64,000 nucleotides of DNA from Nitrospirota bacterium (GTDB lineage: Bacteria > Nitrospirota > Thermodesulfovibrionia > Thermodesulfovibrionales > Dissulfurispiraceae): NCBI GenBank assembly GCA_023476565.1, contig JAMCVZ010000041.1:1-64000 (forward strand), in the 5' to 3' direction. Position numbers and translations under genes: made by a program. Each line of letters starts with the position of its first letter. The stretch's first letter is position 1. The notes under the pieces are model-generated. The model worked only from the letters and a program-made list of their open reading frames with translations, had not been told where the DNA came from and did no database searches. Shown here piece after piece: positions 1-64,000 of the stretch.

Positions 1-79
1 TGGCGGCCCCCTTCAGGAAGTGCTGAATGAATGTCGTTTTCCCCGCGCCGAGGAGACCGCATACCACCGTTATTCTCAT
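1..79 (-). CDS. CobW/HypB-like P-loop GTPase, N-terminus only (cut by window edge)
   Basis: The minus strand from the ATG at 79 reads MRITVVCGLLGAGKTTFIQ and runs off the left edge after 26 codons. GLLGAGKTT is a Walker A motif of the type seen in the CobW/UreG/HypB metallochaperone family. A CobW-type GTPase next to corrinoid methyltransferase genes could deliver metal or cofactor, which is inference. It is transcribed divergently from the methyltransferase cluster, and a pair of palindromes lies between them. The family call rests on the P-loop alone, so other P-loop NTPases remain possible. Confidence 0.6.
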   Translation of the reverse strand, partial: MRITVVCGLLGAGKTTFIQHFLKGAA

Positions 80-145
80 AGAGCAGTATAGCTTATCAAA
101 ACAAAAGCGGACAAGCCTCCCCTCGGAAAGGCAGCAATTCTAATC

Positions 146-185
146 CGGGGAATATTTCCTCACCTGTTTGGGGAATTATTCCCCA
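146..185. promoter_or_regulatory. Tandem palindromic operator-like sites in the divergent intergenic region
   Basis: TGGGGAATTATTCCCCA at 169-185 is a perfect 8-1-8 palindrome. A related imperfect palindrome, GGGGAATATTTCC, lies at 147-159. Their centres are about two helical turns apart. They sit in the roughly 290-base gap between the CobW-like gene and the receiver gene, and no other gene is visible in that gap. Two related palindromes at this spacing look like the binding site of a dimeric regulator, whose identity cannot be read from the sequence. Confidence 0.45.
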
Positions 186-367
186 GCATCATTTGAGCCC
201 CTGATTGCCCCTGCCCCGGCGGCAGCAGTCAGCTTCCCGCTCACAATAATTAGTTTAGTTTATTATCAATTGGTTGCAATAGAGGGGGAACAGCCTCAAG
301 CCCGCTCCGCCCTTCAACCACCCACCTGCATTTTCGTGGCATTGAAGTTGCTTTATTTACCTTCACT

Positions 368-730
368 TTGAGCGCGAGCGTAATAAATATTCTCCTGTGC
401 AGCCAAGACCCCATGTTCATAAAGGGCCTTTACGGGCCTTTGAGAGATGCCGGGTACCAGGTCGAGATCAGCGAGCACCCTGCCGACGCGATAAAATGCA
501 TTTTCACTGCATCCTATCTCTCAGTGATACTCGATTCAAGAGACATCGGCATCACCGCAACAGACGCAGCCACGATAATCAAAACAATCAGACCGGAAAC
601 CTATATAGTCGTTATAGGAAAGGATGTATCAAACGGCGACCTGTGTATCATGATGCAGCCCGACGCCATTGACCAGCTTAAAGAGCTTATTCATGAGCTT
701 TCACTGCTTAGGATAAAAACCCATTCATAA
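368..730 (+). CDS. Single-domain response-regulator receiver-like protein (120 aa)
   Basis: The protein has the alternating beta/alpha pattern of a CheY-like receiver: a first strand VINILLCSQDP with an acidic residue after it, a central strand ending VILDSRD where the phospho-acceptor aspartate is expected, and VVIGKD where a receiver normally carries its conserved lysine. There is no output domain. The acidic pocket after strand 1 is weaker than usual, so phosphorylation is uncertain. The start is a TTG with no convincing ribosome-binding site, so the N-terminus may differ by a few residues. It lies 32 bases before the first methyltransferase gene and may be co-transcribed with it. Confidence 0.6.
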   Translation: MSASVINILLCSQDPMFIKGLYGPLRDAGYQVEISEHPADAIKCIFTASYLSVILDSRDIGITATDAATIIKTIRPETYIVVIGKDVSNGDLCIMMQPDAIDQLKELIHELSLLRIKTHS

Positions 731-762
731 ATAAAAGTCAGAAAGTAAGGAGGACTCTATTC

Positions 763-1803
763 ATGATGACACCAAGAGAGATGATCTTAAAGGCTTTTGA
801 AGGCGGAAAAGCCGAGAGAGTTCCCGTAACCCTTTTCGGCGCCGGGATGTGGAGCATTAAAGATTACGGCACAAGCTTCGAAGAGCTTTCGAACAATGTC
901 GAAAAAATGGTGGACATGTGCGTAACCGAGGCTGAAAAGATCAGGAGCGATGTTGTCTATGTAGGATCGGGGTACAACAATTTCCATGCCCTGGCCCTCG
1001 GCAGGAAATTCGGGGCCGGCGTCAAATACCGCGAGATAGGCGCCCCTGACCTCACCGAGCATTTCGTCCATTCGGAAGAGGATATCGCGAAGCTCGACAA
1101 ATCCGATCTTTTCAGAGATCCCGTCATAAAAACGGTTATGGATGCGACCATGAAGGTCAAAGAGAAGATCGGCAACAAGTACCTGGTCACCATGACCTGC
1201 TGGGGACCTTTTACCCTGGCGGCCCGCTTTGTCGGCGAGGAGGCTTTCATGAAGTACACCTTCAAGAAGCCCGCCTTTGTCGAAAAAATGGTGGATTTCT
1301 GCGCTGACCTTCTGATCACGCTTTACGAGCCGTTGGTCGAGGCCGGCCTCGAGGCCGTCAGCATCGCAGACCCTACCGCATCCGGCGACCTGATCAACCC
1401 GAAGCAGATGGCGAAGTTCGCGGTGCCGCCGCTGAAGAAAATGAGCGACTGGGCGAAAGCAAAAGGCGCCCACACCATACTGCACATCTGCGGCAATACG
1501 GGCGACCGCCTGGAGCAGTTTATCGATACGGGATGCACCACCATTTTCTTCGACCAGAAGGTTGATATCGCCAGGGCAAAAGAGGTCCTTTTCGGCAAAA
1601 TGTGCTTCGGTGGGAATGTCGCCCCTGTTCACGTCCTGCTCAATAAAACGGCCGCGGAAGTCGAGCAGGCATGCAAAGAGGTTATAGAGATAGCGGGAAA
1701 AGACGGCGGCTTCATACTGGTTCCGGGCTGCGATATACCTCCGACGATCACCTATGAAAACCTTAAAATGTTCCATGATGTGGCGCTGAACTGGAAATAT
1801 TAG
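763..1803 (+). CDS. MtaA/UroD-family zinc-dependent corrinoid methyltransferase (copy 1)
   Basis: A 346-residue protein of the uroporphyrinogen decarboxylase superfamily, the fold used by methylcobamide:coenzyme M methyltransferases (MtaA, MtbA) and by several bacterial methyl-donor:corrinoid methyltransferases. The zinc-thiol motif is complete: His241-x-Cys243 in LHICGNT and Cys323 in PGCDIPP, matching the H-x-C...C ligands known for MtaA. It therefore should move a methyl group between a corrinoid protein and a thiol or other methylated substrate. True UroD enzymes lack this motif. AGGAGG lies 9 bases before the ATG. The substrate is unknown. A second copy (3722-4747) shares the cluster. 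Confidence 0.85.
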   Translation: MMTPREMILKAFEGGKAERVPVTLFGAGMWSIKDYGTSFEELSNNVEKMVDMCVTEAEKIRSDVVYVGSGYNNFHALALGRKFGAGVKYREIGAPDLTEHFVHSEEDIAKLDKSDLFRDPVIKTVMDATMKVKEKIGNKYLVTMTCWGPFTLAARFVGEEAFMKYTFKKPAFVEKMVDFCADLLITLYEPLVEAGLEAVSIADPTASGDLINPKQMAKFAVPPLKKMSDWAKAKGAHTILHICGNTGDRLEQFIDTGCTTIFFDQKVDIARAKEVLFGKMCFGGNVAPVHVLLNKTAAEVEQACKEVIEIAGKDGGFILVPGCDIPPTITYENLKMFHDVALNWKY

Positions 1804-1941
1804 AAAAATTAAAAGATAAGGAACTCCACATTTTTAATTTTTTCTTTTTTAATTTTGATTTTTTCGTAAAACGGCCTCGAGGGGAGGTGAGGAAAGGAAA
1901 GCAGCGAGGGAAAACTTATCCCTTATTGGGGGGAGGTAGCA

Positions 1942-2460
1942 ATGGGGATTGTGGATTACATTAAACAGTTTCTGGCCCTGGGGCCGGAAACCAAAGCAAA
2001 GGAGGAAACAAAAATGGCAGAAGAGAAAAAGATGACGCTGGAAGAAGTGAACGAGTACATGAAGAAGAAATGCGGGTTTGTACCGAGAATGTTCCAGATA
2101 ATCAACACGGTTACCCCTGATCCGGGAAGAACCTTTGCGGATTTTTATGAGAGCATCTTCGGGGACGGCGCCCTTTCCCGCAAGACCAAGGAACTGATGT
2201 TCATGTCAGGTGGAGTCGCCTATTGCTCTCCGAGGTGCATCATTCATGTAGTCCCGGCAATCAACGCGGGCGCTACCACAGGCGAGATATTCGAAGCCGC
2301 TTCAGTCGGTATGATCCTGGCCGGCTTTGTACCGGGCGGCCCCGGTATCCCTTATGCGTTCGAATACGCTCTGAAATGCCTTGACATAGAGGCTAAATAC
2401 AGAAAGGGCGAGAAGTGGGAATACCTGCCCGCTCCGAGATTCGACCACGGGGTATTCTAG
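1942..2460 (+). CDS. Carboxymuconolactone decarboxylase/AhpD-like protein
   Basis: A 172-residue helical protein of the CMD/AhpD family: LSRKTKELMFMSGGVAYCSPRC is followed by a nearby His (CIIHV), then a helix rich in Ala and Gly. AhpD-type enzymes use a Cys pair plus His in redox chemistry. Here the cysteines are separated by three residues rather than two, so activity is uncertain. Two starts look usable: ATG 1942 after GGGAGGT, and in-frame ATG 2014 after AAAGGAGGAAA. The shorter form starts MAEEKKMTLEEV, close to where the family domain begins, and the first 24 residues are charged and variable. Its role beside the methyltransferases is not known. Confidence 0.75.
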   Translation: MGIVDYIKQFLALGPETKAKEETKMAEEKKMTLEEVNEYMKKKCGFVPRMFQIINTVTPDPGRTFADFYESIFGDGALSRKTKELMFMSGGVAYCSPRCIIHVVPAINAGATTGEIFEAASVGMILAGFVPGGPGIPYAFEYALKCLDIEAKYRKGEKWEYLPAPRFDHGVF

Positions 2461-2468
2461 GAAAAGCC

Positions 2469-2522
2469 GTGACAGTGTCAGTGATTAGTGTCGGGAAAAT
2501 CCTTAAACTGACACCGGCACTA
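2469..2522. repeat. Dispersed repeat family A, copy 1 (GTGTCAGTGATTAGTGTCGG)
   Basis: The segment contains GTGTCAGTGATTAGTGTCGG followed by ACTGACACCGGCACTAA, which are imperfect inverted arms. The same blocks recur at 13268-13375 and 63794-63852. It lies in the gap between the AhpD-like and MtrH-like genes. Confidence 0.7.
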
Positions 2523-2629
2523 AAAACCGTAGCCCGTAGCTGAAAAAAAAGAGGGCAGCGCCGCATACGCGGAACACTGCCCCAGGTAAAAAATGATACG
2601 TATTTTAACACATAACAAAAGGAGATGGA

Positions 2630-3586
2630 ATGTTCAAGTTTCAGACACCACAGAAGGTATTTGACCTTAACGGGATCAAGATAGGCGGCCAGCCGGGAGA
2701 GAATCCCCCCCTGATGATTTCATCAATGTTCCACAACAAGGACAAAATAGTCCAGGACAGGAAGGGCAATTTCGACCGGCAGAAGGCAAAGGAACTCATC
2801 AGGAAGCAGGAGGAGCTCTCCGCGCTTACCGGGGTGCCCGGCATGGTTGCCATGGTTGCCAATACCCCCGAAGAAGCAAAAATTTATATCGATTTCTTCC
2901 TTGAAACGACCGATATGCCCTTCGGCATCGACATGTGGGTTGCCGAGCAGAGGGCCAAGGCGACCGAGTATGTCTCAAAGCTCGGGGTCCAGAACAAGTT
3001 CCTGTACAACAGCATAACCCCTTGGGACAAGGACATAAAGGGACAGGTGCAGAGGCTGAAAGACCTGGGGATCAAGCATGTGGTCGTCCAGGCGTTCGAC
3101 GATCAGGACCAGTCCCCCGCGGGCAGGCTGAAGTCGCTGGAGGCGATCCTCGCACAGGGCGCCGATGCCTTCGATACGGTAATCGTCGATACCTCGGTTA
3201 TGAACCTCCCCTCCACGTCCTTTTCCCTGGTAGCGAACAGGATCATCAAGGAAAAACACGGCCTGCCGTGCGGCGGGGCATACTCAAACGGCACCCATAT
3301 GTGGAAGGAGATCAAAGAGAAATGGGGGCTGGACGGGTTCAAGGCTATGGATGCCGTGGTTCAGGGCATGTCATCCGCGCTGTGGAGCGACTTCAACTTC
3401 TGCGGGCCCATTGTTACGGCCCCGAGGGTGTTCCCTGCGGTCGCAAGCGCCCATATGCTGCTGTCGACCCTCGTCTATGACGAGACGAATGTAATACACG
3501 AAAACCCGAACCTTCCGATCAGAAAATATTTCGGCGACTTTATTACGAAGCTTCAGGAAGGCGGCACGAGGAAAAAAGGGAAATGA
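2630..3586 (+). CDS. MtrH-family methyltransferase (corrinoid/pterin methyl transfer)
   Basis: The 318-residue protein resembles subunit H of methyl-tetrahydromethanopterin:CoM methyltransferase and the bacterial MtrH-like methyltransferase II of demethylase systems. The N-terminus has the family opening FKFQTPQKVFDLNGIKIGGQ with GENPPLMISSMF, and the rest is a TIM-barrel-like pattern. In bacteria such proteins pass the methyl group from the methyl-corrinoid protein to tetrahydrofolate, feeding the Wood-Ljungdahl route. GGAG lies 5-9 bases before the ATG. With two UroD-type methyltransferases and a corrinoid protein alongside, it completes a methyl-transfer set. The direction of transfer is inferred. 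Confidence 0.85.
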   Translation: MFKFQTPQKVFDLNGIKIGGQPGENPPLMISSMFHNKDKIVQDRKGNFDRQKAKELIRKQEELSALTGVPGMVAMVANTPEEAKIYIDFFLETTDMPFGIDMWVAEQRAKATEYVSKLGVQNKFLYNSITPWDKDIKGQVQRLKDLGIKHVVVQAFDDQDQSPAGRLKSLEAILAQGADAFDTVIVDTSVMNLPSTSFSLVANRIIKEKHGLPCGGAYSNGTHMWKEIKEKWGLDGFKAMDAVVQGMSSALWSDFNFCGPIVTAPRVFPAVASAHMLLSTLVYDETNVIHENPNLPIRKYFGDFITKLQEGGTRKKGK

Positions 3587-3595
3587 AAAAATATT

Positions 3596-3691
3596 CACCG
3601 CAGAAAGCGCAGAGAATGGATAAAGAAAAAAATAATAACAGAGCGGGAGAGGATTTAAAAGCTCTGCGTACTCAGCGTCCTCCGCGGTGAA
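3596..3691. repeat. Inverted repeat family D, copy 1 (CACCGCAGAAAGCGCAGAG type)
   Basis: CACCGCAGAAAGCGCAGAG at 3596-3614 pairs imperfectly with CTCTGCGTACTCAGCG...CCGCGGTGA at 3662-3690. Related pairs flank gaps at 8211-8304 and 25649-25826, with a single arm at 48411. The repeat fills most of the gap between the MtrH-like gene and the second methyltransferase and could form a long hairpin in mRNA. Confidence 0.65.
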
Positions 3692-3721
3692 AGGAAAAAA
3701 ACGAAAGGAGAACGGACGTTC

Positions 3722-4747
3722 ATGAATTCAAGAGAGAGAGTACTGAAACTGTTCAAAGGCGAACAGGTAGACAGGGTCCCCTGCTTCAGCGGTATGGGAA
3801 ATGTGACTGAGGAAGGGATCAAGAAGCTGGAATACAAATTTGCCGCCATCCACCTCGATGCAGAGATGATGGCAAAGACTGCGGCCTCTACATACAAGCT
3901 TTTCGGGTTTGAATGCGGCGTGGTTCCCGTGGATTTATGTGTTGAGGCCGAAGCAATGGGATGCGTGATCAATGTGTATCCCCATGCCGAGGGCATCCTC
4001 TACCCGACGATAAAGGAGAAACTCATTCACAATGAAAATGAAATGGACATTGCAATCCCCCCGGACCTCGCCGCAAGAGGAAGGGTCCCCTTGCTGAAAG
4101 AGGCCATAAAGCTTCTCAAAGAGGACATCGGCAACGAAGTGGCCGTCGGTTCGTATGTGCTCGGGCCGTTTACCCTCGCCGGACAGATCATGGAGCTGAA
4201 CGATCTGCTGAAGCTGTCCTTCAAAAAGGCGGACAAGGTGGCAAAACTGCTCGACGTGATGGCCGACGCGATCATCATCGTCGCCAAGGAATACGAGAGC
4301 GCCGGCGTGGACTTCATAACTGTCAGGGAAATGGGCGCAACCTCCGATGTGTTGAGCCCGAGGGTCTTTAAAAACCTCATTCTCCCGCCGCTGCAGAAGA
4401 TAATAAAAGAGCTGAAAGCATATTCCGTGCTGCACATATGCGGCAAAACGAATGATATTGTGACGTTCATGATGGAGGCTAAGCCCACCGCCATCAGCGT
4501 CGAGCAGAAAAACGACGTCGTAGAAACAAGGAAAAAACTCGGGAACGATGCGCTCATATTCGGGAACTATGATCCCTACAACGTCCTCGTTTCAGGCACT
4601 GAGGACCTGGTAAGGTCTACCATAAGGAAATGTATAGATGACGGCGTAAGCGCAATATGGCCGGGCTGCGATATCTGGCCTACGGTTCCGCCGCAGAACA
4701 TGACAGCAATGATGGATGAAACAAAAAAATACGGAGGTAAAAAGTAA
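3722..4747 (+). CDS. MtaA/UroD-family zinc-dependent corrinoid methyltransferase (copy 2)
   Basis: A 341-residue paralogue of the protein at 763-1803, clearly diverged in sequence. The zinc ligands are His238-x-Cys240 (LHICGKT) and Cys316 (PGCDIWP), with spacing very close to that of archaeal MtaA. It ends in a one-base overlap with the corrinoid-protein gene (TAATG), so the two are translationally coupled. This makes it the likely partner methyltransferase of that corrinoid protein. It may load the protein from a methylated substrate or unload it onto a thiol, and sequence alone does not decide which. Confidence 0.85.
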   Translation: MNSRERVLKLFKGEQVDRVPCFSGMGNVTEEGIKKLEYKFAAIHLDAEMMAKTAASTYKLFGFECGVVPVDLCVEAEAMGCVINVYPHAEGILYPTIKEKLIHNENEMDIAIPPDLAARGRVPLLKEAIKLLKEDIGNEVAVGSYVLGPFTLAGQIMELNDLLKLSFKKADKVAKLLDVMADAIIIVAKEYESAGVDFITVREMGATSDVLSPRVFKNLILPPLQKIIKELKAYSVLHICGKTNDIVTFMMEAKPTAISVEQKNDVVETRKKLGNDALIFGNYDPYNVLVSGTEDLVRSTIRKCIDDGVSAIWPGCDIWPTVPPQNMTAMMDETKKYGGKK

Positions 4748-5436
4748 TGGCAGACGAAGCAAAAAAGAAAGAAATCCTTGAAAAATTAAGGAACGGCGTA
4801 ATCCAATACGATGAGGATACCTGTAAAGAGGCGGCCCAGGAAGCCCTTGATGCAGGCCTCGATGCAAACGAGGCGATATTCGACGGCCTGGTATCCGGCA
4901 TGGAAGAGGTAGGCAGGCTGTTTGAGGCGCAGGAATATTTCGTTCCCGAAATACTGATGTGCGCCGATGCGTTATATGCCGGGCTCGATATTTTGAAGCC
5001 CCATTGCAAGCAGATGGATATAGGCGTCAAGGGCGCCGTTGTCATCGGTACGGTTGAGGGCGATGTCCACGATATCGGAAAGAACCTCGTCAAGATGATG
5101 TTCGACGTCGCAGGATTCACCGTATATGACCTCGGCAGGGACGTTCCCCTCGATAAGTTCGTAGAGGAGCAGTTGAAGACCGATTCCGAGCTTGTCTGCC
5201 TCTCTGCGATGATGACGACGTCCATGGTCGGCATGCCGAAGGTAATCGAGAAGATAAAGGAGAAGAACCCCAATTGCATGATCATGATCGGGGGAGCGCC
5301 GACATCAAAGGAGCTTGCCGATAAATGGGGCGCGGACGGCTATGCTGAAGATGCAAGCAACGCGCTCAAAGAGGCGATAAAAATGGTGAGCTTCCTGAAG
5401 AAATTGAGAGATGAGAAAGCTGCCAGGCAGCAGTAA
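4747..5436 (+). CDS. Corrinoid-binding methyl carrier protein (MtaC/MtbC/MttC-like)
   Basis: A 229-residue protein with the two-domain layout of methyltransferase corrinoid proteins. A helical cap domain spans residues about 10-90, and a Rossmann-like B12-binding domain spans about 95-220. The cobalt-ligating signature D-x-H-x-x-G is present as Asp106-Val-His108-Asp-Ile-Gly111. SAMMTTSM (153-160) and GGAPTS (182-187) are the other cobamide-loop motifs. It carries the methyl group between the UroD-type and MtrH-type enzymes. The start codon overlaps the stop of the preceding methyltransferase. Confidence 0.93.
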   Translation: MADEAKKKEILEKLRNGVIQYDEDTCKEAAQEALDAGLDANEAIFDGLVSGMEEVGRLFEAQEYFVPEILMCADALYAGLDILKPHCKQMDIGVKGAVVIGTVEGDVHDIGKNLVKMMFDVAGFTVYDLGRDVPLDKFVEEQLKTDSELVCLSAMMTTSMVGMPKVIEKIKEKNPNCMIMIGGAPTSKELADKWGADGYAEDASNALKEAIKMVSFLKKLRDEKAARQQ

Positions 5437-5441
5437 TCCCG

Positions 5442-6098
5442 TTGAATGCAGAGCCGCTCAAAGAACACCTGAAAAAGGAGGGCGCAACCCTCGTCGGGGT
5501 GGGTGATGTAACAAAAGCGCTCACGGGCGAGATCGTCCACCTCAACAGGGGAATCGCCCTTGCCGTAAACAGGAGCCTGGGCAGTGAAACCGTCGAACAA
5601 CTCGTAAAACTCCAGAGGGCGGCTGAGATCTGGCTGAAGGAGCGGGGTTTCAGGAGCCTGTCGATCCCGCCGGATTCGGACAGGATAAAAGGCAAGCTCA
5701 TTGCCAGGCTCTACAAGCTGTTCAGCCACAAGACCGCGGCCACATGCTCCGGACTCGGGTGGATCGGGAAGAACGGGCTTCTCATCAACAAGCGGTACGG
5801 CCCGAAGCTGTCGTGGGCAACAGTGCTCACCAATGCGCCGCTTAAGCCCGACAGCCCGGTTACCGAATCGCTGTGCGGCAATTGCGACCTCTGTGTAAGG
5901 CACTGCCCCTCGGGGGCCGTTACCGGCAGCATATGGTCGAGGAGGGAGCCGTTCAAGAAGCTCGTGAATTACGAGAGGTGCAGATCGCTGAAAACAAACC
6001 GGCGGCTTTTCGAAGAGAAACCCAATTGCGGGCTCTGCGTAACGATATGCCCTTATTCGAGAAAGGGCCTCAGCAACAAGGCAAGAAGCGGAAAGTAA
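5442..6098 (+). CDS. QueG-like 4Fe-4S double-cluster protein
   Basis: A 218-residue protein related to epoxyqueuosine reductase (QueG), shorter than the roughly 350-380 residues usual for QueG. TCSGLGWIGKNGLLI matches the region that holds the cobalamin in QueG. Two ferredoxin-type cluster motifs follow: CGNCDLCVRHCP near residue 146 and a second Cys set ending CGLCVTICPY near residue 200. Four bases separate its TTG start from the corrinoid-protein stop. Given the context, a role in electron delivery to or handling of the corrinoid is more likely than queuosine synthesis, but this is inference. Confidence 0.75.
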   Translation: MNAEPLKEHLKKEGATLVGVGDVTKALTGEIVHLNRGIALAVNRSLGSETVEQLVKLQRAAEIWLKERGFRSLSIPPDSDRIKGKLIARLYKLFSHKTAATCSGLGWIGKNGLLINKRYGPKLSWATVLTNAPLKPDSPVTESLCGNCDLCVRHCPSGAVTGSIWSRREPFKKLVNYERCRSLKTNRRLFEEKPNCGLCVTICPYSRKGLSNKARSGK

Positions 6099-6204
6099 AA
6101 GAGAGAAGCAAGAAGACAGAGGACAGAAGTATGATGCGCCTCGGAAAAATGCATGTGCGTCAGGCTTCCGGGCTCTTATAAAAATTTTCAGGAGGTTATA
6201 TTTT

Positions 6205-8196
6205 ATGGCTAATAAATATAAGGTAATCTTCCAGCCGGCCGGCCGGCGGGGAGAAATAGAGGAAGGCAAAACCATTCTGGAAGCTGCGCAGGCCCTCGGG
6301 GTCGACCTTGAAGCGCTGTGCGGCAACAAGAAGGTGTGTGGAAAATGCAAGGTAAGAATAGAGGAAGGCGAGTTTGAGAAGGACAACATGATATCCGGCA
6401 TGTCCCATATCACCCCTGCGGCGCCTTCCGAAGATGAATTAAAACATATCAAGCCTGAAGACGGGCCCGGCATACGTCTCGCCTGTTCGTGCGAGGTCCA
6501 CGGCGACCTGAAGGTGTTTGTGCCGGAAAGGTCGAGGGCCGGCAAGCAGGTGGTCCGCAAGGCGGCAAAGGAGCTTTCCATAGCCCTTGATCCCGCGGTC
6601 AGGAAATACATAGTGAAGCTCACGCCCCCCTCCCTGCACGACATGACAACCGGAGATTATGAGAGAGTGCTCAAGGCCCTGGAGGAGGCTTACGGCCTTA
6701 AAGATATGTTCTTTGACTACACGGCGCTCCTGGAGCTCCAGGATGCCCTGAGGGCAGGCGACTGGATGGCAACCCTGACCGTATGGATGGACAAGGAGAT
6801 CATTAAAGTCGAGCCCGGTCCCGTGGAAGTCTGCTATGGTCTCGCCGTTGATATAGGGACCACAACCTGTGTCGGCTACCTTTGCGATCTGAGCACCGGG
6901 AAGGTGATCAATACCGAATCGATGATGAACCCCCAGGTGCCCTACGGCGAGGACGTCATGTCGCGCATAACCTATGCGATGACAAATCCGGACGGGCTGA
7001 AAACAATGCAGGACGCAATTATCACGGGCCTCAATGAAATCATCGAGAAGGTGGTTGCCGAGGTGAAAAAAGACGGTCCGAATCCCGGCTTTGCGATAGA
7101 CGACCTCACCATAGTCTTCAATACGGCAATGCACCATATCTTTCTCGGGCTCAACCCGGTATACATCGGCCGCTCACCCTTTATCCCCGCTGTGCAGCGT
7201 TCACTGGACATCAAGTCGCGCGACCTCGGCCTGAAGATCAATCCTGCCGCCTACATCCATGTGCTGCCGATCGAGGCCGGTTTCGTCGGAGCGGACAATG
7301 TCGGCGTGCTCATCGCGCAGGAGCAGTACAACCAGGATGAGAACGTGCTGGTCATCGATATCGGGACAAACGGCGAATTGCTCCTCGGGAACAGGGACAA
7401 GGTGTGCTCGACTTCATGCGCAACAGGCCCCGCCTTCGAGGGCGCGCAGATAAAGTTCGGCATGAGAGCGGCGCCGGGCGCCATCGAGAAGGTAAAAATA
7501 GATTATGAGACAAAGGAACCCCGGTACAAGGTCATCGGCAAGGCTGACTGGCACACGCATGTTGAAGGAAAGATCAACGCCAAAGGCATATGCGGTTCCG
7601 CAATCATTGATGTCATCGCCGAGATGTTCAAGGCCGGCATTATCGACAAAACAGGAAAGTTTGTGATGAACCTCGGCACCAGCAGGGTGAGGACCAATGC
7701 CGAAGGTAAGCCAGAGTATGTTCTGGCATGGGCTGAAGAAACCTCCATCAATGCCGATATTACCGTCACCCAGGGCGACGTCCGCGCCCTCCAACTCGCG
7801 AAGGGGGCCCTCTATTGCGGCGCCAAACTGATGATGAAGAAGATGGGCATCGAGAAACTCGACAGGGTGGAGCTTGCCGGCGCCTTCGGCAGCCATATCG
7901 ACAGGGAGGCATCCCTGACCCTTGGCCTGTTCCCCGATGTCCCCATCGAAAAGGTCGTTGTCGTCGGAAACGCCGCAGGAGACGGCGCGAGAATGGCGCT
8001 CCTTAACAGAGCGAAACGCAAAGAGGCGGATGACCGTGCGCGCTGGGTGGAGTTCCTGGAAATTGCAACGGACCCCACGTTTGAGAAGGAGTTCATGCAA
8101 GCCATGCACATCCCGCATATGAAGGATAAATATACCAACCTGAAGGCTATGCTCGAAGCGCAGGGCGCACCTGTTGCCTCAAGCATAAAGGGATGA
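6205..8196 (+). CDS. Reductive activator of corrinoid enzymes (RACE; 2Fe-2S plus ASKHA ATPase)
   Basis: A 663-residue protein. The N-terminal domain is a 2Fe-2S ferredoxin with Cys39, Cys45 and Cys48 (LCGNKKVCGKCK) and a further Cys at 94 or 96 (RLACSC). From about residue 210 there is an actin/hexokinase-like ATPase domain: GLAVDIGTTTCVGYL, then VLVIDIGTNGELLLG and LAGAFGSHID. RACE proteins use ATP to reduce inactive Co(II) corrinoid to Co(I). It starts after AGGAGG and ends the methyl-transfer core. It is about the length of bacterial RACE proteins and lacks the C-terminal 4Fe-4S extension of archaeal RamA. Confidence 0.92.
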   Translation: MANKYKVIFQPAGRRGEIEEGKTILEAAQALGVDLEALCGNKKVCGKCKVRIEEGEFEKDNMISGMSHITPAAPSEDELKHIKPEDGPGIRLACSCEVHGDLKVFVPERSRAGKQVVRKAAKELSIALDPAVRKYIVKLTPPSLHDMTTGDYERVLKALEEAYGLKDMFFDYTALLELQDALRAGDWMATLTVWMDKEIIKVEPGPVEVCYGLAVDIGTTTCVGYLCDLSTGKVINTESMMNPQVPYGEDVMSRITYAMTNPDGLKTMQDAIITGLNEIIEKVVAEVKKDGPNPGFAIDDLTIVFNTAMHHIFLGLNPVYIGRSPFIPAVQRSLDIKSRDLGLKINPAAYIHVLPIEAGFVGADNVGVLIAQEQYNQDENVLVIDIGTNGELLLGNRDKVCSTSCATGPAFEGAQIKFGMRAAPGAIEKVKIDYETKEPRYKVIGKADWHTHVEGKINAKGICGSAIIDVIAEMFKAGIIDKTGKFVMNLGTSRVRTNAEGKPEYVLAWAEETSINADITVTQGDVRALQLAKGALYCGAKLMMKKMGIEKLDRVELAGAFGSHIDREASLTLGLFPDVPIEKVVVVGNAAGDGARMALLNRAKRKEADDRARWVEFLEIATDPTFEKEFMQAMHIPHMKDKYTNLKAMLEAQGAPVASSIKG

Positions 8197-8210
8197 GGCA
8201 GGTAATTTTA

Positions 8211-8304
8211 TGACCGCAGAAGCGCCGAACTCACAGGGAAAGCAGGAATGGATACCCCTCCTTTTTCCCGCAGATTCTCTGTGTCTCCGTGCTTCTGCGG
8301 TTAA
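8211..8304. repeat. Inverted repeat family D, copy 2
   Basis: ACCGCAGAAGCGC at 8213-8225 pairs with GTGCTTCTGCGGTTAA at 8289-8304. Between them is CGCAGATTCTCTGTGTCTCC. This is the same family as 3596-3691 and lies between the RACE gene and the small conserved gene. Confidence 0.65.
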
Positions 8305-8328
8305 TTGCAGGAACAAGGGAACAAGGAA

Positions 8329-8664
8329 ATGACGAAAGTAATCATAAATCCTGGGGCGTGCGGAATGCCCGCCGCCGTGGAGCTCGAGAAAAAGGACGGG
8401 AAGACCTTCGCGGTAAAAATAACATCCGAATGCGCGATGGTTGAAAAACTGGGCAGAGAAATCGCCGAGCTTACCTTGATGGACGCGTTCAAAAGGCTTC
8501 TCGACAACCCGGTATACAAAAAGGGGGCGACATGCCTCAGGCATGTTGCCTGTCCCGTACCTTCGGGGATACTGAAAGCCCTTGAGGTGGAAGCAGGGCT
8601 CAATCTGCCGAAAGATGTCAGCATTGTATTTGTCAAAGATGAGGCGCCGGAGGAGAATAAATAA
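8329..8664 (+). CDS. Small conserved Cys-containing protein associated with methyltransferase operons
   Basis: A 111-residue protein from ATG 8329 (ACAAGGAA just upstream). A TTG 24 bases earlier is less likely. It contains INPGACGMP near the N-terminus and a later pair of cysteines in GATCLRHVACPVPSG, which could bind a metal or cluster. I recognise it only as a small protein type that tends to accompany corrinoid methyltransferase genes. No function can be assigned. A family-D repeat separates it from the RACE gene. Confidence 0.65.
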   Translation: MTKVIINPGACGMPAAVELEKKDGKTFAVKITSECAMVEKLGREIAELTLMDAFKRLLDNPVYKKGATCLRHVACPVPSGILKALEVEAGLNLPKDVSIVFVKDEAPEENK

Positions 8665-8769
8665 AGACAGCTCCTTTCAAAATGTATTTTCCGACTGATC
8701 GGGAGGGCCCGGGGATTGGATATTTGCCTAAGGTTTAATTACGGGCTTCCACAAAAGACCTGGAGCAAT

Positions 8770-9453
8770 ATGGGAACGCTTCTATCATTGGGTTATTATG
8801 CAGCCACACTGGCCTTTTTGGGCGGTATACTCTCACGCTTCCTGATCCTGTGGAAAGCGTACAGGTCGATGGGGCCGGTCATGACATCCAGGCCGAAAAT
8901 GACGCCCGCCGCATTCATTAAGGCGGCAGGAGATATGGTGTTCCTCGGCAGGCTCCTTAAAGTACATGATGTCCTGTGGGCGGGTGAATGGATTTTTCAC
9001 TGGTCCCTTGTCCTTGTGGTCCTCAGGCATTTACGCTACTTTTTCAATCCTGTTCCCGGCTGGATAGCCTTTATCCAGCCCGCCGGGATCATTGCGGGCT
9101 GCGTACTTCCCCTTGCGTTGATCTATATACTGACCGTCAAGCTGGTCATAGAGAAAGGATACGCCCCGTCCTATAACTTCTTCCTCCTCGCCCTCATCCT
9201 CCTTACAGGGGGAACAGGGCTTCTCCTCAGAACGGCGTTCAGAACCGATATCACGCAGGTAAAAATATTTGTCCTGGGGATTTTGAGTTTCAGGCCCGAA
9301 GCGGCGCCCGGCGGGCTTTTATTTATTGTGCATTACATGCTCGTTCTTCTCCTGGTGCTTTACCTTCCCTCTCACATATTCACCGCTCCGTTTGTCATGC
9401 TGGACGCGCGGGAGCGCGAGGAAGAACTGAAAAGGCTGATACATGAAGAATAG
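8770..9453 (+). CDS. HdrE/NarI-like membrane cytochrome b subunit
   Basis: An integral membrane protein of about 227 residues with five predicted helices, of the nitrate reductase gamma/HdrE/DsrM type. Paired histidines suited to heme b ligation occur in IFHWSLVLVVLRHLRYF and in IVHYMLVLLL...SHIF. It overlaps the HdrD-like gene by 11 bases, so the two should form a quinone- or thiol-linked membrane complex. ATG 8770 follows CTGGAG and is preferred. A TTG at 8716 after GGGAGG would add 18 residues. DsrM is longer, which argues against a DsrMK pair. Confidence 0.8.
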   Translation: MGTLLSLGYYAATLAFLGGILSRFLILWKAYRSMGPVMTSRPKMTPAAFIKAAGDMVFLGRLLKVHDVLWAGEWIFHWSLVLVVLRHLRYFFNPVPGWIAFIQPAGIIAGCVLPLALIYILTVKLVIEKGYAPSYNFFLLALILLTGGTGLLLRTAFRTDITQVKIFVLGILSFRPEAAPGGLLFIVHYMLVLLLVLYLPSHIFTAPFVMLDAREREEELKRLIHEE

Positions 9454-10711
9454 GAAAAACGGTCTCCGGCCGGCAGTCAAAAGTCGGCAGTCAAAAGATA
9501 AGAACGAAAAATCCTTCACGCGGTATCTTACGCCGCAGCAGCTCATGGAGCTTGATGCCTGCACGCAGTGCGGCGAATGCCTTAAACACTGTCCTGTTCA
9601 GGATGTGACCGGCAATCCCGCCGTATCACCGCCGGAGAAGATCCGCCTCTTCAAGGAGTTCATAAAAGCGACTGAAGGGCTTAAAGCCAGACTGTTAGGC
9701 GCCGGGGCTGTTGACCGCAAGCTCCTCGAGGATTTTACCAAAGCGGTTTATGAATGCACTACCTGCGGCGCCTGCGGGCAGAACTGCACGGTGGGCATCT
9801 TTACCCAGCGGCTCTGGCCCATGTTGAGGAAGGAGATGGTGAGGCGGGGGCTCGGCCCTGTGGGGGCGCAGGCAAAAATGCCCGAAGTCGTCCGGGATAC
9901 AGGAAATCCTTATAACAAACCGGCTGCGGAACGGTATGCTCCGTGGTTCCCCGACATAAAACTTGCGGAAAGAGCCGATATCGCCTACTACGCGGGGTGT
10001 ACGGGCGCCTACGATGCGCAGCCCATGGTTAGAGGCGATGTGCTTGTCCTCGGCGCGATCGGAGAGCCGTTCACGATGCTGCCTCCCGGGGATGAGATAT
10101 GCTGCGGCTTTCCCCTGTTTATCACCGGCCAGCATGATATGCTTGAGGACCTTACCAGGAGACTCGTTAATGCATACAAAGCAAAGGGGGTTAAAACGCT
10201 TCTGTGCTCATGCCCCTGCTGCGTGAATATGATGACGCGGGAATGGCCGTTACTTTATGGAGATAGACTGCCGTTCAGGATACGTCATATAACACAATTC
10301 GTTACGAAGGCGATGGAGGGAGGCAAGGTGCGGTTTAAAGGAGAATGGAAAGAGAGAGTTATTTATCACGATCCCTGCTATTTGAGCAGGGGGGTCGGCG
10401 TGATCGAAGAGCCAAGGGTCGTCCTCAGAAATATTCCGGGCCTTGAACTTCTGGAATTCGACAGGCACGGCCTTAACTCGCAGTGCTGCGGGGCAGGCGG
10501 CGCCACGCGCAAGATCTTTCATGAAAATGCCGTTGCAATGGGAAGGCTGATCATCGACGAGGCTGTAGACAAGAAGGCCGACAGGCTCATCCTCAGTTGT
10601 CCCGCGTGCTACGCAAAGGTAAACGAAGCGCTCGAAGGGCATGATAAGAAGATAACAATAACCGACATTATGGAGTTGCTCTCCAGGGTCATAGAGAAAG
10701 AGAGGTCATGA
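9443..10711 (+). CDS. HdrD-like iron-sulfur protein (two 4Fe-4S plus two CCG domains)
   Basis: A 422-residue protein. Residues about 35-125 hold two ferredoxin motifs, CTQCGECLKHCP and CTTCGACGQNC. Two cysteine-rich CCG domains follow: GCTGAYD...ICCGFP...CSCPCC and DPCYLSRG...QCCGAGG...CPACY. This is the layout of heterodisulfide reductase HdrD, where CCG domains carry the cluster that cleaves disulfides, and of related oxidoreductases such as GlpC and LutA. Paired with the HdrE-like subunit it should exchange electrons between the membrane quinone pool and a cytoplasmic disulfide or electron carrier. The start overlaps the upstream gene and the stop overlaps the transporter gene (ATGA). Confidence 0.85.
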   Translation: MKNRKNGLRPAVKSRQSKDKNEKSFTRYLTPQQLMELDACTQCGECLKHCPVQDVTGNPAVSPPEKIRLFKEFIKATEGLKARLLGAGAVDRKLLEDFTKAVYECTTCGACGQNCTVGIFTQRLWPMLRKEMVRRGLGPVGAQAKMPEVVRDTGNPYNKPAAERYAPWFPDIKLAERADIAYYAGCTGAYDAQPMVRGDVLVLGAIGEPFTMLPPGDEICCGFPLFITGQHDMLEDLTRRLVNAYKAKGVKTLLCSCPCCVNMMTREWPLLYGDRLPFRIRHITQFVTKAMEGGKVRFKGEWKERVIYHDPCYLSRGVGVIEEPRVVLRNIPGLELLEFDRHGLNSQCCGAGGATRKIFHENAVAMGRLIIDEAVDKKADRLILSCPACYAKVNEALEGHDKKITITDIMELLSRVIEKERS

Positions 10712-11751
10712 TGATAACGGGGTCTGTATTGAACATTATAAGGAACTGCAGAAAGAATGCCGTACCGGGAGTGCCGGCTGTATTCCTCCTGGCGATGATG
10801 CTCATTATCAATTTAGCGGGATTTTCATCAGCCGCCCCCCAAAAAGTCCGCCTCGGTTATCTGCGCAACGATCTGCATCATCTCGCAGCATGGGTAGCGA
10901 TCGAGAAGGGCTTTTTCAAGGATGAGGGAATCGCGGTTGAGGTGGCGGGCATTTTCAATGCCGGTCCTGAAGAGATGAGCGCATTCGCTTCAAAAAGTAT
11001 TGATATGGGATATCTCGGCATTGCGCCGAGCATAACGGGGTTAGCGAATAAATCTGCACGCGTCAGGGCGCTTTCCCTGGCAAACGCCGAGGGCTCGGCC
11101 ATAGTCGTCAAAAAAGATTCCGTAATAAAAGACATCAAGGGGCTCGTCAATAAAACCGTTGCCATTCCAGGCTATGCGACAGTTCAGGATTTCCTGCTCA
11201 GGAAGGCCCTTGAGGCTGCCGGGATTGATCCCAAAAAGGTAAACATAATCGCAATAAAGCCTCCGGAGATGATTTCGGCCCTGGGCTCAGGCCAGATAGA
11301 TGCGTTTATTGCATGGGAACCGCATCCTTCAAAGGCGGTGACCATGGGCATCGGCAGGGTGCTTCTCCCTTCATCCAGAATATGGACCGGCCACCCCTGC
11401 TGTATCGTGGCGGCCGAGGATTCTTTCCTTAAAAACAACCCCGGAACAGTCAGGGCTTTTCTGAAAGCCCATGCACGGGCAACCGAATACATCAGGAAGA
11501 ACCCGGCGGATGCCATCAAAATCGGCGTTAAATTTACCGGCATGGATGAGGCGACCGTGCGGGAGGCCCTGGGGAACATCAAATATCATAATCATATCGA
11601 AGAGCGCGATTTAAAAGAGTATGTGCATTATCTCCTCGGGTTCGGATACATAAAGCCTGTTTCCGCAGACGCGCTTATAGGAGAATACATGGATGCCGGA
11701 TCACCGGGCACTCCGCCGGACAAAGGACGGGGCATTGAGAAGCATGAATAA
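10708..11751 (+). CDS. NitT/TauT-type ABC transporter substrate-binding protein
   Basis: A 347-residue exported protein. The signal sequence has a hydrophobic core at about residues 25-43 ending SSAAPQ. The mature part matches the NMT1/SsuA-like fold: LGYLRNDLHHLAAWVAIEKGFF, GIAPSITGLA and AFIAWEPHPSKA. Such proteins bind sulfonates, nitrate, pyrimidine precursors or similar small anions. It overlaps the HdrD-like gene by four bases and the permease gene by eight, tying substrate uptake to the redox complex. The ligand cannot be read from sequence, and a methylated or sulfonated compound is a reasonable guess from context. Confidence 0.85.
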   Translation: MMITGSVLNIIRNCRKNAVPGVPAVFLLAMMLIINLAGFSSAAPQKVRLGYLRNDLHHLAAWVAIEKGFFKDEGIAVEVAGIFNAGPEEMSAFASKSIDMGYLGIAPSITGLANKSARVRALSLANAEGSAIVVKKDSVIKDIKGLVNKTVAIPGYATVQDFLLRKALEAAGIDPKKVNIIAIKPPEMISALGSGQIDAFIAWEPHPSKAVTMGIGRVLLPSSRIWTGHPCCIVAAEDSFLKNNPGTVRAFLKAHARATEYIRKNPADAIKIGVKFTGMDEATVREALGNIKYHNHIEERDLKEYVHYLLGFGYIKPVSADALIGEYMDAGSPGTPPDKGRGIEKHE

Positions 11752-12502
11752 ATTTTTATGGTATGTTCCGGTCCTCTCCGCTGTCGCAGCGTGGCAGATA
11801 CTGTCCTCTGCCGGTGTGATACCGGAGACCAGGCTGCCATCCCCTTTGAATATTGCGAATGGTCTTACGGAGCTCCTGACCACAGGGCTTCCGCCGGGGT
11901 TTACCCTTGCAAGCCACTGCATAGCCAGTCTTAAGAGAGTCCTGAGCGGCATGGCGCTGGCGCTCGTCACCGCCCTGCCCCTGGGCGTTCTTATGGGCTA
12001 CTGGAACTGGATGCGCAACGTCCTCCGCCCGTTTGTCGAGCTCGTGAGGCCTATACCGCCTCTTGCCTGGGTCCCCTTAGCCATACTCTGGTTCGGCATC
12101 GGCGACGGCGCTGCGTCGTTCATTATTTTTCTCGGCTCGTTTTTCCCCATACTGATTAATACCATGACCGGGGTCTCGTCCATAAACAAGAGGCTTGTCG
12201 AAATGTCCATACTTCTCGGGGCCGGCAAGAGCGATCTCTTTGCAAAGGTATTCATTCCCGGGGCCATGCCGTCCATTATCGCCGGCATCAGGATCGCGCT
12301 GGGGATCGGGTGGATGACCCTCGTGGCCGCCGAATTTACCGGGGTCAAAAGCGGATACGGCCTCGGGTACATGATCATGACCGCACGGGACATACAAAGG
12401 GCCGACCAGATCATTGCGGGCATGTTCGTTATAGGATTGATAGGATATGGGATGGACTGGGCGGTCCGGAGGATCGAAACAAGGATGTTGAGATGGAGAT
12501 GA
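11744..12502 (+). CDS. NitT/TauT-type ABC transporter permease
   Basis: About 252 residues with six hydrophobic helices. The conserved cytoplasmic EAA loop appears as GAGKSDLFAKVFIPGAMPSI, typical of SsuC/TauC permeases. The start chosen is ATG 11744 (MNKFLWYVPVL), which overlaps the upstream gene by eight bases. An earlier in-frame ATG at 11693 would overlap by 59 bases and add a charged stretch before the first helix. It forms the membrane channel with the flanking binding protein and ATPase. Confidence 0.88.
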   Translation: MNKFLWYVPVLSAVAAWQILSSAGVIPETRLPSPLNIANGLTELLTTGLPPGFTLASHCIASLKRVLSGMALALVTALPLGVLMGYWNWMRNVLRPFVELVRPIPPLAWVPLAILWFGIGDGAASFIIFLGSFFPILINTMTGVSSINKRLVEMSILLGAGKSDLFAKVFIPGAMPSIIAGIRIALGIGWMTLVAAEFTGVKSGYGLGYMIMTARDIQRADQIIAGMFVIGLIGYGMDWAVRRIETRMLRWR

Positions 12503-12505
12503 CGG

Positions 12506-13288
12506 GTGGAACTTAAGATTACCGACATATCAAAATCATTCACAAGCACCACAGGCGAAAGAATAGAGGCGTTAAGGCATATTTCCTTTACCGCATCGGA
12601 GGGCAGGTTTATCTGCATCATCGGTCCCAGCGGGTGCGGCAAAACTACCCTCCTCAGAATAATCTCAGGGCTCGAACCGTCAGGGGAAAACGGCATAATG
12701 CTCGGGGAAAGGGAACTGAACTCCCCGACAAATGAGATCGGGTACATTTTCCAGGAGCCGACGCTCTTCCCCTGGAGGACCCTTCTCAAAAACGTCGGGT
12801 TCGGGCTTGAGATCGCCGGCGTTGAGAAACACCTGCGGAGGCAAAGGGCCATGGCCGCGCTTGAGCTTGTCGAGCTCCAGGATTTCGGGGACTTCTATCC
12901 GAAAGAGATATCAGGGGGGATGAAGCAGCGGGTTGCGCTGGCTATGGCATTGGTGGTTGAGCCGAAGGTGCTGCTTATGGACGAGCCGTTCGCGTCCCTC
13001 GACTGCCAGACACGGAACCATATGCAGGCGGCGCTCCTCCGCATATGGGAGAAGACCGGGAAAACCGTGATATTCGTAACCCATAACGTTGAGGAGGCCG
13101 CATTCCTCGGAGATGAGATAATCTGCCTGACATCACGCCCCGCTCAAATAAAAAAAGTGGTAAAGGTGCCCCTGTCCAGGCCGCGCGACAGGACAAGCCC
13201 GGAGCTGAACACGATAAGAAAGGAAATCCTCACCTTCCTTGAGGAAGAGAGGAAGGCAGGCAGATTAAGTGTCGGTGCCAGTGATTAG
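12506..13288 (+). CDS. NitT/TauT-type ABC transporter ATP-binding protein
   Basis: A 260-residue ABC ATPase beginning at a GTG three bases after the permease stop. Walker A is GPSGCGKTT, the Q-loop is IFQEPTLFPW, the signature is SGGMKQR, Walker B is LLMDEPFASLD and the switch His is in FVTHNVEEA. This is the SsuB/TauB type. The last seven codons (LSVGASD) and the stop codon lie inside a family-A repeat, so the C-terminus seems to have been reshaped by repeat insertion. This does not touch the catalytic core. Confidence 0.9.
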   Translation: MELKITDISKSFTSTTGERIEALRHISFTASEGRFICIIGPSGCGKTTLLRIISGLEPSGENGIMLGERELNSPTNEIGYIFQEPTLFPWRTLLKNVGFGLEIAGVEKHLRRQRAMAALELVELQDFGDFYPKEISGGMKQRVALAMALVVEPKVLLMDEPFASLDCQTRNHMQAALLRIWEKTGKTVIFVTHNVEEAAFLGDEIICLTSRPAQIKKVVKVPLSRPRDRTSPELNTIRKEILTFLEEERKAGRLSVGASD

Positions 13289-13375
13289 TGTCGGTAAGAG
13301 GAATGGAAAAACCTTTTAACCGGCACTGACACTAAACACTGACACCGTTTTACTGACACCGTTTTACCGACACTT
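13268..13375. repeat. Dispersed repeat family A, copy 2, overlapping the ABC ATPase stop
   Basis: GTGTCGGTGCCAGTGATTAG, then CCGGCACTGACACTAAACAC and two tandem ACTGACACCGTTTT-like units. The arms are inverted relative to one another. The first arm encodes the last residues and stop codon of the upstream ABC ATPase. The rest fills the gap before the cysteate synthase gene. Confidence 0.75.
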
Positions 13376-13389
13376 CAAAAGGAGCGCTC

Positions 13390-14631
13390 ATGAGTCATTT
13401 TACCATCAGATGCAAAGAGTGCGGCGCCGAGCTGAAAGAAGTATATTGCGCCTTTTGCGAGCATTGCCGGAACGCCCTGCTGAGCACTGAATACAGGGAC
13501 CCCGGGTTCAAGGAAAACCCGGGAAGCGGCATATGGAGATTCAACTGGCTTCCTGTCCACACACCCCGCTTCGCCCAGGCAGGACCGGTCGTGTACAAAT
13601 CACAGGGACTTTCCGGATACCTCGGGCTTGAAAACCTTTACATAGCCTTTAACGGCTACTGGCCCGAAAGAGGGGCACAACTCCAGACCTGTACGTTCAA
13701 GGAGTTTGAGGCGGCAGTCGTCCTGCAAAACGCAATGGAAAACGGGATAAGCGGCCTCACTGTAGCCTCGGCAGGGAACACTGCGCGGGCATTTTCGCAT
13801 CTTTCCTCACTATCCGGATACCCGGTGATCATCGTTGTGCCTGGCATGTGCCTGACGGAGATGTGGTACCTTGAAAGCTCCCCGAAAATGCCCACCCTAG
13901 CGATTGGAGACGGCGATTACTCGGATTCTATTGATGTGGCGAGGAAGATAGCCTCTCTCATGAATATGCCCTTTGAGGGCGGGGTGAAGAACATCGCAAA
14001 AAGAGACGGCCTCGGCGTGGTGCTGCTCGAAGCGGTTGCGACTATCGGAAAGCTTCCCGATCACTATGTTCAGGCCGTCGGCAGCGGCGCCGGCGCAATC
14101 GGCATAGGGGAGATGTCCGAACGCTTTATAAGGGACGGGAGATTCGGCTCCAGGCTGCCGAAGCTCCATCTTGCACAAAACCTGCCGTTTGCGCCGATGA
14201 CGAAGGCATGGCAGAAAGGAAGCCGCGAGCTCTTTACAGAGGACCTCGACCCTGCATTAATCGCGGAGATAACAACACGGGTACTTTCAACCCGTTACCC
14301 GGCATACTCGATCAAAGGCGGTGTATATGACGCGCTCAAGGCAGCAGGTGGGAATATGTATGGCGTTAACAATGACGAGGTCTATGCCGCAACGGATCTC
14401 TTTGAAAGGACAGAGAGCATTGATATAGTTCCCGCTGCGGGCGTTGCAGTGGCCGCGCTCGCCAATGCAATCGCACGCAATGGAATTGGCAAGGCTGATA
14501 CCGTTTTGCTTAATATTACCGGAGGAGGAGAACAGAGATTGAGAAAAGACAGGGAGGTCCACAGGGTTGCCCCCCTTGTCGTATCAAAAGATATCCCGGA
14601 CAGCGAGATAGAGGAGCTGCTGCGCTGTTAG
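13390..14631 (+). CDS. Cysteate synthase homologue (PLP-dependent, threonine-synthase fold)
   Basis: The 413-residue protein resembles archaeal cysteate synthase, which makes L-cysteate from O-phosphoserine and sulfite as the first committed step of one coenzyme M route. It opens with a Cys-rich segment (Cys8, 11, 20, 23, 26). AGPVVYKSQGL and FNGYWPERGA match that family, and TCTFKEFEA holds the likely PLP lysine (Lys104). ASAGNTARAF binds the phosphate. Near-relatives include threonine synthase, but the Cys-rich start and YWPE motif favour cysteate synthase. AAAAGGAGC precedes the ATG. Cysteate gives sulfopyruvate on transamination, the substrate of ComDE at 33047-34186. Confidence 0.8.
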   Translation: MSHFTIRCKECGAELKEVYCAFCEHCRNALLSTEYRDPGFKENPGSGIWRFNWLPVHTPRFAQAGPVVYKSQGLSGYLGLENLYIAFNGYWPERGAQLQTCTFKEFEAAVVLQNAMENGISGLTVASAGNTARAFSHLSSLSGYPVIIVVPGMCLTEMWYLESSPKMPTLAIGDGDYSDSIDVARKIASLMNMPFEGGVKNIAKRDGLGVVLLEAVATIGKLPDHYVQAVGSGAGAIGIGEMSERFIRDGRFGSRLPKLHLAQNLPFAPMTKAWQKGSRELFTEDLDPALIAEITTRVLSTRYPAYSIKGGVYDALKAAGGNMYGVNNDEVYAATDLFERTESIDIVPAAGVAVAALANAIARNGIGKADTVLLNITGGGEQRLRKDREVHRVAPLVVSKDIPDSEIEELLRC

Positions 14632-14727
14632 ACAACCTGCTGCAAAACAAAAACCTGGAAAAACCAAAGCTCCCTGCATAACAGGTCTGGAACATCCCTC
14701 CTTTTCTCATCTTAACAGAATGTTCAC

Positions 14728-16374
14728 CTATACCTTGAATTGGGCCACAACCCGCTGCAGGCCGGATGAGAGCCTGGCCAGGTCGGCTGCTGATTTCGCT
14801 ATCTGCCCGGAGCTCGAGGAGGTCTCTTTTGAAACAGACGCTATCATGTCGATGTCCCCGCTTATCTGCTCCGATGTCGTAGACATCTCTTCCGTTGCCG
14901 AGGCTATCTGCTGGACCATGGACTGCAGGCCCTCCACGCTGCTCACTATGCTGTGCAGCGCACTGCCTGCCTTGGTGGAGAATTCGACCCCGATCTCCAC
15001 TCTCTTCGTCCCGCTGTCCATATTCTCTACAGCTCTCTCAACCTCGTTCTGAATCGCGCCGATCATCCCGCCTATCTCCGCAGTCGCCTTGGATGTCCTT
15101 TCCGCCAGCTTTCTCACCTCATCCGCAACCACCGCAAATCCCCTCCCCTGCTCCCCTGCCCGTGCGGCCTCGATCGCCGCATTCAATGCAAGGAGGTTCG
15201 TCTGGTCAGCTATGTCTTTGATGACATCAATAATGTCCCCGATCTGCCTTGAGCGGTCCCCGAGGTCCGACATGAGCTTTGCAGATTCGTTGACGGTATC
15301 CGCGATCGCCTTGACCTCTTGAACCGACCTGCTCACGATTTCCTCGCCGTCTTTTGCTATCCTCGTCGTCTCAACTGCCGAGGAGGCCATGTTCGAGGAG
15401 TTTTTTGCTATGTCCACGACGGTCTGCGACATCTCTTCAGACGACGCGGCTATCTGGGAGGCCCTCGTCGACTGTTCTGTCATGCCTCTGGACATCTGCT
15501 CGGAGCTGGCGCTTAACTCCTGGCTTGCCGAGGCAAGGTTGTCTGCCGCGGATTTGGTCTCTGCGAGCACAGACTTCAGTTTCTCATCCATCGTCTTTAT
15601 GGCTGAAAGCAATTGGCCGATTTCATCATCGGATACAACTTCGACCTCCTGGGTCAGGTCCCCTTCAGCGATCTTCTGGGTCACCTGGATGGCCTCTTTA
15701 ATCGAAGTGGTGATAAGCCTGGTTATTATCAGGCTGATTACGACAGATATTGCTATCGAAACCGCCAGCACAAGGACAAAGATTACCGATGCCGAGTTGA
15801 AACTCTTGAGGGAGAATTCATATTGCTCTTTGCTCAGCCTGTTTTCAAGCTCCAGCAAATCGTGCAGGCTTTTATTCAACACCTGATATTTGTCATCGAC
15901 GGTTACCATGTACATGGTGGCCGTATTGAGATCGGAGCTTGCAAGATCAATGGCCGCAGCAGCGGTCTTCCTGTACTCCGTGAAATCCTTCAGCACGGTC
16001 TGAAGCAGGTTCTGCTCTTCCTTCGTAAGGCCCTTCTTCTGGAGGATTTTCTTTATGGAGGCGTCGGTCCTCTCTATAGTGTCCAACTGCTCTTTCCCGA
16101 GCAGGTCGATCTTCTTTTTCTCATACGCCGCATTGGCCCAGTTGATTATCTTGTATATATTTGCATGCACATTTGCAATGTCCTTGACAATCGTGGCGCT
16201 CACCTGGTAATTATTGAACCGGTTGTTGAAAATATCCTCAATCGCCCTCTTTTGATTCGACATGCTGATATAGGATACCAGTCCGGAAATCAAGAGAAAG
16301 AATATAACTGATAGGGGAGCAACCAGGATTTTTTTGGACAATCTCAAATTTCTGAAGAAATGCTTCATGCTCAT
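14728..16374 (-). CDS. Methyl-accepting chemotaxis protein
   Basis: A 548-residue chemoreceptor. A first transmembrane helix at about 17-37 is followed by a periplasmic four-helix-bundle-like sensor domain (to about 195). A second helix (about 198-220), a HAMP linker and the cytoplasmic coiled coil follow. The hairpin tip shows the CheA/CheW-contact signature [20 protein letters not shown]. It is convergent with the cysteate synthase gene. Its position between two sulfonate-type transporter operons suggests it may sense a related substrate, which is inference. No Cache domain is fused to it, but a free Cache protein is encoded next door. Confidence 0.93.
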
Positions 16375-16390
16375 CTCCTTTTCTGAGTAA

Positions 16391-16468
16391 GGGGACAGTC
16401 CCTATTCTACGACTTCGCTTCTTCGTCCGTGGTAAACCACCTACTGTTGGTAAATAGGGACAGTCCCC
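16391..16468. repeat. Palindromic repeat family B, copy 1 (GGGGACAGTCCC)
   Basis: GGGGACAGTCCCTATT at 16391-16406 pairs with AATAGGGACAGTCCCC at 16453-16468. The loop contains CTACGACTTCG and is longer than in the other copies at 25210-25258 and 40136-40184. GGGACAGTCCC is itself palindromic, giving a REP-like double hairpin. It lies between the chemoreceptor and the Cache protein genes. Confidence 0.8.
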
Positions 16469-16536
16469 AGCGCAGGGAGAGCCCTGTTTAGCCATATGCA
16501 TTCCCTACGCCGGGATCAATTATAACCGGAATGATA

Positions 16537-16998
16537 CTATTTTTTGTAGGCGCCGCAGCCCACGATGAGATCTCCGTACCTTTCTATGTACATGGATTTC
16601 GGCTCGATCTTTTTGGTCACCGGATTGTTGAACTTGTACTCCTGCCAGAACCTGTCTTTCGTGCGCGCAAGCTCTACTTTCTCTCTGACAAGGGGTTTGC
16701 CGTCGGGATCTTTAAGGTCGATCATGTTTTTGCCGACCATCTTCGGATTCCCCCCGTGGGCAAGGCATTTGCCGTTAAAATCATAAACAGTTACATACAG
16801 ATCCCTGTCGACGAACTTCCCCTTCGGGTTGCTGATCTCTGCAAAGGCCTTCTCTTTCCCATGCTCCTTTATATACGCAATCGCCTTCTTGACCATTGCC
16901 TCAGCCTCGGCCTTGGTGCCATACTCTGCAGCAAAGGCCGCAACCGCAGTTCCTAAAAAGAAAGATAACATCAAACCAATCGCCAAAACCTTCTTCAT
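16537..16998 (-). CDS. Secreted single-Cache-domain sensor protein
   Basis: About 153 residues from ATG 16998 (preceded by AGGAGG), which gives the signal peptide MKKVLAIGLMLSFFLGTAVA ending in an AxA cleavage site. The mature part is a single Cache-type ligand-binding domain: KFVDRDLYVTVYDFNGKCLAHG, GKNMIDLKDPDGKPLV and IVGCGAYKK. Such domains usually bind small organic acids. Here there is no signalling domain, so it probably works as a free periplasmic ligand binder. The neighbouring chemoreceptor is a possible partner. Confidence 0.8.
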   Translation of the reverse strand: MKKVLAIGLMLSFFLGTAVAAFAAEYGTKAEAEAMVKKAIAYIKEHGKEKAFAEISNPKGKFVDRDLYVTVYDFNGKCLAHGGNPKMVGKNMIDLKDPDGKPLVREKVELARTKDRFWQEYKFNNPVTKKIEPKSMYIERYGDLIVGCGAYKK

Positions 16999-17332
16999 TT
17001 GTATCCTCCTGAACACGTGTGTCTTAAAGACCGCTTTCGTCTGTTTTTACTCTTCACCGGCATGACCCATATTTCCCTCTCTGAACTCTTTTCCCGATGC
17101 CTTGCCGAAAACATTATACAAAACTATGATCTCAAAAGAAAAGGAGCCTCTAATCAACTACAAATACTCATTTGTGATTCCTGCAGGGCTGGATCTCCGC
17201 CCCCCCTTACGTGGCGCCAGCCTTGAGATAGCGAAAGGCTGTGCCGATTACTGCAACTCCGAAAACCAATCTCAGCCTAAATTACCTGAAAAACTACCCA
17301 TCCAATTGCCGAAATTAAAGATTGGCAGGATT
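16999..17332. other. Intergenic region without a recognisable gene
   Basis: This gap of 334 bases lies between the Cache gene start and the end of the TSUP exporter gene, both on the minus strand. It must hold the Cache gene promoter. I see no clear -35/-10 pair, sigma-54 site, hairpin terminator or conserved ORF. Confidence 0.4.
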
Positions 17333-18058
17333 TTAAAATAAAAGCAGCTTTACGCAGGCGCCCACGATCAGGACGAATACCCATTTCGCAAACTGTTTTT
17401 CATGGATGCGGCTGTTGAGCCATTTGCCGGTCATGCCCCCGAGGAACATCAGCGGAAGGAGGTACAGCTCTATTGTCCAGAGTCTGCTGTTCAGCATTCC
17501 CAAACCCGTGAACATGCTGACCTTGGTAATGTCCTGAGCCAGGAAGACTACGACAAGCGTACCCACGAAGTATGCCTTTGAAAGCCGGCCTGTAAAGTAC
17601 GTGGAAATGAAGACCCCGCCGGAATTGGCCAATGCCGATGCCAGGCCGCCGACAATGCCGATAAAGGTGCTCTTTATCAAATTCGGTTTCCCGGGAGAGC
17701 GGAAAAAAAATTTCCTCATTAGTTCGCTGCCGACGTATAACAAGCCTATGATGCCGATAACACGGCGCGCGGTTGCGGGGGTGAACCACTGCAGAAGGAG
17801 GGTTCCCGCCACCGCTCCGAGCAGGCAGGGAAGCGCCAGTGCCAGGACGTCGCTCGTATCCCACTGGCGCCGGTACTGGTAGATTGCGGTAAAGTCGGTA
17901 AACAGCATCATGGGTGCTACCAGCACAACAGCCTCTTTGGGGTCCATCACCAGTGCGAGGATAGGCGTTAAAAAAATGCCTGCCCCGATCCCGAACCCGC
18001 TTTTGAGAACCCCGGCGAAAAAGGCTACAAGAGCCAGAACAGCGTGAAGCAAGCTCAT
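17333..18058 (-). CDS. TSUP (TauE/SafE-type) anion exporter
   Basis: The 241-residue membrane protein has about eight helices arranged as two repeats, the layout of the TSUP family. It carries the family opening GFGIGAGIFLTPIL with a related second half, GGVFISTYF. TauE/SafE members export sulfite, sulfoacetate or related organosulfur anions, or take up sulfonates. It is last in the minus-strand run with the second ABC importer and the sulfolactate genes. Export of the sulfite released by SuyAB is therefore a natural role, though inferred from position. Confidence 0.85.
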   Translation of the reverse strand: MSLLHAVLALVAFFAGVLKSGFGIGAGIFLTPILALVMDPKEAVVLVAPMMLFTDFTAIYQYRRQWDTSDVLALALPCLLGAVAGTLLLQWFTPATARRVIGIIGLLYVGSELMRKFFFRSPGKPNLIKSTFIGIVGGLASALANSGGVFISTYFTGRLSKAYFVGTLVVVFLAQDITKVSMFTGLGMLNSRLWTIELYLLPLMFLGGMTGKWLNSRIHEKQFAKWVFVLIVGACVKLLLF

Positions 18059-18151
18059 ATGTCCTGCTGTGCAAACCCGCAGGGGCTCTTCGATCCGAAT
18101 ATTACCGTACAGCTTGCCGCCCGGCAGCCCGGGAGCAGCAACCCCTTTCCG

Positions 18152-19036
18152 CTACTCACTAAGGACACACATTCCCCACTTTCTCACGGTGCGGTTTTCG
18201 ATATTGCGGAATATGAGGTTTTCCACGCTGATGCCGATAAGAATAACCGTCAGCAGCCCGGCAAAAACATAGGCCACTTCCATTTCGTTCTTGTTCTCAT
18301 AAATGAACCACCCCAGACCGCCCTGCCCTGAGCTGACGCCGAACACGAGCTCTGCGGCGATCAGTGTACGCCATGCAAAGGCCCAGCCGATTTTAATTCC
18401 GGTCAGAATGGAGGGGAAAGCCGCCGGGACAAGGATTTTCGATATATACCCCCACCCGGAAAGGCCGTAGTTGTGGCCCACCATACGCAGGGTGTTGCTC
18501 ACGCCGCGGAACCCTGAATGCATATTGAGTGACACCGGCCATAAGACAGAATGGATCAATACGAAAATGATGCTGAAATTGCCGAGGCCGAACCACAGCA
18601 GGGAGAGCGGTAAAAGCGCGATGGCCGGCAGCGGGTTGAACATCGAAGTGAGCGTGTCCAGAAAGTCCGAACCGATGCGCGAGCTTACCGCAAAGATGGT
18701 CATCACTGTAGCCAGCGCAATGCCGGCAGCATAGCCCATCACCAGCAGCTTGAGCGAAACCATGGTGCGCGACAGAAGCCCTCCGTGGACCAGCGCATCA
18801 AAGAATGCGATGATAGTATCCTTGAAGGTCGGGAATATCAGGGGATTATCGGCCCATAACGCATAGCCCTGCCATAGGGCGGCCAGGAGCAGCAGGATAA
18901 CCGATTTGCGCAGGACGCTTATGTTGCTGATCTTCTCCCACAGGGTCAGCGGCTGGCGTATATCGCCTATCTTTCCCGCATCGAGTGTTTCGCGTATATA
19001 CTCCGGGCGCTCTGATAAGACATATTCATCTGGCAT
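18152..19036 (-). CDS. Sulfonate-type (SsuC/TauC-like) ABC transporter permease
   Basis: A 294-residue permease with an N-terminal cytoplasmic stretch of about 40 residues, then six helices. The EAA loop reads GLSGWGYISKILVPAAFPSI. ATG 19036 overlaps the ATPase gene by 11 bases and follows GGAGAGAG. It is paralogous to the permease at 11744-12502 but has a longer N-terminus. It works with the adjacent ATPase and binding protein. Confidence 0.88.
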   Translation of the reverse strand: MPDEYVLSERPEYIRETLDAGKIGDIRQPLTLWEKISNISVLRKSVILLLLAALWQGYALWADNPLIFPTFKDTIIAFFDALVHGGLLSRTMVSLKLLVMGYAAGIALATVMTIFAVSSRIGSDFLDTLTSMFNPLPAIALLPLSLLWFGLGNFSIIFVLIHSVLWPVSLNMHSGFRGVSNTLRMVGHNYGLSGWGYISKILVPAAFPSILTGIKIGWAFAWRTLIAAELVFGVSSGQGGLGWFIYENKNEMEVAYVFAGLLTVILIGISVENLIFRNIENRTVRKWGMCVLSE

Positions 19037-19850
19037 GGCTCTCTCCTTCCTCTATTACGTCTGCAAAAAGCATCTTGTGTATTTTGTCCTGCAAATCTGC
19101 AAATTCAGGCTGGTCCTGCGTCTGGTAGCCGTGCATGTGGCTGTTGAATTCCGCCTTCACCTGTCCGGGATGCGGTGAGAGGAGCAGGATGCGGGTGCCG
19201 ATAATAATGGCCTCTACTATCGAGTGCGTTACGAACAGCACCGTGAACTTCGTATCCTCCCAAAGCTGCAGGAGCTCTTCCTGCATCTTGCGGCGGGTCA
19301 GGGCGTCCAGGGCAGCAAAGGGCTCATCCATCAGGAGTATATCCGGCTCCATCGCCATGGCCCGGGCAATCGCCACCCTTTGCTTCATGCCGCCGGAAAG
19401 CATATGCGGGAATACGTCGGAGAACTGTGTCAGTTTGACCTTTTCGAGATATGACATCGCCTTTTCTTCCATCGCGCGCTTATTCATAGTGCCGGCGATC
19501 TTCAAAGGGAACAGGATATTCTCTTTGATCGTTTTCCACGGTATCAGTTGATCGAATTCCTGGAACACCATCATACGGTCAGGACCCGGCTCGACCACCT
19601 CATCCCCCCGCAGGGATATTTTGCCCTCAACCGGCTTTATGTAGCCGCCGACAGCCTTGAGCAGGGTCGACTTTCCGCAGCCTGAGGGCCCGAGCAGAAC
19701 AAAACGGTCTGACTTGCAGACATCGAAGTCCACCCGGTATGTTGCGGTGACCAGGTGCTCCTTTGTCTTATACTGCAGGGTCACCCCCCTGACATTCAGG
19801 AGCGGAGCAGCCAGGGCACCTTGATTCCGACTGGTTGAATCCAGACTCAT
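19026..19850 (-). CDS. Sulfonate-type (SsuB/TauB-like) ABC transporter ATP-binding protein
   Basis: A 274-residue ABC ATPase from ATG 19850, two bases after the binding-protein stop and preceded by GGGGAG. Walker A is GPSGCGKST, the Q-loop is VFQEFDQLIPW, the signature is SGGMKQR, Walker B is LLMDEPFAALD and the switch His is in FVTHSIVEA. An upstream in-frame start at 19901 lies inside the previous gene and is less likely. It energises the importer that belongs to the sulfolactate cluster. Confidence 0.9.
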   Translation of the reverse strand: MSLDSTSRNQGALAAPLLNVRGVTLQYKTKEHLVTATYRVDFDVCKSDRFVLLGPSGCGKSTLLKAVGGYIKPVEGKISLRGDEVVEPGPDRMMVFQEFDQLIPWKTIKENILFPLKIAGTMNKRAMEEKAMSYLEKVKLTQFSDVFPHMLSGGMKQRVAIARAMAMEPDILLMDEPFAALDALTRRKMQEELLQLWEDTKFTVLFVTHSIVEAIIIGTRILLLSPHPGQVKAEFNSHMHGYQTQDQPEFADLQDKIHKMLFADVIEEGESHAR

Positions 19851-19852
19851 AA

Positions 19853-20881
19853 TTAGCTCCCCGGAAGGTTGTGCACATTCGGGAAGAACATGTCCTTCCA
19901 TGTGCCCGGTTTAACTTTGATCGCACCGACCCTGTACATAAAGTCGGCATACTTCATTACATTGAGCGGCGTTATGGTGAATTGTATCAGAGGATCGCTC
20001 ATCATCTTGTAGATTTCATCGACCGACTGCTTTGTTTTGGTGATCTCGACATAGCTTTTTGCCGCTGCGTGCTTATCCTTATTGATCATGTTTATCGCCT
20101 CTTCCATGGCAGCGACTACGGCAGCATACGTCTTCGGATTGGCTTTACGGTATTCGCTCGTGGTCCAGACGAGATTAAACGAAGCCGGACCGCCCAGAAC
20201 ATCATAAGAGTTTACTATGGTGCGCACCCCGTGCTTCTCAAGCTCCTGGTACTGGAACGGGGGAGCGGTAAAGTGTCCGGAAATCTCCGACTTGCCGGAA
20301 AGGAGGGCTGTCATCCCGTCAGGATGCGCCATGGTTACGGTCAGGTGGTCGAGCTTCTGGTAATTGGCATCTCCGAAAGCCTTTGCAGCAGCCATCTGCA
20401 GGGTAACCGCCTGGATCGATACTTTTACCGCGGGGAGCGCAATACGGTCGCTTTCAGTAAAGTCCTTGATGTTCTTTACCTTCGGGTTGGAGGTGTTAAG
20501 GTAAAGGGGCATGGAGTTGATCGAGCCCAGCGCCTTAACATCGAAATTCCCTTTTGTTTTCGCCCATATCTTGATCATCGGGGCAACACCGCCTGAAACA
20601 AAATCCAGGCTTTTTGAAAGGAGCGCGTCATTCATATCAGCGCCGCCTGCCAGGGTCTTCCACGTTACGGTAATATCGCCCAAACCTGCCGCTTTCGCAT
20701 GCCTTTCAACCAGCTTGTACTTTTCCATAATCATAAGCGGCAGGTAGCTGATGCCGTATTGCCTTGCGAACCTTACCTCCTTATCCTCTGCAAAAGCCTG
20801 TCCAAAGGCCCCGCCCAGGACAAACACTCCGATAGCAGCAACCAGAATAAAGCTTAAATACTTAACGTTACACCTTCCCAT
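19853..20881 (-). CDS. Sulfonate-type ABC transporter substrate-binding protein
   Basis: A 342-residue secreted protein of the NMT1/SsuA-TauA type. Its signal peptide has a hydrophobic core at residues 8-28 and an AFAED cleavage region. The mature part shows VRFARQYGISYLPLMIMEKYKL and SKSLDFVSGGVAPMI. GGAGGAAGAC precedes the ATG. It lies 38 bases after the fumarase beta gene, so it is probably in the same transcript. The ligand is presumably the C3 sulfonate degraded by the upstream genes (sulfolactate, or a reduced precursor). That is inferred from the operon. Confidence 0.88.
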   Translation of the reverse strand: MGRCNVKYLSFILVAAIGVFVLGGAFGQAFAEDKEVRFARQYGISYLPLMIMEKYKLVERHAKAAGLGDITVTWKTLAGGADMNDALLSKSLDFVSGGVAPMIKIWAKTKGNFDVKALGSINSMPLYLNTSNPKVKNIKDFTESDRIALPAVKVSIQAVTLQMAAAKAFGDANYQKLDHLTVTMAHPDGMTALLSGKSEISGHFTAPPFQYQELEKHGVRTIVNSYDVLGGPASFNLVWTTSEYRKANPKTYAAVVAAMEEAINMINKDKHAAAKSYVEITKTKQSVDEIYKMMSDPLIQFTITPLNVMKYADFMYRVGAIKVKPGTWKDMFFPNVHNLPGS

Positions 20882-20919
20882 GTCTTCCTCCCTTTCTGTC
20901 GATCAAAGTCTTCATGTCG

Positions 20920-21507
20920 TTACACACCAAGCTTCTTATAGATTTCCGGAAGCCGCCTGACCGCCTCGGCCTTAACTTCCTCGTAAAGATGCCGGCCGTG
21001 ACTGTCCATGGCCACGGTCAGGGGGCCGAAGTTCTTTACCCTGAACTGGTAGAGGGCCTCGGGGTGCAGATGCTCCCAGTAGACGGCCTCCACCTCCTCG
21101 ATCTGCCGGGTTTCCAGGGCCGCCGACCCGCCGACGATCGCAAGGTAAACGGCCCCGTACTTCACCATGGCATCCAGGCTTCCCTGGTAAAGTCCGCCCT
21201 TGCCGATGATGGCCCGCACGCCGTACCTCCTGATCAGCTCCGGCGTGAAGCGCTCCATGCGCGTGCTCGTGGTGGTGCCCACGCAAATCTTCTCCCACTT
21301 GTCCCCGGCCTTGCGCAGGCTCGGTGCGGTATGGATGCAGGGCGCGCCTGCCAGGCTGACCGGGGGCTCGTGGTTTTGGTCAAACATATAAATCTGGGTC
21401 AAATCACGGATGCCGAAGAGCAGGCCGTCGAAGGTGACGATGTCCCCGGCCCTGAGTTTCCTGATCTCCTCTTCGGAAAAAGGCGATTTAAGATGATATT
21501 CCGCCAT
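20920..21507 (-). CDS. Class I (Fe-S) fumarase/tartrate dehydratase-type hydratase, beta subunit
   Basis: A 195-residue protein from ATG 21507 (GGAGAAAAGAGACC upstream), matching the C-terminal catalytic half of class I fumarases and TtdB. Motifs are AGDIVTFDG, GAPCIHTAPSLRK, GTTTSTRMERFTP and IIGKGGLYQGS. It pairs with the alpha subunit 20 bases upstream. The known reactions are hydration of fumarate to L-malate or dehydration of tartrate. Because it sits between bc-type genes and a sulfonate importer, an anionic sulfonate analogue such as sulfoacrylate is a possible substrate. That is a hypothesis only. Confidence 0.87.
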   Translation of the reverse strand: MAEYHLKSPFSEEEIRKLRAGDIVTFDGLLFGIRDLTQIYMFDQNHEPPVSLAGAPCIHTAPSLRKAGDKWEKICVGTTTSTRMERFTPELIRRYGVRAIIGKGGLYQGSLDAMVKYGAVYLAIVGGSAALETRQIEEVEAVYWEHLHPEALYQFRVKNFGPLTVAMDSHGRHLYEEVKAEAVRRLPEIYKKLGV

Positions 21508-21527
21508 GGTCTCTTTTCTCCTCGTAG

Positions 21528-22409
21528 TTAGTAACCATACTCGACGCTCCCGTCGGGACGTATGACGGCCCTGGCGCGTCTGGCCGGCCAGCACTGGGTG
21601 TTCACAGCAACCGGGTTCTGGGTGATGTGGGTGTAGGCCATCTCAATGTGCACGGCGAGTGTGGATACGTCCCCGCCCAGGCCCATGGGACCGCGTCCGG
21701 TGGCGTTGATGGCCTCCTCCAGTTCCTCTTCCATCGCGGCGATTTGCGGATCGGGGTTGCGCCGGCCCACGGGCCGCAGGATGGCGTCCTTGGCCAGCTT
21801 CACGACCAGGTCGGCAGTGCCGCCGATGCCGACGCCGATGATGCCCGGCGGACAGGGATTGGCCCCGCTCTCGACAACCGCGTCGAGGACGAATTTTTTC
21901 AGGGCCTTCACCCCGTGGGCCGGATAGAACATCTGCATCTTGCTCATGTTCTCCGAGCCCGAGCCCTTGGGCGCCATGAGGATGTCCAGAGTGTCGGAAT
22001 CCTCCTGGAAGTCCCAATAAATAACCGGCAGCCCCACGCCCACCGAGGTTTGGGGATTAACCCTCGTCAGGGGATGCGTCGAGCTGCTCCGGAAGGGAAA
22101 TTCGAGTGTCGCCCTTTTGGCCCCCTCGTAAAGGCATTTTTTGATCCTGGCGCCGTTCCAGGGAAAGGCAGAGCCGATCTTGACCTTATAGATGGGCAGG
22201 CCCGTGTCCTGGCAGATGAGCGTCTTGTCCCGGTCTGCAATTTCGATCGTCCTGAATATCGCCTCGAAGACCGACCGCGCCGTAGGCTTTGTCTCCCGGT
22301 CATACGCCTTCTTGAGGGCCGCCCTCACGTCCGGCGGCAGATCGCACAATGCCCGTATGTACGTTTGCTTCGCTGCTTCTTCAACGATCCGGTAGTCGAA
22401 GTCTTTCAT
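21528..22409 (-). CDS. Class I (Fe-S) fumarase/tartrate dehydratase-type hydratase, alpha subunit
   Basis: A 293-residue protein homologous to TtdA and the N-terminal half of class I fumarase. Three cluster cysteines are visible: Cys66 in ICQDTGLP, one in SGANPCPPGIIG and one in NTQCWPARR. Together they would bind the 4Fe-4S cluster that activates the substrate hydroxyl. VGIGGTADL and GRGPMGLGG are further family motifs. The start overlaps the cytochrome b stop (ATGA). Fumarate is the default substrate, and the operon context leaves room for a sulfonated analogue. Confidence 0.9.
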   Translation of the reverse strand: MKDFDYRIVEEAAKQTYIRALCDLPPDVRAALKKAYDRETKPTARSVFEAIFRTIEIADRDKTLICQDTGLPIYKVKIGSAFPWNGARIKKCLYEGAKRATLEFPFRSSSTHPLTRVNPQTSVGVGLPVIYWDFQEDSDTLDILMAPKGSGSENMSKMQMFYPAHGVKALKKFVLDAVVESGANPCPPGIIGVGIGGTADLVVKLAKDAILRPVGRRNPDPQIAAMEEELEEAINATGRGPMGLGGDVSTLAVHIEMAYTHITQNPVAVNTQCWPARRARAVIRPDGSVEYGY

Positions 22410-23902
22410 CTGGTTATCGCCTCCTCTGATTTTAACCCCACCTCACCTCCCCTTACGTTAAGGGGAGGAAGGGAGGGGTTATCGGCCTTGCTCTTTAGGA
22501 CGTCCTGCCCCTTCACGATCTTCATGGGATACTTACTGAAGTCGAGGGCCGCCAGGAACCCGGCCAAAGCCTGGAGGTCCTTGTCCGGTAGCTCGTACCC
22601 GGGCATGATCGACCAGGAGTGCACGGCCTGCGGATTCTTCACAAATTTGGACAGGTAGTCGATACTTTTGCCTTTTGCCGCGATGTTTGCCAGGTCGGGT
22701 CCGGTCCGGTGCCCGCCCCTGCCCTGAATCTGGTGGCAGTACGCGCACTCCCGGTCGGCATAAACGTGCAGCCCCCTCTCCTCAAGCGCCGTGAGCTGGC
22801 GGTCAGGGACCGGGATAACGTCGCCATAGGGCTTGACACCGGCAAAGGCCATGAGGCTCAAGTAAACGATTCCCATAACGGCAGTAATGCCGGCGGACAT
22901 GGAGAGAGGACGGTCAGCCGGACCTGATATCTTACCGGATATCTGTGGCCTCCCCAGGAACGGCACGGAGAAGATGAGGATGCTGCCGAGTGCGAAGAAA
23001 GCCAGGCTGACAATGCCTTCCCAGGGCCCCGAGAAGTAGGTCAGGAGTTGGAATATCCACATATAGTACCATTCGGGCCTCGGCAGGTAAGCATCGATGA
23101 TAGTTCCTGCGATATCCTCCCGCGGAATGCTGCCTATGATAGACAATCCGGTCAGGACAAGAAAAGCCACAGCAAAGACGGAAAGGCTACGGAAGGCATG
23201 TTCCGGATAGAAGCGATAGAGCCTGTCCTCCTGTCCGGAATTTGTATCATTATCTGCGCCGGCATGCCCCCCGGCCAGGCCGTGGATGCGCACAAGATAG
23301 ATGTGGAAGACGGCAAAGGCGGCGAGCAATGCGGGGAGCAGCAGGGTATGGATTGCATAAAACCTGGTCAGCGTCAGCCCGGTCACCGCATCGCCGCCGC
23401 GGATGGCCCTGGTGATGAAGTCGCCGATCACCGGGATGCCTTTCGGGATGTTGGTGCCGACCACGGTGGCCCAATAGGCCTTCATGTCCCAGGGGAGCAG
23501 ATAGCCGGTGAAGCCGAGGCCGAGCGTCACCAGGAGCAGGAATACGCCGCATATCCAGGTCAGTTCCCTGGGCGCCTTGTAGCTGCCCGAAAAAAAGACG
23601 GACAGGAGATGGACGCATACGACAAGGACCATCGCGCTCGCGCCCCAGTGATGCAGCCCGCGCAGGATCGACCCGGCGGACACCTCTTTCATGATGTAAT
23701 CGATCGATTGGTAAGCTTTGTCCGGCGAGGGGTTGTAGTACATCGCCAGGAAGATGCCGGTCACGGACATGAGGCCGAACAGGAGGAGGCACAGACTACC
23801 GAGTGTGGCCGACCAGCCTGTCTCCGGCGGAAGCTTCTTGAAAAAGAAGGGTTTCAGGTAAGGCCCCCAGCCTATGCGGTCAGGGAGTACATTATTGGCC
23901 AT
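22406..23902 (-). CDS. Cytochrome b of a bc-type complex with C-terminal cytochrome c domain
   Basis: The 498-residue membrane protein combines three parts. Residues about 1-215 are the four-helix cytochrome b core with heme histidines in LRGLHHWGASAM...HLLSVF and IHTLLL...FHIYLVRIHG. A subunit-IV-like part follows with the quinol-site variant PRPEWYYMW. The C-terminus is a class I heme c domain, CAYCHQ near residue 390, with distal Met in SIMPGYELPD. Such b-c fusions occur in anaerobic bc complexes. The ATG is one base after the stop of the SdhB-Rieske gene, whose last codons supply the ribosome-binding site. It should accept quinol electrons and pass them to the Rieske centre and heme c. 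Confidence 0.92.
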   Translation of the reverse strand: MANNVLPDRIGWGPYLKPFFFKKLPPETGWSATLGSLCLLLFGLMSVTGIFLAMYYNPSPDKAYQSIDYIMKEVSAGSILRGLHHWGASAMVLVVCVHLLSVFFSGSYKAPRELTWICGVFLLLVTLGLGFTGYLLPWDMKAYWATVVGTNIPKGIPVIGDFITRAIRGGDAVTGLTLTRFYAIHTLLLPALLAAFAVFHIYLVRIHGLAGGHAGADNDTNSGQEDRLYRFYPEHAFRSLSVFAVAFLVLTGLSIIGSIPREDIAGTIIDAYLPRPEWYYMWIFQLLTYFSGPWEGIVSLAFFALGSILIFSVPFLGRPQISGKISGPADRPLSMSAGITAVMGIVYLSLMAFAGVKPYGDVIPVPDRQLTALEERGLHVYADRECAYCHQIQGRGGHRTGPDLANIAAKGKSIDYLSKFVKNPQAVHSWSIMPGYELPDKDLQALAGFLAALDFSKYPMKIVKGQDVLKSKADNPSLPPLNVRGGEVGLKSEEAITR

Positions 23903-23903
23903 T

Positions 23904-25184
23904 TCAGCCCACCTCCACGAGCAGATGATCGGAGTCTACCCTGAATGGATACCGGTCAAGCGGCTTTGGCGGCGGTCCGGCGATGACCTTGCCATTGCGG
24001 TCAAAGGCCCCGCCGTGGCAGGCGCAACGGAACCGGCCGGCATTGCCGTCCCACTTCACCATACAGCCCAGATGGGTGCAACTCGCTTTGAAGCAGATGA
24101 TTTCATCGCCGGTGCGGGAGACGAGTACCCGCTCCGCCACCTGCTGCGTGTACAGACCGTTCTTGGTCTCATAATTTATCTTTATCGTAGTGACATCGCC
24201 GACCGGGATACTGCTCAAAGAGGCCGCGGGAACCCAAAGTCTGGGTGTCCTGGCGCGTGTGGGTCCGACAAAAGCGGCGCCCACCACGCCTCCCACGCCC
24301 AGGGCCAGGCACGTACCGAGGAGGCCGACGCCGACCTGGCTGATAAAGGTCCTTCTATCCATATTGCCGGCCATATTGCCGGCCATAGAGCCAGCCATCT
24401 CGCTTGCGCAGGAAGGCTGCGCAACAGCCGGCTGTTCGGCTTCAATGGTTTCAGGCTTTGCTTTAATGTGCTTGAGGGCAAGGCGCTGGATATATTTGAT
24501 AGCTCTCGTGCCGCTGATCCGCTTGGGGCAGACCTCGGTGCAGTTGAACTCGGTCCGGCAATTGTAACAGGAGGCCAGGACCCGGTCGAGGCGCTCCTCG
24601 AAGAGACCGTCACGGCTGTCGGCCAGGAGGGTAAAAGCCCGGTTCAGGGCTGCCGGCCCTGCATAACCCTCATGGTAGTGACACATGGTGCAACTCGACA
24701 CGCAGCAGCCGCAGGCAATGCAATCCGTGGCCATGCCGATATCCTGCCGCTCCCGGGAGCCGGGCCGGATGACCGCCGGTTCGGTAGTCTCCTCCCGGGG
24801 TTCGTAGAACGGCAGCGCCTCCTCATATTTTTTAAAGAAAGGTTCCATGTCCACGACAAGGTCCTTGATAACCGGAAAGTGATTGAGCGGACGGATAGTT
24901 ACCTCCTTGCCCTGCGGGATGTGCGATACGTTGGTCTTGCAGGCCAGGCCTTCCTTCCCGTTGATGACCATGCCGCAGGAGCCGCACATGTTGACGCGGC
25001 ATGCAAAGCGAAAGGACAGGGTCGGGTCCTGCTCCCGCTGGATGCGCAGGAGCACATCCAGGATGGTGGTCGTAGTCTCATCCTGAATATTCAACACGTA
25101 ACTGTCGAAGTGGCCCTCGCCGCCTTGTTGCGGGTCATAGCGGAACACCTTGATATTGCGCACGCCCCCGGATGTCTGTGCCAT
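23904..25184 (-). CDS. Fusion of succinate dehydrogenase-type iron-sulfur subunit with a Rieske protein
   Basis: A 426-residue single reading frame. Residues about 1-230 form an SdhB/FrdB protein: a 2Fe-2S set CRVNMCGSCG...LAC, a 4Fe-4S set CIACGCCVSSC, and a third set CYNCRTEFNCTEVCP. A linker with the tandem MAGSMAGNMAGNM leads to DRRTFISQVGVGLLG, a Tat-like anchor helix. The C-terminal 100 residues are a Rieske domain with CTHLGC and CACHGG ligands. The SdhB part would be cytoplasmic and the Rieske part on the outer face. ATG 25184 follows GAGGAG, and a GTG at 25208 is an alternative. I see no internal stop and no ribosome-binding site before the Rieske part. Confidence 0.9.
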   Translation of the reverse strand: MAQTSGGVRNIKVFRYDPQQGGEGHFDSYVLNIQDETTTTILDVLLRIQREQDPTLSFRFACRVNMCGSCGMVINGKEGLACKTNVSHIPQGKEVTIRPLNHFPVIKDLVVDMEPFFKKYEEALPFYEPREETTEPAVIRPGSRERQDIGMATDCIACGCCVSSCTMCHYHEGYAGPAALNRAFTLLADSRDGLFEERLDRVLASCYNCRTEFNCTEVCPKRISGTRAIKYIQRLALKHIKAKPETIEAEQPAVAQPSCASEMAGSMAGNMAGNMDRRTFISQVGVGLLGTCLALGVGGVVGAAFVGPTRARTPRLWVPAASLSSIPVGDVTTIKINYETKNGLYTQQVAERVLVSRTGDEIICFKASCTHLGCMVKWDGNAGRFRCACHGGAFDRNGKVIAGPPPKPLDRYPFRVDSDHLLVEVG

Positions 25185-25198
25185 AAATCTATTCTCCT

Positions 25199-25276
25199 CG
25201 ACAAGCACCGGGGACAGTCCCTATTCTACGACTTCGTCCGTAAATAGGGACAGTCCCCTGTGTCCTGGTGCTTGTC
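25199..25276. repeat. Palindromic repeat family B, copy 2, extended hairpin within the operon
   Basis: The core GGGGACAGTCCCTATT (25210-25225) pairs with AATAGGGACAGTCCCC (25243-25258). Here the palindrome is extended by outer arms GACAAGCACC (25200-25209) and GGTGCTTGTC (25267-25276). It fills the gap between the membrane-anchor gene and the SdhB-Rieske gene and would form a strong hairpin in the operon mRNA. The core is nearly identical to the reverse complement of 40136-40184. Confidence 0.85.
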
Positions 25277-25618
25277 CTAGTAAATCGAAAACCATACTAA
25301 CCCCATAACCACCAACCCCAGACCGACCAGCCCCCCGACGAGGGCGCGGTGGTACTTGACCCCGACGATGTTGAAGTCAAGGAGGATAACCCTCAGGCCC
25401 AGCGTCGCGTGGAACGTAACCGCCAGCAACAGCAGGAACTGAATAAGCGGCCGGTACGTCAGCGTCACATGGAGGCCGAGCAGAACGATAACGGCCAGGG
25501 CCGAAATGCGCTGCCACAGCCAGGCCCACATGCCGATCCGGGTATTTCCCCTGCGGTGAGGGTCATACTCTCCCCAACTGAGGGGCTTGCGGTAGTTTAG
25601 AGAGCCATTTTTGATCAC
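25277..25618 (-). CDS. Succinate dehydrogenase/fumarate reductase-type cytochrome b membrane anchor
   Basis: A 113-residue protein with three hydrophobic helices. The N-terminal WAWLWQRISALAVIVLLGLH and the second-helix FHATLGLRVILLDF carry the arginine, serine and histidines typical of SdhC/SdhD heme b and quinone sites. It would anchor the flavoprotein and the SdhB part of the fusion. Only one small anchor gene is present, so the anchor may work as a dimer or lack the second subunit. It lies between the flavoprotein gene and the fusion gene. Confidence 0.82.
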   Translation of the reverse strand: MIKNGSLNYRKPLSWGEYDPHRRGNTRIGMWAWLWQRISALAVIVLLGLHVTLTYRPLIQFLLLLAVTFHATLGLRVILLDFNIVGVKYHRALVGGLVGLGLVVMGLVWFSIY

Positions 25619-25648
25619 GGAATCACTCCTTGCAAAAACAATTTTTCA

Positions 25649-25826
25649 CCACAGAGCACACAGAGATTACTGAAAATTCTAAATTCCAAGCACGAAATTC
25701 CAAACAAATTCGAAATCTCAAATTCAAATGATCCAAACAGGTTTTGGATTTTGAACATTCGGATTTGTTTAGGATTTAGAATTTCGGATTTAGGATTTCT
25801 CATTCTACGTGACCTCTGTGGTTAAT
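25649..25826. repeat. A+T-rich palindromic repeat (family C) nested in family-D arms
   Basis: The gap between the flavoprotein and anchor genes holds CACCACAGAGCACACAGAG (25649-25667) and the inverted arm GACCTCTGTGGTTAA (25810-25824). Inside them are alternating AAATTC/GAATTT blocks such as CAAACAAATTCGAAAT and TTTGTTTAGGATTTAG, which can fold back on each other. The inner unit recurs at 48434-48645. No gene is visible in this segment. Confidence 0.75.
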
Positions 25827-25843
25827 TCTCCTTTTCATTCTTC

Positions 25844-27568
25844 TTATTTTTTATACTTCCGGCATTCCTCAAGAGACTTGTATTTAAAGACTACAGGTTT
25901 CTTCTCGGCCACCGGCCGCCCGTCATCGCTGCGCTTCAGGAAGATGTTGAACAGGCCGTAGTCGTCGCGCTGCTCGGGAAAATCCTGCCTGAAGTGGGCG
26001 CCGCGGGTTTCTTCCCTGAGCCGCGCTGAAAATGCAACTATTCTGGTGGCGTCGATCATACTCCGGATGTCGAGGTAGGTATTGTACATCATGTTATATA
26101 CAGCGCCACCCGTAACACCGGCCGTCTCAACCGCTTCGGCAATATCCTCGATCTCGCTCAGGGCCCCGGACAATTCAGGTTCCTTACGGGCCACTCCCAC
26201 CTTGTTCCAGTTCAACTCCTGGATGGCTTTGCGCAGCTCGAATGGATTGGCCCCCCGGGAGCGCTGGAGCGGCGCTTCGAGTCTGGCCATAAACTCCTCG
26301 ACCTGGCCGCGCCTTGTCTCCTTGATGGAGCGGTTGCCGCCGGACAAATACTTGCCCAGGGCCTTGCCTGCCTGCCTGCCATAGACACATGAATCGCAGA
26401 TGCCGTTGCCGCCCAGGCGGTTGGCGCCATGGACGCCGCCTGCGTCCTCACCGGCAACAAAGAGTTTCTCCAGGGTCGACCTGCCGCCGGTATCGATAAC
26501 CGCGCCGCCCATGAAAAAATGAGCGGTCGGCGAAACCGGCACCCGGCCGCGGGCCAGATCATAGTTGAACTGCCGGCACCGCTCGGCCATTCCCGGAAAA
26601 GTCTTCAGCACGAAGCCGGCCCCCAGGTGCGAGGCGTCGATCTGCACGCCGCCCTCCGGGCAAGCCCGGCCGGCCATCATCTCCAGATAGGAAGACCGGC
26701 TGACCACATCGCGGGTAGCGCGTTCCCCGACCTCCGGGGCGTAGTTGAGCATGTACCGTTCCCCGGAACCGTTGAAGAGATGAGCGCCGGCGCCGCGCAG
26801 GCCTTCCTCCAGGAGAGCCCCCGCAACAACGCTGCCGGGAACAATGAGGCCCGTGGGATGGAACTGGAGCATCTCCATATCTTTCATGATGACGCCGGCA
26901 CGATAGAGCATGGCTATGCCGTCCACGGATTTCTCCGGGCCCGGCGCATGGAAGCGGTAATGGGTGGGGCCGCCGCCTGTGGCGACCAGGGTCGCGGCTG
27001 CTTCGGCGACAATGAACTCGCCCCGCCGCATATCCAGGAGCAATGCGCCGGTGACTATCTCGCCCGGCCCATCGAGAAGGAGCTCCACTGCCCGGCATTC
27101 CTGAAGGACAGGGAACCCGCGTTTCATGACTTGCTCGGTGAGGCGGCTGATGATTTCGATCCCGGTGAGGTCGGCTTTGTGCACTGTGCGGTCGAAGGAT
27201 TGTCCGGCAAAGGCCTTCTGGTGAATGGTTCCGTCGGGGTTGCGGTCGAAGAAGCAGCCGAATTTGGTCTCCATCTCCTTTATGGTCGGAGTCGCCTGCT
27301 CGACCAGGGTCCTGGCCAGGTACTGATCGTTAATATATTGTCCGCCCTTAAGAGTATCCATGAGGTGTTTCTCATGGGAATCCCGGGGGGTCAGGACAAC
27401 GTTGAAACCGCCCTGCACCATGCGGCTGCAGCCCCCCTTGCCCTTCAGGGCTTTTGTCACGATGAGGATGTCCAGCTCCGGGTTGATCTCGTGGGCGTAC
27501 AGCGCAGCCATCTGCGCTGCCGCGCCCATTCCGATTATGAGCAAGTCTGCTTTGACCTTGGATACCAT
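25844..27568 (-). CDS. Succinate dehydrogenase/fumarate reductase-type flavoprotein subunit
   Basis: A 574-residue FAD protein of the SdhA/FrdA family. The FAD site is LLIIGMGAAAQMAAL. Active-site residues conserved in the family are visible: His in LQFHPTGL, Arg in TRDVVSRS, His in HFFMGGAVID, and Arg in HGANRLGGN. Two points are odd. The segment that normally carries the FAD-linking His reads GGCSRMVQGG, with no His. The Thr-Glu pair of the substrate loop reads Glu-Glu (LLEEGLRGAG). The reaction is therefore oxidation or reduction at a succinate-like substrate, but the exact substrate is open. It is 16 bases downstream of suyB, in the same direction. Confidence 0.88.
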   Translation of the reverse strand: MVSKVKADLLIIGMGAAAQMAALYAHEINPELDILIVTKALKGKGGCSRMVQGGFNVVLTPRDSHEKHLMDTLKGGQYINDQYLARTLVEQATPTIKEMETKFGCFFDRNPDGTIHQKAFAGQSFDRTVHKADLTGIEIISRLTEQVMKRGFPVLQECRAVELLLDGPGEIVTGALLLDMRRGEFIVAEAAATLVATGGGPTHYRFHAPGPEKSVDGIAMLYRAGVIMKDMEMLQFHPTGLIVPGSVVAGALLEEGLRGAGAHLFNGSGERYMLNYAPEVGERATRDVVSRSSYLEMMAGRACPEGGVQIDASHLGAGFVLKTFPGMAERCRQFNYDLARGRVPVSPTAHFFMGGAVIDTGGRSTLEKLFVAGEDAGGVHGANRLGGNGICDSCVYGRQAGKALGKYLSGGNRSIKETRRGQVEEFMARLEAPLQRSRGANPFELRKAIQELNWNKVGVARKEPELSGALSEIEDIAEAVETAGVTGGAVYNMMYNTYLDIRSMIDATRIVAFSARLREETRGAHFRQDFPEQRDDYGLFNIFLKRSDDGRPVAEKKPVVFKYKSLEECRKYKK

Positions 27569-27583
27569 AAATTTCCTTGCCTT

Positions 27584-28747
27584 TTACGCGCTCCTGTAAA
27601 GCTTTGTCAGGACGAACTCGCGATGTCCGAGCGCCTCTGCCGCGGTGAAGCGGCCGTTGCAGGTCCTCAGCATTACTTCTATGAGCTTGTCGCCCGCCTC
27701 ATCGAGATTCAGCTCTCCCCTGAGTATGCCGGAAACGTCCAGATCTATATGCTCGCTCATGGTCGAACAGGTAAGCGGGTTGGCTGACAGCTTGATAACC
27801 GGCTCGATGGGGTTGCCGATGATGTTTCCCTGCCCTGTCGGGAAGATATGAACCACGGCGCCTGATGCTGCCCATAGGGTTACGGCCTCTGCTGCTGCTG
27901 ACGACGTATCCATATACCAGAGGCCTTTGCCCTTCGGCGCCTCTGCCGGTTTGAGCACGCCCACGTACTTCGCCTTCTTGCCGATCTTCTGGAGGTTTCC
28001 GAAGGCCTTTTCCTCTATGGTCGTCAGACCGCCCCTGATGTTTCCCTTGGTCGGCTGTGAGCTGGACAGGTCATCGGTCTTTTCTTTCAGGATGAAGTCG
28101 TTGTACTCATTCCAGGTCTTTATAAAGGCCTCGCCGACTTCGGGTGTTGCCGCCCTTGTTTTGCAAACCATTTCAGCACCGGTGATCTCAGAGGTCTCAC
28201 CGAATGAGGCGGTGACGCCCAACTCTACGACCTTGTCGATGAGATTGCCGACAGTCGGGTTGGAAGCAAGTCCTGAGGTCGTATCGGACTCGCCGCATTT
28301 CACCGAAATGTAAAGTTCATCAAGCGAGCACTCTGTTTTCTGTATTTCCGATGCCCATTGTACATATTCCTTCGCCTGGCGTGCTGCGGCTGCAATGGTG
28401 TTGATATCACCGCTCCGCTCGATGGCGAAACCCTTTACCGGCTTTCCGGTCTTGGCAATACCCTGCACAACCCTGTCGGTCCATTCAGGCTCGATGCCGA
28501 TGACGACTACCGCCGCTACGTTCGGATTCGCCCCGGTCCCGATGATGGTCCTGAAGAAGAGCTCCAGGTCCTCGCCGAACTGCAGGCGCCCGTAAGGGTG
28601 CGGAATTGCCATGGTTCCTTTGATGTTGTTGGCAACGGCTTCGCACGCCGCATTCGAGAGGTCATCCAGCGGCAGGATGATGACATGGTTCCTGATGCCA
28701 ACCCTCCCGTTTTCACGACGATAACCCATAAATTTAGGAATTTTCAT
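27584..28747 (-). CDS. suyB: (R)-sulfolactate sulfo-lyase, large subunit SuyB
   Basis: The 387-residue protein belongs to the UxaA/altronate dehydratase C-terminal family. The start [20 protein letters not shown], the Cys-containing [11 protein letters not shown] and the segment [15 protein letters not shown] fit SuyB. With SuyA it cleaves (R)-3-sulfolactate to pyruvate and sulfite in an iron-dependent reaction. An altronate or galactarate dehydratase is the main alternative. The adjacent separate small SAF subunit, slcC and comC make SuyB the best call. Three bases separate it from suyA. Confidence 0.88.
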
Positions 28748-28750
28748 TTT

Positions 28751-29029
28751 CTACCACCTCTTTGTCTTAAGATTATGAATGTGGACGTGTTCACCTTTTC
28801 TTATGAAAGCCACGACTTTGCCGATGTCATGGCCGTACTTCAATATGGTATCTCCTGACTTGAAATCCGTAAGGGCGATCTTGTGCCCGAGCGGAATATC
28901 CATGAGCGCTTTGACCTCAACCTTTTTTCCGCTGTCCATCATAAGGCCCTTCGCTGTCTCACCTGCCTTGATGTCCACTGTTGCGACACCTACGGTGTCT
29001 TCCTTCTCGTGAACCAGAAACTGAATCAT
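28751..29029 (-). CDS. suyA: (R)-sulfolactate sulfo-lyase, small subunit SuyA (SAF domain)
   Basis: A 92-residue SAF-domain protein (UxaA N-terminal type): MIQFLVHEKEDTVGVAT, DIPLGHKIALTDF and ILKYGHDIGKV. The start at 29029 is fixed by AGGAGGAGC directly upstream. An ORF extension to 29110 adds 27 residues without homology. SuyA and SuyB as two adjacent genes in this order is the usual sulfolactate sulfo-lyase arrangement. The released sulfite could enter dissimilatory reduction or leave through the TSUP exporter. No sulfite reductase is encoded in this window. Confidence 0.88.
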   Translation of the reverse strand: MIQFLVHEKEDTVGVATVDIKAGETAKGLMMDSGKKVEVKALMDIPLGHKIALTDFKSGDTILKYGHDIGKVVAFIRKGEHVHIHNLKTKRW

Positions 29030-29147
29030 ATGCTCCTCCTCTTCAGAAATAGTCACAGTCGAAGCGAACCCGGAATCCCGGAACAGGTCTGCCCTGACTG
29101 CACTTTCCATAGTTTAATTGCCTTGTTCATACGTTAAGGCTTTGCGC

Positions 29148-30116
29148 TCACCCTCTTTTCGGCTTCGGGAAATTGACATGGTTTTTTGCCCCCTTCCCGG
29201 ATAGCACGCCGGCCACATCCCTGCACACGGAAGCGACTACCCTCTCCTGGCCCTCTCCGGTAAATGCGGCAATATGCGGGGTCAGGATCACGTTGTCCAT
29301 CCCGGAAAGAGCGCCCTTATCCGGCGGCTCCTTCAGGCGGACATCCAATGCCGCGCCCGCGATCTTTTTATCCCTGAGGGCGCGGACCAAAGCTTCCTCA
29401 TCAACAACTTCACCCCTTGATGTATTGATAAAGAAGGCAGCAGGTTTCATCCTGCTGAACTTCCCGTAATCGAACAGCCCCCTTGTTGCGGAAGTGAGGG
29501 GGAGATGGCATGAGATGAAATCGGCCTGCGCCAGAAGCTCATCAAGCTCCACCATACGGGCGCGCAGCTCCGAAACGATTATCGCGTCGGGATTTGCATA
29601 CTCGTCATGGGCGATAATGTCCATCCCGAAGGCCCTGGCTCTCACCGCCGTGCGGTAGCCGATACGCCCCAGGCCCACGATCCCCAGCGTTTTTCCGTAA
29701 AGCTCGATGCCGGTAAATTCCCGGCGCTTCCATCCGCCCGCCCTGGTATCGCGGTCTGCCGCGGCAATCTTCCTCGCAAGGGAAAGCATCATCCCGAGCG
29801 CAAGCTCCGCAACCGATATCGAATTCTGTTCCGGCGCGTAAGCGACTACAATCCCGGCATTCGTTGCGGCTTCGGTATCAACGTTGTCAAGCCCTGCGCC
29901 GGCGCGGCCGATCACCTTGAGGCTGCGGCCTGCTGCTATCACGTTTGCGTTCACCCTTGTCTGGTTCCTTACGATCATTGCCCGGAAGTCGGGGACCATC
30001 GCAAGCAACCGGTCCGGCGACTTCCATAATTCCGGCTCAAACGCGACATCGAAATTCTTTTTCAGGACTTCCATCTCCGGGCCGGTGACATTCTCCGTGA
30101 CCAGCACATCACGCAT
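29148..30116 (-). CDS. slcC: (S)-sulfolactate dehydrogenase SlcC-like (D-2-hydroxyacid dehydrogenase family)
   Basis: A 322-residue NAD-dependent dehydrogenase of the 3-phosphoglycerate dehydrogenase type. The nucleotide site is GIVGLGRIG. The catalytic Arg-Glu-His residues appear in NTSRGEVVD, VRLKEPP and LTPHIAA. In the known sulfolactate route SlcC oxidises (S)-sulfolactate to 3-sulfopyruvate, which ComC then reduces to (R)-sulfolactate for SuyAB. The family alone does not specify the substrate. Overlap with comC by eight bases and the downstream suyAB make SlcC likely. No ACT domain is present, unlike biosynthetic SerA. Confidence 0.83.
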   Translation of the reverse strand: MRDVLVTENVTGPEMEVLKKNFDVAFEPELWKSPDRLLAMVPDFRAMIVRNQTRVNANVIAAGRSLKVIGRAGAGLDNVDTEAATNAGIVVAYAPEQNSISVAELALGMMLSLARKIAAADRDTRAGGWKRREFTGIELYGKTLGIVGLGRIGYRTAVRARAFGMDIIAHDEYANPDAIIVSELRARMVELDELLAQADFISCHLPLTSATRGLFDYGKFSRMKPAAFFINTSRGEVVDEEALVRALRDKKIAGAALDVRLKEPPDKGALSGMDNVILTPHIAAFTGEGQERVVASVCRDVAGVLSGKGAKNHVNFPKPKRG

Positions 30117-31173
30117 TGCCCTGCGCTCCGTCTATGGTGAATGGAATCTTGAATTCCTCACACAAGGTTTTGAATTCCCGAAGCGTTTCAGCTCCGATGG
30201 GGATGCCTTTTTCGCGGTTCTCGCATACGCGCTTAAAAGAGCGCTCGCCGGGTATCAGTATTTCATCGACACCGGGCCGCTTGCTGCAGGCCTTGATCTC
30301 GTCGATCATGTTATCGATACGTTTTTTGAAGACAGAAACGTCCATAAAGGCATCAATATCGAGAAGGCAGAAAAAGTGGCCCACATCCTGCTTTCTATCC
30401 ATATCCTTGTACATGGAGCCGATGGAACTGCCGAAAGCGGCTCCGGAAAGGACACCGGAGAAGGCATCAACCATAAGGGCAAGGGCGTATCCTTTGTGTC
30501 CGGCCATGGTCAGGACCGTTCCCATGAGTGCTTTTTCCGTATCGGTTGTGGGATTGCCGTCGATATCCAACGCCCAGCCGGGCGGGATTTCGCTTCCTTT
30601 CTTATGGGCGGCAATGATATTGCCGCGTGCTACAATCGACGTGGAGAGGTCGATCTTTACAGGATAGCTCTTACCGGTGGGGAAGGATACTGCAAGGGGA
30701 TTCGTTCCAAAATAGGCCTGGCGGCTTCCTGCGGGCGCCGTTGACGGTTCGGCATTGGTAGTGGCAAACAGGATCATGCCCTCCCGGGCGGCCCTGTTGC
30801 AATAATACGAGAGCGCGCCGAAGTGCTGTGAATTCCGGATAGTTGCCGCTGCAATGCCTGAAGACCTCGCCATCGGGATCAGGGTTTCAAGGACTTTGGA
30901 AGCCTGGACCTGCCCCAAACCGTTCCCGGCATCTACCGCCATTACGAGGCCCCGTTTCCTGTCGATGGCGATTTCAGCCCGGGGGTCTATCAATCCTTTT
31001 TGTATGCGGCGGATGTAAATATTCAGGCGGGAAACGCCGTGGGTAGAAGTACCCTGGATATCCGCATCTACCAGAGAATCTGAAAAGATGCCGGCATCCT
31101 GCTCAGGAACGCCTGCTGCCTGTGCGATTTCTGCAACCAGCTTTTTAATTATCTGTGATTGATAGCGACTCAT
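30109..31173 (-). CDS. comC: (R)-sulfolactate dehydrogenase ComC-like (Ldh_2 family)
   Basis: A 354-residue protein of the malate/sulfolactate dehydrogenase family (Ldh_2). SLVDADIQGTSTHGVSRL carries the conserved catalytic His, IRNSQHFGALSYYC a second family motif, and GHKGYALALMVD the nucleotide region. ComC interconverts sulfopyruvate and (R)-sulfolactate. The start at 31173 (MSRYQSQII) is chosen over 31275 because a near-consensus sigma-54 promoter lies at 31201-31216, which would fall inside the longer ORF. It heads the whole sulfolactate run. Confidence 0.85.
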   Translation of the reverse strand: MSRYQSQIIKKLVAEIAQAAGVPEQDAGIFSDSLVDADIQGTSTHGVSRLNIYIRRIQKGLIDPRAEIAIDRKRGLVMAVDAGNGLGQVQASKVLETLIPMARSSGIAAATIRNSQHFGALSYYCNRAAREGMILFATTNAEPSTAPAGSRQAYFGTNPLAVSFPTGKSYPVKIDLSTSIVARGNIIAAHKKGSEIPPGWALDIDGNPTTDTEKALMGTVLTMAGHKGYALALMVDAFSGVLSGAAFGSSIGSMYKDMDRKQDVGHFFCLLDIDAFMDVSVFKKRIDNMIDEIKACSKRPGVDEILIPGERSFKRVCENREKGIPIGAETLREFKTLCEEFKIPFTIDGAQGNA

Positions 31174-31200
31174 TACCAACTTATTACCCGCGTAGTGAAA

Positions 31201-31216
31201 TGCAATCCCTGTACCA
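31201..31216 (-). promoter_or_regulatory. Sigma-54 promoter for the comC-slcC-suyAB run
   Basis: On the minus strand the sequence reads TGGTACAGGGATTGCA, matching the -24/-12 consensus TGGCACG-N4-TTGCA at all core positions (TGG, AC, TTGCA) with correct spacing. Transcription would begin near 31190, about 17 bases before the comC ATG. The divergent gene encodes a sigma-54 activator. Confidence 0.8.
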
Positions 31217-31303
31217 GCATAGAGGACTTTTGCCAACCTGTTGATAAACCACGATTCTGCTTTTAGCAGCCTCAAGGTACGACTATCAGGCGCCGAATTT
31301 TAG

Positions 31304-31336
31304 GCCCAATATTCGTCTCGCTGCCGATTATTGGGC
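31304..31336. promoter_or_regulatory. Inverted repeat, probable upstream activator site
   Basis: GCCCAATA (31304-31311) and TATTGGGC (31329-31336) form a perfect 8-base inverted repeat with a 17-base spacer. It lies about 115-145 bases upstream of the predicted comC transcription start, the usual distance for an enhancer bound by a sigma-54 activator. The right arm overlaps a weaker sigma-54-like site on the + strand. Confidence 0.5.
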
Positions 31337-31347
31337 TTGCACTTGCT
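31332..31347 (+). promoter_or_regulatory. Weaker sigma-54-like promoter facing the regulator gene
   Basis: TGGGCTTGCACTTGCT has the TGG and TTGCT elements at correct spacing but lacks the CAC of the -24 box. A transcript would start near 31359, inside the palindrome CTGTTACAGTAACAG, and lead into the regulator at 31385. Confidence 0.4.
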
Positions 31348-31356
31348 CACTGCGTT

Positions 31357-31371
31357 CTGTTACAGTAACAG
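31357..31371. promoter_or_regulatory. Perfect 15-base palindrome upstream of the regulator
   Basis: CTGTTACAGTAACAG is a perfect 7-1-7 palindrome ending 14 bases before the regulator start codon. Its position fits an operator for autoregulation. It could also be a short mRNA hairpin just ahead of the ribosome-binding site. Confidence 0.4.
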
Positions 31372-31384
31372 CCGTAGAGGAAAG

Positions 31385-32992
31385 ATGCTTAAGGATCCGG
31401 TCGTTAAATATCAATTACTTTTAAAGATTAACAACGCTGTTATCAACCAGCACACGCGGGAAGGTCTTTTCAGTGTTCTCGCAAGGGAAATCGGCAGAAT
31501 CTTTCACTATGACCGCTTCAGCATCAATCTCTACGACCCGAAGGCCGATATACTCACCTACTTCGCTGCCGCGCACGGAATCAGCCCGAAAGCGATAAGC
31601 GAGAAGGCGCGGCCGCTCGAAAAAGGCTCCATCGCACAGATAGTCATCCAGTCGAAAAAACCTGTCTTTATTTACGACCTCTCCCAGAACCCGCAGTTGG
31701 CAACAGCGAAGTGGATGGTTAAGGCGGGATTGAACTCGACCCTTGCCTATCCGATGATTGTCCGCGATACGCTTTTGGGCTCGATCCATTTTTCTTTTAA
31801 GGAAGTCCCCCCCAACATTTTCCAGCTCAGGGAATTTCTCAACGACCTCTCCATCCAGATAGCCATTGCCGTTGACAATATGCTCTCCTATAACAAACTC
31901 AAGGGCGCTATCGAAGACCTCGAAAGAGAAAAACTCTATCTCCTCGATAATGCCGAACACCTGGCCCATTACCGGAAAGATAACTTCTATTATGCAAGCC
32001 AGTCCATGGCGAACATCATGAAGGACGTCGGAATCGTGGCAGAAACCGATGCAGCGGTGCTCATTACCGGCGAAACAGGCACCGGCAAAGGGCACCTTGC
32101 CCAGAATATCCATAACCTCAGCAGCCGGAAAGACCGCCTGTTCGTCAAAGTAAATTGCGCCGCCCTCTCGCCGACACTTATCGAGAGCGAGCTCTTCGGG
32201 CATGCGAAAGGGGCATTCACCGGCGCCGAGAACCGGAGGATCGGCCGGTTCGAGATGGCGGACAAAGGGACCATATTCCTTGATGAAATCGGCGAGCTCC
32301 CCCTCAGCACCCAGGCAAAGCTCCTGCAGGCCCTTCAGGACAAGGTATTCGAGCGCGTGGGAGAAAGCGCGCCGATATCAGTCGATATCAGGATCATTGC
32401 CGCAAGCAACCAGGACCTCAAACGCAAGATCCAGGAGAGGGCGTTCCGCAGCGACCTCTTCTACCGGCTCAATACCATCCATTTCCATATGCCCCCTCTC
32501 AGGGACCGTGCCGAAGATATTTCTCCCCTGGTAAGCTATTTCACCTCCAGGTACGCCGAAAAGATGCGCAGGCAGGAAGTCCGCTATACGGCCGCTGCAA
32601 TCGATGCGCTCTGCCGCTATCCGTGGCCGGGCAATGTCCGTGAACTGGAGAATGTGATAGAGCGCCTGACCATACTCCGTTCCGGCTCCGTAATCACCAA
32701 AGAGGACGTCAACACCTTCCTGAACACCGCGGAAGCGGACAACGGGAACAAGGTCCTTACAAGGGACGATATGGAAAAAAAGCATATCGAAAAGGCGCTG
32801 ATCCAATGCAGCGGCATCGTGGGAGGTCCGGGCGGGGCCGCCCGGATACTCGGGATGCGCCGCACCACCCTGCAATACAGAATGAAAAAGCTGGGGATAG
32901 ACCCTGCCAACTTTTCGAGAATCAACATGAGGCGGTTCGGAAATTATAATGAAGGTCCGGAGCCGGACGGCATCGACAATCATGTTGAATAA
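31385..32992 (+). CDS. FhlA-type sigma-54-dependent activator (GAF-AAA-HTH)
   Basis: A 535-residue regulator. A GAF sensor domain spans about residues 20-165, followed by a short coiled linker. The AAA+ domain (about 195-435) has Walker A GETGTGKG, the sigma-54 contact loop GAFTGA and Walker B IFLDEIGELP. A Fis-type helix-turn-helix ends the protein (GAARILGMRRTTLQYRMKKL). There is no receiver domain, so it is probably controlled by a ligand at the GAF domain, as in FhlA. ATG 31385 follows AGAGGAAAG. It is divergent from the sulfolactate run, which has a sigma-54 promoter. Confidence 0.92.
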   Translation: MLKDPVVKYQLLLKINNAVINQHTREGLFSVLAREIGRIFHYDRFSINLYDPKADILTYFAAAHGISPKAISEKARPLEKGSIAQIVIQSKKPVFIYDLSQNPQLATAKWMVKAGLNSTLAYPMIVRDTLLGSIHFSFKEVPPNIFQLREFLNDLSIQIAIAVDNMLSYNKLKGAIEDLEREKLYLLDNAEHLAHYRKDNFYYASQSMANIMKDVGIVAETDAAVLITGETGTGKGHLAQNIHNLSSRKDRLFVKVNCAALSPTLIESELFGHAKGAFTGAENRRIGRFEMADKGTIFLDEIGELPLSTQAKLLQALQDKVFERVGESAPISVDIRIIAASNQDLKRKIQERAFRSDLFYRLNTIHFHMPPLRDRAEDISPLVSYFTSRYAEKMRRQEVRYTAAAIDALCRYPWPGNVRELENVIERLTILRSGSVITKEDVNTFLNTAEADNGNKVLTRDDMEKKHIEKALIQCSGIVGGPGGAARILGMRRTTLQYRMKKLGIDPANFSRINMRRFGNYNEGPEPDGIDNHVE

Positions 32993-33046
32993 ATCAGCGG
33001 CACGCGGTAAGATAAATTCAACCCGATACGGTAGAGGCTTTATTTC

Positions 33047-34186
33047 ATGCTGCGCCCTGAAAACGAACTTCTTGACATCCTGAAAGAGAACGGCATAGAT
33101 TTCATAGGCACGCTTCCCTGCGATAAGATCAAAAATCTCTGCGCGCTGATAGGCAGGAGTTTTTTTCATGTCCCGCTGGCCCGTGAGGAGGAGGGCATCG
33201 GCATATGCGCCGGCGCTGCATTGGCCGGCAGGCGGCCGGCCATGTTTGTCCAGAGCTCGGGTATCGGGAACATGATAAACGCCCTGCTCTCGCTCACCGG
33301 CTTTTACAAGTTCCCGCTCGCCTTGTTCGTAAGCCGAAGGGGAGTATACAAGGAAAAAATCGAGGCCCAGGTCCCGATGGGGCAGCGGCTCCCCCGGATT
33401 TTAAAAGGAGCGGGCATAAGCTCCACGCTTATCGATTCGCGGGAGGACTTCAGGGGCATACCGGGAAAGCTCGCGGATATCTACTCCAAAAACAAAATCC
33501 ATGTATTCATGCTCAATCCTGTCCTGTGGGAGGCTTTTGAGGGGAGCGCCGGATCAGCTCCGGTACTGAATCCCCCCCTTGCAAAAGATCTCACGTGCAG
33601 GGTTTCGAATAAGTCAAAAAAGCCGAAACCCGGGCTCACCCGTTTCGAGATTCTCGATATCATTGCCCCGCACCTCGATTCGAAAGTGGTCGTATGCAAT
33701 CTCGGGTTTCCCTCGAAAGAACTTTACAACGTAAAGCACCAGCCTTCCAATTTCTACATGCTCGGCAGCATGGGCATGGCGACACCGATAGGGCTCGGCA
33801 TAGCCCTCACTTCAAAAAAGGATGTCATTGTCATCGACGGTGACGGCAGCATCCTGATGAACCCCGGCAGCCTTGCGACCGCCGCATACTTCGAGCCGAA
33901 AAACCTCACGATCTTTGTGGTCGACAACGGGGCATACGGTTCCACCGGAAACCAGCCGACATTTGCAAGCTCCTGCGTTGATCTTGAACTCGTGGCAAAA
34001 GGGTTCGGCATCAAAAACACCATTAAAGCGGCAAGCAGAAAGCAGTTGACAGAGGCCATGCAATATCCTCACAAAGGATTGACTTTTATCCATGCCCTTT
34101 CCGTCCCGGGGAACAAGGACGTTCCCAACATCCCTCTGCACCCCCTCGAGATAAAACAGCAGGTGCAGGATTTTCTGAAAAGCTGA
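33047..34186 (+). CDS. comDE: Sulfopyruvate decarboxylase, fused alpha-beta (ComDE-like)
   Basis: A 379-residue thiamine-diphosphate enzyme. Residues about 1-165 match ComD: FIGTLPCDKIKNLCALIG with the cofactor-activating Glu in AREEEGIGI. A short linker leads to a ComE-like half (about 195-379) with the TPP signature GDGSILMNPG...VVDNGAYGSTG. ComDE decarboxylates 3-sulfopyruvate to sulfoacetaldehyde, either for coenzyme M synthesis or, as SpyDE, for sulfonate catabolism. Alpha-beta fusion in one chain is known in Methanosarcina-type ComDE, and many other species use separate subunits. Phosphonopyruvate decarboxylase is a close relative, but the sulfolactate context favours ComDE. Confidence 0.85.
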   Translation: MLRPENELLDILKENGIDFIGTLPCDKIKNLCALIGRSFFHVPLAREEEGIGICAGAALAGRRPAMFVQSSGIGNMINALLSLTGFYKFPLALFVSRRGVYKEKIEAQVPMGQRLPRILKGAGISSTLIDSREDFRGIPGKLADIYSKNKIHVFMLNPVLWEAFEGSAGSAPVLNPPLAKDLTCRVSNKSKKPKPGLTRFEILDIIAPHLDSKVVVCNLGFPSKELYNVKHQPSNFYMLGSMGMATPIGLGIALTSKKDVIVIDGDGSILMNPGSLATAAYFEPKNLTIFVVDNGAYGSTGNQPTFASSCVDLELVAKGFGIKNTIKAASRKQLTEAMQYPHKGLTFIHALSVPGNKDVPNIPLHPLEIKQQVQDFLKS

Positions 34187-34339
34187 CTGCAGGAACGTTT
34201 AAGGAATTCCTTCTAAAATAAACTGCTTCCTACCTACTGACATTCATGCCGTCTTTATGCTTGAAAATATGTGAGAAACAGATTAAGATGAGGAGAAACA
34301 AATTAAGATTTTGGTGAGTTGGGAGGTTTTGAAATTAAT

Positions 34340-34624
34340 ATGAAACCCTGGATACATCCTGGTGGAAAACTTATAGAGCTTGGTCCATCTGCACTAACTG
34401 ATGAAGAGCTTCTTGCTATTTTAATTGGCTCAGGATACAAAGGCAGATCAGCAGAAGCTATTGCAAAAGAATTGTTGGATAATTATTATTCCATCGCGGG
34501 GCTTATGGGCAAGAAACTTACAGATATTGCAAAGATCAAGGGACTGAAAGATGTAAAGGTCGTTAGAATAGCTGCTGCATTTGAAATTGCAAGGAGAGTG
34601 GTTAAAACGCTTGAAAAAGAATAG
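34340..34624 (+). CDS. RadC N-terminal-domain-only protein
   Basis: About 94 residues matching only the helical N-terminal domain of RadC/UPF0758 proteins: GPSALTDEELLAILIGSGYKG and LMGKKLTDIAKIKGLKDVKVVRI. The C-terminal JAB metalloprotease domain of full RadC is missing, and the gene stops cleanly at TAG. Free RadC N-terminal domains occur next to DNA-modification genes. The DNA methyltransferase follows almost at once. GGGAGG lies 14 bases before the ATG, so a TTG start at 34319 remains possible. Base composition is A+T-rich, unlike the genes to the left. Confidence 0.75.
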   Translation: MKPWIHPGGKLIELGPSALTDEELLAILIGSGYKGRSAEAIAKELLDNYYSIAGLMGKKLTDIAKIKGLKDVKVVRIAAAFEIARRVVKTLEKE

Positions 34625-34646
34625 ATTGAAAAAAAGCGGGAGAGAA

Positions 34647-37163
34647 GTGTCTGTATCCAAAATCGACAGACCAAAAATTGAACACCTCAACCGCCAAATC
34701 CCGCCTTTCGCACACACGTCAATGTATTTATGGCACAAATACTGGTCCAGAAAAACCTGGAATGTTGTTTCTGAATTCATAAAAACATATTGTCCTGAAG
34801 GCGGCATTGTCTTTGACCCATTTGCAGGAAGCGGAATCACTGCTATGGAAGCTTTGAAAAATGGAAGAAGAACTATTGTCTGTGACCTTAACCCAATAGC
34901 AACTGAGATTATCCGTTCAACGATAAAGCCTCTGAATCAAATTGCATTACAGGAGGCATTTGAGCGAGTTGAAAAGAAAGTTAGGGGGAAGATTGGAAGC
35001 CTTTATCTGACAAAGTGCAGAAGTTGCGGCAATGATGTTGTTTTTGACTGTGCCGTTTGGGAGGGATATAAATGCACGGAGATTCGCTATCAGTCATGCC
35101 AACAATGTGGAGACAGGCAAGAAAAAGATTGCAAATTGACAAAGCTTGATAAAGACCTGCTAAAGGGAATCGAGACAAAGAAAATTAAGGAATGGTATCC
35201 AAAGAATAAATTCTATTATCCTGACGGGAGGCCGTTTATAAAAAAGGAAAAATATGAATCAGTAGATGAGCTTTTTACAAAACGGAACCTGCAAGCCCTT
35301 GCCTGGCTCATGGAGGCGATCGAAGAAGAGTCAGACAAGAGTTTGAAGGATTTTTTAAAAATCGCCTTTTCCTCGATGGTTCACCTATGTAGCCGAATGA
35401 TTGCAATCAGCAACCCGTCAGAAACAAGTCATCATACTGCATTTTCTTCAACCGGCTGGACACAACACAGTTATTGGTATGCTCCAAGTTTTATGGAACA
35501 AAACGTCTGGAATAAATTTGACGGCGCTGTTAACGGACATCAGGGACTTATGAAGGCAAAAGCGGAATCCAACAAATATTTTAAGGATATCAGATTTGCT
35601 CCTTCGCTTGAGCAGTTCATTTCCGGGAAGGGTGACGTTTATATTTACAACGGTTCCTGCCTTGATCTGATGAAGAAAATGTCGGAAGGAGTAGTTGATT
35701 ACATATTTACAGATCCGCCTTATGATGCCTCGATTCAATATGGAGAATTATCTTATATGTGGGTCTCATGGCTAAAAAAGAACGGAGATTATATAAAGGA
35801 TATAGTCTCGAATGAGATTATTAGAAACGAACGACAACGGAAAGACTTTACCGTTTATCATTCGCTTCTATCATCAAGCTTTCAAAATATGTTTAAGGTT
35901 TTAAAGCCCGAACATTATCTTACCCTGACATTTCACAATCCAACGTTTAAAGTTCGTAATGCGACAATACGAGCTGGAGTCTTTGCAGGGTTTGAATTTC
36001 AAAAAATACACCATCAGCCCCTTGGACAGGTTTCTGCCAAGGCGATGATGCAGCCTTTTGGTTCAGCTCAAGGGGATTTTTATTTGAGATTTAAGAAACC
36101 CCCTGTGAATATAACCTCACTAAAACCGGAAGAAATTGACGACTTGCGGTTCGAAAACATTGTGGTGGAGTCAACTATTGCATTGTTGGCTGAAAGGGCT
36201 GAAGAGACTCCGTACACAATCATAATAAACTATATTGACCCTGTACTGGCAAAACATGGCTATTTTGCAAGCCTTCAGACCGGCCTTGATATAAGCACAG
36301 TTTTGAAAAAGCATCTTAACAAGGAATTTATACTTGTTTCCAGAAAAGTAGGTAATACAGAAGGCAAGTTATGGTGGTTTAGAGATTTATCTATTGTCCC
36401 CCATTTGAATGAAATTCCATTGACTGAAAGAGTGGAACAGACTGTATATAGGAAATTGTATCAGAAAGGTAAAGTTACTTTTACGGAAGTTTGGGATGCT
36501 GTCAGCACTGAATTTCCCAATTCTCTTACATCAGACAGCACCGGCATTAAGGATGCCTTAAGGATATATGCCCGTGAGGTATCAGGCGGATATTGGATGC
36601 TGAAGGAAGAGATAAAGCAAAGGGAAAACCAACACAGTGAAATGATTGCAACCTTAGCCTTAATCGGCAAGAAACAAGGTTATGATATCTGGATCGGCAA
36701 CCGGGAACAACGGGATCGAGACAGCAGCCTTGAAGCTAAGAGGTTATCGGAATATATGACCGTTAAACGATTAAAGGTTAGTAATGCAACAAACCTGGAA
36801 AAAGTTGAAGATATGGATATCCTCTGGATAAGAGGCTGTGAAATAGCAGCGGCTTTTGAAGTCGAATCCACAACTGAAATGACGAGTGCCTTGATGAGAG
36901 GGTCAAATGTCGATAAAGCAGTGGATAAATTTATGATACTGCCAGAGGAGAGAGAAGCACAATTCAAGAGCAAAATGACATCACCTCTCTTTAGCAATCA
37001 TTTTGAAAATGAGAACTGGAAAATCATCTTTTTTGACGCTTTGCGGGCGGCCTACGCTAAGGAGAAAACCGATTTAGATATCTATTCTATCGTAAACCTT
37101 AAAAAAGTTAGTGCCGGAGTCTCAGCTAAAGAGGCAAAGAAAGAGCAGGGTAGACTGTTTTGA
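34647..37163 (+). CDS. Large DNA methyltransferase with zinc-ribbon insert and possible C-terminal nuclease domain
   Basis: An 838-residue protein from GTG 34647 (GGGAGAGAA upstream); TTG codons at 34611 and 34626 are alternatives. Motif I is VFDPFAGSG near residue 55 and catalytic motif IV is DPPYDA near residue 361, the order of beta-class methyltransferases. Between them is a zinc-ribbon-like set (CRSCG, CTEIRYQSCQQCG). The last third contains YDIWIGNRE, WIRGCEIAAAFEVESTTEM, whose FEVE resembles a PD-(D/E)xK core. A single-chain modification-restriction enzyme is possible. The region is A+T-rich, suggesting transfer. Confidence 0.8.
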   Translation: MSVSKIDRPKIEHLNRQIPPFAHTSMYLWHKYWSRKTWNVVSEFIKTYCPEGGIVFDPFAGSGITAMEALKNGRRTIVCDLNPIATEIIRSTIKPLNQIALQEAFERVEKKVRGKIGSLYLTKCRSCGNDVVFDCAVWEGYKCTEIRYQSCQQCGDRQEKDCKLTKLDKDLLKGIETKKIKEWYPKNKFYYPDGRPFIKKEKYESVDELFTKRNLQALAWLMEAIEEESDKSLKDFLKIAFSSMVHLCSRMIAISNPSETSHHTAFSSTGWTQHSYWYAPSFMEQNVWNKFDGAVNGHQGLMKAKAESNKYFKDIRFAPSLEQFISGKGDVYIYNGSCLDLMKKMSEGVVDYIFTDPPYDASIQYGELSYMWVSWLKKNGDYIKDIVSNEIIRNERQRKDFTVYHSLLSSSFQNMFKVLKPEHYLTLTFHNPTFKVRNATIRAGVFAGFEFQKIHHQPLGQVSAKAMMQPFGSAQGDFYLRFKKPPVNITSLKPEEIDDLRFENIVVESTIALLAERAEETPYTIIINYIDPVLAKHGYFASLQTGLDISTVLKKHLNKEFILVSRKVGNTEGKLWWFRDLSIVPHLNEIPLTERVEQTVYRKLYQKGKVTFTEVWDAVSTEFPNSLTSDSTGIKDALRIYAREVSGGYWMLKEEIKQRENQHSEMIATLALIGKKQGYDIWIGNREQRDRDSSLEAKRLSEYMTVKRLKVSNATNLEKVEDMDILWIRGCEIAAAFEVESTTEMTSALMRGSNVDKAVDKFMILPEEREAQFKSKMTSPLFSNHFENENWKIIFFDALRAAYAKEKTDLDIYSIVNLKKVSAGVSAKEAKKEQGRLF

Positions 37164-37191
37164 TAAAAGGAAAGCTGGTAAATCGGGCGTA

Positions 37192-37212
37192 AGCGCGAAG
37201 GCGCTTTGTTCC
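37192..37212 (+). terminator. Hairpin terminator candidate after the DNA methyltransferase gene
   Basis: AAGCGC-GAAG-GCGCTT is a perfect six-base-pair stem with a tetraloop, followed by TTGTTC. The stem is short and the T-tract is interrupted, so it is a weak candidate. Confidence 0.4.
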
Positions 37213-37281
37213 CGGCGACTGATCCATATCATGGATAGTTGTAAAGCAGCCCCGCCCCGGCAAGCCGGAAAATCCACCATG

Positions 37282-37295
37282 TGTAAAGTTTTACA
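37282..37295. promoter_or_regulatory. Palindrome upstream of the PEP-CTERM sigma-54 promoter
   Basis: TGTAAAGTTTTACA is a perfect 6-2-6 palindrome about 100 bases upstream of the sigma-54 site at 37383-37398, the usual position of an activator site. PEP-CTERM genes in other bacteria are controlled by the sigma-54 regulator PrsR. That regulator is not encoded here. Confidence 0.45.
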
Positions 37296-37382
37296 TAACA
37301 CTTCTGTCAGTATTCTTTACAAAAATAGTCTTTTAAAAGTAAATGTCGCCTGGGTTATCCAAAAAAACAAAGGGTTAATACC

Positions 37383-37398
37383 TGGCAAAAGACTTGCA
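37383..37398 (+). promoter_or_regulatory. Sigma-54 promoter of the PEP-CTERM gene
   Basis: TGGCAAAAGACTTGCA matches the -24 (TGGCA) and -12 (TTGCA) boxes with exact spacing. Transcription would start near 37410, leaving a 5' leader of about 37 bases before the AAGGGAGG-preceded ATG at 37447. Confidence 0.8.
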
Positions 37399-37446
37399 TT
37401 TATAAATCTTCAATAAACAAAGAACGTTAAAAGGGAGGTTAACAAC

Positions 37447-38169
37447 ATGAGAAACATGCTATTCAGGTTCTCTTTCGTTATCGGTATTGTGTTGGCTTTA
37501 CTTACCACGTCGGTTTTATTTGCAGAAACGGCCCGGGCTAACCTGATCACGAATGGAAACTTTACAGGCGCCCCGGTACAGGATTCGGATTTCTCCCCTT
37601 CGACAGGCCCCTTCGGCGTCTGGCTCGGCCAGTCAGCCAACTGGAATATCGTCAATGACGGCAACGGAATCGGGGGGAGCAATGATTACGCAAAACACTT
37701 CCAAAATACGGTAAGACTCTTCCAGGGGTTCAGCGTAAATCCGGGGAATATGCCAGCCGGCTCGGAATTGGCGCTCAACTTTAATTACATTTACGAAAGC
37801 GGCTTTACAGGTATCGACCAGAGCTCCATGCGCGTCCTGGGCTTAATGAAGAGTGACGGCATTATAAACAGGTTCCTGTTTCCCGGCGACGGGTTCCCTC
37901 CCGGAGACGTGCTTACCGAGGCGCACTTGACATCTCTACAAAGCAACTGGACCTCGTTCTCCAGGAGCTTCAACGTGCCGAAAGATTATGATGCCATTGC
38001 GGTGGTCTTTACTGCCGGGGCTTTCGGCTCAAATACGGCGGGCATACGAGGCTTAGACGATGTAAATCTCCATTCCGGCAATAACACTGTTCCCGAACCG
38101 TCCCTTCTCCTGCTTTTAGGCGCCGGCGCCGCCGGAACAGGTCTCTTGAGAAAGCGGTTCATAAGTTAG
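37447..38169 (+). CDS. PEP-CTERM sorting-domain surface protein
   Basis: A 240-residue exported protein. An N-terminal signal peptide (hydrophobic residues 8-27, ARAN cleavage region) leads to a beta-rich domain with NLITNGNF at its start, a frequent opening in PEP-CTERM proteins with a carbohydrate-binding-like fold. The C-terminus is the sorting tripartite signal VPEPSLLLLLGAGAAGTGLL followed by RKRF. Exosortase would cut and attach it to the exopolysaccharide or cell surface. No exosortase gene is in this window. Expression is probably sigma-54 dependent. Confidence 0.92.
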   Translation: MRNMLFRFSFVIGIVLALLTTSVLFAETARANLITNGNFTGAPVQDSDFSPSTGPFGVWLGQSANWNIVNDGNGIGGSNDYAKHFQNTVRLFQGFSVNPGNMPAGSELALNFNYIYESGFTGIDQSSMRVLGLMKSDGIINRFLFPGDGFPPGDVLTEAHLTSLQSNWTSFSRSFNVPKDYDAIAVVFTAGAFGSNTAGIRGLDDVNLHSGNNTVPEPSLLLLLGAGAAGTGLLRKRFIS

Positions 38170-38299
38170 TGTGGTGTTTCAGAAATACATGGAATAAGTC
38201 TGTCCTTCGGCAGCGAAGCGAAGAAGCTTGCCGTGAGATTGCTTCGGGAATCCTTCCCTCGCAATGACAGTATAGCAAGAACTTTTGAAACACCACACT
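38168..38299. repeat. 132-base inverted-repeat element at the PEP-CTERM stop codon
   Basis: The perfect 14-base arms AGTGTGGTGTTTCA (38168-38181) and TGAAACACCACACT (38286-38299) bound the element. The interior contains CGGCAGCGAAGCGAAGAAGC and GAGATTGCTTCGGGAATCC with TCGCAATGAC, the interspersed 'CATTGCGA...GAAGCAATCTC' type found in many genomes. It may be a small non-autonomous mobile element. It overlaps the stop codon of the PEP-CTERM gene. Confidence 0.75.
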
Positions 38300-38366
38300 T
38301 GCAGTTGCTTTTGGAAGGGCTGTTTCTGTGATGGCCGGCCGGAATGAATGCAGGGGATCTCTGCAT

Positions 38367-39596
38367 TCATTGTGAATTATTATTGCGGAAACTCTTTTCT
38401 CTTCTGATGAGATCGTTTTCCCTTACCCCTTGCGGGACCTGCATGACAACTACATCCTCGTTGCGTGCGGAAACGATACCGGCGCCGTCCTTGTCTTTCA
38501 TGGATTCAACCGTGAAGAGCTTTTCCTCAAGCCCCGGGGTGAGGTATTCCACGGACTCCCCCACATCGAGCCTGTTCCTCAAGCCCACCAGGGCCCCGCT
38601 GCCGTTCACCTCTATGACAACTCCCACAAGCTCATGGCTCATCCGGTAACTCTCTCCGTCGAAATTATAATCGCCGTCGGGCTGCTTCCCGAAGAACATG
38701 CCTGTCGTATACCCCCTGCTGCTGAACATCGAGAGCTCTTTAAGCCATCGTTTCTTCACCGTGAACCCGGCAGCGCCTGCTATCGAATCAACGGCCTCCC
38801 TGTATGTCTTGACAACACCGGCGACATAATTCATTCCTTTCATCCTGCCCTCGATTTTAAAGCCGTCTATCCCGGCCTCTGCAAGAAGGGGCAGGTGCGG
38901 CAGCATGCAGAGGTCTTTTGAACTCAGGATATACGTTCCCCTGTCATCTTCATATACGGGGAAGTATTCTCCCTTTCTTTTTTCTTCCATGAGGGTGTAA
39001 TTCCACCTGCACGAGTTGGCGCATTCGCCGGTATTGGCGCTCCTCGATGCAAGAAAGCTGCTTATATAGCACCTGCCCGAATAGGACAGGCAAAGCGAGC
39101 CGTGGACAAACACTTCGAGCTCAACAGCGGTCTTCCGGCGTATCTCTTTTATCTCGTCAAGCGACAATTCCCTCGCAAGCACAAGCCTCTTTGCCCCGAG
39201 CGATTCCCAGAACCGTGCGGCTTCGGCATTGGTAATGTTGGCCTGCGTGCTTATGTGAATATCTATTCCCGGGGCATTCTTCCTGAACAGGGAAAACAAT
39301 CCGGGATCCGACAGGATAACCGCATCAGGATTTATATCCCTGAGGAGCTCCATATGCCTTTCCAGTCCCGGAAGGTCCCTGTTATGCGGGAAGAGGTTCA
39401 CCGTAACATATGCTTTGGCTCCATGTTCACGTGCATACCGGACAGCCGCCCTCAACTCTTCGGAATTGAAATTCCCTGCCTTACCCCTCAGGCTGAACCT
39501 CGAATCCCCGAGATAAACGGCATCGGCCCCATAGTGTATCGCGGTCTTGAGTTTTTCAAAGTCGCCCGCAGGCGCCAGCAGTTCAGCCTTTTTCAT
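38367..39596 (-). CDS. U32-family peptidase-like tRNA hydroxylation protein (TrhP/YegQ type)
   Basis: A 409-residue U32 protein: ELLAPAGDFEKLKTAIHYGADAVYLG, then EVFVHGSLCLSYSGRCYISSF with the signature cysteines, and ANSCRWNY. U32 members such as TrhP take part in prephenate-dependent 5-hydroxyuridine formation in tRNA. Others act in ubiquinone synthesis. The Cys pattern would bind a 4Fe-4S cluster. It starts at MKKAELLAPAG and ends 197 bases after the PEP-CTERM gene on the opposite strand. The exact reaction is not proven by sequence. Confidence 0.87.
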   Translation of the reverse strand: MKKAELLAPAGDFEKLKTAIHYGADAVYLGDSRFSLRGKAGNFNSEELRAAVRYAREHGAKAYVTVNLFPHNRDLPGLERHMELLRDINPDAVILSDPGLFSLFRKNAPGIDIHISTQANITNAEAARFWESLGAKRLVLARELSLDEIKEIRRKTAVELEVFVHGSLCLSYSGRCYISSFLASRSANTGECANSCRWNYTLMEEKRKGEYFPVYEDDRGTYILSSKDLCMLPHLPLLAEAGIDGFKIEGRMKGMNYVAGVVKTYREAVDSIAGAAGFTVKKRWLKELSMFSSRGYTTGMFFGKQPDGDYNFDGESYRMSHELVGVVIEVNGSGALVGLRNRLDVGESVEYLTPGLEEKLFTVESMKDKDGAGIVSARNEDVVVMQVPQGVRENDLIRREKSFRNNNSQ

Positions 39597-39606
39597 CCTT
39601 CAACCC

Positions 39607-40083
39607 TCATCCTTCAACCTTTTCCCGCATCCTCTTCCTGCATGCTTTGATCGCTTCCCCGGCAAGCAGGTCGCACCGCTCATTCTCCGGATGGCCGTTA
39701 TGTCCTTTTATCCAGACCCATTCCATGTCGTGGGGCTGAGAGGCTTTAAGGAGCCTCTCCCAGAGGTCCCTGTTAAGCACATCCTTTTTCTGCGAATTCT
39801 TCCAGCCCTTTCTCATCCAGCTTTCAATCCACTCATTCATTCCTTTTACGATATAATTCGAATCAGTGGTAACCCTGACCCTGCAGGGCCTCTTGAGCTC
39901 CTCAAGGGCCGATATCACCCCGAGCAGCTCCATCCTGTTGTTTGTTGTGAGCTCCTCGCAGCCGGACAGCTCCTTTTCCTTTTCCCCTGCCTTCAGTATG
40001 GCCCCGTATCCTCCGACCCCGGGGTTCCCGCTGCATGCGCCGTCGGCATAAATCTCCACGAATGGCTTCTCGTCATGTTTCAT
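39607..40083 (-). CDS. rnhA: Ribonuclease HI
   Basis: The 158-residue protein is the usual length for bacterial RNase HI. It opens with [21 protein letters not shown] and carries [24 protein letters not shown] and [17 protein letters not shown]-type sequence, placing the catalytic Asp, Glu, Asp and Asp. It cuts RNA in RNA-DNA hybrids. It is ten bases upstream of the U32 gene, so the two are probably co-transcribed. Confidence 0.95.
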
Positions 40084-40135
40084 CAGATTTTTATAATACC
40101 TGTTTCAAGCCATTAATTTCCAAAACGCGCGCGAC

Positions 40136-40184
40136 GGGGACTGTCCCTATTTACGGACGGAGTCGTAGAATAGGGACTGTCCCC
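40136..40184. repeat. Palindromic repeat family B, copy 3
   Basis: GGGGACTGTCCCTATTTACG at 40136-40155 pairs with CGTAGAATAGGGACTGTCCC through 40183. It is the reverse complement of copy 2 (25210-25258) with a single visible mismatch. It lies between rnhA and the TPR lipoprotein gene, divergent genes. Confidence 0.85.
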
Positions 40185-40232
40185 TAAGGTTATGTTATTA
40201 TAATTGACTTTATCTATAGACCGGAGGAAAGC

Positions 40233-40760
40233 ATGAAAAAATTAATCATTGCCGCACTGCTGATCATAATAGCCGCCGGATGCCAGCAGAAACAGGAACC
40301 AAAAGGCCAGCCCCAGTTTCCCGGGCAGGGCCCTGCGGGCGCACCGCAACACGCACAAGAAATAGGAATGCTGCAGGAAGCGCTTAAGAAAAACCCCCAC
40401 GATGTCAAGACATGGATTCAACTCGGCAATATCATGATGGACACATCACGCTTTAAAGAGGCGGCAGACGCCTATGGAAACGCACTCTCCCTTGACCCTA
40501 AAAACGTGGATGTCCGTGTTGATTTGGGCACATGTTTGAGGAGTATGGGAAAGCCTGATTTGGCCGCTCAGGAATACAGAAAGGCCCTTGAAACAAACCC
40601 CAACCACGCTAACGCGCACAGGAACCTGGGGGTCGTCCTGGCTTTCGATTTCAAAGACAAGGCACGGGCGATCAAGGAATTCGATAAATATCTTGCCCTT
40701 GCTCCCAATGCGCCGGACGCCGGCCAGATAAAACAGATGGTAAGCGAACTGAAAAAGTAA
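40233..40760 (+). CDS. TPR-repeat lipoprotein
   Basis: A 175-residue protein. The lipoprotein signal is short and clear: MKKLIIAALLIIIAAGC, with Cys17 as the acylated residue. A Gln/Pro-rich linker follows, then about three tetratricopeptide repeats (HDVKTWIQLGNIMMDTSRFK, KNVDVRVDLGTCLRSMGKPD, NHANAHRNLGVVLAFDFKDK). TPRs mediate protein contacts, so it is probably an assembly or scaffolding lipoprotein of the envelope. GGAGGAAAGC precedes the ATG. Confidence 0.85.
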   Translation: MKKLIIAALLIIIAAGCQQKQEPKGQPQFPGQGPAGAPQHAQEIGMLQEALKKNPHDVKTWIQLGNIMMDTSRFKEAADAYGNALSLDPKNVDVRVDLGTCLRSMGKPDLAAQEYRKALETNPNHANAHRNLGVVLAFDFKDKARAIKEFDKYLALAPNAPDAGQIKQMVSELKK

Positions 40761-40783
40761 CAGGCCGGAGGTGGGTATGCCCC

Positions 40784-42760
40784 TTATTGGGACATGCCCG
40801 CAATCACCTTATACAGCGCCTTGCTCAATTCCTCGAGCCTATACGGCTTGGGGACGATTTCACTGAAACCGTAACTTCTGAAGTCGGCCATTACCGGATC
40901 ATTGGAATAACCGCTCGACACAATTGCCTTAATCCCTGGATCTATTTCAAGCAGCTTCCGGATGGCCGTCTTCCCTCCCATACCTCCGGGAACGGTCAGG
41001 TCCAGAATAACTGCATCAAAGGGCCGTCCTGAATCCCTGGCGCTTTCATATATCCTTATCGCTTCGGCCCCCTCCCTTGCAACCTCTACCTCATATCCGA
41101 TATGGCTCAGCATATCTCCGGCAAGGTTCCTTACCATTGCTTCATCATCCATGACCAGGACACGTCCTTTCCCTGCACGGGGCGCCTTTATCTCTTCTTT
41201 TACTCCTATTTCCTCCTGGGACGCGGGCAGATAAACATGGAACGTTGCCCCTGCGCCCAATGCTGATTCTACGGTGATGCATCCGTTATGCTTTCTGATT
41301 ATGGAATATGCAGCAGCGAGCCCGAGACCGTTGCCCTTCTGTTTGGTCGTAAAATAGGGATCGAATATCTTCCGGAGATGTTCTTTAGGTATCCCGGTCC
41401 CCTCGTCCTCAACGGTTATCCTGACATAATTGCCGGTTTCCAGGGACAGCATATTTTCCGTGTCGACAGATACATTTCTGCAGTATGCCCTGACTATCCC
41501 GCCTTCGGGCATCGCCTGTTCCGCATTGAGGACCAGATTATTGATTACCTGACTTATCTGCCCCTCGTCGACCTCGACAGGTCTGAGGTCATTATCAAGG
41601 TAAATTTCGCCCTTCACACTGGACCCGCTCAGGGTAAAGCCGATGGATTCCTTCACGAGCTCCGCAATGGATGCCGTCTTCTTGACCGGCTCCCCGCCCT
41701 TGGAAAACGTGAGCAGTTGCTGGGTCAAGTCCTTTGCGCGCAGCGAGGCATTTTCAGCCTCGTCAAGCCTTTCGAAAAACCTGTCTCCGGGGTTGGCGTG
41801 CAGTTTGGCCATGGCTATATTGCCGAAGATGGCGGTCAGCAGGTTATTGAAGTCATGGGCTATGCCCCCGGCGAGAAGACTGATCGATTCGAGTTTCTGG
41901 ACTTTTAAAAGCTCTTCCTCCATTTTTCTGCGGTCCGTAATATCTCTCGCAATTGTTTTAGTCCCTATAAATTCCCCGTTCTCATCAAATTCATTAAAGA
42001 CATTAAGGCTGACCGGAAGTACGGCGCCGTCCTTTTTAATAAACTCCCGCTCCAGGATCAATTGAGACCTCTCCCTGTTCAATCTGGGGAAGTTCTTCTT
42101 AAAGAGCCTTTTTGATTCTTCAGTTACGAAGTCGGTAAAGGGCCTGCCTATAAGCTCTTCCTTTTTATAGCCGAGGGTCCTTGCTTCGGTCTCGTTGCAG
42201 TCGATTATTATCCCGTTCCTGTCGAGAGAATGGTACATATCGGGGGCATTGTCATACAGATCACGATACTTCTTTTCCGATACCCTGAGCGCATCCTCTG
42301 CGCGTTTGAGCCTGGTAATATCTATTATCATCCCTGAGATGATATCGTCCTCCAAGGTCGCACTCAAAAGAATATTTTTGAGGCCCCCCGTTTTTGTATA
42401 CAATTCCATTTCGAAATTGTCGACTTTGCCTGTTTCCCTCAGGTTGCTGATCAGAGCCTCTCTGTCGCCCGGGCCCTTATAAATGGCAAGGACGTTATGT
42501 GCTTTCATCTCCTCAGGCGAATCATATTCGAACATCTTCGAAAGCGCCCCATTCACGTAAAGGATTTCCCCCGCGAGATTGGTTTTGAATATCCCCGCAA
42601 GGGCGTTGTCCACGAGGGTCCGGTATTTTCTCTCGGAGTTCTTTACGGCGCTTTCGGCGCTCTTGCCTTCTGCGATGTTTTCTCCTGATTTTCCTTTATC
42701 TTCCATTTTTATGTGTTCCGGATAACGGCGGTCTGATATATCAGGTGCGGTTTTTTCCAT
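40784..42760 (-). CDS. Hybrid sensor histidine kinase with PAS domains and C-terminal receiver
   Basis: A 658-residue soluble kinase. Two PAS domains (about residues 45-155 and 165-280) precede a HisKA domain whose phospho-His is in LAGGIAHDFNNLLT. An HATPase domain (EDEGTGIPKEHLRKIFDPYF, GNGLGLAAAYSI) and a receiver (VLVMDDEAMVR; acceptor in DAVILDLTVPGG) complete it. There is no transmembrane segment, so it senses an internal cue. ATG 42706 is a possible shorter start. It is convergent with the TPR lipoprotein gene and no partner regulator is adjacent. Confidence 0.92.
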   Translation of the reverse strand: MEKTAPDISDRRYPEHIKMEDKGKSGENIAEGKSAESAVKNSERKYRTLVDNALAGIFKTNLAGEILYVNGALSKMFEYDSPEEMKAHNVLAIYKGPGDREALISNLRETGKVDNFEMELYTKTGGLKNILLSATLEDDIISGMIIDITRLKRAEDALRVSEKKYRDLYDNAPDMYHSLDRNGIIIDCNETEARTLGYKKEELIGRPFTDFVTEESKRLFKKNFPRLNRERSQLILEREFIKKDGAVLPVSLNVFNEFDENGEFIGTKTIARDITDRRKMEEELLKVQKLESISLLAGGIAHDFNNLLTAIFGNIAMAKLHANPGDRFFERLDEAENASLRAKDLTQQLLTFSKGGEPVKKTASIAELVKESIGFTLSGSSVKGEIYLDNDLRPVEVDEGQISQVINNLVLNAEQAMPEGGIVRAYCRNVSVDTENMLSLETGNYVRITVEDEGTGIPKEHLRKIFDPYFTTKQKGNGLGLAAAYSIIRKHNGCITVESALGAGATFHVYLPASQEEIGVKEEIKAPRAGKGRVLVMDDEAMVRNLAGDMLSHIGYEVEVAREGAEAIRIYESARDSGRPFDAVILDLTVPGGMGGKTAIRKLLEIDPGIKAIVSSGYSNDPVMADFRSYGFSEIVPKPYRLEELSKALYKVIAGMSQ

Positions 42761-42902
42761 AACAAATCTATCACCAACATATTTCCATTGTCAAGCAAGA
42801 CAACAGGCATGCAGCAATTCTCATTATGAAGTGGGTGTTGAGTATTCCGGTCCGGTTGTTTTAAAATGCCTCTCGACCACATGAGAAAGAATTCCTGAGA
42901 AA

Positions 42903-43109
42903 ATGGAAGCCTATTTTAATTTACAACAGCTCGCCAAGTATTTACGGATAACCGAAAGCGCCGTAGAACACCTTCTGAAAAACAGCAAGATCCCGGCAGT
43001 CGAGACCCCGTCAAATGTGTATATATTCAAAAAGAGCGATATTGATGCGTGGGTGAAAGGCAGGAGAGGTAAAATTCAGGAGTTGCTGGAAAAAGATGAA
43101 ACGCTTTGA
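42903..43109 (+). CDS. Small helix-turn-helix (excisionase/MerR-like) DNA-binding protein
   Basis: A 68-residue protein: YFNLQQLAKYLRITESAVEHLLKNSKIPAVE...YIFKKSDIDAWVKGR. This is the winged-helix 'excisionase' domain also used as a small transcription factor. Its stop codon abuts the stop codon of the convergent kinase gene with no gap. No integrase is nearby, so a regulatory role is more likely than excision. Confidence 0.8.
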   Translation: MEAYFNLQQLAKYLRITESAVEHLLKNSKIPAVETPSNVYIFKKSDIDAWVKGRRGKIQELLEKDETL

Positions 43110-44456
43110 TCATTCAGGAAAAATGAAATAAAAGTTGTTTCCATAGTGTGTGGCCTCGTAGCCGACCACGCCCCCGTGTATTTTGACGGCGTTCTTTACA
43201 AAGGCAAGGCCGTGCCCTGTTCCCGGTTTGTCCACGGTATTGGAGCCGCGGTATTCCTCTTCGAAGATCTTCTCCCGCTCTTCGGGTCTGATATGCGGTC
43301 CGGTGCTGAAGACGTTATACTTAACCCCGTTTCTGCCGGGGCCTAAGAAATCTTTTATGACCTCACGGCCGTACGATATGTACTTCTTCCGTTCGCCCGA
43401 CTCGGCAACCGCTTCCTGGGTATATTTAAGGGCGTTCGAGAACAGATTGGCATACACTTGCGATATCAGCCCGACATCCACAACGCTTATTATCTCCTCT
43501 TCCGGTATGCCGCTGAGCCGGTCATCGATTTCGATCCCCGCGTCCCTGAATTGTTCTGCGAAACGCTCCAACTGGGGCTGGATTACATCCCTTTTCATGT
43601 TGACACGCCTGGTCCGCAGGGTAAGCCGCCCCTGGTCGAAATGGCTTCTGCGGAACAGGGTCTCAAGGAAGAGGGTTATGTTCCGGTAATGCTTTTCTAT
43701 ATTCTCATACTCCTCCGTCAGGCTGTGATTGACATCGGTCAGCTCTGATAAAATGCGCTTTACACGGTCCCTGTCACAGGTCTCATTTAAGAAACACCCG
43801 GCAAAGTTTTTTTCTATCTCTATATTCTTCGCTATCTTTCCTTTTAATCGCCTCAGAAAGAGCTTATATACCATGTTGGGTACGATCACATTATGCTCGA
43901 TATCGGCAACAAGGGTGCGGATAAATCTCAGGTGCTCGATGTTTTTTTCGACGAGGAACCGGTTGTGTATGTTAAAGCCTATCCTGTTTGCAAATTTCTC
44001 GAAGAAGAGTTTGTGGTGAGGCCCCAGGCCGGTAGCGGGGTAAATCTCGAGCAGCCCCAGTACATCGTTGCTGGTTTTAAAAGGGAGCTGGGCAATAAGG
44101 AACTTCTTGCCGCGGACGGTCAGCACAAGACCGTCCCTGCCAGTATAATAAGGCTGCTCTCCGGGATGAACCTCGGGGGGAGGAGGGGTATGCAATCCGT
44201 GCTCCGGGTCCTCCGTTTTCGCGACAAGCGCTATAGTGTTGACCCTCGGCTCCATAATATAAAGCCGGGCCTCGAGATTGAAGAACGCCCTGGGTATGGT
44301 CACACATAAGTTGTAGAAATCCCCTATGTCGTCAAATTCCTGGGCCAGATCGAAAAAAGTCGCCAACGCGCTGCTTTCCGTCTGTGAAAAGTCATACTGC
44401 CTGAAGTCGTTCTTCTTGCTTTCAATGCGGTCCAGTATATATTTCAGCGTAGCCAT
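43110..44456 (-). CDS. GAF-domain histidine-kinase-like ATPase
   Basis: The 448-residue soluble protein has a GAF-like domain over about residues 25-170, a helical segment (about 175-285) and an HATPase domain at the C-terminus. The ATPase part shows VYANLFSNALKYTQEAV (N-box), a diverged G1 region near FLGPGRNGVKYNVF, and PGTGHGLAFVKNAV (G2). A standard HisKA H-box is not obvious, so autophosphorylation may use another His or be absent. It starts at MATLKYIL. Confidence 0.75.
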   Translation of the reverse strand: MATLKYILDRIESKKNDFRQYDFSQTESSALATFFDLAQEFDDIGDFYNLCVTIPRAFFNLEARLYIMEPRVNTIALVAKTEDPEHGLHTPPPPEVHPGEQPYYTGRDGLVLTVRGKKFLIAQLPFKTSNDVLGLLEIYPATGLGPHHKLFFEKFANRIGFNIHNRFLVEKNIEHLRFIRTLVADIEHNVIVPNMVYKLFLRRLKGKIAKNIEIEKNFAGCFLNETCDRDRVKRILSELTDVNHSLTEEYENIEKHYRNITLFLETLFRRSHFDQGRLTLRTRRVNMKRDVIQPQLERFAEQFRDAGIEIDDRLSGIPEEEIISVVDVGLISQVYANLFSNALKYTQEAVAESGERKKYISYGREVIKDFLGPGRNGVKYNVFSTGPHIRPEEREKIFEEEYRGSNTVDKPGTGHGLAFVKNAVKIHGGVVGYEATHYGNNFYFIFPE

Positions 44457-44790
44457 GATCTCTAATTTAGAAGCCCTTCCTGCGTCATTTTGACAGGCAT
44501 CGTATTACCCAACTCTCCCCAACTCCCTGTCAGGCGTTAAAGGCTCAGGGGATCCGGCTGTAATGAGCCTCCAGTCCTTCCCGATAAGTTTGAATGCGTT
44601 ATCAGGTATCAGTCCGGGAGCTGTCTCTTTAAACATATTCCGCTCCACCTTTCAAACGGCTGCTCGCCGCCGCCTATATAATTCTATCAGAAATAGACCG
44701 GAATTAGGCTTTTCATAAAAGACAAAAACATCCCGTGTGCGATCAGGTCCGACAATCGTATGCGCCGCACCCGGTCAGGAGAGAGCGGGC

Positions 44791-44917
44791 GGACACGATG
44801 AAAGGGAGCAGCCGCTCAACCAGCTCCTGAGCGAGATGGACGGGTTCGACCCCTATGAGGAAGTGATCGTTATGGCGGCAACCAACAGGCCGGGACGTGC
44901 TTGACCCCGCGCTCCTC
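44791..44917 (+). pseudogene. FtsH protease remnant (AAA second region of homology)
   Basis: Frame 1 from 44791 reads [19 protein letters not shown] and goes on to [12 protein letters not shown], the FtsH segment after Walker B. One extra G near 44891-44894 shifts the frame. DVLDPALL then continues in the next frame to 44917. No start, Walker A or protease part is present. It lies within the 586-base gap between the GAF kinase gene and the hsp20 gene. The rest of that gap shows no gene. Confidence 0.8.
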
Positions 44918-44956
44918 ATTAAGGGAATCCCTTTTTGACTCCGTGGACGACGTAAT

Positions 44957-44984
44957 TTGACATCCGTACTGTATCCTCTATAAT
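44957..44984 (+). promoter_or_regulatory. Sigma-70 promoter of the hsp20 gene
   Basis: TTGACA (44957-44962), a 16-base spacer and TATAAT (44979-44984) form a full-consensus promoter, starting transcription near 44991, about 50 bases before the Hsp20 start codon. I see no CIRCE element. Confidence 0.8.
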
Positions 44985-45042
44985 TAATATATAGGGTTTT
45001 GAGTGCCGTACATATCAACCAAGGACTTTCAGGAGGTGGGTT

Positions 45043-45528
45043 ATGGCAAAAAAGGAATCTAAAGAGGTTATGAAACCGGAACCGGCAAGGGCACTTTCTC
45101 CTGCCGAGGAGGTGGCGAGGCGGTTTGAGGACTTTTTCAGGAAGCCCTTTGCCCTCATGGGTCCGTCATGGTGGCCGAGGAGAATATTCGAGGTGGAAGA
45201 GATCGCCCCGTCAGTGGACATCTTCGAGGATAACGGGGATGTTGTGGTAAAGGCAGAATTGCCCGGAATAAAAAAAGAGGACATCGAGGTAAATTTTACC
45301 GACCACATGATCACCATCTCCGGGGAAAAGAAAAAGGAAGAAAAGACCGAGGACAAGAATTATTACAGGGTGGAGCGCTCATACGGTTCCTTTACCCGTT
45401 CTTTTGAAATACCTTCCGAGGTACAGACCGACAAGGCGAAGGCGCACTTTGAAAATGGTGTTCTTGAGGTAAGAGTGCCGAAAACCGAAGAGGCCAGGAA
45501 GAAGTCCCAGAAGGTTCCGATCGAGTAA
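45043..45528 (+). CDS. Hsp20/alpha-crystallin small heat-shock protein
   Basis: A 161-residue small heat-shock protein. The alpha-crystallin domain spans about residues 55-150: PSVDIFEDNGDVVVKAELPG at its start and the closing motif AHFENGVLEVRVPK. It holds unfolding proteins in an ATP-independent way as an oligomer. The N-terminal part has the family's aromatic and Pro-rich stretch (GPSWWPRRIF). The C-terminal I-x-I anchor motif is not obvious. AGGAGGTGGG precedes the ATG, with a strong promoter upstream. Confidence 0.95.
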   Translation: MAKKESKEVMKPEPARALSPAEEVARRFEDFFRKPFALMGPSWWPRRIFEVEEIAPSVDIFEDNGDVVVKAELPGIKKEDIEVNFTDHMITISGEKKKEEKTEDKNYYRVERSYGSFTRSFEIPSEVQTDKAKAHFENGVLEVRVPKTEEARKKSQKVPIE

Positions 45529-45628
45529 TTATCCGAAGATGACTTCCGGATACCGTCCTCGGATATTTTCCGGGCAATCGCCATGATGGGCGCGATGGTC
45601 ATGCTCCCGGAGGGTTAGGAGCACAGTC

Positions 45629-48016
45629 CTACGCCAAAGTGACAATAGTTACTCCGTTGCCCCCCTCCTGCAACTCTCCGCTCCTGTGTTGTTTGACAAG
45701 AGGGTGTCCTTCCAGATGCTCGCGCACAGCCCTGAGCAGAATACCGGCGCCCATCCCGTGGACAATCGTAACCTCGGAGAGCCCTGCCAGCGCTGCGTGA
45801 TTGAGAAAGGGCTCAAGCCTTGAGAGCGCTTCATCAACCCTCAGCCCTACAAGATTTATTCTCGATGAAACCGTCTCATCAGGCCTGCTGATAGAGGCAG
45901 TGTGCTCTTTTACATCCACAGTTTTTCCCTTTTTGAATCTTACGTCCGATGCAGGCACTTCGATCTCCTTGGCGCCGGCCCTTACTTTCAACCTCTTATG
46001 CTTCCTGTCGATCTCCACGACCGATGCATCATAGCCGAGCGCTTTGATGAATACCACATCCCCTTCTTTTATATCCTCTATGCCGGGCGCCCCTGTATCG
46101 TACTCCCTGAGCTTTGCCGCAATCTCTTCCTGTCTGGCTGCAGCCTGCCTGATCGCCTCACGCTGCGCTGCCCTGTCCTTTTTCCTTGCCTCTTCGAGCA
46201 GTGCATACATCTGCCGTTTGACATCGGAAATGACGTCAGAAGCTTCCTGGTAAGCCCGGGCGAGCAGCTCTTTCTGCCGGCTTTCGGCCCCGGACAGTAT
46301 TCCTTCGACGCTCCTGCTCTTCTCTTCCAGTTCCGCCCTTTGCTTCACAAGATATTTCATCTCATTTTCATACCAGGCCCTCTTTTCGTTCAAATCCGCT
46401 ATCAGGTTGTCGAACTCCACCTTTATGCCGCTCAGCATGCCTTTTGCCGAATCTATGATGCTGTCCGGCAGCCCGTATTTTCGCGCTATCTCCAGGGCGT
46501 GGGACTGCCCCGGCTCACCCGACCTCAATTTATACAGGGGAGTAAAGGTCTTTTGATCGAATTCCATCGAGGCGTTGAGCATGCCTTCCGTCCTGTGCAC
46601 GAATCCTTTTATATCCGTCAGGTGCGTGGTGGCGAACGTGAGCGCCCCGCTGCTCCGCAATTCCTTCAAGACCGCGCACGCGAGCGCGGCCCCCTCATCG
46701 GGGTCCGTGCCTGTGCCGAGCTCATCGATCAGCGCCACTGTCTTTGCATCGGCCTTTTTCAGGATTCCGGAAATATTGGAGATGTGCGCGGAGAACGTAG
46801 AAAGATCGCCCTCTATAGACTGTTCATCGCCGATATCGATAAGCAGGTTATGGACGAGCGGGAAGCTCGATGACGAGCCGGCGGGTACGGGCATGCCGGA
46901 CAAAGCCATAAGCAGGAGCAGCCCGACTGTCTTGATGGCGATAGTTTTACCCCCTGCATTCGATCCGGTTATCACCATCACCGTCGTAGCGCCGCCGAGC
47001 CGGATTTCGAGCGGTACGACCTCGCGCGTGCTACCGGCCCTTCTGAACGCGAGCGTCAGGAGGGGATGACGCGCGTCCGCGAGGCTGATAGCGCCCGCTT
47101 CATTTATCCGCGGTATCTGCATATGCAGCCGTTCGGCGAATTGCGCGATGCTGCTGAGGACATCGAGATAGACGATAATCCCGTATTGGTATTCGAGCTC
47201 ATCGGCGGCAGCCCTTATATTTGAACTGAGATTCCTCAAAATCCGTATTTCCTCGGCCTTCTGCCCGGCAATGAGATTTTCAAGCTCATTGGAGAGATTG
47301 ATAATGGCGAGCGGCTCGACAAATGCGGTTTCGCCCGATTTAGAAACATCATGGACAATGCCCGGCACCTGTCCCTTGGAATCCATCCTGACCGGGACAA
47401 CCCACCTGCCCGACCTCGTCGTAATAAAATCGTCCTGCAGGAATACGGCCACATGCCCGTCTCTAACCATCTCATCGAGCCTCTTCCTTATCCTGCTCTC
47501 CTGCTTTCTCACCTGCGCCCTCAATTCGGAGAGCGAGAACGAGGCGCTGTCGAGGATATTTCCCTCGCTGTCGACGGACCGTTCGAGTATCTTTAAAATA
47601 TCGGGGAATCCGGCCAACCCCGCTGCAACCTCTTTCAGGAACGGGAGGTCCCCTTCCTCGCCGAGCTGCAGGGATATTTCCGCCATGATATTCAGGACAG
47701 GAATAAAAGCCGATAACTCGTGCGGGTCGAGCACAGCGCCTTCGGGCCGGGTCTTTGCGAGCAGCGGTAATATGTCCGAAAACCGGGACAGCTTGAGAGG
47801 CCTGCTCTCCTGGATTATTCTCATTACCTCCCGCACCTGCCCGAGCCTCTTCTCGATGCCGGCTTTCGTACCGAGCGGACGAATATCCATAATGGATGCC
47901 CCGGAGGCATCGCTGTGCGAGTAAGCCGAGATTATCCCGAGGAGTTTGTCGAACTCGAGAAGCTTGAACGAGGGCGCCGCAATCCTGGTGCTGCCGTCTG
48001 CTGCGGGAAGGTCCAT
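45629..48016 (-). CDS. mutS2: MutS2 endonuclease/ATPase with Smr domain
   Basis: A 795-residue protein. The helical core and ATPase show Walker A ITGSNAGGKT, ALIDELGTGTDPDEG (Walker B) and FATTHLTDIKGF. A long coiled-coil clamp follows (about residues 520-640). The C-terminal Smr nuclease domain has NLVGLRVDEALSRLEPFL and VTIVHGMGAGILL. There is no N-terminal mismatch-recognition domain, so it is MutS2 rather than MutS. MutS2 suppresses recombination and acts on stalled, collided ribosomes. It is nearly the standard length. Confidence 0.95.
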   Translation of the reverse strand: MDLPAADGSTRIAAPSFKLLEFDKLLGIISAYSHSDASGASIMDIRPLGTKAGIEKRLGQVREVMRIIQESRPLKLSRFSDILPLLAKTRPEGAVLDPHELSAFIPVLNIMAEISLQLGEEGDLPFLKEVAAGLAGFPDILKILERSVDSEGNILDSASFSLSELRAQVRKQESRIRKRLDEMVRDGHVAVFLQDDFITTRSGRWVVPVRMDSKGQVPGIVHDVSKSGETAFVEPLAIINLSNELENLIAGQKAEEIRILRNLSSNIRAAADELEYQYGIIVYLDVLSSIAQFAERLHMQIPRINEAGAISLADARHPLLTLAFRRAGSTREVVPLEIRLGGATTVMVITGSNAGGKTIAIKTVGLLLLMALSGMPVPAGSSSSFPLVHNLLIDIGDEQSIEGDLSTFSAHISNISGILKKADAKTVALIDELGTGTDPDEGAALACAVLKELRSSGALTFATTHLTDIKGFVHRTEGMLNASMEFDQKTFTPLYKLRSGEPGQSHALEIARKYGLPDSIIDSAKGMLSGIKVEFDNLIADLNEKRAWYENEMKYLVKQRAELEEKSRSVEGILSGAESRQKELLARAYQEASDVISDVKRQMYALLEEARKKDRAAQREAIRQAAARQEEIAAKLREYDTGAPGIEDIKEGDVVFIKALGYDASVVEIDRKHKRLKVRAGAKEIEVPASDVRFKKGKTVDVKEHTASISRPDETVSSRINLVGLRVDEALSRLEPFLNHAALAGLSEVTIVHGMGAGILLRAVREHLEGHPLVKQHRSGELQEGGNGVTIVTLA

Positions 48017-48026
48017 ACCGAAAGCG

Positions 48027-48383
48027 TCAGTCCCCCTTCACAAAGATGGACAGGACTATGCTGACAAGGCTGATTACCAGGCCCCCCCAGAACGCCGCGC
48101 CGAAACCTGACACATGGAATCCCAGTTTCAGGCCCCCGGATACGGCGCCGGTCAGCCAGAGCATAAAGGCGTTGAGCAGAAGGGTAAACAGGCCCAGCGT
48201 CAGGATGAGCAGCGGGCAGGTCAGGAGCTTCAGCACCGGCCGCACAAAAGCATTCAGGACCCCGAACACCAGCGCCACAAGCAGCAGGGCTGCCGGAGTG
48301 CCGGTATAGGTGATGCCGGATACCACCCGTGTGGACACCCAGAGTGCGACGGTATTAATGAATAATCGGATAAGAAAATGCAT
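48027..48383 (-). CDS. Phage-holin-4_2/YvlD-type small membrane protein
   Basis: A 118-residue protein with four hydrophobic helices: LIRLFINTVALWVSTRVV, ALLLVALVFGVLNAFVRPVL, LLILTLGLFTLLLNAFML and FWGGLVISLVSIVL. The NAFVRPVLK...LGLF pattern is that of the YvlD/'phage holin family 4' group, whose function in bacteria is unclear. It is ten bases upstream of mutS2 and probably co-transcribed with it. Confidence 0.88.
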   Translation of the reverse strand: MHFLIRLFINTVALWVSTRVVSGITYTGTPAALLLVALVFGVLNAFVRPVLKLLTCPLLILTLGLFTLLLNAFMLWLTGAVSGGLKLGFHVSGFGAAFWGGLVISLVSIVLSIFVKGD

Positions 48384-48410
48384 TGCTTAACCTTTCTTTT
48401 ATTAAAAAAT

Positions 48411-48650
48411 AACCACAGGGGCGCAGAGCTTTAAAATCCTGAATTCCAAACAAATTCTAAATTCAAATAGTACTACTCCGGCACTGAGAGCCCCCGCTTT
48501 CCGGCATTCCTGTTCCCACGGGAATGACATTAAAAAAACACGGTCCGAAAAACCAAACGTCGGAGCAGTAATAGTTCAAACGTTTTTTGAATTTGCATAT
48601 TTGAATTTGTTTAGGGTTTAGCATTTGGGATTTAGGATTTCTCATAATCT
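48411..48650. repeat. A+T-rich palindromic repeat (family C, copy 2) with family-D arm
   Basis: The segment opens with ACCACAGGGGCGCAGAGC, a single family-D arm. AAATTCTAAATTCAAATAG and later TTGAATTTGTTTAGGGTTTA with GGATTTAGGATTTCTCAT match the repeat at 25676-25805. Between the arms is about 100 bases of unrelated sequence. No gene is visible. Confidence 0.7.
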
Positions 48651-48670
48651 CTCTATTTAGAGCATACCAT

Positions 48671-48877
48671 ATGTTCACAGCATATAAAAGAAGCATAGGG
48701 ACAAGCACGGTTAGATACCCCGGGAGCCCCCAGTTCCACGATTTTATTTTTGAGCATGAGGCTCCTCGCACCGGGTGCAATAAGATGCTGCTCAACACCG
48801 GGAGAATCTACCAGCAGGGCATACAGACCCGGACTATCCTCCTCACGATAGAGGATGCAACAAAAAAGGATAAATAG
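48671..48877 (+). pseudogene. Remnant of a PAS-type segment from a chemotaxis or sensor protein
   Basis: The 68-codon frame contains FIFEHEAPRTGCNKMLLNTG and TRTILLTIEDATKKD. This resembles the end of the PAS domain in CheR/PAS fusions, where a 'MLLNARRI...ILLAIEDITER' pattern is common. The rest of such a protein is missing and the first 20 codons match nothing. It lies 130 bases ahead of the GGDEF/EAL gene. A gene remnant is more likely than a short functional protein. Confidence 0.5.
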
Positions 48878-49009
48878 TTTACCGTTTAAGGTTTTCAGTT
48901 TTTAGCCGATTTAAGAACAGAGACTTGTAACTATACGCTTTTTCGAGTAAACTTGAAACTGGGCAATTAAAGCTTTAACTTTTTGTATTGACTGTAGCCT
49001 TTTATAACT

Positions 49010-50950
49010 ATGAGAAAAGCCGGAACAGACCGAAAAGACCTCACAACTCTCCGCAGAGAGGCCGAGAAAAAACTGCAGGAGCGGACCGGGAGGCTCCACG
49101 AGCTCTCCACCCAGGACATCAGGCGCCTTGTCCATGAACTCGGGACGTTTCAGATCGAGCTCGAAATGCAGAACGAGGAGTTGAGGAGGGCGCAGGAGGA
49201 GCTCAGGCGCTCCCTTGCCCGCGAGCAGGCCGCGCGCGCGGAGGCTGAAGAGGGCCGGAGGATACTTGATGCGGTTATGGAATATGTCCCTGAAGGTATC
49301 ACTATTGCCGATGCGCCTGACGTCAACATACGCATTGTAAGCAAATACGGGGTGCACCTCGTCGGCCACCCTAAAGAGATCATTGAGCATATCCCGGCGG
49401 AAAGCCATCCGGAGGTGTGGCAGATATTTCATCCGGACGGTGTGACTTTGGCCGCCCCAGACGAACTCCCCCTTACCCGTGCCGTAAAGCGGGGAGCAGT
49501 TGTCGCTGATGAGGAATGGATCGTCAGGCGTCCTGACGGCAAAAATATTCTGATCCTCTGCAATGCCGGCCCCATCAGGGACAGCGAAGGGAACATCGCC
49601 GGCGGCGTGATGGCCTGGAGGGATATCACTGAACGCAAGCAGATGGAAGAGGCCATGAGATACCAGGCGTACCATGACATTCTGACAGACCTGCCCAACA
49701 GGATGCTTTTTATGGACCATCTCGCCCTTGAACTGAACCAGGCGCGCCGCAACCGCACGGCGCTGGCCGTGATGTTTTTGGACCTCGATTATTTCAAAAA
49801 CATCAACGATACGCTGGGGCATAGCGTCGGGGATCAGCTCCTGAAGGAGGTCGCCGGGCGGTTGAAAGCCTGTGTTCGCGAATCCGACACGGTTGCCCGT
49901 ATCGGGGGGGACGAATTCAATATCTTGCTCCCTGACATTGCTCATACGGAATATGTAGCCGCAATAGCAAAAAAGATAAATTCGATCTTCAAAAGACCTT
50001 TTATAATAGAGAATCATGAGCTCCATGTAACTACCAGCATCGGCATCAGCATCTACCCTGAAGACGGCGGAGATTCCGAACCACTGCTCAAAAATGCCGA
50101 TATCGCCATGTACCATGCCAAGGAGGGGGGCAGGAACAATTACCAGTTCTATAACCCTATCATGAACATCAGGAGCATTGAGAGAATGACGCTCGAAAAC
50201 AGCCTGCACCGGATGATAGAGCACGGAGAACTGGTGCTGTACTACCAGCCCCAGTTGGACATCGGTTCACGGAAGATAATCAGCGCGGAGGCGCTGGTGC
50301 GCTGGCAGCATCCGGAACTGGGCCTGCTCAGCCCGGCGCAATTCATTCCTTTGGCCGAAGAGATGGGGCTCATTACGCCGATCGACGAATGGGTGCTGCA
50401 CACCGCCTGCGCACAGAACAGGGTATGGCAGAAAGCCGGATACCCGCCCATGCGCGTGACGGTGAATCTTTCCGCGCAGCGGTTCCAGCAGCCGAACTTT
50501 GTGGATACCATATCGCATGTGCTTTATGAGACCAGCCTTAAACCCGAGCTCCTCGAGCTTGAAATTACCGAAAGCACCGCCATGCAGAATATCAATCTCA
50601 CCATTGATAACCTGAGCAGGCTTGCCGGTATGGGCATCAGGGTCACCATGGATGATTTCGGGGCAGGCTGTTCATCATTGGGCCATCTCAAGAAAATGCC
50701 GGTCAAGAAGCTCAAGATCGACAGATACTTTATCAGGAGTCTTACGACAGACCCCGATTACCGGGCCATTGTCAACGCGGTGATCTCCATGGCGCATAAC
50801 CTCGACCTCGGAGTTGTTGCCGAGGGCGTGGAGACCAACGACCAACTGTCGTTCCTGAGCTCAAGCCACTGCGACGAGATGCAGGGATACCTGTTCAGCA
50901 AGCCGCTACCGGCAGACAGGTTCGAAAAAATGATAATGGTGCACAGGTAA
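49010..50950 (+). CDS. PAS-GGDEF-EAL cyclic-di-GMP signalling protein
   Basis: A 646-residue soluble protein. A coiled-coil N-terminus (about 1-80) and a PAS domain (about 85-210) are followed by a GGDEF domain with RIGGDEFNIL near residue 300 and an EAL domain (about 400-640). The EAL part has AEALVRWQHPE, ITESTAM, TMDDFGAGCSS and KIDRYFIR. Both catalytic signatures look intact, so it may make and degrade c-di-GMP. No close ribosome-binding site precedes ATG 49010, so the N-terminus is less certain. Confidence 0.93.
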   Translation: MRKAGTDRKDLTTLRREAEKKLQERTGRLHELSTQDIRRLVHELGTFQIELEMQNEELRRAQEELRRSLAREQAARAEAEEGRRILDAVMEYVPEGITIADAPDVNIRIVSKYGVHLVGHPKEIIEHIPAESHPEVWQIFHPDGVTLAAPDELPLTRAVKRGAVVADEEWIVRRPDGKNILILCNAGPIRDSEGNIAGGVMAWRDITERKQMEEAMRYQAYHDILTDLPNRMLFMDHLALELNQARRNRTALAVMFLDLDYFKNINDTLGHSVGDQLLKEVAGRLKACVRESDTVARIGGDEFNILLPDIAHTEYVAAIAKKINSIFKRPFIIENHELHVTTSIGISIYPEDGGDSEPLLKNADIAMYHAKEGGRNNYQFYNPIMNIRSIERMTLENSLHRMIEHGELVLYYQPQLDIGSRKIISAEALVRWQHPELGLLSPAQFIPLAEEMGLITPIDEWVLHTACAQNRVWQKAGYPPMRVTVNLSAQRFQQPNFVDTISHVLYETSLKPELLELEITESTAMQNINLTIDNLSRLAGMGIRVTMDDFGAGCSSLGHLKKMPVKKLKIDRYFIRSLTTDPDYRAIVNAVISMAHNLDLGVVAEGVETNDQLSFLSSSHCDEMQGYLFSKPLPADRFEKMIMVHR

Positions 50951-51099
50951 CCGCACGGCACAAGCCGGACAGCGCCGGACCAGCCGCTTGCCGATTTCCC
51001 TCATATCTGTGCAAAAAAATAAACCTTGCTTTTTATTCTCTTTTGTGTCATTATATTAATTGAGGTTTCAGAGGTTTTATAAACGTATATGAGAGACAG

Positions 51100-51130
51100 C
51101 CACGGAGACTTTTAGGTCCGTGGTTTTTTT
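51100..51130 (+). terminator. Leader hairpin/attenuator-like terminator upstream of the cold-shock gene
   Basis: CCACGGA (51100-51106), a ten-base loop and TCCGTGG (51117-51123) are followed by seven T residues, a standard intrinsic terminator. A TATATT/TATTAA box at 51052-51059 suggests transcription starts near 51065, giving a short leader RNA of about 65 bases. The cold-shock gene starts 55 bases further on. Confidence 0.75.
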
Positions 51131-51185
51131 ATTTTGTACAACGTGAATTCTGACGCTTTAATCTTTATATAAGGAGGTAAAAGAC

Positions 51186-51386
51186 ATGGCTAATGGAACA
51201 GTGAAGTGGTTCAACGAATCCAAGGGTTTCGGCTTTATCACCAGCGAAGACGGCAGTGACGTATTTGTCCACTATTCTTCAATTCAGAGCAATGGATTTA
51301 AGACTATCGCCGAGGGTGACTCAGTCAGCTTTGATACCGAAAAGGGACCGAAAGGCCCCAAGGCAACCAATGTAGTAAGACTGTAA
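51186..51386 (+). CDS. Cold-shock domain protein (CspA family)
   Basis: A 66-residue single cold-shock domain with both RNA-binding motifs: KGFGFIT (RNP1) and VFVHYSSI (RNP2). The opening [16 protein letters not shown] is typical. It acts as an RNA chaperone. AAGGAGGT lies before the ATG. It is bounded upstream by a terminator-like leader hairpin and downstream by a strong terminator at 51398-51433. Confidence 0.96.
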
Positions 51387-51397
51387 TTGACCGACAG

Positions 51398-51433
51398 GAT
51401 TCCCCTTGCAGCAGCAGGGGGAATCTTATTTTT
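51398..51433 (+). terminator. Intrinsic terminator of the cold-shock gene
   Basis: GATTCCCC (51398-51405) pairs with GGGGAATC (51418-51425) across a short CAG-rich loop and is followed by TTATTTTT. It ends just before the ribosome-binding site GGAGGGG of the next gene. Confidence 0.85.
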
Positions 51434-51443
51434 GGAGGGGAAA

Positions 51444-51827
51444 ATGATAAGCAGAAACAACTATGCCAGAAAAATGGAATTGAAAAAGCAGATCAATCTC
51501 ACTGCCGGCCTGGTTTCCGAACGCTTTCCTGAAGTTTCAGGCATTGTAATTCAGATGACGTACTATCAGAGGGGAATAATCCCTGTTCTTATGGTGCGCA
51601 CGGTGAATGTCTTTCCTGCCTCTTATGCTTATTTCAAGATGGATTGTATGATCAAGGGATGTGAAGGCGGCGGCTTCGACCTGACTCCTGTAATTGCTCA
51701 CATGGTTAAAACGCATAAGAAAGTAAAAAAGGGGGAGCTCGTTTGTTCCGGAAATTACGACGTTCTGAGCAATGATCATGCAAGTATTGAGTACGCAATC
51801 ATGATGCAGTTCAACAGGGCGACCTGA
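51444..51827 (+). CDS. Uncharacterised 127-residue protein downstream of the cold-shock gene
   Basis: ATG 51444 follows GGAGGGGAAA. An extension to 51387 would run through the terminator and is rejected. The protein begins with a basic helix (NNYARKMELKKQINL) and continues as beta-rich sequence: SGIVIQMTYYQRGIIPVLMVRTVNV. It has one clustered Cys pair region (FKMDCMIKGCEGGGFDLT). I do not recognise a family. No signal peptide or membrane segment is seen. Confidence 0.7.
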   Translation: MISRNNYARKMELKKQINLTAGLVSERFPEVSGIVIQMTYYQRGIIPVLMVRTVNVFPASYAYFKMDCMIKGCEGGGFDLTPVIAHMVKTHKKVKKGELVCSGNYDVLSNDHASIEYAIMMQFNRAT

Positions 51828-51875
51828 TTATGGATATCCCGCAGGCTTCTTATTCCCCACCGCATATTCGGCAGA

Positions 51876-52172
51876 TCATCTTTTAACTCCCTTTCGCCTC
51901 TTTTTACCACACCCTCTTTTATGGGCTTCAATGAACTCCAGTTTCTCCTCTTTCCTCATCTTTTTTACCCTGCACTCCAGCTTCCTCGCCTCTGTCCCGT
52001 CTTTGCAGGCGACCACTCCCGCGAGTTCGAACGGGTTGAAGGCCCTGACGAACTTGCTGCCTCTGCCCTCTCTATGGGCCTTAAGACGCTCTTCCAAAGC
52101 GTTGCTGATGCCCGTGTATAAGCGATCACCCCTGCAGTTAAGGATGTAGAGGACCCATCCGTTTTCTCTCAT
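51876..52172 (-). CDS. GIY-YIG nuclease-domain protein
   Basis: A 98-residue protein of the small YhbQ/UPF0213 type: GWVLYILNCRGDRLYTGISN is the GIY-YIG variant (LYI...YTG), then LEERLKAHREGRGSKFVRAF and ACKDGTEARKLECRVKKM with the catalytic Arg and Glu. The tail is strongly basic (KRGCGKKRRKGVKR). The start codon overlaps the dUTPase stop (ATGA), so the two are coupled. The longer in-frame ORF reaching 52502 runs antiframe through dut and is not used. Confidence 0.88.
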   Translation of the reverse strand: MRENGWVLYILNCRGDRLYTGISNALEERLKAHREGRGSKFVRAFNPFELAGVVACKDGTEARKLECRVKKMRKEEKLEFIEAHKRGCGKKRRKGVKR

Positions 52173-52666
52173 CCGGCCACTCCTGTTGAGCCAAAACCTC
52201 CGGCGCCTCTCGTCGTTGCCGCCAAGGTGTCTTCTGCGACATCCGAAAACACCAGCTCCGGGACCCTGCTTATCACGCCCTGGGCGATCCTGTCGCCTGT
52301 CTTGATGACGAGCGGTGTCCGCATGCTCCTGACAAAAGCCGTGAGGAACGACCAGAAGCCGCTGTAGTTCAGGGTAGGGCCGTGATAGACGATAATCCCT
52401 ATCTCTCCCCGGTAGTTGCTGTCTATCGTGCCGGGGGAGTTTGCAATAAAAAGGGAGGTTTTCAGCGACAGGCCGCTTCTGGGCCTGAGCTGAAGCTCGC
52501 ACCCTTGAGGCAGCTCCACCTTGAGGCCGGTGCCGACGAGTTTTTTCTGAAAAGGATAGATGACCGCATCCTCTGCGGCAGCCAGATCAAAGCCCGCATC
52601 GCCCTCATGCGCGAACTTCGGGATTTGTGCGGTGTCCTTTGTCTTTGACCATTTAATTGCGAGCAT
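52169..52666 (-). CDS. dut: Deoxyuridine triphosphatase (dUTPase)
   Basis: A 165-residue trimeric-type dUTPase with all five motifs: DAGFDL, RPRSGLS, GTIDSNYRGEIG, GDRIAQGV and RGAGGFGSTG. It converts dUTP to dUMP. A segment of about 20 residues between motifs 3 and 4 (GPTLNYSGFWSFLTAFVRSM) is longer than in the E. coli enzyme. ATG 52666 follows GGGGGAATACA and overlaps trmJ by 14 bases. Confidence 0.95.
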   Translation of the reverse strand: MLAIKWSKTKDTAQIPKFAHEGDAGFDLAAAEDAVIYPFQKKLVGTGLKVELPQGCELQLRPRSGLSLKTSLFIANSPGTIDSNYRGEIGIIVYHGPTLNYSGFWSFLTAFVRSMRTPLVIKTGDRIAQGVISRVPELVFSDVAEDTLAATTRGAGGFGSTGVAG

Positions 52667-53423
52667 TGTATTCCCCCAGTTTCCTTTCCACCTGTGAGCA
52701 GATTCCATAGAGCATCTTCAGTTCCCAGTCGGTAAGCCCCGCCCTGCCGATAAAGAATTTCAGGTTTTTCATGATCTTGTCCTCGGGGTCCCTGTTGCCT
52801 TCAGGAATATATTCAAGGAGCTTCATCGTCTTTGACAGCCTCTCGTAGAAATGAGAGAGCTCGTCATGGCTGACCAGTTTCTGATGGGGCGGAAAGCCGG
52901 CACTGCCTTTGCCTGTATTCCCGTCACCCGCCCTGTGGACCCGTCTTGAAAGCTCGTATGCGACGACCATGACCGCATGGGAGAGGTTTAAAGACGGCTG
53001 CTCTTCATATGAGGGAACCGTAAGGATAAGTCCGCACTCTTCGATTTCCTCGTTGAAGAGCCCCCTGTCCTCCCTTCCGAACAGAAGAGCGACTTTATTA
53101 TCACGGGCGATATCAATAAGCCTGCTTGCGCCCTTTTCAACAGGGAGGATCAACCCCCTTCTCCTGCCGGTCCTCCGCGCGACGCCGGCGACAATTGCTT
53201 TGTCCCTGACCGCAGCTGAGAGATTCTGATGGACCTCAGCGTTCTCCAAAACATCAAGGGCATTGCAGGCGAGCCGTTTCGCCTCAGCGGTGACGGCGGC
53301 CGGCTTCACAAGACAAAGTTTTTTAAAGCCCATGTTCTTCATAGCGCGCGCCGAGGCGCCGATATTGCCCGGCTCTCGCGGCCCGACAAGGACGAAATGG
53401 AGGTTGTCTTTCCATGCGCTCAT
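52653..53423 (-). CDS. trmJ: TrmJ-type tRNA/rRNA 2'-O-methyltransferase (SpoU family)
   Basis: A 256-residue SPOUT methyltransferase. Motif 1 is VGPREPGNIGASARAMKNMG, motif 2 VALLFGREDRGL and motif 3 SLNLSHAVMVVAYEL, which form the knotted AdoMet site. A C-terminal helical extension (about residues 165-256) fits TrmJ, which methylates position 32 of tRNA. It starts the trmJ-dut-GIY-YIG operon. Confidence 0.9.
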   Translation of the reverse strand: MSAWKDNLHFVLVGPREPGNIGASARAMKNMGFKKLCLVKPAAVTAEAKRLACNALDVLENAEVHQNLSAAVRDKAIVAGVARRTGRRRGLILPVEKGASRLIDIARDNKVALLFGREDRGLFNEEIEECGLILTVPSYEEQPSLNLSHAVMVVAYELSRRVHRAGDGNTGKGSAGFPPHQKLVSHDELSHFYERLSKTMKLLEYIPEGNRDPEDKIMKNLKFFIGRAGLTDWELKMLYGICSQVERKLGEYNARN

Positions 53424-53542
53424 ACGTTAGTTTATCCTAAAAATACAGCCCATGAACAGGGCACGGCCGGAGCGATGAAGGAAGCCGCACGCAAAAAAAA
53501 AGGGTGAAAGCGTTTCAGCTCTCACCCCCGCACAAGAATATT

Positions 53543-53833
53543 TTAATATCCTCCTGCTGCAGCCTTTTTCTTTGCAGGAGCGGCGGCGGCAGCAGCCTCT
53601 TTTGTGGCAGTGCCGTGCTTGACGACTACGTTATCTCCGACCTTCAGGTCCTTTGCGTTCTTTACCTCAACGGCATGCTCTTTTCCGGAAGCATCCTTTA
53701 CGGTCACCTTTTTGCCTTCAACCTTGGTGACTGAGCCTTTTACTTCCTTCATACCCGCTGCGAAGCCGAGCCCTACGACGCCGAGTGTAAACACCATAGC
53801 GATTAATAAAGCGATAATAGATTTCATCCTCAT
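53543..53833 (-). CDS. Small secreted Lys/Ala-rich protein
   Basis: A 96-residue protein with a signal peptide (MRMKSIIALLIAMVFTLGVV, cleavage near GFAAG). The mature part is a small beta-rich domain, EVKGSVTKVEGKKVTVKDAS followed by VGDNVVVKHGTA, which resembles an OB or KOW-like fold. It ends in an Ala/Lys-rich tail (EAAAAAAPAKKKAAAGGY). GGGGGTG precedes the ATG. The function is unknown, and a periplasmic ligand or polymer binder is plausible. Confidence 0.7.
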   Translation of the reverse strand: MRMKSIIALLIAMVFTLGVVGLGFAAGMKEVKGSVTKVEGKKVTVKDASGKEHAVEVKNAKDLKVGDNVVVKHGTATKEAAAAAAPAKKKAAAGGY

Positions 53834-54090
53834 TGTAATTCACCCCCTTTCTTGAATTGATTTTTATAAACCTTTAACAGCGGCTAAATACCCGTTTATC
53901 ATTTTACAATAATGCTATTTTTAAAAACAACAAATAATTTGATATTCAGGAAATTAACAAATGCAACAAATACATTTAGACTTTCGGCTTTTTGCTTCCC
54001 GGCAGGAGAATCATTGCACGCGCCCGTGCAGATAAAAGAAAACAGGAAATTGACATTTCCCCGCTCTTCGGTAAAGAATGATAATCAGGT

Positions 54091-54393
54091 ATGGTACTCG
54101 GTATCCTTGTTAACACGGACAGACATCCCGGTGAGCTAATCGGCATAGCCAGGGCAGCCGTTTCCAGGGGGCATGAGGTCGTCATATTCGCCATGGACAG
54201 CGGGACAAAACTCCTTGCAGGTCCGGTCTTTGCCGAATTGTGCGGTCTCAAGGGCATTACTGCGGGCTTCTGTGATTACAATGCAAAGGCGCTCAAGATC
54301 TCCACGGAAGGGCTTCCCCGAGAGCTTGCGCGCGGCAGCCAGTATGACAACGCGGTCATGGTCAGCAGGGCGGACAGGATCATTGTCCTGTAA
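54091..54393 (+). CDS. DsrE-family sulfur-relay-like protein
   Basis: A 100-residue DsrE/DsrF/TusD-like protein: MVLGILVNTDRHPGELIGIA, EVVIFAMDSGTKLLA, and a Cys-containing CGLKGITAGFCDYNAKAL. The fold carries persulfide sulfur on a cysteine near the middle of the chain. Two candidate cysteines are present in ELCGLKGITAGFC. The small gene at 54444 follows 50 bases later and is probably its partner. Together with the YedE transporter (56425) and the TusA-like protein (57601) it points to sulfur-atom transfer. Confidence 0.8.
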   Translation: MVLGILVNTDRHPGELIGIARAAVSRGHEVVIFAMDSGTKLLAGPVFAELCGLKGITAGFCDYNAKALKISTEGLPRELARGSQYDNAVMVSRADRIIVL

Positions 54394-54443
54394 TATAAAG
54401 AGGCCGTGTCCTCCCTTAACCTGTTTCTTTAAAAGGATATAAA

Positions 54444-54614
54444 ATGAGGGTTCTCCATATACTTAACGATGGTCCGGTCCGATTACCGGATGAGATAATA
54501 CGCGAACAATCGAAAGTCAGCGAGGTAAAAGTGATCGACCTTTCAAAAAGGGAGACATCATATGAAAGCGTTGTTGACTATATCTTTTCATATGACAGGG
54601 TAATCTCCTGGTAA
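54444..54614 (+). CDS. Small 56-residue protein, possibly DsrH/TusB-like
   Basis: ATG 54444 follows AAAAGGATAT, and the frame runs MRVLHILNDGPVRLPDEII to a TAA at 54614. The alternating pattern LHILNDGP...VKVIDLSKR...VVDYIFSYDRVISW fits a small beta/alpha sulfur-relay subunit, shorter than TusB/DsrH. No cysteine is present, so it could not carry persulfide itself. It overlaps the possible upstream extension of the next gene. Confidence 0.5.
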   Translation: MRVLHILNDGPVRLPDEIIREQSKVSEVKVIDLSKRETSYESVVDYIFSYDRVISW

Positions 54615-54793
54615 CCGGACAGGCAAGGGCACGCCCCCTGAAAAATATCACGGAAAAAGGCCCCTTCCCGGTTATTTCCCTTCTGGCAATCGCCGTCTTT
54701 CTCGTACTCTTTTCAATCCGCTCCCTTGATGATAACCGTCTCACAAGCTGGGAGTGGGTATTCGACGGGAACAGTACAGTACGGATACTCATA

Positions 54794-56332
54794 GTGCCTG
54801 TTGCGGGAGTTGTGCTGGCATATGCGCTTTCGAGAGTTCCACTCCCGGGGCGCTACCCTGCGACCATGCTTTTCATCGTATCGTTCGCCGTTACTCTGCC
54901 CTTCTGGAGAGAGCCCGAGGTTATTGTTGACTCCTCCCGGTATTTTACTCAGGCCAAGCACCTCGAAGTCTATGGAATCGGTTATTTTCTCAGGGAGTGG
55001 GGCAAGGCTATTCCGGCCTGGACCGATATGCCGGCTGTCCCGTTCCTTTACGGTCTGATCCTGAAACTTTCAGGAGAAACAAGGGCTTATATACAGATGT
55101 TTACCTCAAGCCTCTTTGCACTGACCATTATGCTCACCTACCGGATAGGGAAAACCCTCTGGAGCAGGGAGTTGGGGTTCTACGCAGGAGTTTCCCTGCT
55201 CGCTATGCCCTATTTGTACACACAGGCGCCGCTCATGCTCGTTGATGTGCCGACTACTTTCATGTTTACCCTTTCGGTTTATACGTTCATTATGGCGCTG
55301 AAACAAGGGAGATCATGGATCCCGGCTGCGTCAGCCGCCTTGTTCACAGCCTTTTTCTCCAAGTATTCAACATGGCTGATGCTTTCCGGTCTCGGCGTTA
55401 TATTCCTGGTTTATAGTATCCGGAAACCGGAAGCCAGAGGCCGGAAGACAGATTCCGGAAGGAAAGCAGCTTCCAGGGGCCTTGTAACTGCTTTCATTGC
55501 CTCACTGTTGATAGGCTTTGTCGTTTGGCACAAATTCGATGTCTTTTCAGAGCAGATCAGGTTCCTGATGGCATACCAGAAGCCCGGGCTGAGGAGATGG
55601 GGCGAGAGTTTTGTTTCGACCTTTTTATTCCAGGTACATCCGTTCATCACCATAGCCGCTGCGTATTCGCTCTATGCCGCTTTCAAAAAAAGGGATTTGA
55701 GCTATCTGATCATAATCTGGCCGGTGCTGCTGCTGTTCCTCTTGCAGATTAAAAGGATACGGTACAGCATGCCGGCTTTCCCGATGCTTGCCCTGATGGC
55801 ATCATACGGGCTCTGCGCGATAAGAAACAGGGAGGCGGGAAAGTCCGCTGCCCTATGCGCCATGGCCTGCTCCCTTGTACTGGCGACCTTCGCGTATCTC
55901 CCCTTTTTGCATAAAACGAGCAGCGTAAATATCAAGCACGCCGGGGAATACCTGAATGCGCTCGACATCAGGAAGTGTGAGGTCTTTGTCCTGCCTCCCG
56001 AAGACCCTGTGCTTAATGCTGCCGTATCCGTGCCCCTCCTCGATATTTTTACGGACAAGGATATCCGTTATGAATACACGCCCCTTCCCCGTCCGCCCCG
56101 GGAAGAGGTCGAAAAATCTCCCCTGCGGTTCACCTGGGAATACAGGAACCCCGCATATTACGGCCCGGAGGCAGGGGGCACAGGGAAAACAGCAGTCGTT
56201 GTCATATACGGCAAGCCCGGCAAAGAGCTTCCGGACCCCGTAAGGGAAAGGATAGAAGGGCTTGCTAAAAAGGAATTTTTAGTTTACGATGAAATCTTTA
56301 TCGATCAAACACTTGTTACTGTCTATTATTAA
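54794..56332 (+). CDS. Glycosyltransferase family 39-type (ArnT/PMT-like) membrane protein
   Basis: A 512-residue (minimum) membrane protein with about ten helices. The first loop carries EPEVIVDSSRYFTQAKHLEVYG, where acidic residues are catalytic in lipid-linked glycosyltransferases. MLVDVPTTFMFTLSVYTFIMAL is typical of the family. The frame is open upstream to 54596 and encodes another hydrophobic helix (VISLLAIAVFLVLFSI) but has no ATG, GTG or TTG before GTG 54794. A CTG at 54608 or a lost start is possible. It probably transfers a sugar from a polyprenyl-phosphate donor to a surface polymer. Confidence 0.78.
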   Translation: MPVAGVVLAYALSRVPLPGRYPATMLFIVSFAVTLPFWREPEVIVDSSRYFTQAKHLEVYGIGYFLREWGKAIPAWTDMPAVPFLYGLILKLSGETRAYIQMFTSSLFALTIMLTYRIGKTLWSRELGFYAGVSLLAMPYLYTQAPLMLVDVPTTFMFTLSVYTFIMALKQGRSWIPAASAALFTAFFSKYSTWLMLSGLGVIFLVYSIRKPEARGRKTDSGRKAASRGLVTAFIASLLIGFVVWHKFDVFSEQIRFLMAYQKPGLRRWGESFVSTFLFQVHPFITIAAAYSLYAAFKKRDLSYLIIIWPVLLLFLLQIKRIRYSMPAFPMLALMASYGLCAIRNREAGKSAALCAMACSLVLATFAYLPFLHKTSSVNIKHAGEYLNALDIRKCEVFVLPPEDPVLNAAVSVPLLDIFTDKDIRYEYTPLPRPPREEVEKSPLRFTWEYRNPAYYGPEAGGTGKTAVVVIYGKPGKELPDPVRERIEGLAKKEFLVYDEIFIDQTLVTVYY

Positions 56333-56361
56333 TTCTTATTTCATATATAGCTATAGCTTAG

Positions 56362-56391
56362 TTGACAAATCAAAAACTATGTTTCTATACT
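56362..56391 (+). promoter_or_regulatory. Sigma-70 promoter of the YedE-type transporter gene
   Basis: TTGACA (56362-56367), an 18-base spacer and TATACT (56386-56391). Transcription would start near 56398, before the AGGAGGG ribosome-binding site and ATG 56425. An ORF start at 56362 falls on the -35 box itself and is rejected. Confidence 0.75.
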
Positions 56392-56424
56392 ATCGTTAAA
56401 AACCTTTCCCAGGAGGGAGATTTC

Positions 56425-57489
56425 ATGGAACAAAGTGTGACCTTCGGATTTATCATTTCCGGATTGATATGCGGGGGACTGGTTGGCTTAATCCTGCAGC
56501 GCGGCAGATTTTGCATGAATTCTGCCTTCAGAGACACCATTTTCATCCAGGACTATACCCTGCTTCGCGGTTTTTTTATTGCCCTGGGAGTCATGATCAT
56601 CGGCGCCAATCTCCTCGCGGATATGGGGCTTATTGAGCTGAAAAGCCAGACATTCTATCCTTTGGCCAATATCATCGGCGGCTATCTCTTCGGGCTCGGC
56701 ATGGTGCTCGCGAGCGGATGCGGCAGCGGCATAGTCTTCAAATTCGGGCAGGGAGAACTCCCGGCAGGCGTCGCTATCCTGGGCTTTTTCTTCGGTATCG
56801 GAGCTACCCAGCATGGGATCTTCGCCCCGGTCAACGAGGCCCTGCGGAGCGTCAAATTCGAGATAGCGGGAAAGACCAATGCCACACTGTGGGAGCTGTT
56901 CGGAGAAGGCATGACCGTGAAATGGGCGGTAATCGCCATCATATCAGCAATAATATTCGTTGCAATATTGAAAGAAAAACCGTTTTCATTAGGCAAACAG
57001 AAAGGATTTTACTGGTCGGTAACGGGTCTGTTCCTCGGGCTTGCCGGTATCCTTACTTTCTGGGCATCCCAGTACTGGGGCGGCGGCTTCGCGCGCGGTA
57101 TGAATTTCACAACCCCTACCGGCGAGCTTTTCTTCAGCATTATAACCGGCAATGCAAAATCGATATTCTTCCCCATGGCCGACATCGGTCCTTTTAAAGT
57201 GACCTGGGCGGAGTTTTTCGTCCTAGGCGTTCCGCTCGGCTCATATATCAGCGCCAGGATTTTGAAAGAGTTCTCGTGGAAAATCTGTTCAGCACAGGAG
57301 CTGGTAACCATCTTCGGCGGAAGCCTTCTGATGGGCTTCAGCGCGGTTGTCGCCGGCGGATGCAATATAGGCCAGGGCCTCACAGGGTCTGCCACGCTTT
57401 CCCTGGGCAGCATCAGCGCCCTGGTCGGCATGATCCTGGGCAACTGGACGATGGTTTATTTCAAATTCATCAAGCCGATGCAAGACTAA
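56425..57489 (+). CDS. YeeE/YedE-type sulfur-compound transporter
   Basis: A 354-residue membrane protein with about ten helices. It has the conserved cysteine motifs of the family: QRGRFCMNSAFRD near the start, ASGCGSGIV in the first half and VAGGCNIGQGLTG in the second. YeeE/TsuA imports thiosulfate, and relatives carry other reduced sulfur species. ATG 56425 follows AGGAGGG. The small TusA-like gene lies 111 bases downstream, after a terminator. YedE-YedF pairs are common. Confidence 0.9.
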   Translation: MEQSVTFGFIISGLICGGLVGLILQRGRFCMNSAFRDTIFIQDYTLLRGFFIALGVMIIGANLLADMGLIELKSQTFYPLANIIGGYLFGLGMVLASGCGSGIVFKFGQGELPAGVAILGFFFGIGATQHGIFAPVNEALRSVKFEIAGKTNATLWELFGEGMTVKWAVIAIISAIIFVAILKEKPFSLGKQKGFYWSVTGLFLGLAGILTFWASQYWGGGFARGMNFTTPTGELFFSIITGNAKSIFFPMADIGPFKVTWAEFFVLGVPLGSYISARILKEFSWKICSAQELVTIFGGSLLMGFSAVVAGGCNIGQGLTGSATLSLGSISALVGMILGNWTMVYFKFIKPMQD

Positions 57490-57516
57490 CGGCTTACTTG
57501 CAGCAACTGCACGAGG

Positions 57517-57553
57517 ACGGGGGGCATGAGAAATCATTTCTCCCGTTTTTTTT
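57517..57553 (+). terminator. Intrinsic terminator after the YedE-type gene
   Basis: ACGGGGGGCATGA pairs imperfectly with TCATTTCTCCCGT across a short GAAA loop and is followed by TTTTTTTT (57546-57553). Confidence 0.8.
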
Positions 57554-57600
57554 GCAGGCGCTATTGGAAAAATATTTTACGCTATCTGTAAACTATAAAG

Positions 57601-57834
57601 ATGGTTATCGACGGCCGCAAGATTGAATCACGCGAGCTTTTCATAAAGCTCAAGGAAATATTTGCCCGGCATGGCAATGAGGAAGTCTCGGTCGACCTGC
57701 TGCTCGAAACGCGGCAGGATGCCAAAAGGGCAAAGGCTTTTGTTTCAATGTGCGGTCTCGAAACGAAAATAGAGGAGAAAGAGGGATCTTATCTGCTGAA
57801 GATATCGGGCACTCCCTGCAGGTGCAGGTTTTAG
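57601..57834 (+). CDS. TusA/YedF-like domain protein lacking the CPxP motif
   Basis: A 77-residue protein with the beta-alpha-beta-alpha-beta-beta pattern of TusA: IDGRKIESRELFIKLKEIF, EEVSVDLLLETRQDAKRAKAF, GLETKIEEKEGSYLLKISG. TusA and YedF have a Cys-Pro-x-Pro motif at the start of the first helix. Here that position is ESRE, so persulfide transfer at the usual site is impossible. Two cysteines near the C-terminus (TPCRCRF) might substitute. It may instead be a regulatory partner of the YedE transporter. Confidence 0.6.
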   Translation: MVIDGRKIESRELFIKLKEIFARHGNEEVSVDLLLETRQDAKRAKAFVSMCGLETKIEEKEGSYLLKISGTPCRCRF

Positions 57835-57864
57835 CCTTTCTTCCGCTGATCTCCCGGAAAAATT

Positions 57865-59277
57865 ATGTCTACGCCGGTCACCGGCAAAAAGAAGACTACC
57901 GTCATAGCGGGGGGCGGCCTCACAGGGCTCTCCGCCGGGTATGCTTTAACCAGGGCCGGATTCAAAGTAAAGGTCATTGAACAGGACTCCGCAGTCGGGG
58001 GGCTCTCCAGGACCATTGTCCACAACGGGTTCCGGTTTGACCTGGGGGGGCACCGTTTCTTTACAAATAACAGGGAGACTGACGCTTTTATAAAAAACCT
58101 GATGGGCGGAGAGCTGGTTTCGGTCCCGCGCAAGAGCACGATACTCCTGAGGAATAAATATTTCGATTACCCCCTCAGGCCCCTGAACGCCCTGTCCGGC
58201 CTCGGCATCCCGACCACGGCGCGGATAGTAACGGACTACCTTGCCGAAAGGCTCAGAGGGCTGGCTGGAAAGCCTGCCCAGGTGTCTCTCGAAGACTGGG
58301 TTGTCAGCCATTTCGGGCGCACTATGTTCGACCTCTATTTCAAGGTATACAGCGAGAAAGTCTGGGGCATCGACTGCAGCAGGATAAGCGTGGATTGGGT
58401 GGCGCAGCGCATACGGGGGCTCTCGCTTGCAGGGGCCGTCAAAAACGCCTTTTTCAAATTCAGCGGCCGGGACATACCGAGCCTTGTGGACAGATTCAAC
58501 TATCCCGAGCTGGGTATCGGACGCATCTCGGACAGGCTCAAAGAAGAGATCGAGAGCCATGGTCACGTCCTTACCGATACAAAAGTCGAGCGCATCTACC
58601 ATTCAGGGTTCAGGGTCGACAGCGTAGAAGTGAACGGTCCCTCGGGCAGCAGCATCATCGGGGGCAGGGAATTCATATCCAGCATGCCGATGACAAAACT
58701 GGTGCGCATACTGAGCCCAGCGCCTCCCCGGAATGTACTGGCCGCCGCCGCATGGCTTAAATTCAGGGACCTTATAGTAGTGGCGGTCATGGTCGGCAGG
58801 AAGAGGATCACCGGCCAGACATGGATATACATCCCCGAGCAGGAAATTCCTTTCGGCAGGATACACGAACCGACTAATTGGAGCGAAAAGATGGCGCCCG
58901 ACGGGAAGACACTTCTCGTTATGGAGTTTTTCTGTTCAACAGGAGACTCTGTATGGAACGAAAGCGATAAGGAGCTTGCCGGGATTACGATCACCGGCCT
59001 CGAACAACTCGGTTTTATAAAAAAGAACGAGGTGATAGACAGTTGCGTGGTGAGGGCGCCGAAAGCCTATCCCCTCTTCGAGGTCGGGTATGCGGAGCGC
59101 TGCACTACAATCCACAGTTATCTCAGCACATTTAAAAACCTGCACCTGGCGGGGCGGGGCGGGATGTTCCGCTATTACAATATGGACCACGCTATAGAGT
59201 CCGGCCTGCAAGCGGCGGAGAGAATAATAAAGACGGAAGTCAGAAGTCAAAAGCCGGAAGTCAAAAGTGGAAAGTAA
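57865..59277 (+). CDS. FAD-dependent oxidoreductase/mutase of the UDP-galactopyranose mutase-like type
   Basis: A 470-residue protein with an N-terminal FAD site (TVIAGGGLTGLSAGYALTRAG then EQDSAVGGLSRT) and GFRFDLGGHRFF, which is typical of amine-oxidase-like and UDP-galactopyranose mutase-like enzymes. WVVSHFGRTMFDLYFKVYSEKVWG is a family segment. It may reshape a sugar or a lipid-linked intermediate. The terminal SQKPEVKSG stretch looks low-complexity. It is followed 57 bases later by a radical SAM gene in the same direction. Confidence 0.8.
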   Translation: MSTPVTGKKKTTVIAGGGLTGLSAGYALTRAGFKVKVIEQDSAVGGLSRTIVHNGFRFDLGGHRFFTNNRETDAFIKNLMGGELVSVPRKSTILLRNKYFDYPLRPLNALSGLGIPTTARIVTDYLAERLRGLAGKPAQVSLEDWVVSHFGRTMFDLYFKVYSEKVWGIDCSRISVDWVAQRIRGLSLAGAVKNAFFKFSGRDIPSLVDRFNYPELGIGRISDRLKEEIESHGHVLTDTKVERIYHSGFRVDSVEVNGPSGSSIIGGREFISSMPMTKLVRILSPAPPRNVLAAAAWLKFRDLIVVAVMVGRKRITGQTWIYIPEQEIPFGRIHEPTNWSEKMAPDGKTLLVMEFFCSTGDSVWNESDKELAGITITGLEQLGFIKKNEVIDSCVVRAPKAYPLFEVGYAERCTTIHSYLSTFKNLHLAGRGGMFRYYNMDHAIESGLQAAERIIKTEVRSQKPEVKSGK

Positions 59278-59334
59278 AATTCTCCTCAGTTCCTGCTTCC
59301 CGTTTCCTGCCTCTCACCCTGGATCGAGGCAGAC

Positions 59335-60771
59335 ATGAGATGCGCGCTCGTCATACCCTCGTGGGTGCCTGAGGATATCTTCTCTTCGAAAACAGCGAGT
59401 TCACAGATCAATTACTGGCAGCCTTTGGGAACCCTCTATGTTGCTGCCGTGCTCCGGGAGGCAGGGCATAAAGTCACTTTCATCAACGGGGCGTTCCTGA
59501 CCCATCAGGAGCTGCTCGATGCCCTCAGAGAATTCAAACCTGAGTTCATAGGGATTTATTCAACTACCTTCGGCTGGAACAAGGCAAAAAAAACCGCTGA
59601 TGACTGCAAGGGGATGTTCAACGGACATGTATTCATCTGCGCGGGAGGACCTTACCCCATCGCTGTTCAGGAGCAGTGCCTCCATGACGCCGGAGAATGT
59701 ATCGACGCCGTCGTAACGGGTGAGGGAGAGTTCTCGGCCCTGGAGATGGTCGAAAGGCTGCAGGCGGGCAAGGGGCTCGAAGGTGTGCCCGGGGTCATGT
59801 ACAGGGACGGCGAAAGGGTTGTAACAAATCCCCCGAGGCCGCTCATCGCCGACCTCGACTCCCTCCCCTTTCCTGCCAGAGACCTCCTTGGCGACACGAA
59901 CCTGTATATCCCGCCGCCGGCTACTTACAGGAGGAAGCCCGTCGCCGTGCTCCTGACATCGAGGGGCTGCAACAGGCAGTGCATCTATTGCTTTCAGATG
60001 GACAAGACCAGGAAAAGCGGCATACGCTTCCGCAGCGTCGAGAACGTCCTGATGGAGATAGAGCATTGCCTTAACCGGGGATACAGGGAGATAAAATTCA
60101 TCGACGATACGCTGGCCTCGGATTACGACAGGGCCATGCAGCTATCCCGGGAGATAAAAGCCAGAAAACTCGACTTCACCTGGTTTGCATCCGCATGCGT
60201 GAACCAGGTCGACAGGCCCCTGCTCCAGGCGTTTAAAGACGCGGGCTGCTGGGCAATACTCTTCGGCGCGGAAAGCGGCGTCCAGAAAAACCTCAACACC
60301 ATAAGGAAAGGGACGACCCTCGAACAAATAAGAAAGGCGGTCAAGGACGCACAGGAGGCGGGGCTCAGGGTCAGCACGCCGTTTATATTCGGCATCCCGG
60401 GCGAGACATTCGAAGAGGGCCTCCAGACCATCGACTTCGCCATAGACCTTGCTCCCGATATAGCGAACTTCCATGCCATAACCCCGTTCCCGGGCACGCA
60501 TCTCCATGACAACCTCGATAAATACGGAACCATATCAGAGGACCTCACTGATTTCACTTATCAGGGGGCTGCCTTTATCCCCCATACCATGACAAGGGAG
60601 GATATACTTACGCTCCGGCAGATCGCGTTCAGGAAATTCTACTCCAGACCCTCGTTCATCCTGAAGAGAATCCTCGAGCTGAGGAACCCGCATGACCTGA
60701 TGGTCGCAATCAAGAGTATCAGAAGCCTGTTCTGGCTCTTTGTGAAAAGCGGGGTATTCAAAAGAAAGTGA
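59335..60771 (+). CDS. B12-binding radical SAM protein
   Basis: A 478-residue protein. Residues about 1-160 form a B12-binding-like domain (QPLGTLYVAAVLREAGHKV, ICAGGPYPI). From about 190 a radical SAM domain has the cluster motif CNRQCIYC (C-x3-C-x2-C) and GESGVQ-type AdoMet contacts (LFGAESGVQKNL). The usual D-x-H-x-x-G is absent in the B12 part, as in many of these proteins. The class includes methyltransferases acting on lipids, antibiotics or sugars. The neighbouring FAD enzyme and glycosyltransferase suggest a surface-polymer or lipid substrate. Confidence 0.88.
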   Translation: MRCALVIPSWVPEDIFSSKTASSQINYWQPLGTLYVAAVLREAGHKVTFINGAFLTHQELLDALREFKPEFIGIYSTTFGWNKAKKTADDCKGMFNGHVFICAGGPYPIAVQEQCLHDAGECIDAVVTGEGEFSALEMVERLQAGKGLEGVPGVMYRDGERVVTNPPRPLIADLDSLPFPARDLLGDTNLYIPPPATYRRKPVAVLLTSRGCNRQCIYCFQMDKTRKSGIRFRSVENVLMEIEHCLNRGYREIKFIDDTLASDYDRAMQLSREIKARKLDFTWFASACVNQVDRPLLQAFKDAGCWAILFGAESGVQKNLNTIRKGTTLEQIRKAVKDAQEAGLRVSTPFIFGIPGETFEEGLQTIDFAIDLAPDIANFHAITPFPGTHLHDNLDKYGTISEDLTDFTYQGAAFIPHTMTREDILTLRQIAFRKFYSRPSFILKRILELRNPHDLMVAIKSIRSLFWLFVKSGVFKRK

Positions 60772-60915
60772 AAGACGCCGCCGGCTTTCGATTCTCACTC
60801 CCTTATATAATACCGGCGTGAAAAAGACGGAAGTTGCCCTGAAGGTCGAAGATGGTCAACCGTTAAGCTATAACCTGATAGCCTCAAAAGACCCGGATAT
60901 GCTACAATCCTATCC

Positions 60916-61155
60916 ATGAAAAGCACAATTGGTTTTATCCTTTTTGTTTTGGCTGTCCTCGGGCTTCTCTACTCTGTTTCGGGGAAAAAATATTCACGCG
61001 TGCCGGATGATGCCGCCCATAAAGGGATAACCGATTACGCGGTATGCATGGGATGCCACGGTCCGGACAGACAATCCCCGCTGAAGGCGGAGCACCCTCC
61101 GAAATACGAGTGCTTCAAATGCCACAAGACAAAAAGAATCCGGGACATGAAATAA
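60916..61155 (+). CDS. Small membrane-anchored diheme cytochrome c
   Basis: A 79-residue protein. A single N-terminal helix (IGFILFVLAVLGLLYSV) anchors it, and the periplasmic part carries two heme c motifs, CMGCH and CFKCH. Additional histidines (AAHKG, AEHPP) could be distal ligands. It resembles small NapC/NrfH-like or class III-type fragments only in heme motif. It may link the quinol-oxidising complex to a periplasmic acceptor. Confidence 0.85.
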   Translation: MKSTIGFILFVLAVLGLLYSVSGKKYSRVPDDAAHKGITDYAVCMGCHGPDRQSPLKAEHPPKYECFKCHKTKRIRDMK

Positions 61156-61334
61156 AATTCAAAATGAAAAAATCAAATTAAAAAGGCCGCGTAGGTGCGA
61201 CCGTCCCATCACCGGCTGCAACTATCCGCCCAGGAAATTCAACTTCCTCGCCCTCGAATGGGTCCCCCGGTTTCGGCTGCACGGTAAAAAACATATCCGC
61301 ATTCCTCACCTCCGGCCAGCAGAAAAGGGTGCAT

Positions 61335-61814
61335 CTATTTAATCTGTCCCCGGAGCTCTCCGTCGGGGTATTTATCGGTATGGACATTTACATAAGCATT
61401 GCCGGCCTCGATCATATCGATCAGGTCCTTGATGGTCTTTCCTTTCAGCGAGCCGGACAGGTCTTTTGCCGTGATAGTGCCTTCGGCAAGCATACCGCTG
61501 AATTTGGTCTCTTTCCTGGGGCCGTTGAAAAGGGACACAACAGGGGGACCGTTCCGGCCCTTCTTACCCTCATGGATGTGTGCCGAGGTGGCATTCTCGA
61601 GATCCTTGACATGAAGCTTGTAGGTCATCTCATTGGCGCCCTTCCCCTTGTTGAAAGTCGCCTCACCCGAGGCCCCGGTCTTTACAGGGGGAACCACATC
61701 GCTCCCGGAGAGTTTGGCCTTGTACGTGTGCCCCCCGGTTGACTTGTCGGCCGCGACGCCTATGGAGACAAGACAGACAGTCAGCAAAAAAACGAGCAGA
61801 TAAACCTTGCGCAT
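61335..61814 (-). CDS. CHRD-domain secreted protein
   Basis: A 159-residue exported protein. A signal peptide (MRKVYLLVFLLTVCLVSIGVAA) leads to a CHRD domain: KAKLSGSDVVPPVKTGASGE, TSAHIHEGKKGRNGPPVV, and NAYVNVHTDKYPDGELRGQI, which are the diagnostic CHRD motifs. AAGGAGGA precedes the ATG at 61814. CHRD proteins in bacteria are secreted and of unknown function. Confidence 0.92.
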   Translation of the reverse strand: MRKVYLLVFLLTVCLVSIGVAADKSTGGHTYKAKLSGSDVVPPVKTGASGEATFNKGKGANEMTYKLHVKDLENATSAHIHEGKKGRNGPPVVSLFNGPRKETKFSGMLAEGTITAKDLSGSLKGKTIKDLIDMIEAGNAYVNVHTDKYPDGELRGQIK

Positions 61815-61973
61815 AGCATTCCTCCTTCCATTGTTTTTAATGGTGATTAAATTACGAACAACCGCCTTCAGGCGGCTGTCAGCCGGCATATGCCTTTATA
61901 ACTATTAAATAGCACATTATTCCCGAGCTTGCAAGGAATCCGCAGCCGCAAACCTGCATACCGCTATAATTTA

Positions 61974-62002
61974 TTGAGCTGCTTTATAAAAAAAGTTATT
62001 AT
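61974..62002 (+). promoter_or_regulatory. Sigma-70-like promoter of the peptidase gene
   Basis: TTGAGC (61974-61979), a 17-base spacer and TATTAT (61997-62002). Transcription would start about 25 bases before the start codon at 62033. Confidence 0.55.
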
Positions 62003-62032
62003 AGTTTGAAGCTCTCATAAGGAAGGGAAACG

Positions 62033-63181
62033 ATGACCATTGAACAATATATCAATCAAAAGCGGCTGGTCGAGACTTTTACCGAGCTCATTCAGATAAA
62101 CTCCCCCTCCTTTAAGGAGAGGGAGATCGGGGATGTGCTGGCAAAGAAGCTCGAAAGCGCGGGCTGCAGGGTAGAAATACAGGAATACGCCGGATCGATT
62201 AACGTTATCGCCTTTAAAAAAGGGAACAGCCCTGAAACGCTCCCCCTCCTTCTGAGCGGACATATGGATACCATCGAACCAACCGAGGGTATTGCCTTCA
62301 GTGTCGGGGATGAGCTGATCAGAACAACGGGCGATACCGTGCTGGGCGCTGATGACAAGAGCGCCCTTGCCCAGATAATCGAGGCGCTTACCGCTCTTGA
62401 GCAGAACAGGATACCGCACGGCGACATCGAAATCGCTTTTACCTCAGGTGAGGAAAAGGGCCTGTTCGGCGTGCGGAATCTCGATCTTTCCCGGCTGCGC
62501 AGCAGGCATGCCCTTGTTCTGGATTCCAGCGGCGCCGTAGGCAAGCTCGTCATTGCCGCCCCCACTCACATCTCTTATGAGATGCGCATTACCGGCAGGT
62601 CCGCCCATGCGGGCATAGAGCCGGAAAAAGGAATCAATGCCATAAGGGTTGCGGCCGAAATCATTGCCGCAGTGCCCGATGGAAGAATAGATGCCGGAAC
62701 AACGGCGAACATCGGGATGATCAAGGGAGGTACGGCGACAAATGTAGTGCCGAAAGAGGCGTTTATCAACGGAGAGATCAGGGGGCACAGCGCCGGCACA
62801 ATCGAATGTATCAAGCAAAACATTTTCGGGACAGCCCGCATGGCTGCTGAAAAAAGCCGTGCCCGGATTACTATCTCGGAAAACGAGGAATACAGGGCAT
62901 TCAGGATCGATAAGGATAATTCCTTCCTGAATTTTCTGAGCGGCATATTCAAGAGGTGCGGCATTGAGCCGGCTTATACCGTGACAGGCGGGGGATCTGA
63001 TGCAAACATATTCAACCAGCACGGAATAACAGCCGTCAATATATCGAACGGCATGCAAAAGGTGCATTCCACTGATGAGCATATTTATCTCAAAGACCTG
63101 CACAACGGATGCCTTGTCGTATTGAGGACGATAGCTGAGTTCGGCGGATTTTCACCGTGTCCCGGGATGTCGAGACCTTAA
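62033..63181 (+). CDS. M20-family metallopeptidase (PepT-like)
   Basis: A 382-residue dizinc peptidase. The metal-binding sequences are LLLSGHMDTIEPTEG, LGADDKSALAQI, SGEEKGLFGVRNLD and, near the C-terminus, TVHS-like MQKVHSTDEHIYL. A dimerisation (lid) domain lies at about residues 180-290. It resembles PepT tripeptidase and related aminoacylases, and GGAAGGGAAACG precedes the ATG. Confidence 0.92.
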   Translation: MTIEQYINQKRLVETFTELIQINSPSFKEREIGDVLAKKLESAGCRVEIQEYAGSINVIAFKKGNSPETLPLLLSGHMDTIEPTEGIAFSVGDELIRTTGDTVLGADDKSALAQIIEALTALEQNRIPHGDIEIAFTSGEEKGLFGVRNLDLSRLRSRHALVLDSSGAVGKLVIAAPTHISYEMRITGRSAHAGIEPEKGINAIRVAAEIIAAVPDGRIDAGTTANIGMIKGGTATNVVPKEAFINGEIRGHSAGTIECIKQNIFGTARMAAEKSRARITISENEEYRAFRIDKDNSFLNFLSGIFKRCGIEPAYTVTGGGSDANIFNQHGITAVNISNGMQKVHSTDEHIYLKDLHNGCLVVLRTIAEFGGFSPCPGMSRP

Positions 63182-63329
63182 AATTCATACCTGATTCAAG
63201 CCCCCGGCAGTTCACTGTATTTTACTCATGCCCTATTTGACAGAACAAAGCTTTTGCTTTAAATTTTAATTAAAAATGGGGGGCTGCTCAGAAGCAAAGC
63301 GGTAATAATAAGGCAACAGGAGGTGAATT

Positions 63330-63780
63330 ATGGCAACCGGATACAGAGAACCGGCAGGAATGGGGAGCCCTGATGTTGAGTGCTACCCACGGGGGTTCCT
63401 CAAACGCATATCATGGGGAGCTATTTTCGCAGGGACAATCGTGGCCCTCGTTATAGAGCTTACCTTGAGCCTGCTGGGTATGGGAATAGGACTTGGTGTG
63501 GTGAACCCGGCTACTGAAACAAATCCGCTGGGAGGTGTCGGGACCGGCGCCGGGATATGGCTGGCCGTAAGCACGTTGATATCGCTCTTCGCGGGGGGCT
63601 GGGTGGCGTCCAGACTGGCGGGCTTCCCGCGCTCGTCTACCGGCATCCTGCACGGCCCTGTCAAAAGCCGCTATCTGGGCATTTGTGGCAGTAGTGCTCG
63701 GTGCGATTGCATCGGCCATAGGCGGTGCGATCGGGGCGCCTAAGGAGTTGCACGCTACCCCGGTCGAGCGGGGAAGATAG
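63330..63780 (+). pseudogene. Membrane protein gene with internal deletion and frameshift
   Basis: The first frame (from ATG 63330, after AGGAGGTG) encodes FLKRISWGAIFAGTIVALVI and WLAVSTLISLFAGGWVASRL...TGILHG, the N-terminal half of a family of small membrane proteins with glycine-rich helices. After about 63655 the frame becomes meaningless. A different frame encodes ALSKAAIWAFVAVVLGAIAS and stops at TAG 63780. That segment looks like the family's C-terminal helix, so the middle has probably been deleted. Confidence 0.65.
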
Positions 63781-63793
63781 CACGTAAGCGCTT

Positions 63794-63852
63794 GGTGTCA
63801 GTGTTTAATTTCAGTTGAGAATTCCTTCAACCGGCATTATTCACCGACACTA
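63794..63852. repeat. Dispersed repeat family A, copy 3
   Basis: GGTGTCAGTGTTTAATTTCAG and the inverted CCGGCATTATTCACCGACAC block recur from 2469-2522 and 13268-13375. This copy is the most diverged. Beyond it, to the window end, I see no gene that can be supported. Confidence 0.6.
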
Positions 63853-64000
63853 TTTATTTATTGATTTCCGGGAATTCAGATTTTTCCTGTCCCTCTCTAT
63901 ACCGGCCTTGTGCCGGCCGGCATCGAAAGAGAACACCTCCAGGGCCGCCTCCCCGTCACCTGATACAGTAAACCGCGCCTTTCACTTCGGAGACATGGGC

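Follow-up and report, generated by a model that had tools for sequence, protein, structure and literature searches.

Canonical complex II of the C/D type is held in the membrane by two anchor subunits, and in mycobacterial Sdh1 a Rieske-type cluster lies within the membrane subunits of the succinate dehydrogenase (SDH). Among the respiratory complexes, complex II is the one most rarely seen in supercomplexes, and only one of the respirasome structures covered by a 2023 review contains it (PMC10238741). Complexes II and III do share one assembly in Tetrahymena (I-II-III2-IV2) and in Perkinsus (CII2CIII2CIV2; PDB 9fq7), both of which are mitochondrial and held together non-covalently. A covalent arrangement has been engineered for complexes III and IV, the in-frame fusion of their subunits giving active supercomplexes in Rhodobacter (PMC7876108). 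Most bacterial Rieske proteins are held by uncleaved Tat anchors; in Actinobacteria the Tat anchor stands behind other transmembrane (TM) helices, and Tat inserts the last helix only (PMC7317946, PMC13186574). Here we describe a gene family of anaerobic bacteria in which the iron-sulfur subunit of complex II (SdhB) and a Rieske protein form a single predicted chain, for which a covalent link between complexes II and III is well supported at the sequence level. In our search of open full-text papers no earlier account of a II-III fusion came to light; each component is familiar, but their covalent II-III combination is not.

The window, the whole stretch of 64,000 nucleotides analysed here, belongs to a Nitrospirota genome (G000) and carries an operon in which sdhA, a single gene for a 3-TM anchor, an sdhB::Rieske fusion, a cytochrome b::c gene and fumarase genes follow one another on one strand (Table 1). 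A sequence-only reading of the window had proposed that one frame joins a complete SdhB to a Tat-like anchor and a Rieske domain, and that it lies between an SdhC-like anchor gene and a cytochrome b-haem c gene. Both proposals are confirmed, the first by the open frame itself, by Pfam and NCBIfam profiles and by 17 fused relatives, and the second by the identity of the two neighbours. The fusion frame is uninterrupted from its ATG at 25184 to its stop at 23904, with a GTG at 25208 as an alternative possible start; the operon contains no N, and the window sequence is identical to the genome copy. Pfam matches to Fer2_3 (aa 10-117), Fer4_8 (aa 152-223) and Rieske (aa 317-413) each lie above cut-off, as do those to the SdhB models PRK05950 and TIGR00384 of NCBIfam. 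All 11 cysteine ligands of the three SdhB clusters are present (11/11), and the Rieske half, which is of the bc type, retains the C-H / C-H cluster ligands together with the disulfide cysteines. On the opposite strand an open frame of 457 aa (23874-25247, plus strand) spans the whole fusion gene; it is most likely a shadow frame of G+C-rich DNA and no gene.

Table 1 Features of the fused operon in the window (window coordinates; aa, residues of the fusion protein unless a whole protein is meant)
Feature	Position	Strand	Basis or remark
sdhB::Rieske fusion gene	23904..25184	-	426 aa plus stop; fused also in 17 other genomes
SdhB half, aa 1-240	24465..25184	-	[2Fe-2S], [4Fe-4S] and [3Fe-4S] ligands complete; fold match to E. 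coli SdhB
Linker, aa 241-276, ~36 residues	24357..24464	-	predicted disordered; contains 12-bp tandem MAGS/MAGN/MAGN
Internal twin-arginine transmembrane anchor, aa 277-305, RR.F motif	24270..24356	-	invariant RR, model helix, hydropathy
Rieske domain, aa 317-426, CTHLGC...CACHG	23907..24236	-	Pfam PF00355 above cut-off
SdhA/FrdA flavoprotein	25844..27568	-	dicarboxylate-site residues kept, FAD-linking His missing
Single 3-TM anchor subunit, Sdh_cyt family, 113 aa	25277..25618	-	Pfam, alignment
Cytochrome b (b6-type histidine spacing, PEWY) fused to mono-haem cytochrome c	22406..23902	-	
Class I fumarase, alpha subunit	21528..22409	-	profile matches
Class I fumarase, beta subunit	20920..21594	-	profile matches

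A sequence search for FrdB and Rieske domains in one chain found the same fusion in 17 other genomes of Nitrospirota and Desulfobacterota (phylum labels from the titles of the named records and, for the window, from our reading of the sample), so that close homologues are not always two genes and single fused chains recur. The first search, of 100 relatives, returned a fusion of 83% identity in Nitrospirae bacterium FK_Sedi_A_Bin.59 (G084), in the same gene order as the window (sdhA - anchor - sdhB::Rieske). The contig of G084 ends within the Rieske domain in an assembly loop, where a 127-base repeat of its own upstream sequence (L006 2648-2774, repeated from 2238) produces a false frame end; only aa 1-392 of this copy, in window numbering, entered the analysis. 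Contigs of GTDB genomes, scanned next, yielded full-length fusions in a Deltaproteobacteria MAG (L048) and a Desulfarculaceae MAG (L049), both at 53-54% identity, and searches around these two genomes and across their phylum raised the total to 18 with the window, a count from chosen groups and mostly draft assemblies that is not a prevalence. No relatives were found among the viral contigs searched. In every cluster long enough to show it, the fusion adjoins the cytochrome b-c gene and SdhA. A lost stop or a frameshift could in principle have joined two genes on paper, the window genome being an assembly of 73 contigs; the chance of this is negligible, since the 17 other fused genomes show neither a stop nor a frameshift at the junction and in two of them, G413 and G798, the fused gene lies within contigs as long as 4.48 and 5.31 Mb, which rules out an assembly or sequencing artefact for the family.

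On the SdhB tree the fusions fall on two separate lineages with different operon orders. Lineage 1 comprises 14 genomes with the order A-C-B::R-b(c) and fumarase nearby in most, and lineage 2 comprises G948, G1066, G1109 and G1111 with the order A-B::R-b(c)-C. A single fused clade on this tree is rejected by the AU test (p = 0.0037 with 14 fusions and 0.0005 with 18, at a cost of 41 log-likelihood units), and to judge from the tree the fusion rests on two distinct SdhB backbones. A single clade of fusions is not rejected by the Rieske tree (p = 0.08), and the cytochrome b tree speaks neither for nor against one (support 36/11); the cytochrome b of lineage 1 forms one clade with support 99/99. 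Either the fusion arose on two occasions, or a Rieske-cytochrome b pair, whether fused or adjacent, would later have recombined with another SDH; a single origin followed by losses or by replacement of SdhB may also underlie the pattern. The SdhB tree places G000 and G084 beside G931 and G950 (99/91), the latter two from a Desulfobacterota sample, and only G000 and G084 are fused among the 177 genomes of the window's Nitrospirota order; the simplest reading is that the fusion entered Nitrospirota by horizontal transfer.

Complex II and bc genes also stand together in unfused form. The order R-b(c)-A-C-B is found in G488, G525, G588, G898 and G919, A-B-R-b in G1052 and G1019, and C-A-B-R-b in G945, G1209 and G1113, in which the sdhB and Rieske frames overlap. 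This repeated bringing together of sdh and bc genes, whichever scenario of origin holds, argues for a functional coupling of the complex II and bc modules in these phyla. Across such unfused clusters (L185, L186, L187, L143, L184; L099, L101, L103, L144, L145) complex II and bc genes stand in at least three orders that differ from those of the fusions, and as far as we searched we found no description of these clusters.

Compared with complex II of the SdhB family, the fused system retains the three cluster sites, an SdhA with the dicarboxylate residues and an Sdh_cyt anchor; it differs in the C-terminal TM segment and Rieske domain added by the fusion, in having a single 3-TM anchor gene and, in lineage 1, in an SdhA that lacks the FAD-linking His. 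The SdhC-like gene is the sole anchor gene, and the clusters encode one 3-TM anchor in place of the two subunits of the C/D type. His 50, His 70 and Asp 81 are invariant in the alignment of single 3-TM anchors, and the single anchor may work as a homodimer or have its second place filled by another helix. The partner on the other side of the fusion resembles the Rieske/cytochrome b complexes (b6f/bc1) in its Rieske ligands, in the b6-type spacing of its four haem-b histidines (two pairs, His 84/85, 98, 185 and 200), in PEWY (at 276) and in a c-type haem domain with one CxxCH site; it departs from them in the 240-aa cytoplasmic SdhB on the N-terminus of the Rieske protein and in the union of cytochromes b and c in one chain. 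Unlike in mycobacterial Sdh1, the Rieske domain here is a separate soluble head of the bc type.

The operon is bordered by a UxaA/GarD-type lyase pair (large subunit 27584-28747, small subunit 28751-29110), which lies next to the fused operon in nine of the 14 lineage-1 genomes (window; L071, L104, L049, L096, L105, L107, L139, L140) with 68-91% identity in the large subunit, and because it adjoins the operon in so many of them it probably shares a pathway with it. Together with an SsuA-like ABC transporter, a PGDH-like 2-hydroxyacid dehydrogenase and an Ldh_2 enzyme for which L-sulfolactate dehydrogenase is the best model, though below cut-off, the lyase pair makes up a set (27584-31275 and 18152-20881 of the window) that looks like an organosulfonate (sulfolactate) pathway; the window genome also encodes a DsrA that passes the curated cut-off. 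Three close pairs of sites (16392/16457, 25211/25247 and 40137/40173; six sites against 0.01 expected) carry the palindrome GGGACTGTCCC; one pair sits between the anchor gene and the fusion, and the pairs are REP-like elements. A RACo-type corrinoid activation protein at 6205-8196 (plus strand) hints at corrinoid-dependent methyl transfer nearby.

Both halves of the fusion have recognisable folds. A single-chain AF2 model based on 54 homologues from the fetched loci reaches a mean pLDDT of 85 and was used in place of a 14-row model in which the cubane domain had a pLDDT of 63; in it the SdhB fold is followed by a linker that falls below 50 at residues 255-277, by a helix that spans 277-305 and by a Rieske fold. 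In a Foldseek comparison the TM-score against E. coli SdhB (1nek_B) is 0.88 and the C-terminal half matches b6f Rieske proteins, and no PDB chain with both halves was found by sequence or among the listed fold matches. The twin-arginine motif directly precedes the single TM helix and is predicted to form an export anchor with it. SdhB functions at the cytoplasmic face of the membrane and Rieske anchors have an N-in/C-out orientation, and on this basis the fused chain would be topologically consistent, with SdhB in the cytoplasm and the Rieske domain outside. Since the N-terminal half is cytoplasmic and gives no signal peptide, the Rieske half might conversely stay unexported and act as an extra electron relay of the SDH in the cytoplasm; this is highly improbable given the invariant twin-arginine directly before the TM helix, the cytochrome b-c gene in the same operon and the use of uncleaved Tat anchors by the Rieske proteins of bc complexes (PMC7317946). 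Judged by the actinobacterial precedent, an internal Tat anchor is possible in principle: polytopic QcrA likewise carries its Tat anchor internally and not at the N-terminus, although its extension consists of two or four Sec-placed TM helices, where the fusion has a soluble Fe-S protein (PMC7317946).

The SdhB cluster motifs and the internal RR are kept in 18/18 fusions and the Rieske ligands in 17/17 readable at that site. In five close pairs dN/dS amounts to 0.03-0.12 for SdhB, 0.08-0.28 for the Rieske domain and 0.07-0.34 for the linker, values that show purifying selection on each of the two domains and on the linker. The linker is the fastest-changing part of the gene, varying in length by whole codons with the frame kept. 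Its rapid change and its disorder in the model would also suit a gene that is transcribed as one and yields two proteins, the Rieske protein being freed by an internal start upstream of the RR or by proteolysis within the linker and the two complexes being independent, and an in-frame ATG does stand two codons before the RR in G000, G084, G407 and G413. We consider such a split unlikely: the frame is maintained across linkers that differ by whole codons, the ATG of the window is not preceded by a Shine-Dalgarno-like sequence, the linkers of G798 and G931 contain no start codon, and in G495, G950 and G948 no start lies nearer than 27 codons to the RR. An internal start is thereby ruled out as a general explanation by G798 and G931 and is unlikely in the other three, while a separate Rieske product could arise from the internal ATG of the window, and proteolysis within the linker may still release one.

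The linker of the window also contains MAGSMAGNMAGNM, a 12-bp unit in 3.3 copies, which had been taken as a sign of a repeat-mediated gene join. This view did not hold, for none of the 17 relatives has the tandem (G084, at 83% identity, has GAREMDRRAFF), and a repeat found only in G000 is no evidence of the join; a repeat-mediated join at the MAGN tandem is ruled out on this ground. By this comparison MAGSMAGNMAGNM is a later expansion of the linker and no scar of the join.

The flavoprotein bears on the direction of electron flow. The dicarboxylate-site residues H237, R286, H350 and R384 are invariant in 12 SdhA proteins. At the site of the covalent-FAD His the window and every lineage-1 member read have GGCSRMVQGG, whereas RSHS..AQGG is found in lineage 2, in the unfused C-A-B-R-b set and in the other SDH of the window genome (contig 21). 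Succinate oxidation requires the flavin to be covalently bound, a bond that shifts its potential upward by ~100 mV (PMC10238741). Because its SdhA is without the FAD-linking His, lineage 1 may favour fumarate reduction or operation at lower potential, while lineage 2 looks like a normal succinate dehydrogenase. The best NCBIfam match of the window SdhA is TfrA, a fumarate reductase, below cut-off. With the thiol:fumarate reductase TfrAB the system thus shares an SdhA closest to TfrA among NCBIfam equivalogs (below cut-off) and a C-terminal extension on SdhB; it differs in that the extension is a TM segment and a Rieske domain and in that a membrane anchor is present, and the CCG (HdrB-like) domains of TfrB have no Pfam match in the fusion.

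These features of lineage 1, taken with the need for a covalent flavin in succinate oxidation, leave a somewhat less than even chance that the tether is the same but the flavoprotein runs as a fumarate reductase, or with a partner of lower potential, fed with quinol made or shared by the bc module, for example by a bc complex running in reverse from c-type cytochromes at the expense of the proton-motive force. The FAD His of the lineage 2 fusions speaks against it, as does the normal role of a bc complex as a quinol oxidase. The neighbour genes in L048, which we take to resemble those of 2-oxoglutarate oxidoreductase and succinyl-CoA ligase, fit oxidative flow equally and are compatible with either direction of the cycle. 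As a general acceptor oxygen is ruled out, because a COX1-family protein is missing in six of the 12 genomes tested, five of those six being fused. The claim of the sequence-only reading that one polypeptide links a quinone-reducing flavoprotein to a bc module thus stands in one part: the conserved fusion, the Tat anchor, the co-inherited cytochrome b and the workable topology uphold the covalent link, while 'quinone-reducing' is not established for an SdhA without the covalent-FAD His.

Taken together, we regard it as probable that the gene encodes a covalent complex II-III tether working with the operon's own cytochrome b-c, and thereby a built-in supercomplex. Several points count against a tether: the window has the internal ATG before the RR, canonical SdhB and Rieske genes are present elsewhere in the window genome, and we know of no other case in which a Tat anchor follows a folded Fe-S domain of the cytoplasm. 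In the tethered complex the N-terminal SdhB half would join SdhA and the 3-TM anchor in a complex II-type succinate/fumarate:quinone enzyme on the cytoplasmic side, the flexible linker would connect to a Tat signal-anchor that stays uncleaved and makes a single passage through the membrane, and this anchor would deliver the folded Rieske head to the outside to serve the operon's cytochrome b-c, the tether keeping quinone local between complex II and the bc-type complex III. As bc complexes are dimers, the expected stoichiometry would be (CII)2-(CIII)2. Assembly, quinone hand-over and electron direction are what we infer here, and the topology is deduced from the Tat motif and homology. The Tetrahymena and Perkinsus supercomplexes likewise hold complexes II and III in one assembly, whereas the present link is predicted to be covalent and is bacterial. 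With the engineered cytochrome c1-CcoP of R. capsulatus it shares the in-frame joining of subunits of two complexes on the inner side of the membrane, that protein being, in contrast, a laboratory construct that unites complexes III and IV (PMC7876108).

There is, in our estimate, about an even chance that the family represents a natural encoded II-III supercomplex whose link arose at least twice and in which confined quinone couples a succinate/fumarate enzyme to a bc complex, perhaps handling an otherwise unfavourable menaquinone step within one machine. The fusion suggests that two respiratory enzymes have been hard-wired where others use loose contact or free diffusion, and a natural covalent II-III link would offer a clean test of whether supercomplexes channel quinone. 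If the tethered arrangement is true, a Tat signal-anchor works behind a large folded cytoplasmic domain. The finding also touches on the question of how the succinate/fumarate couple is managed with menaquinone in anaerobes.
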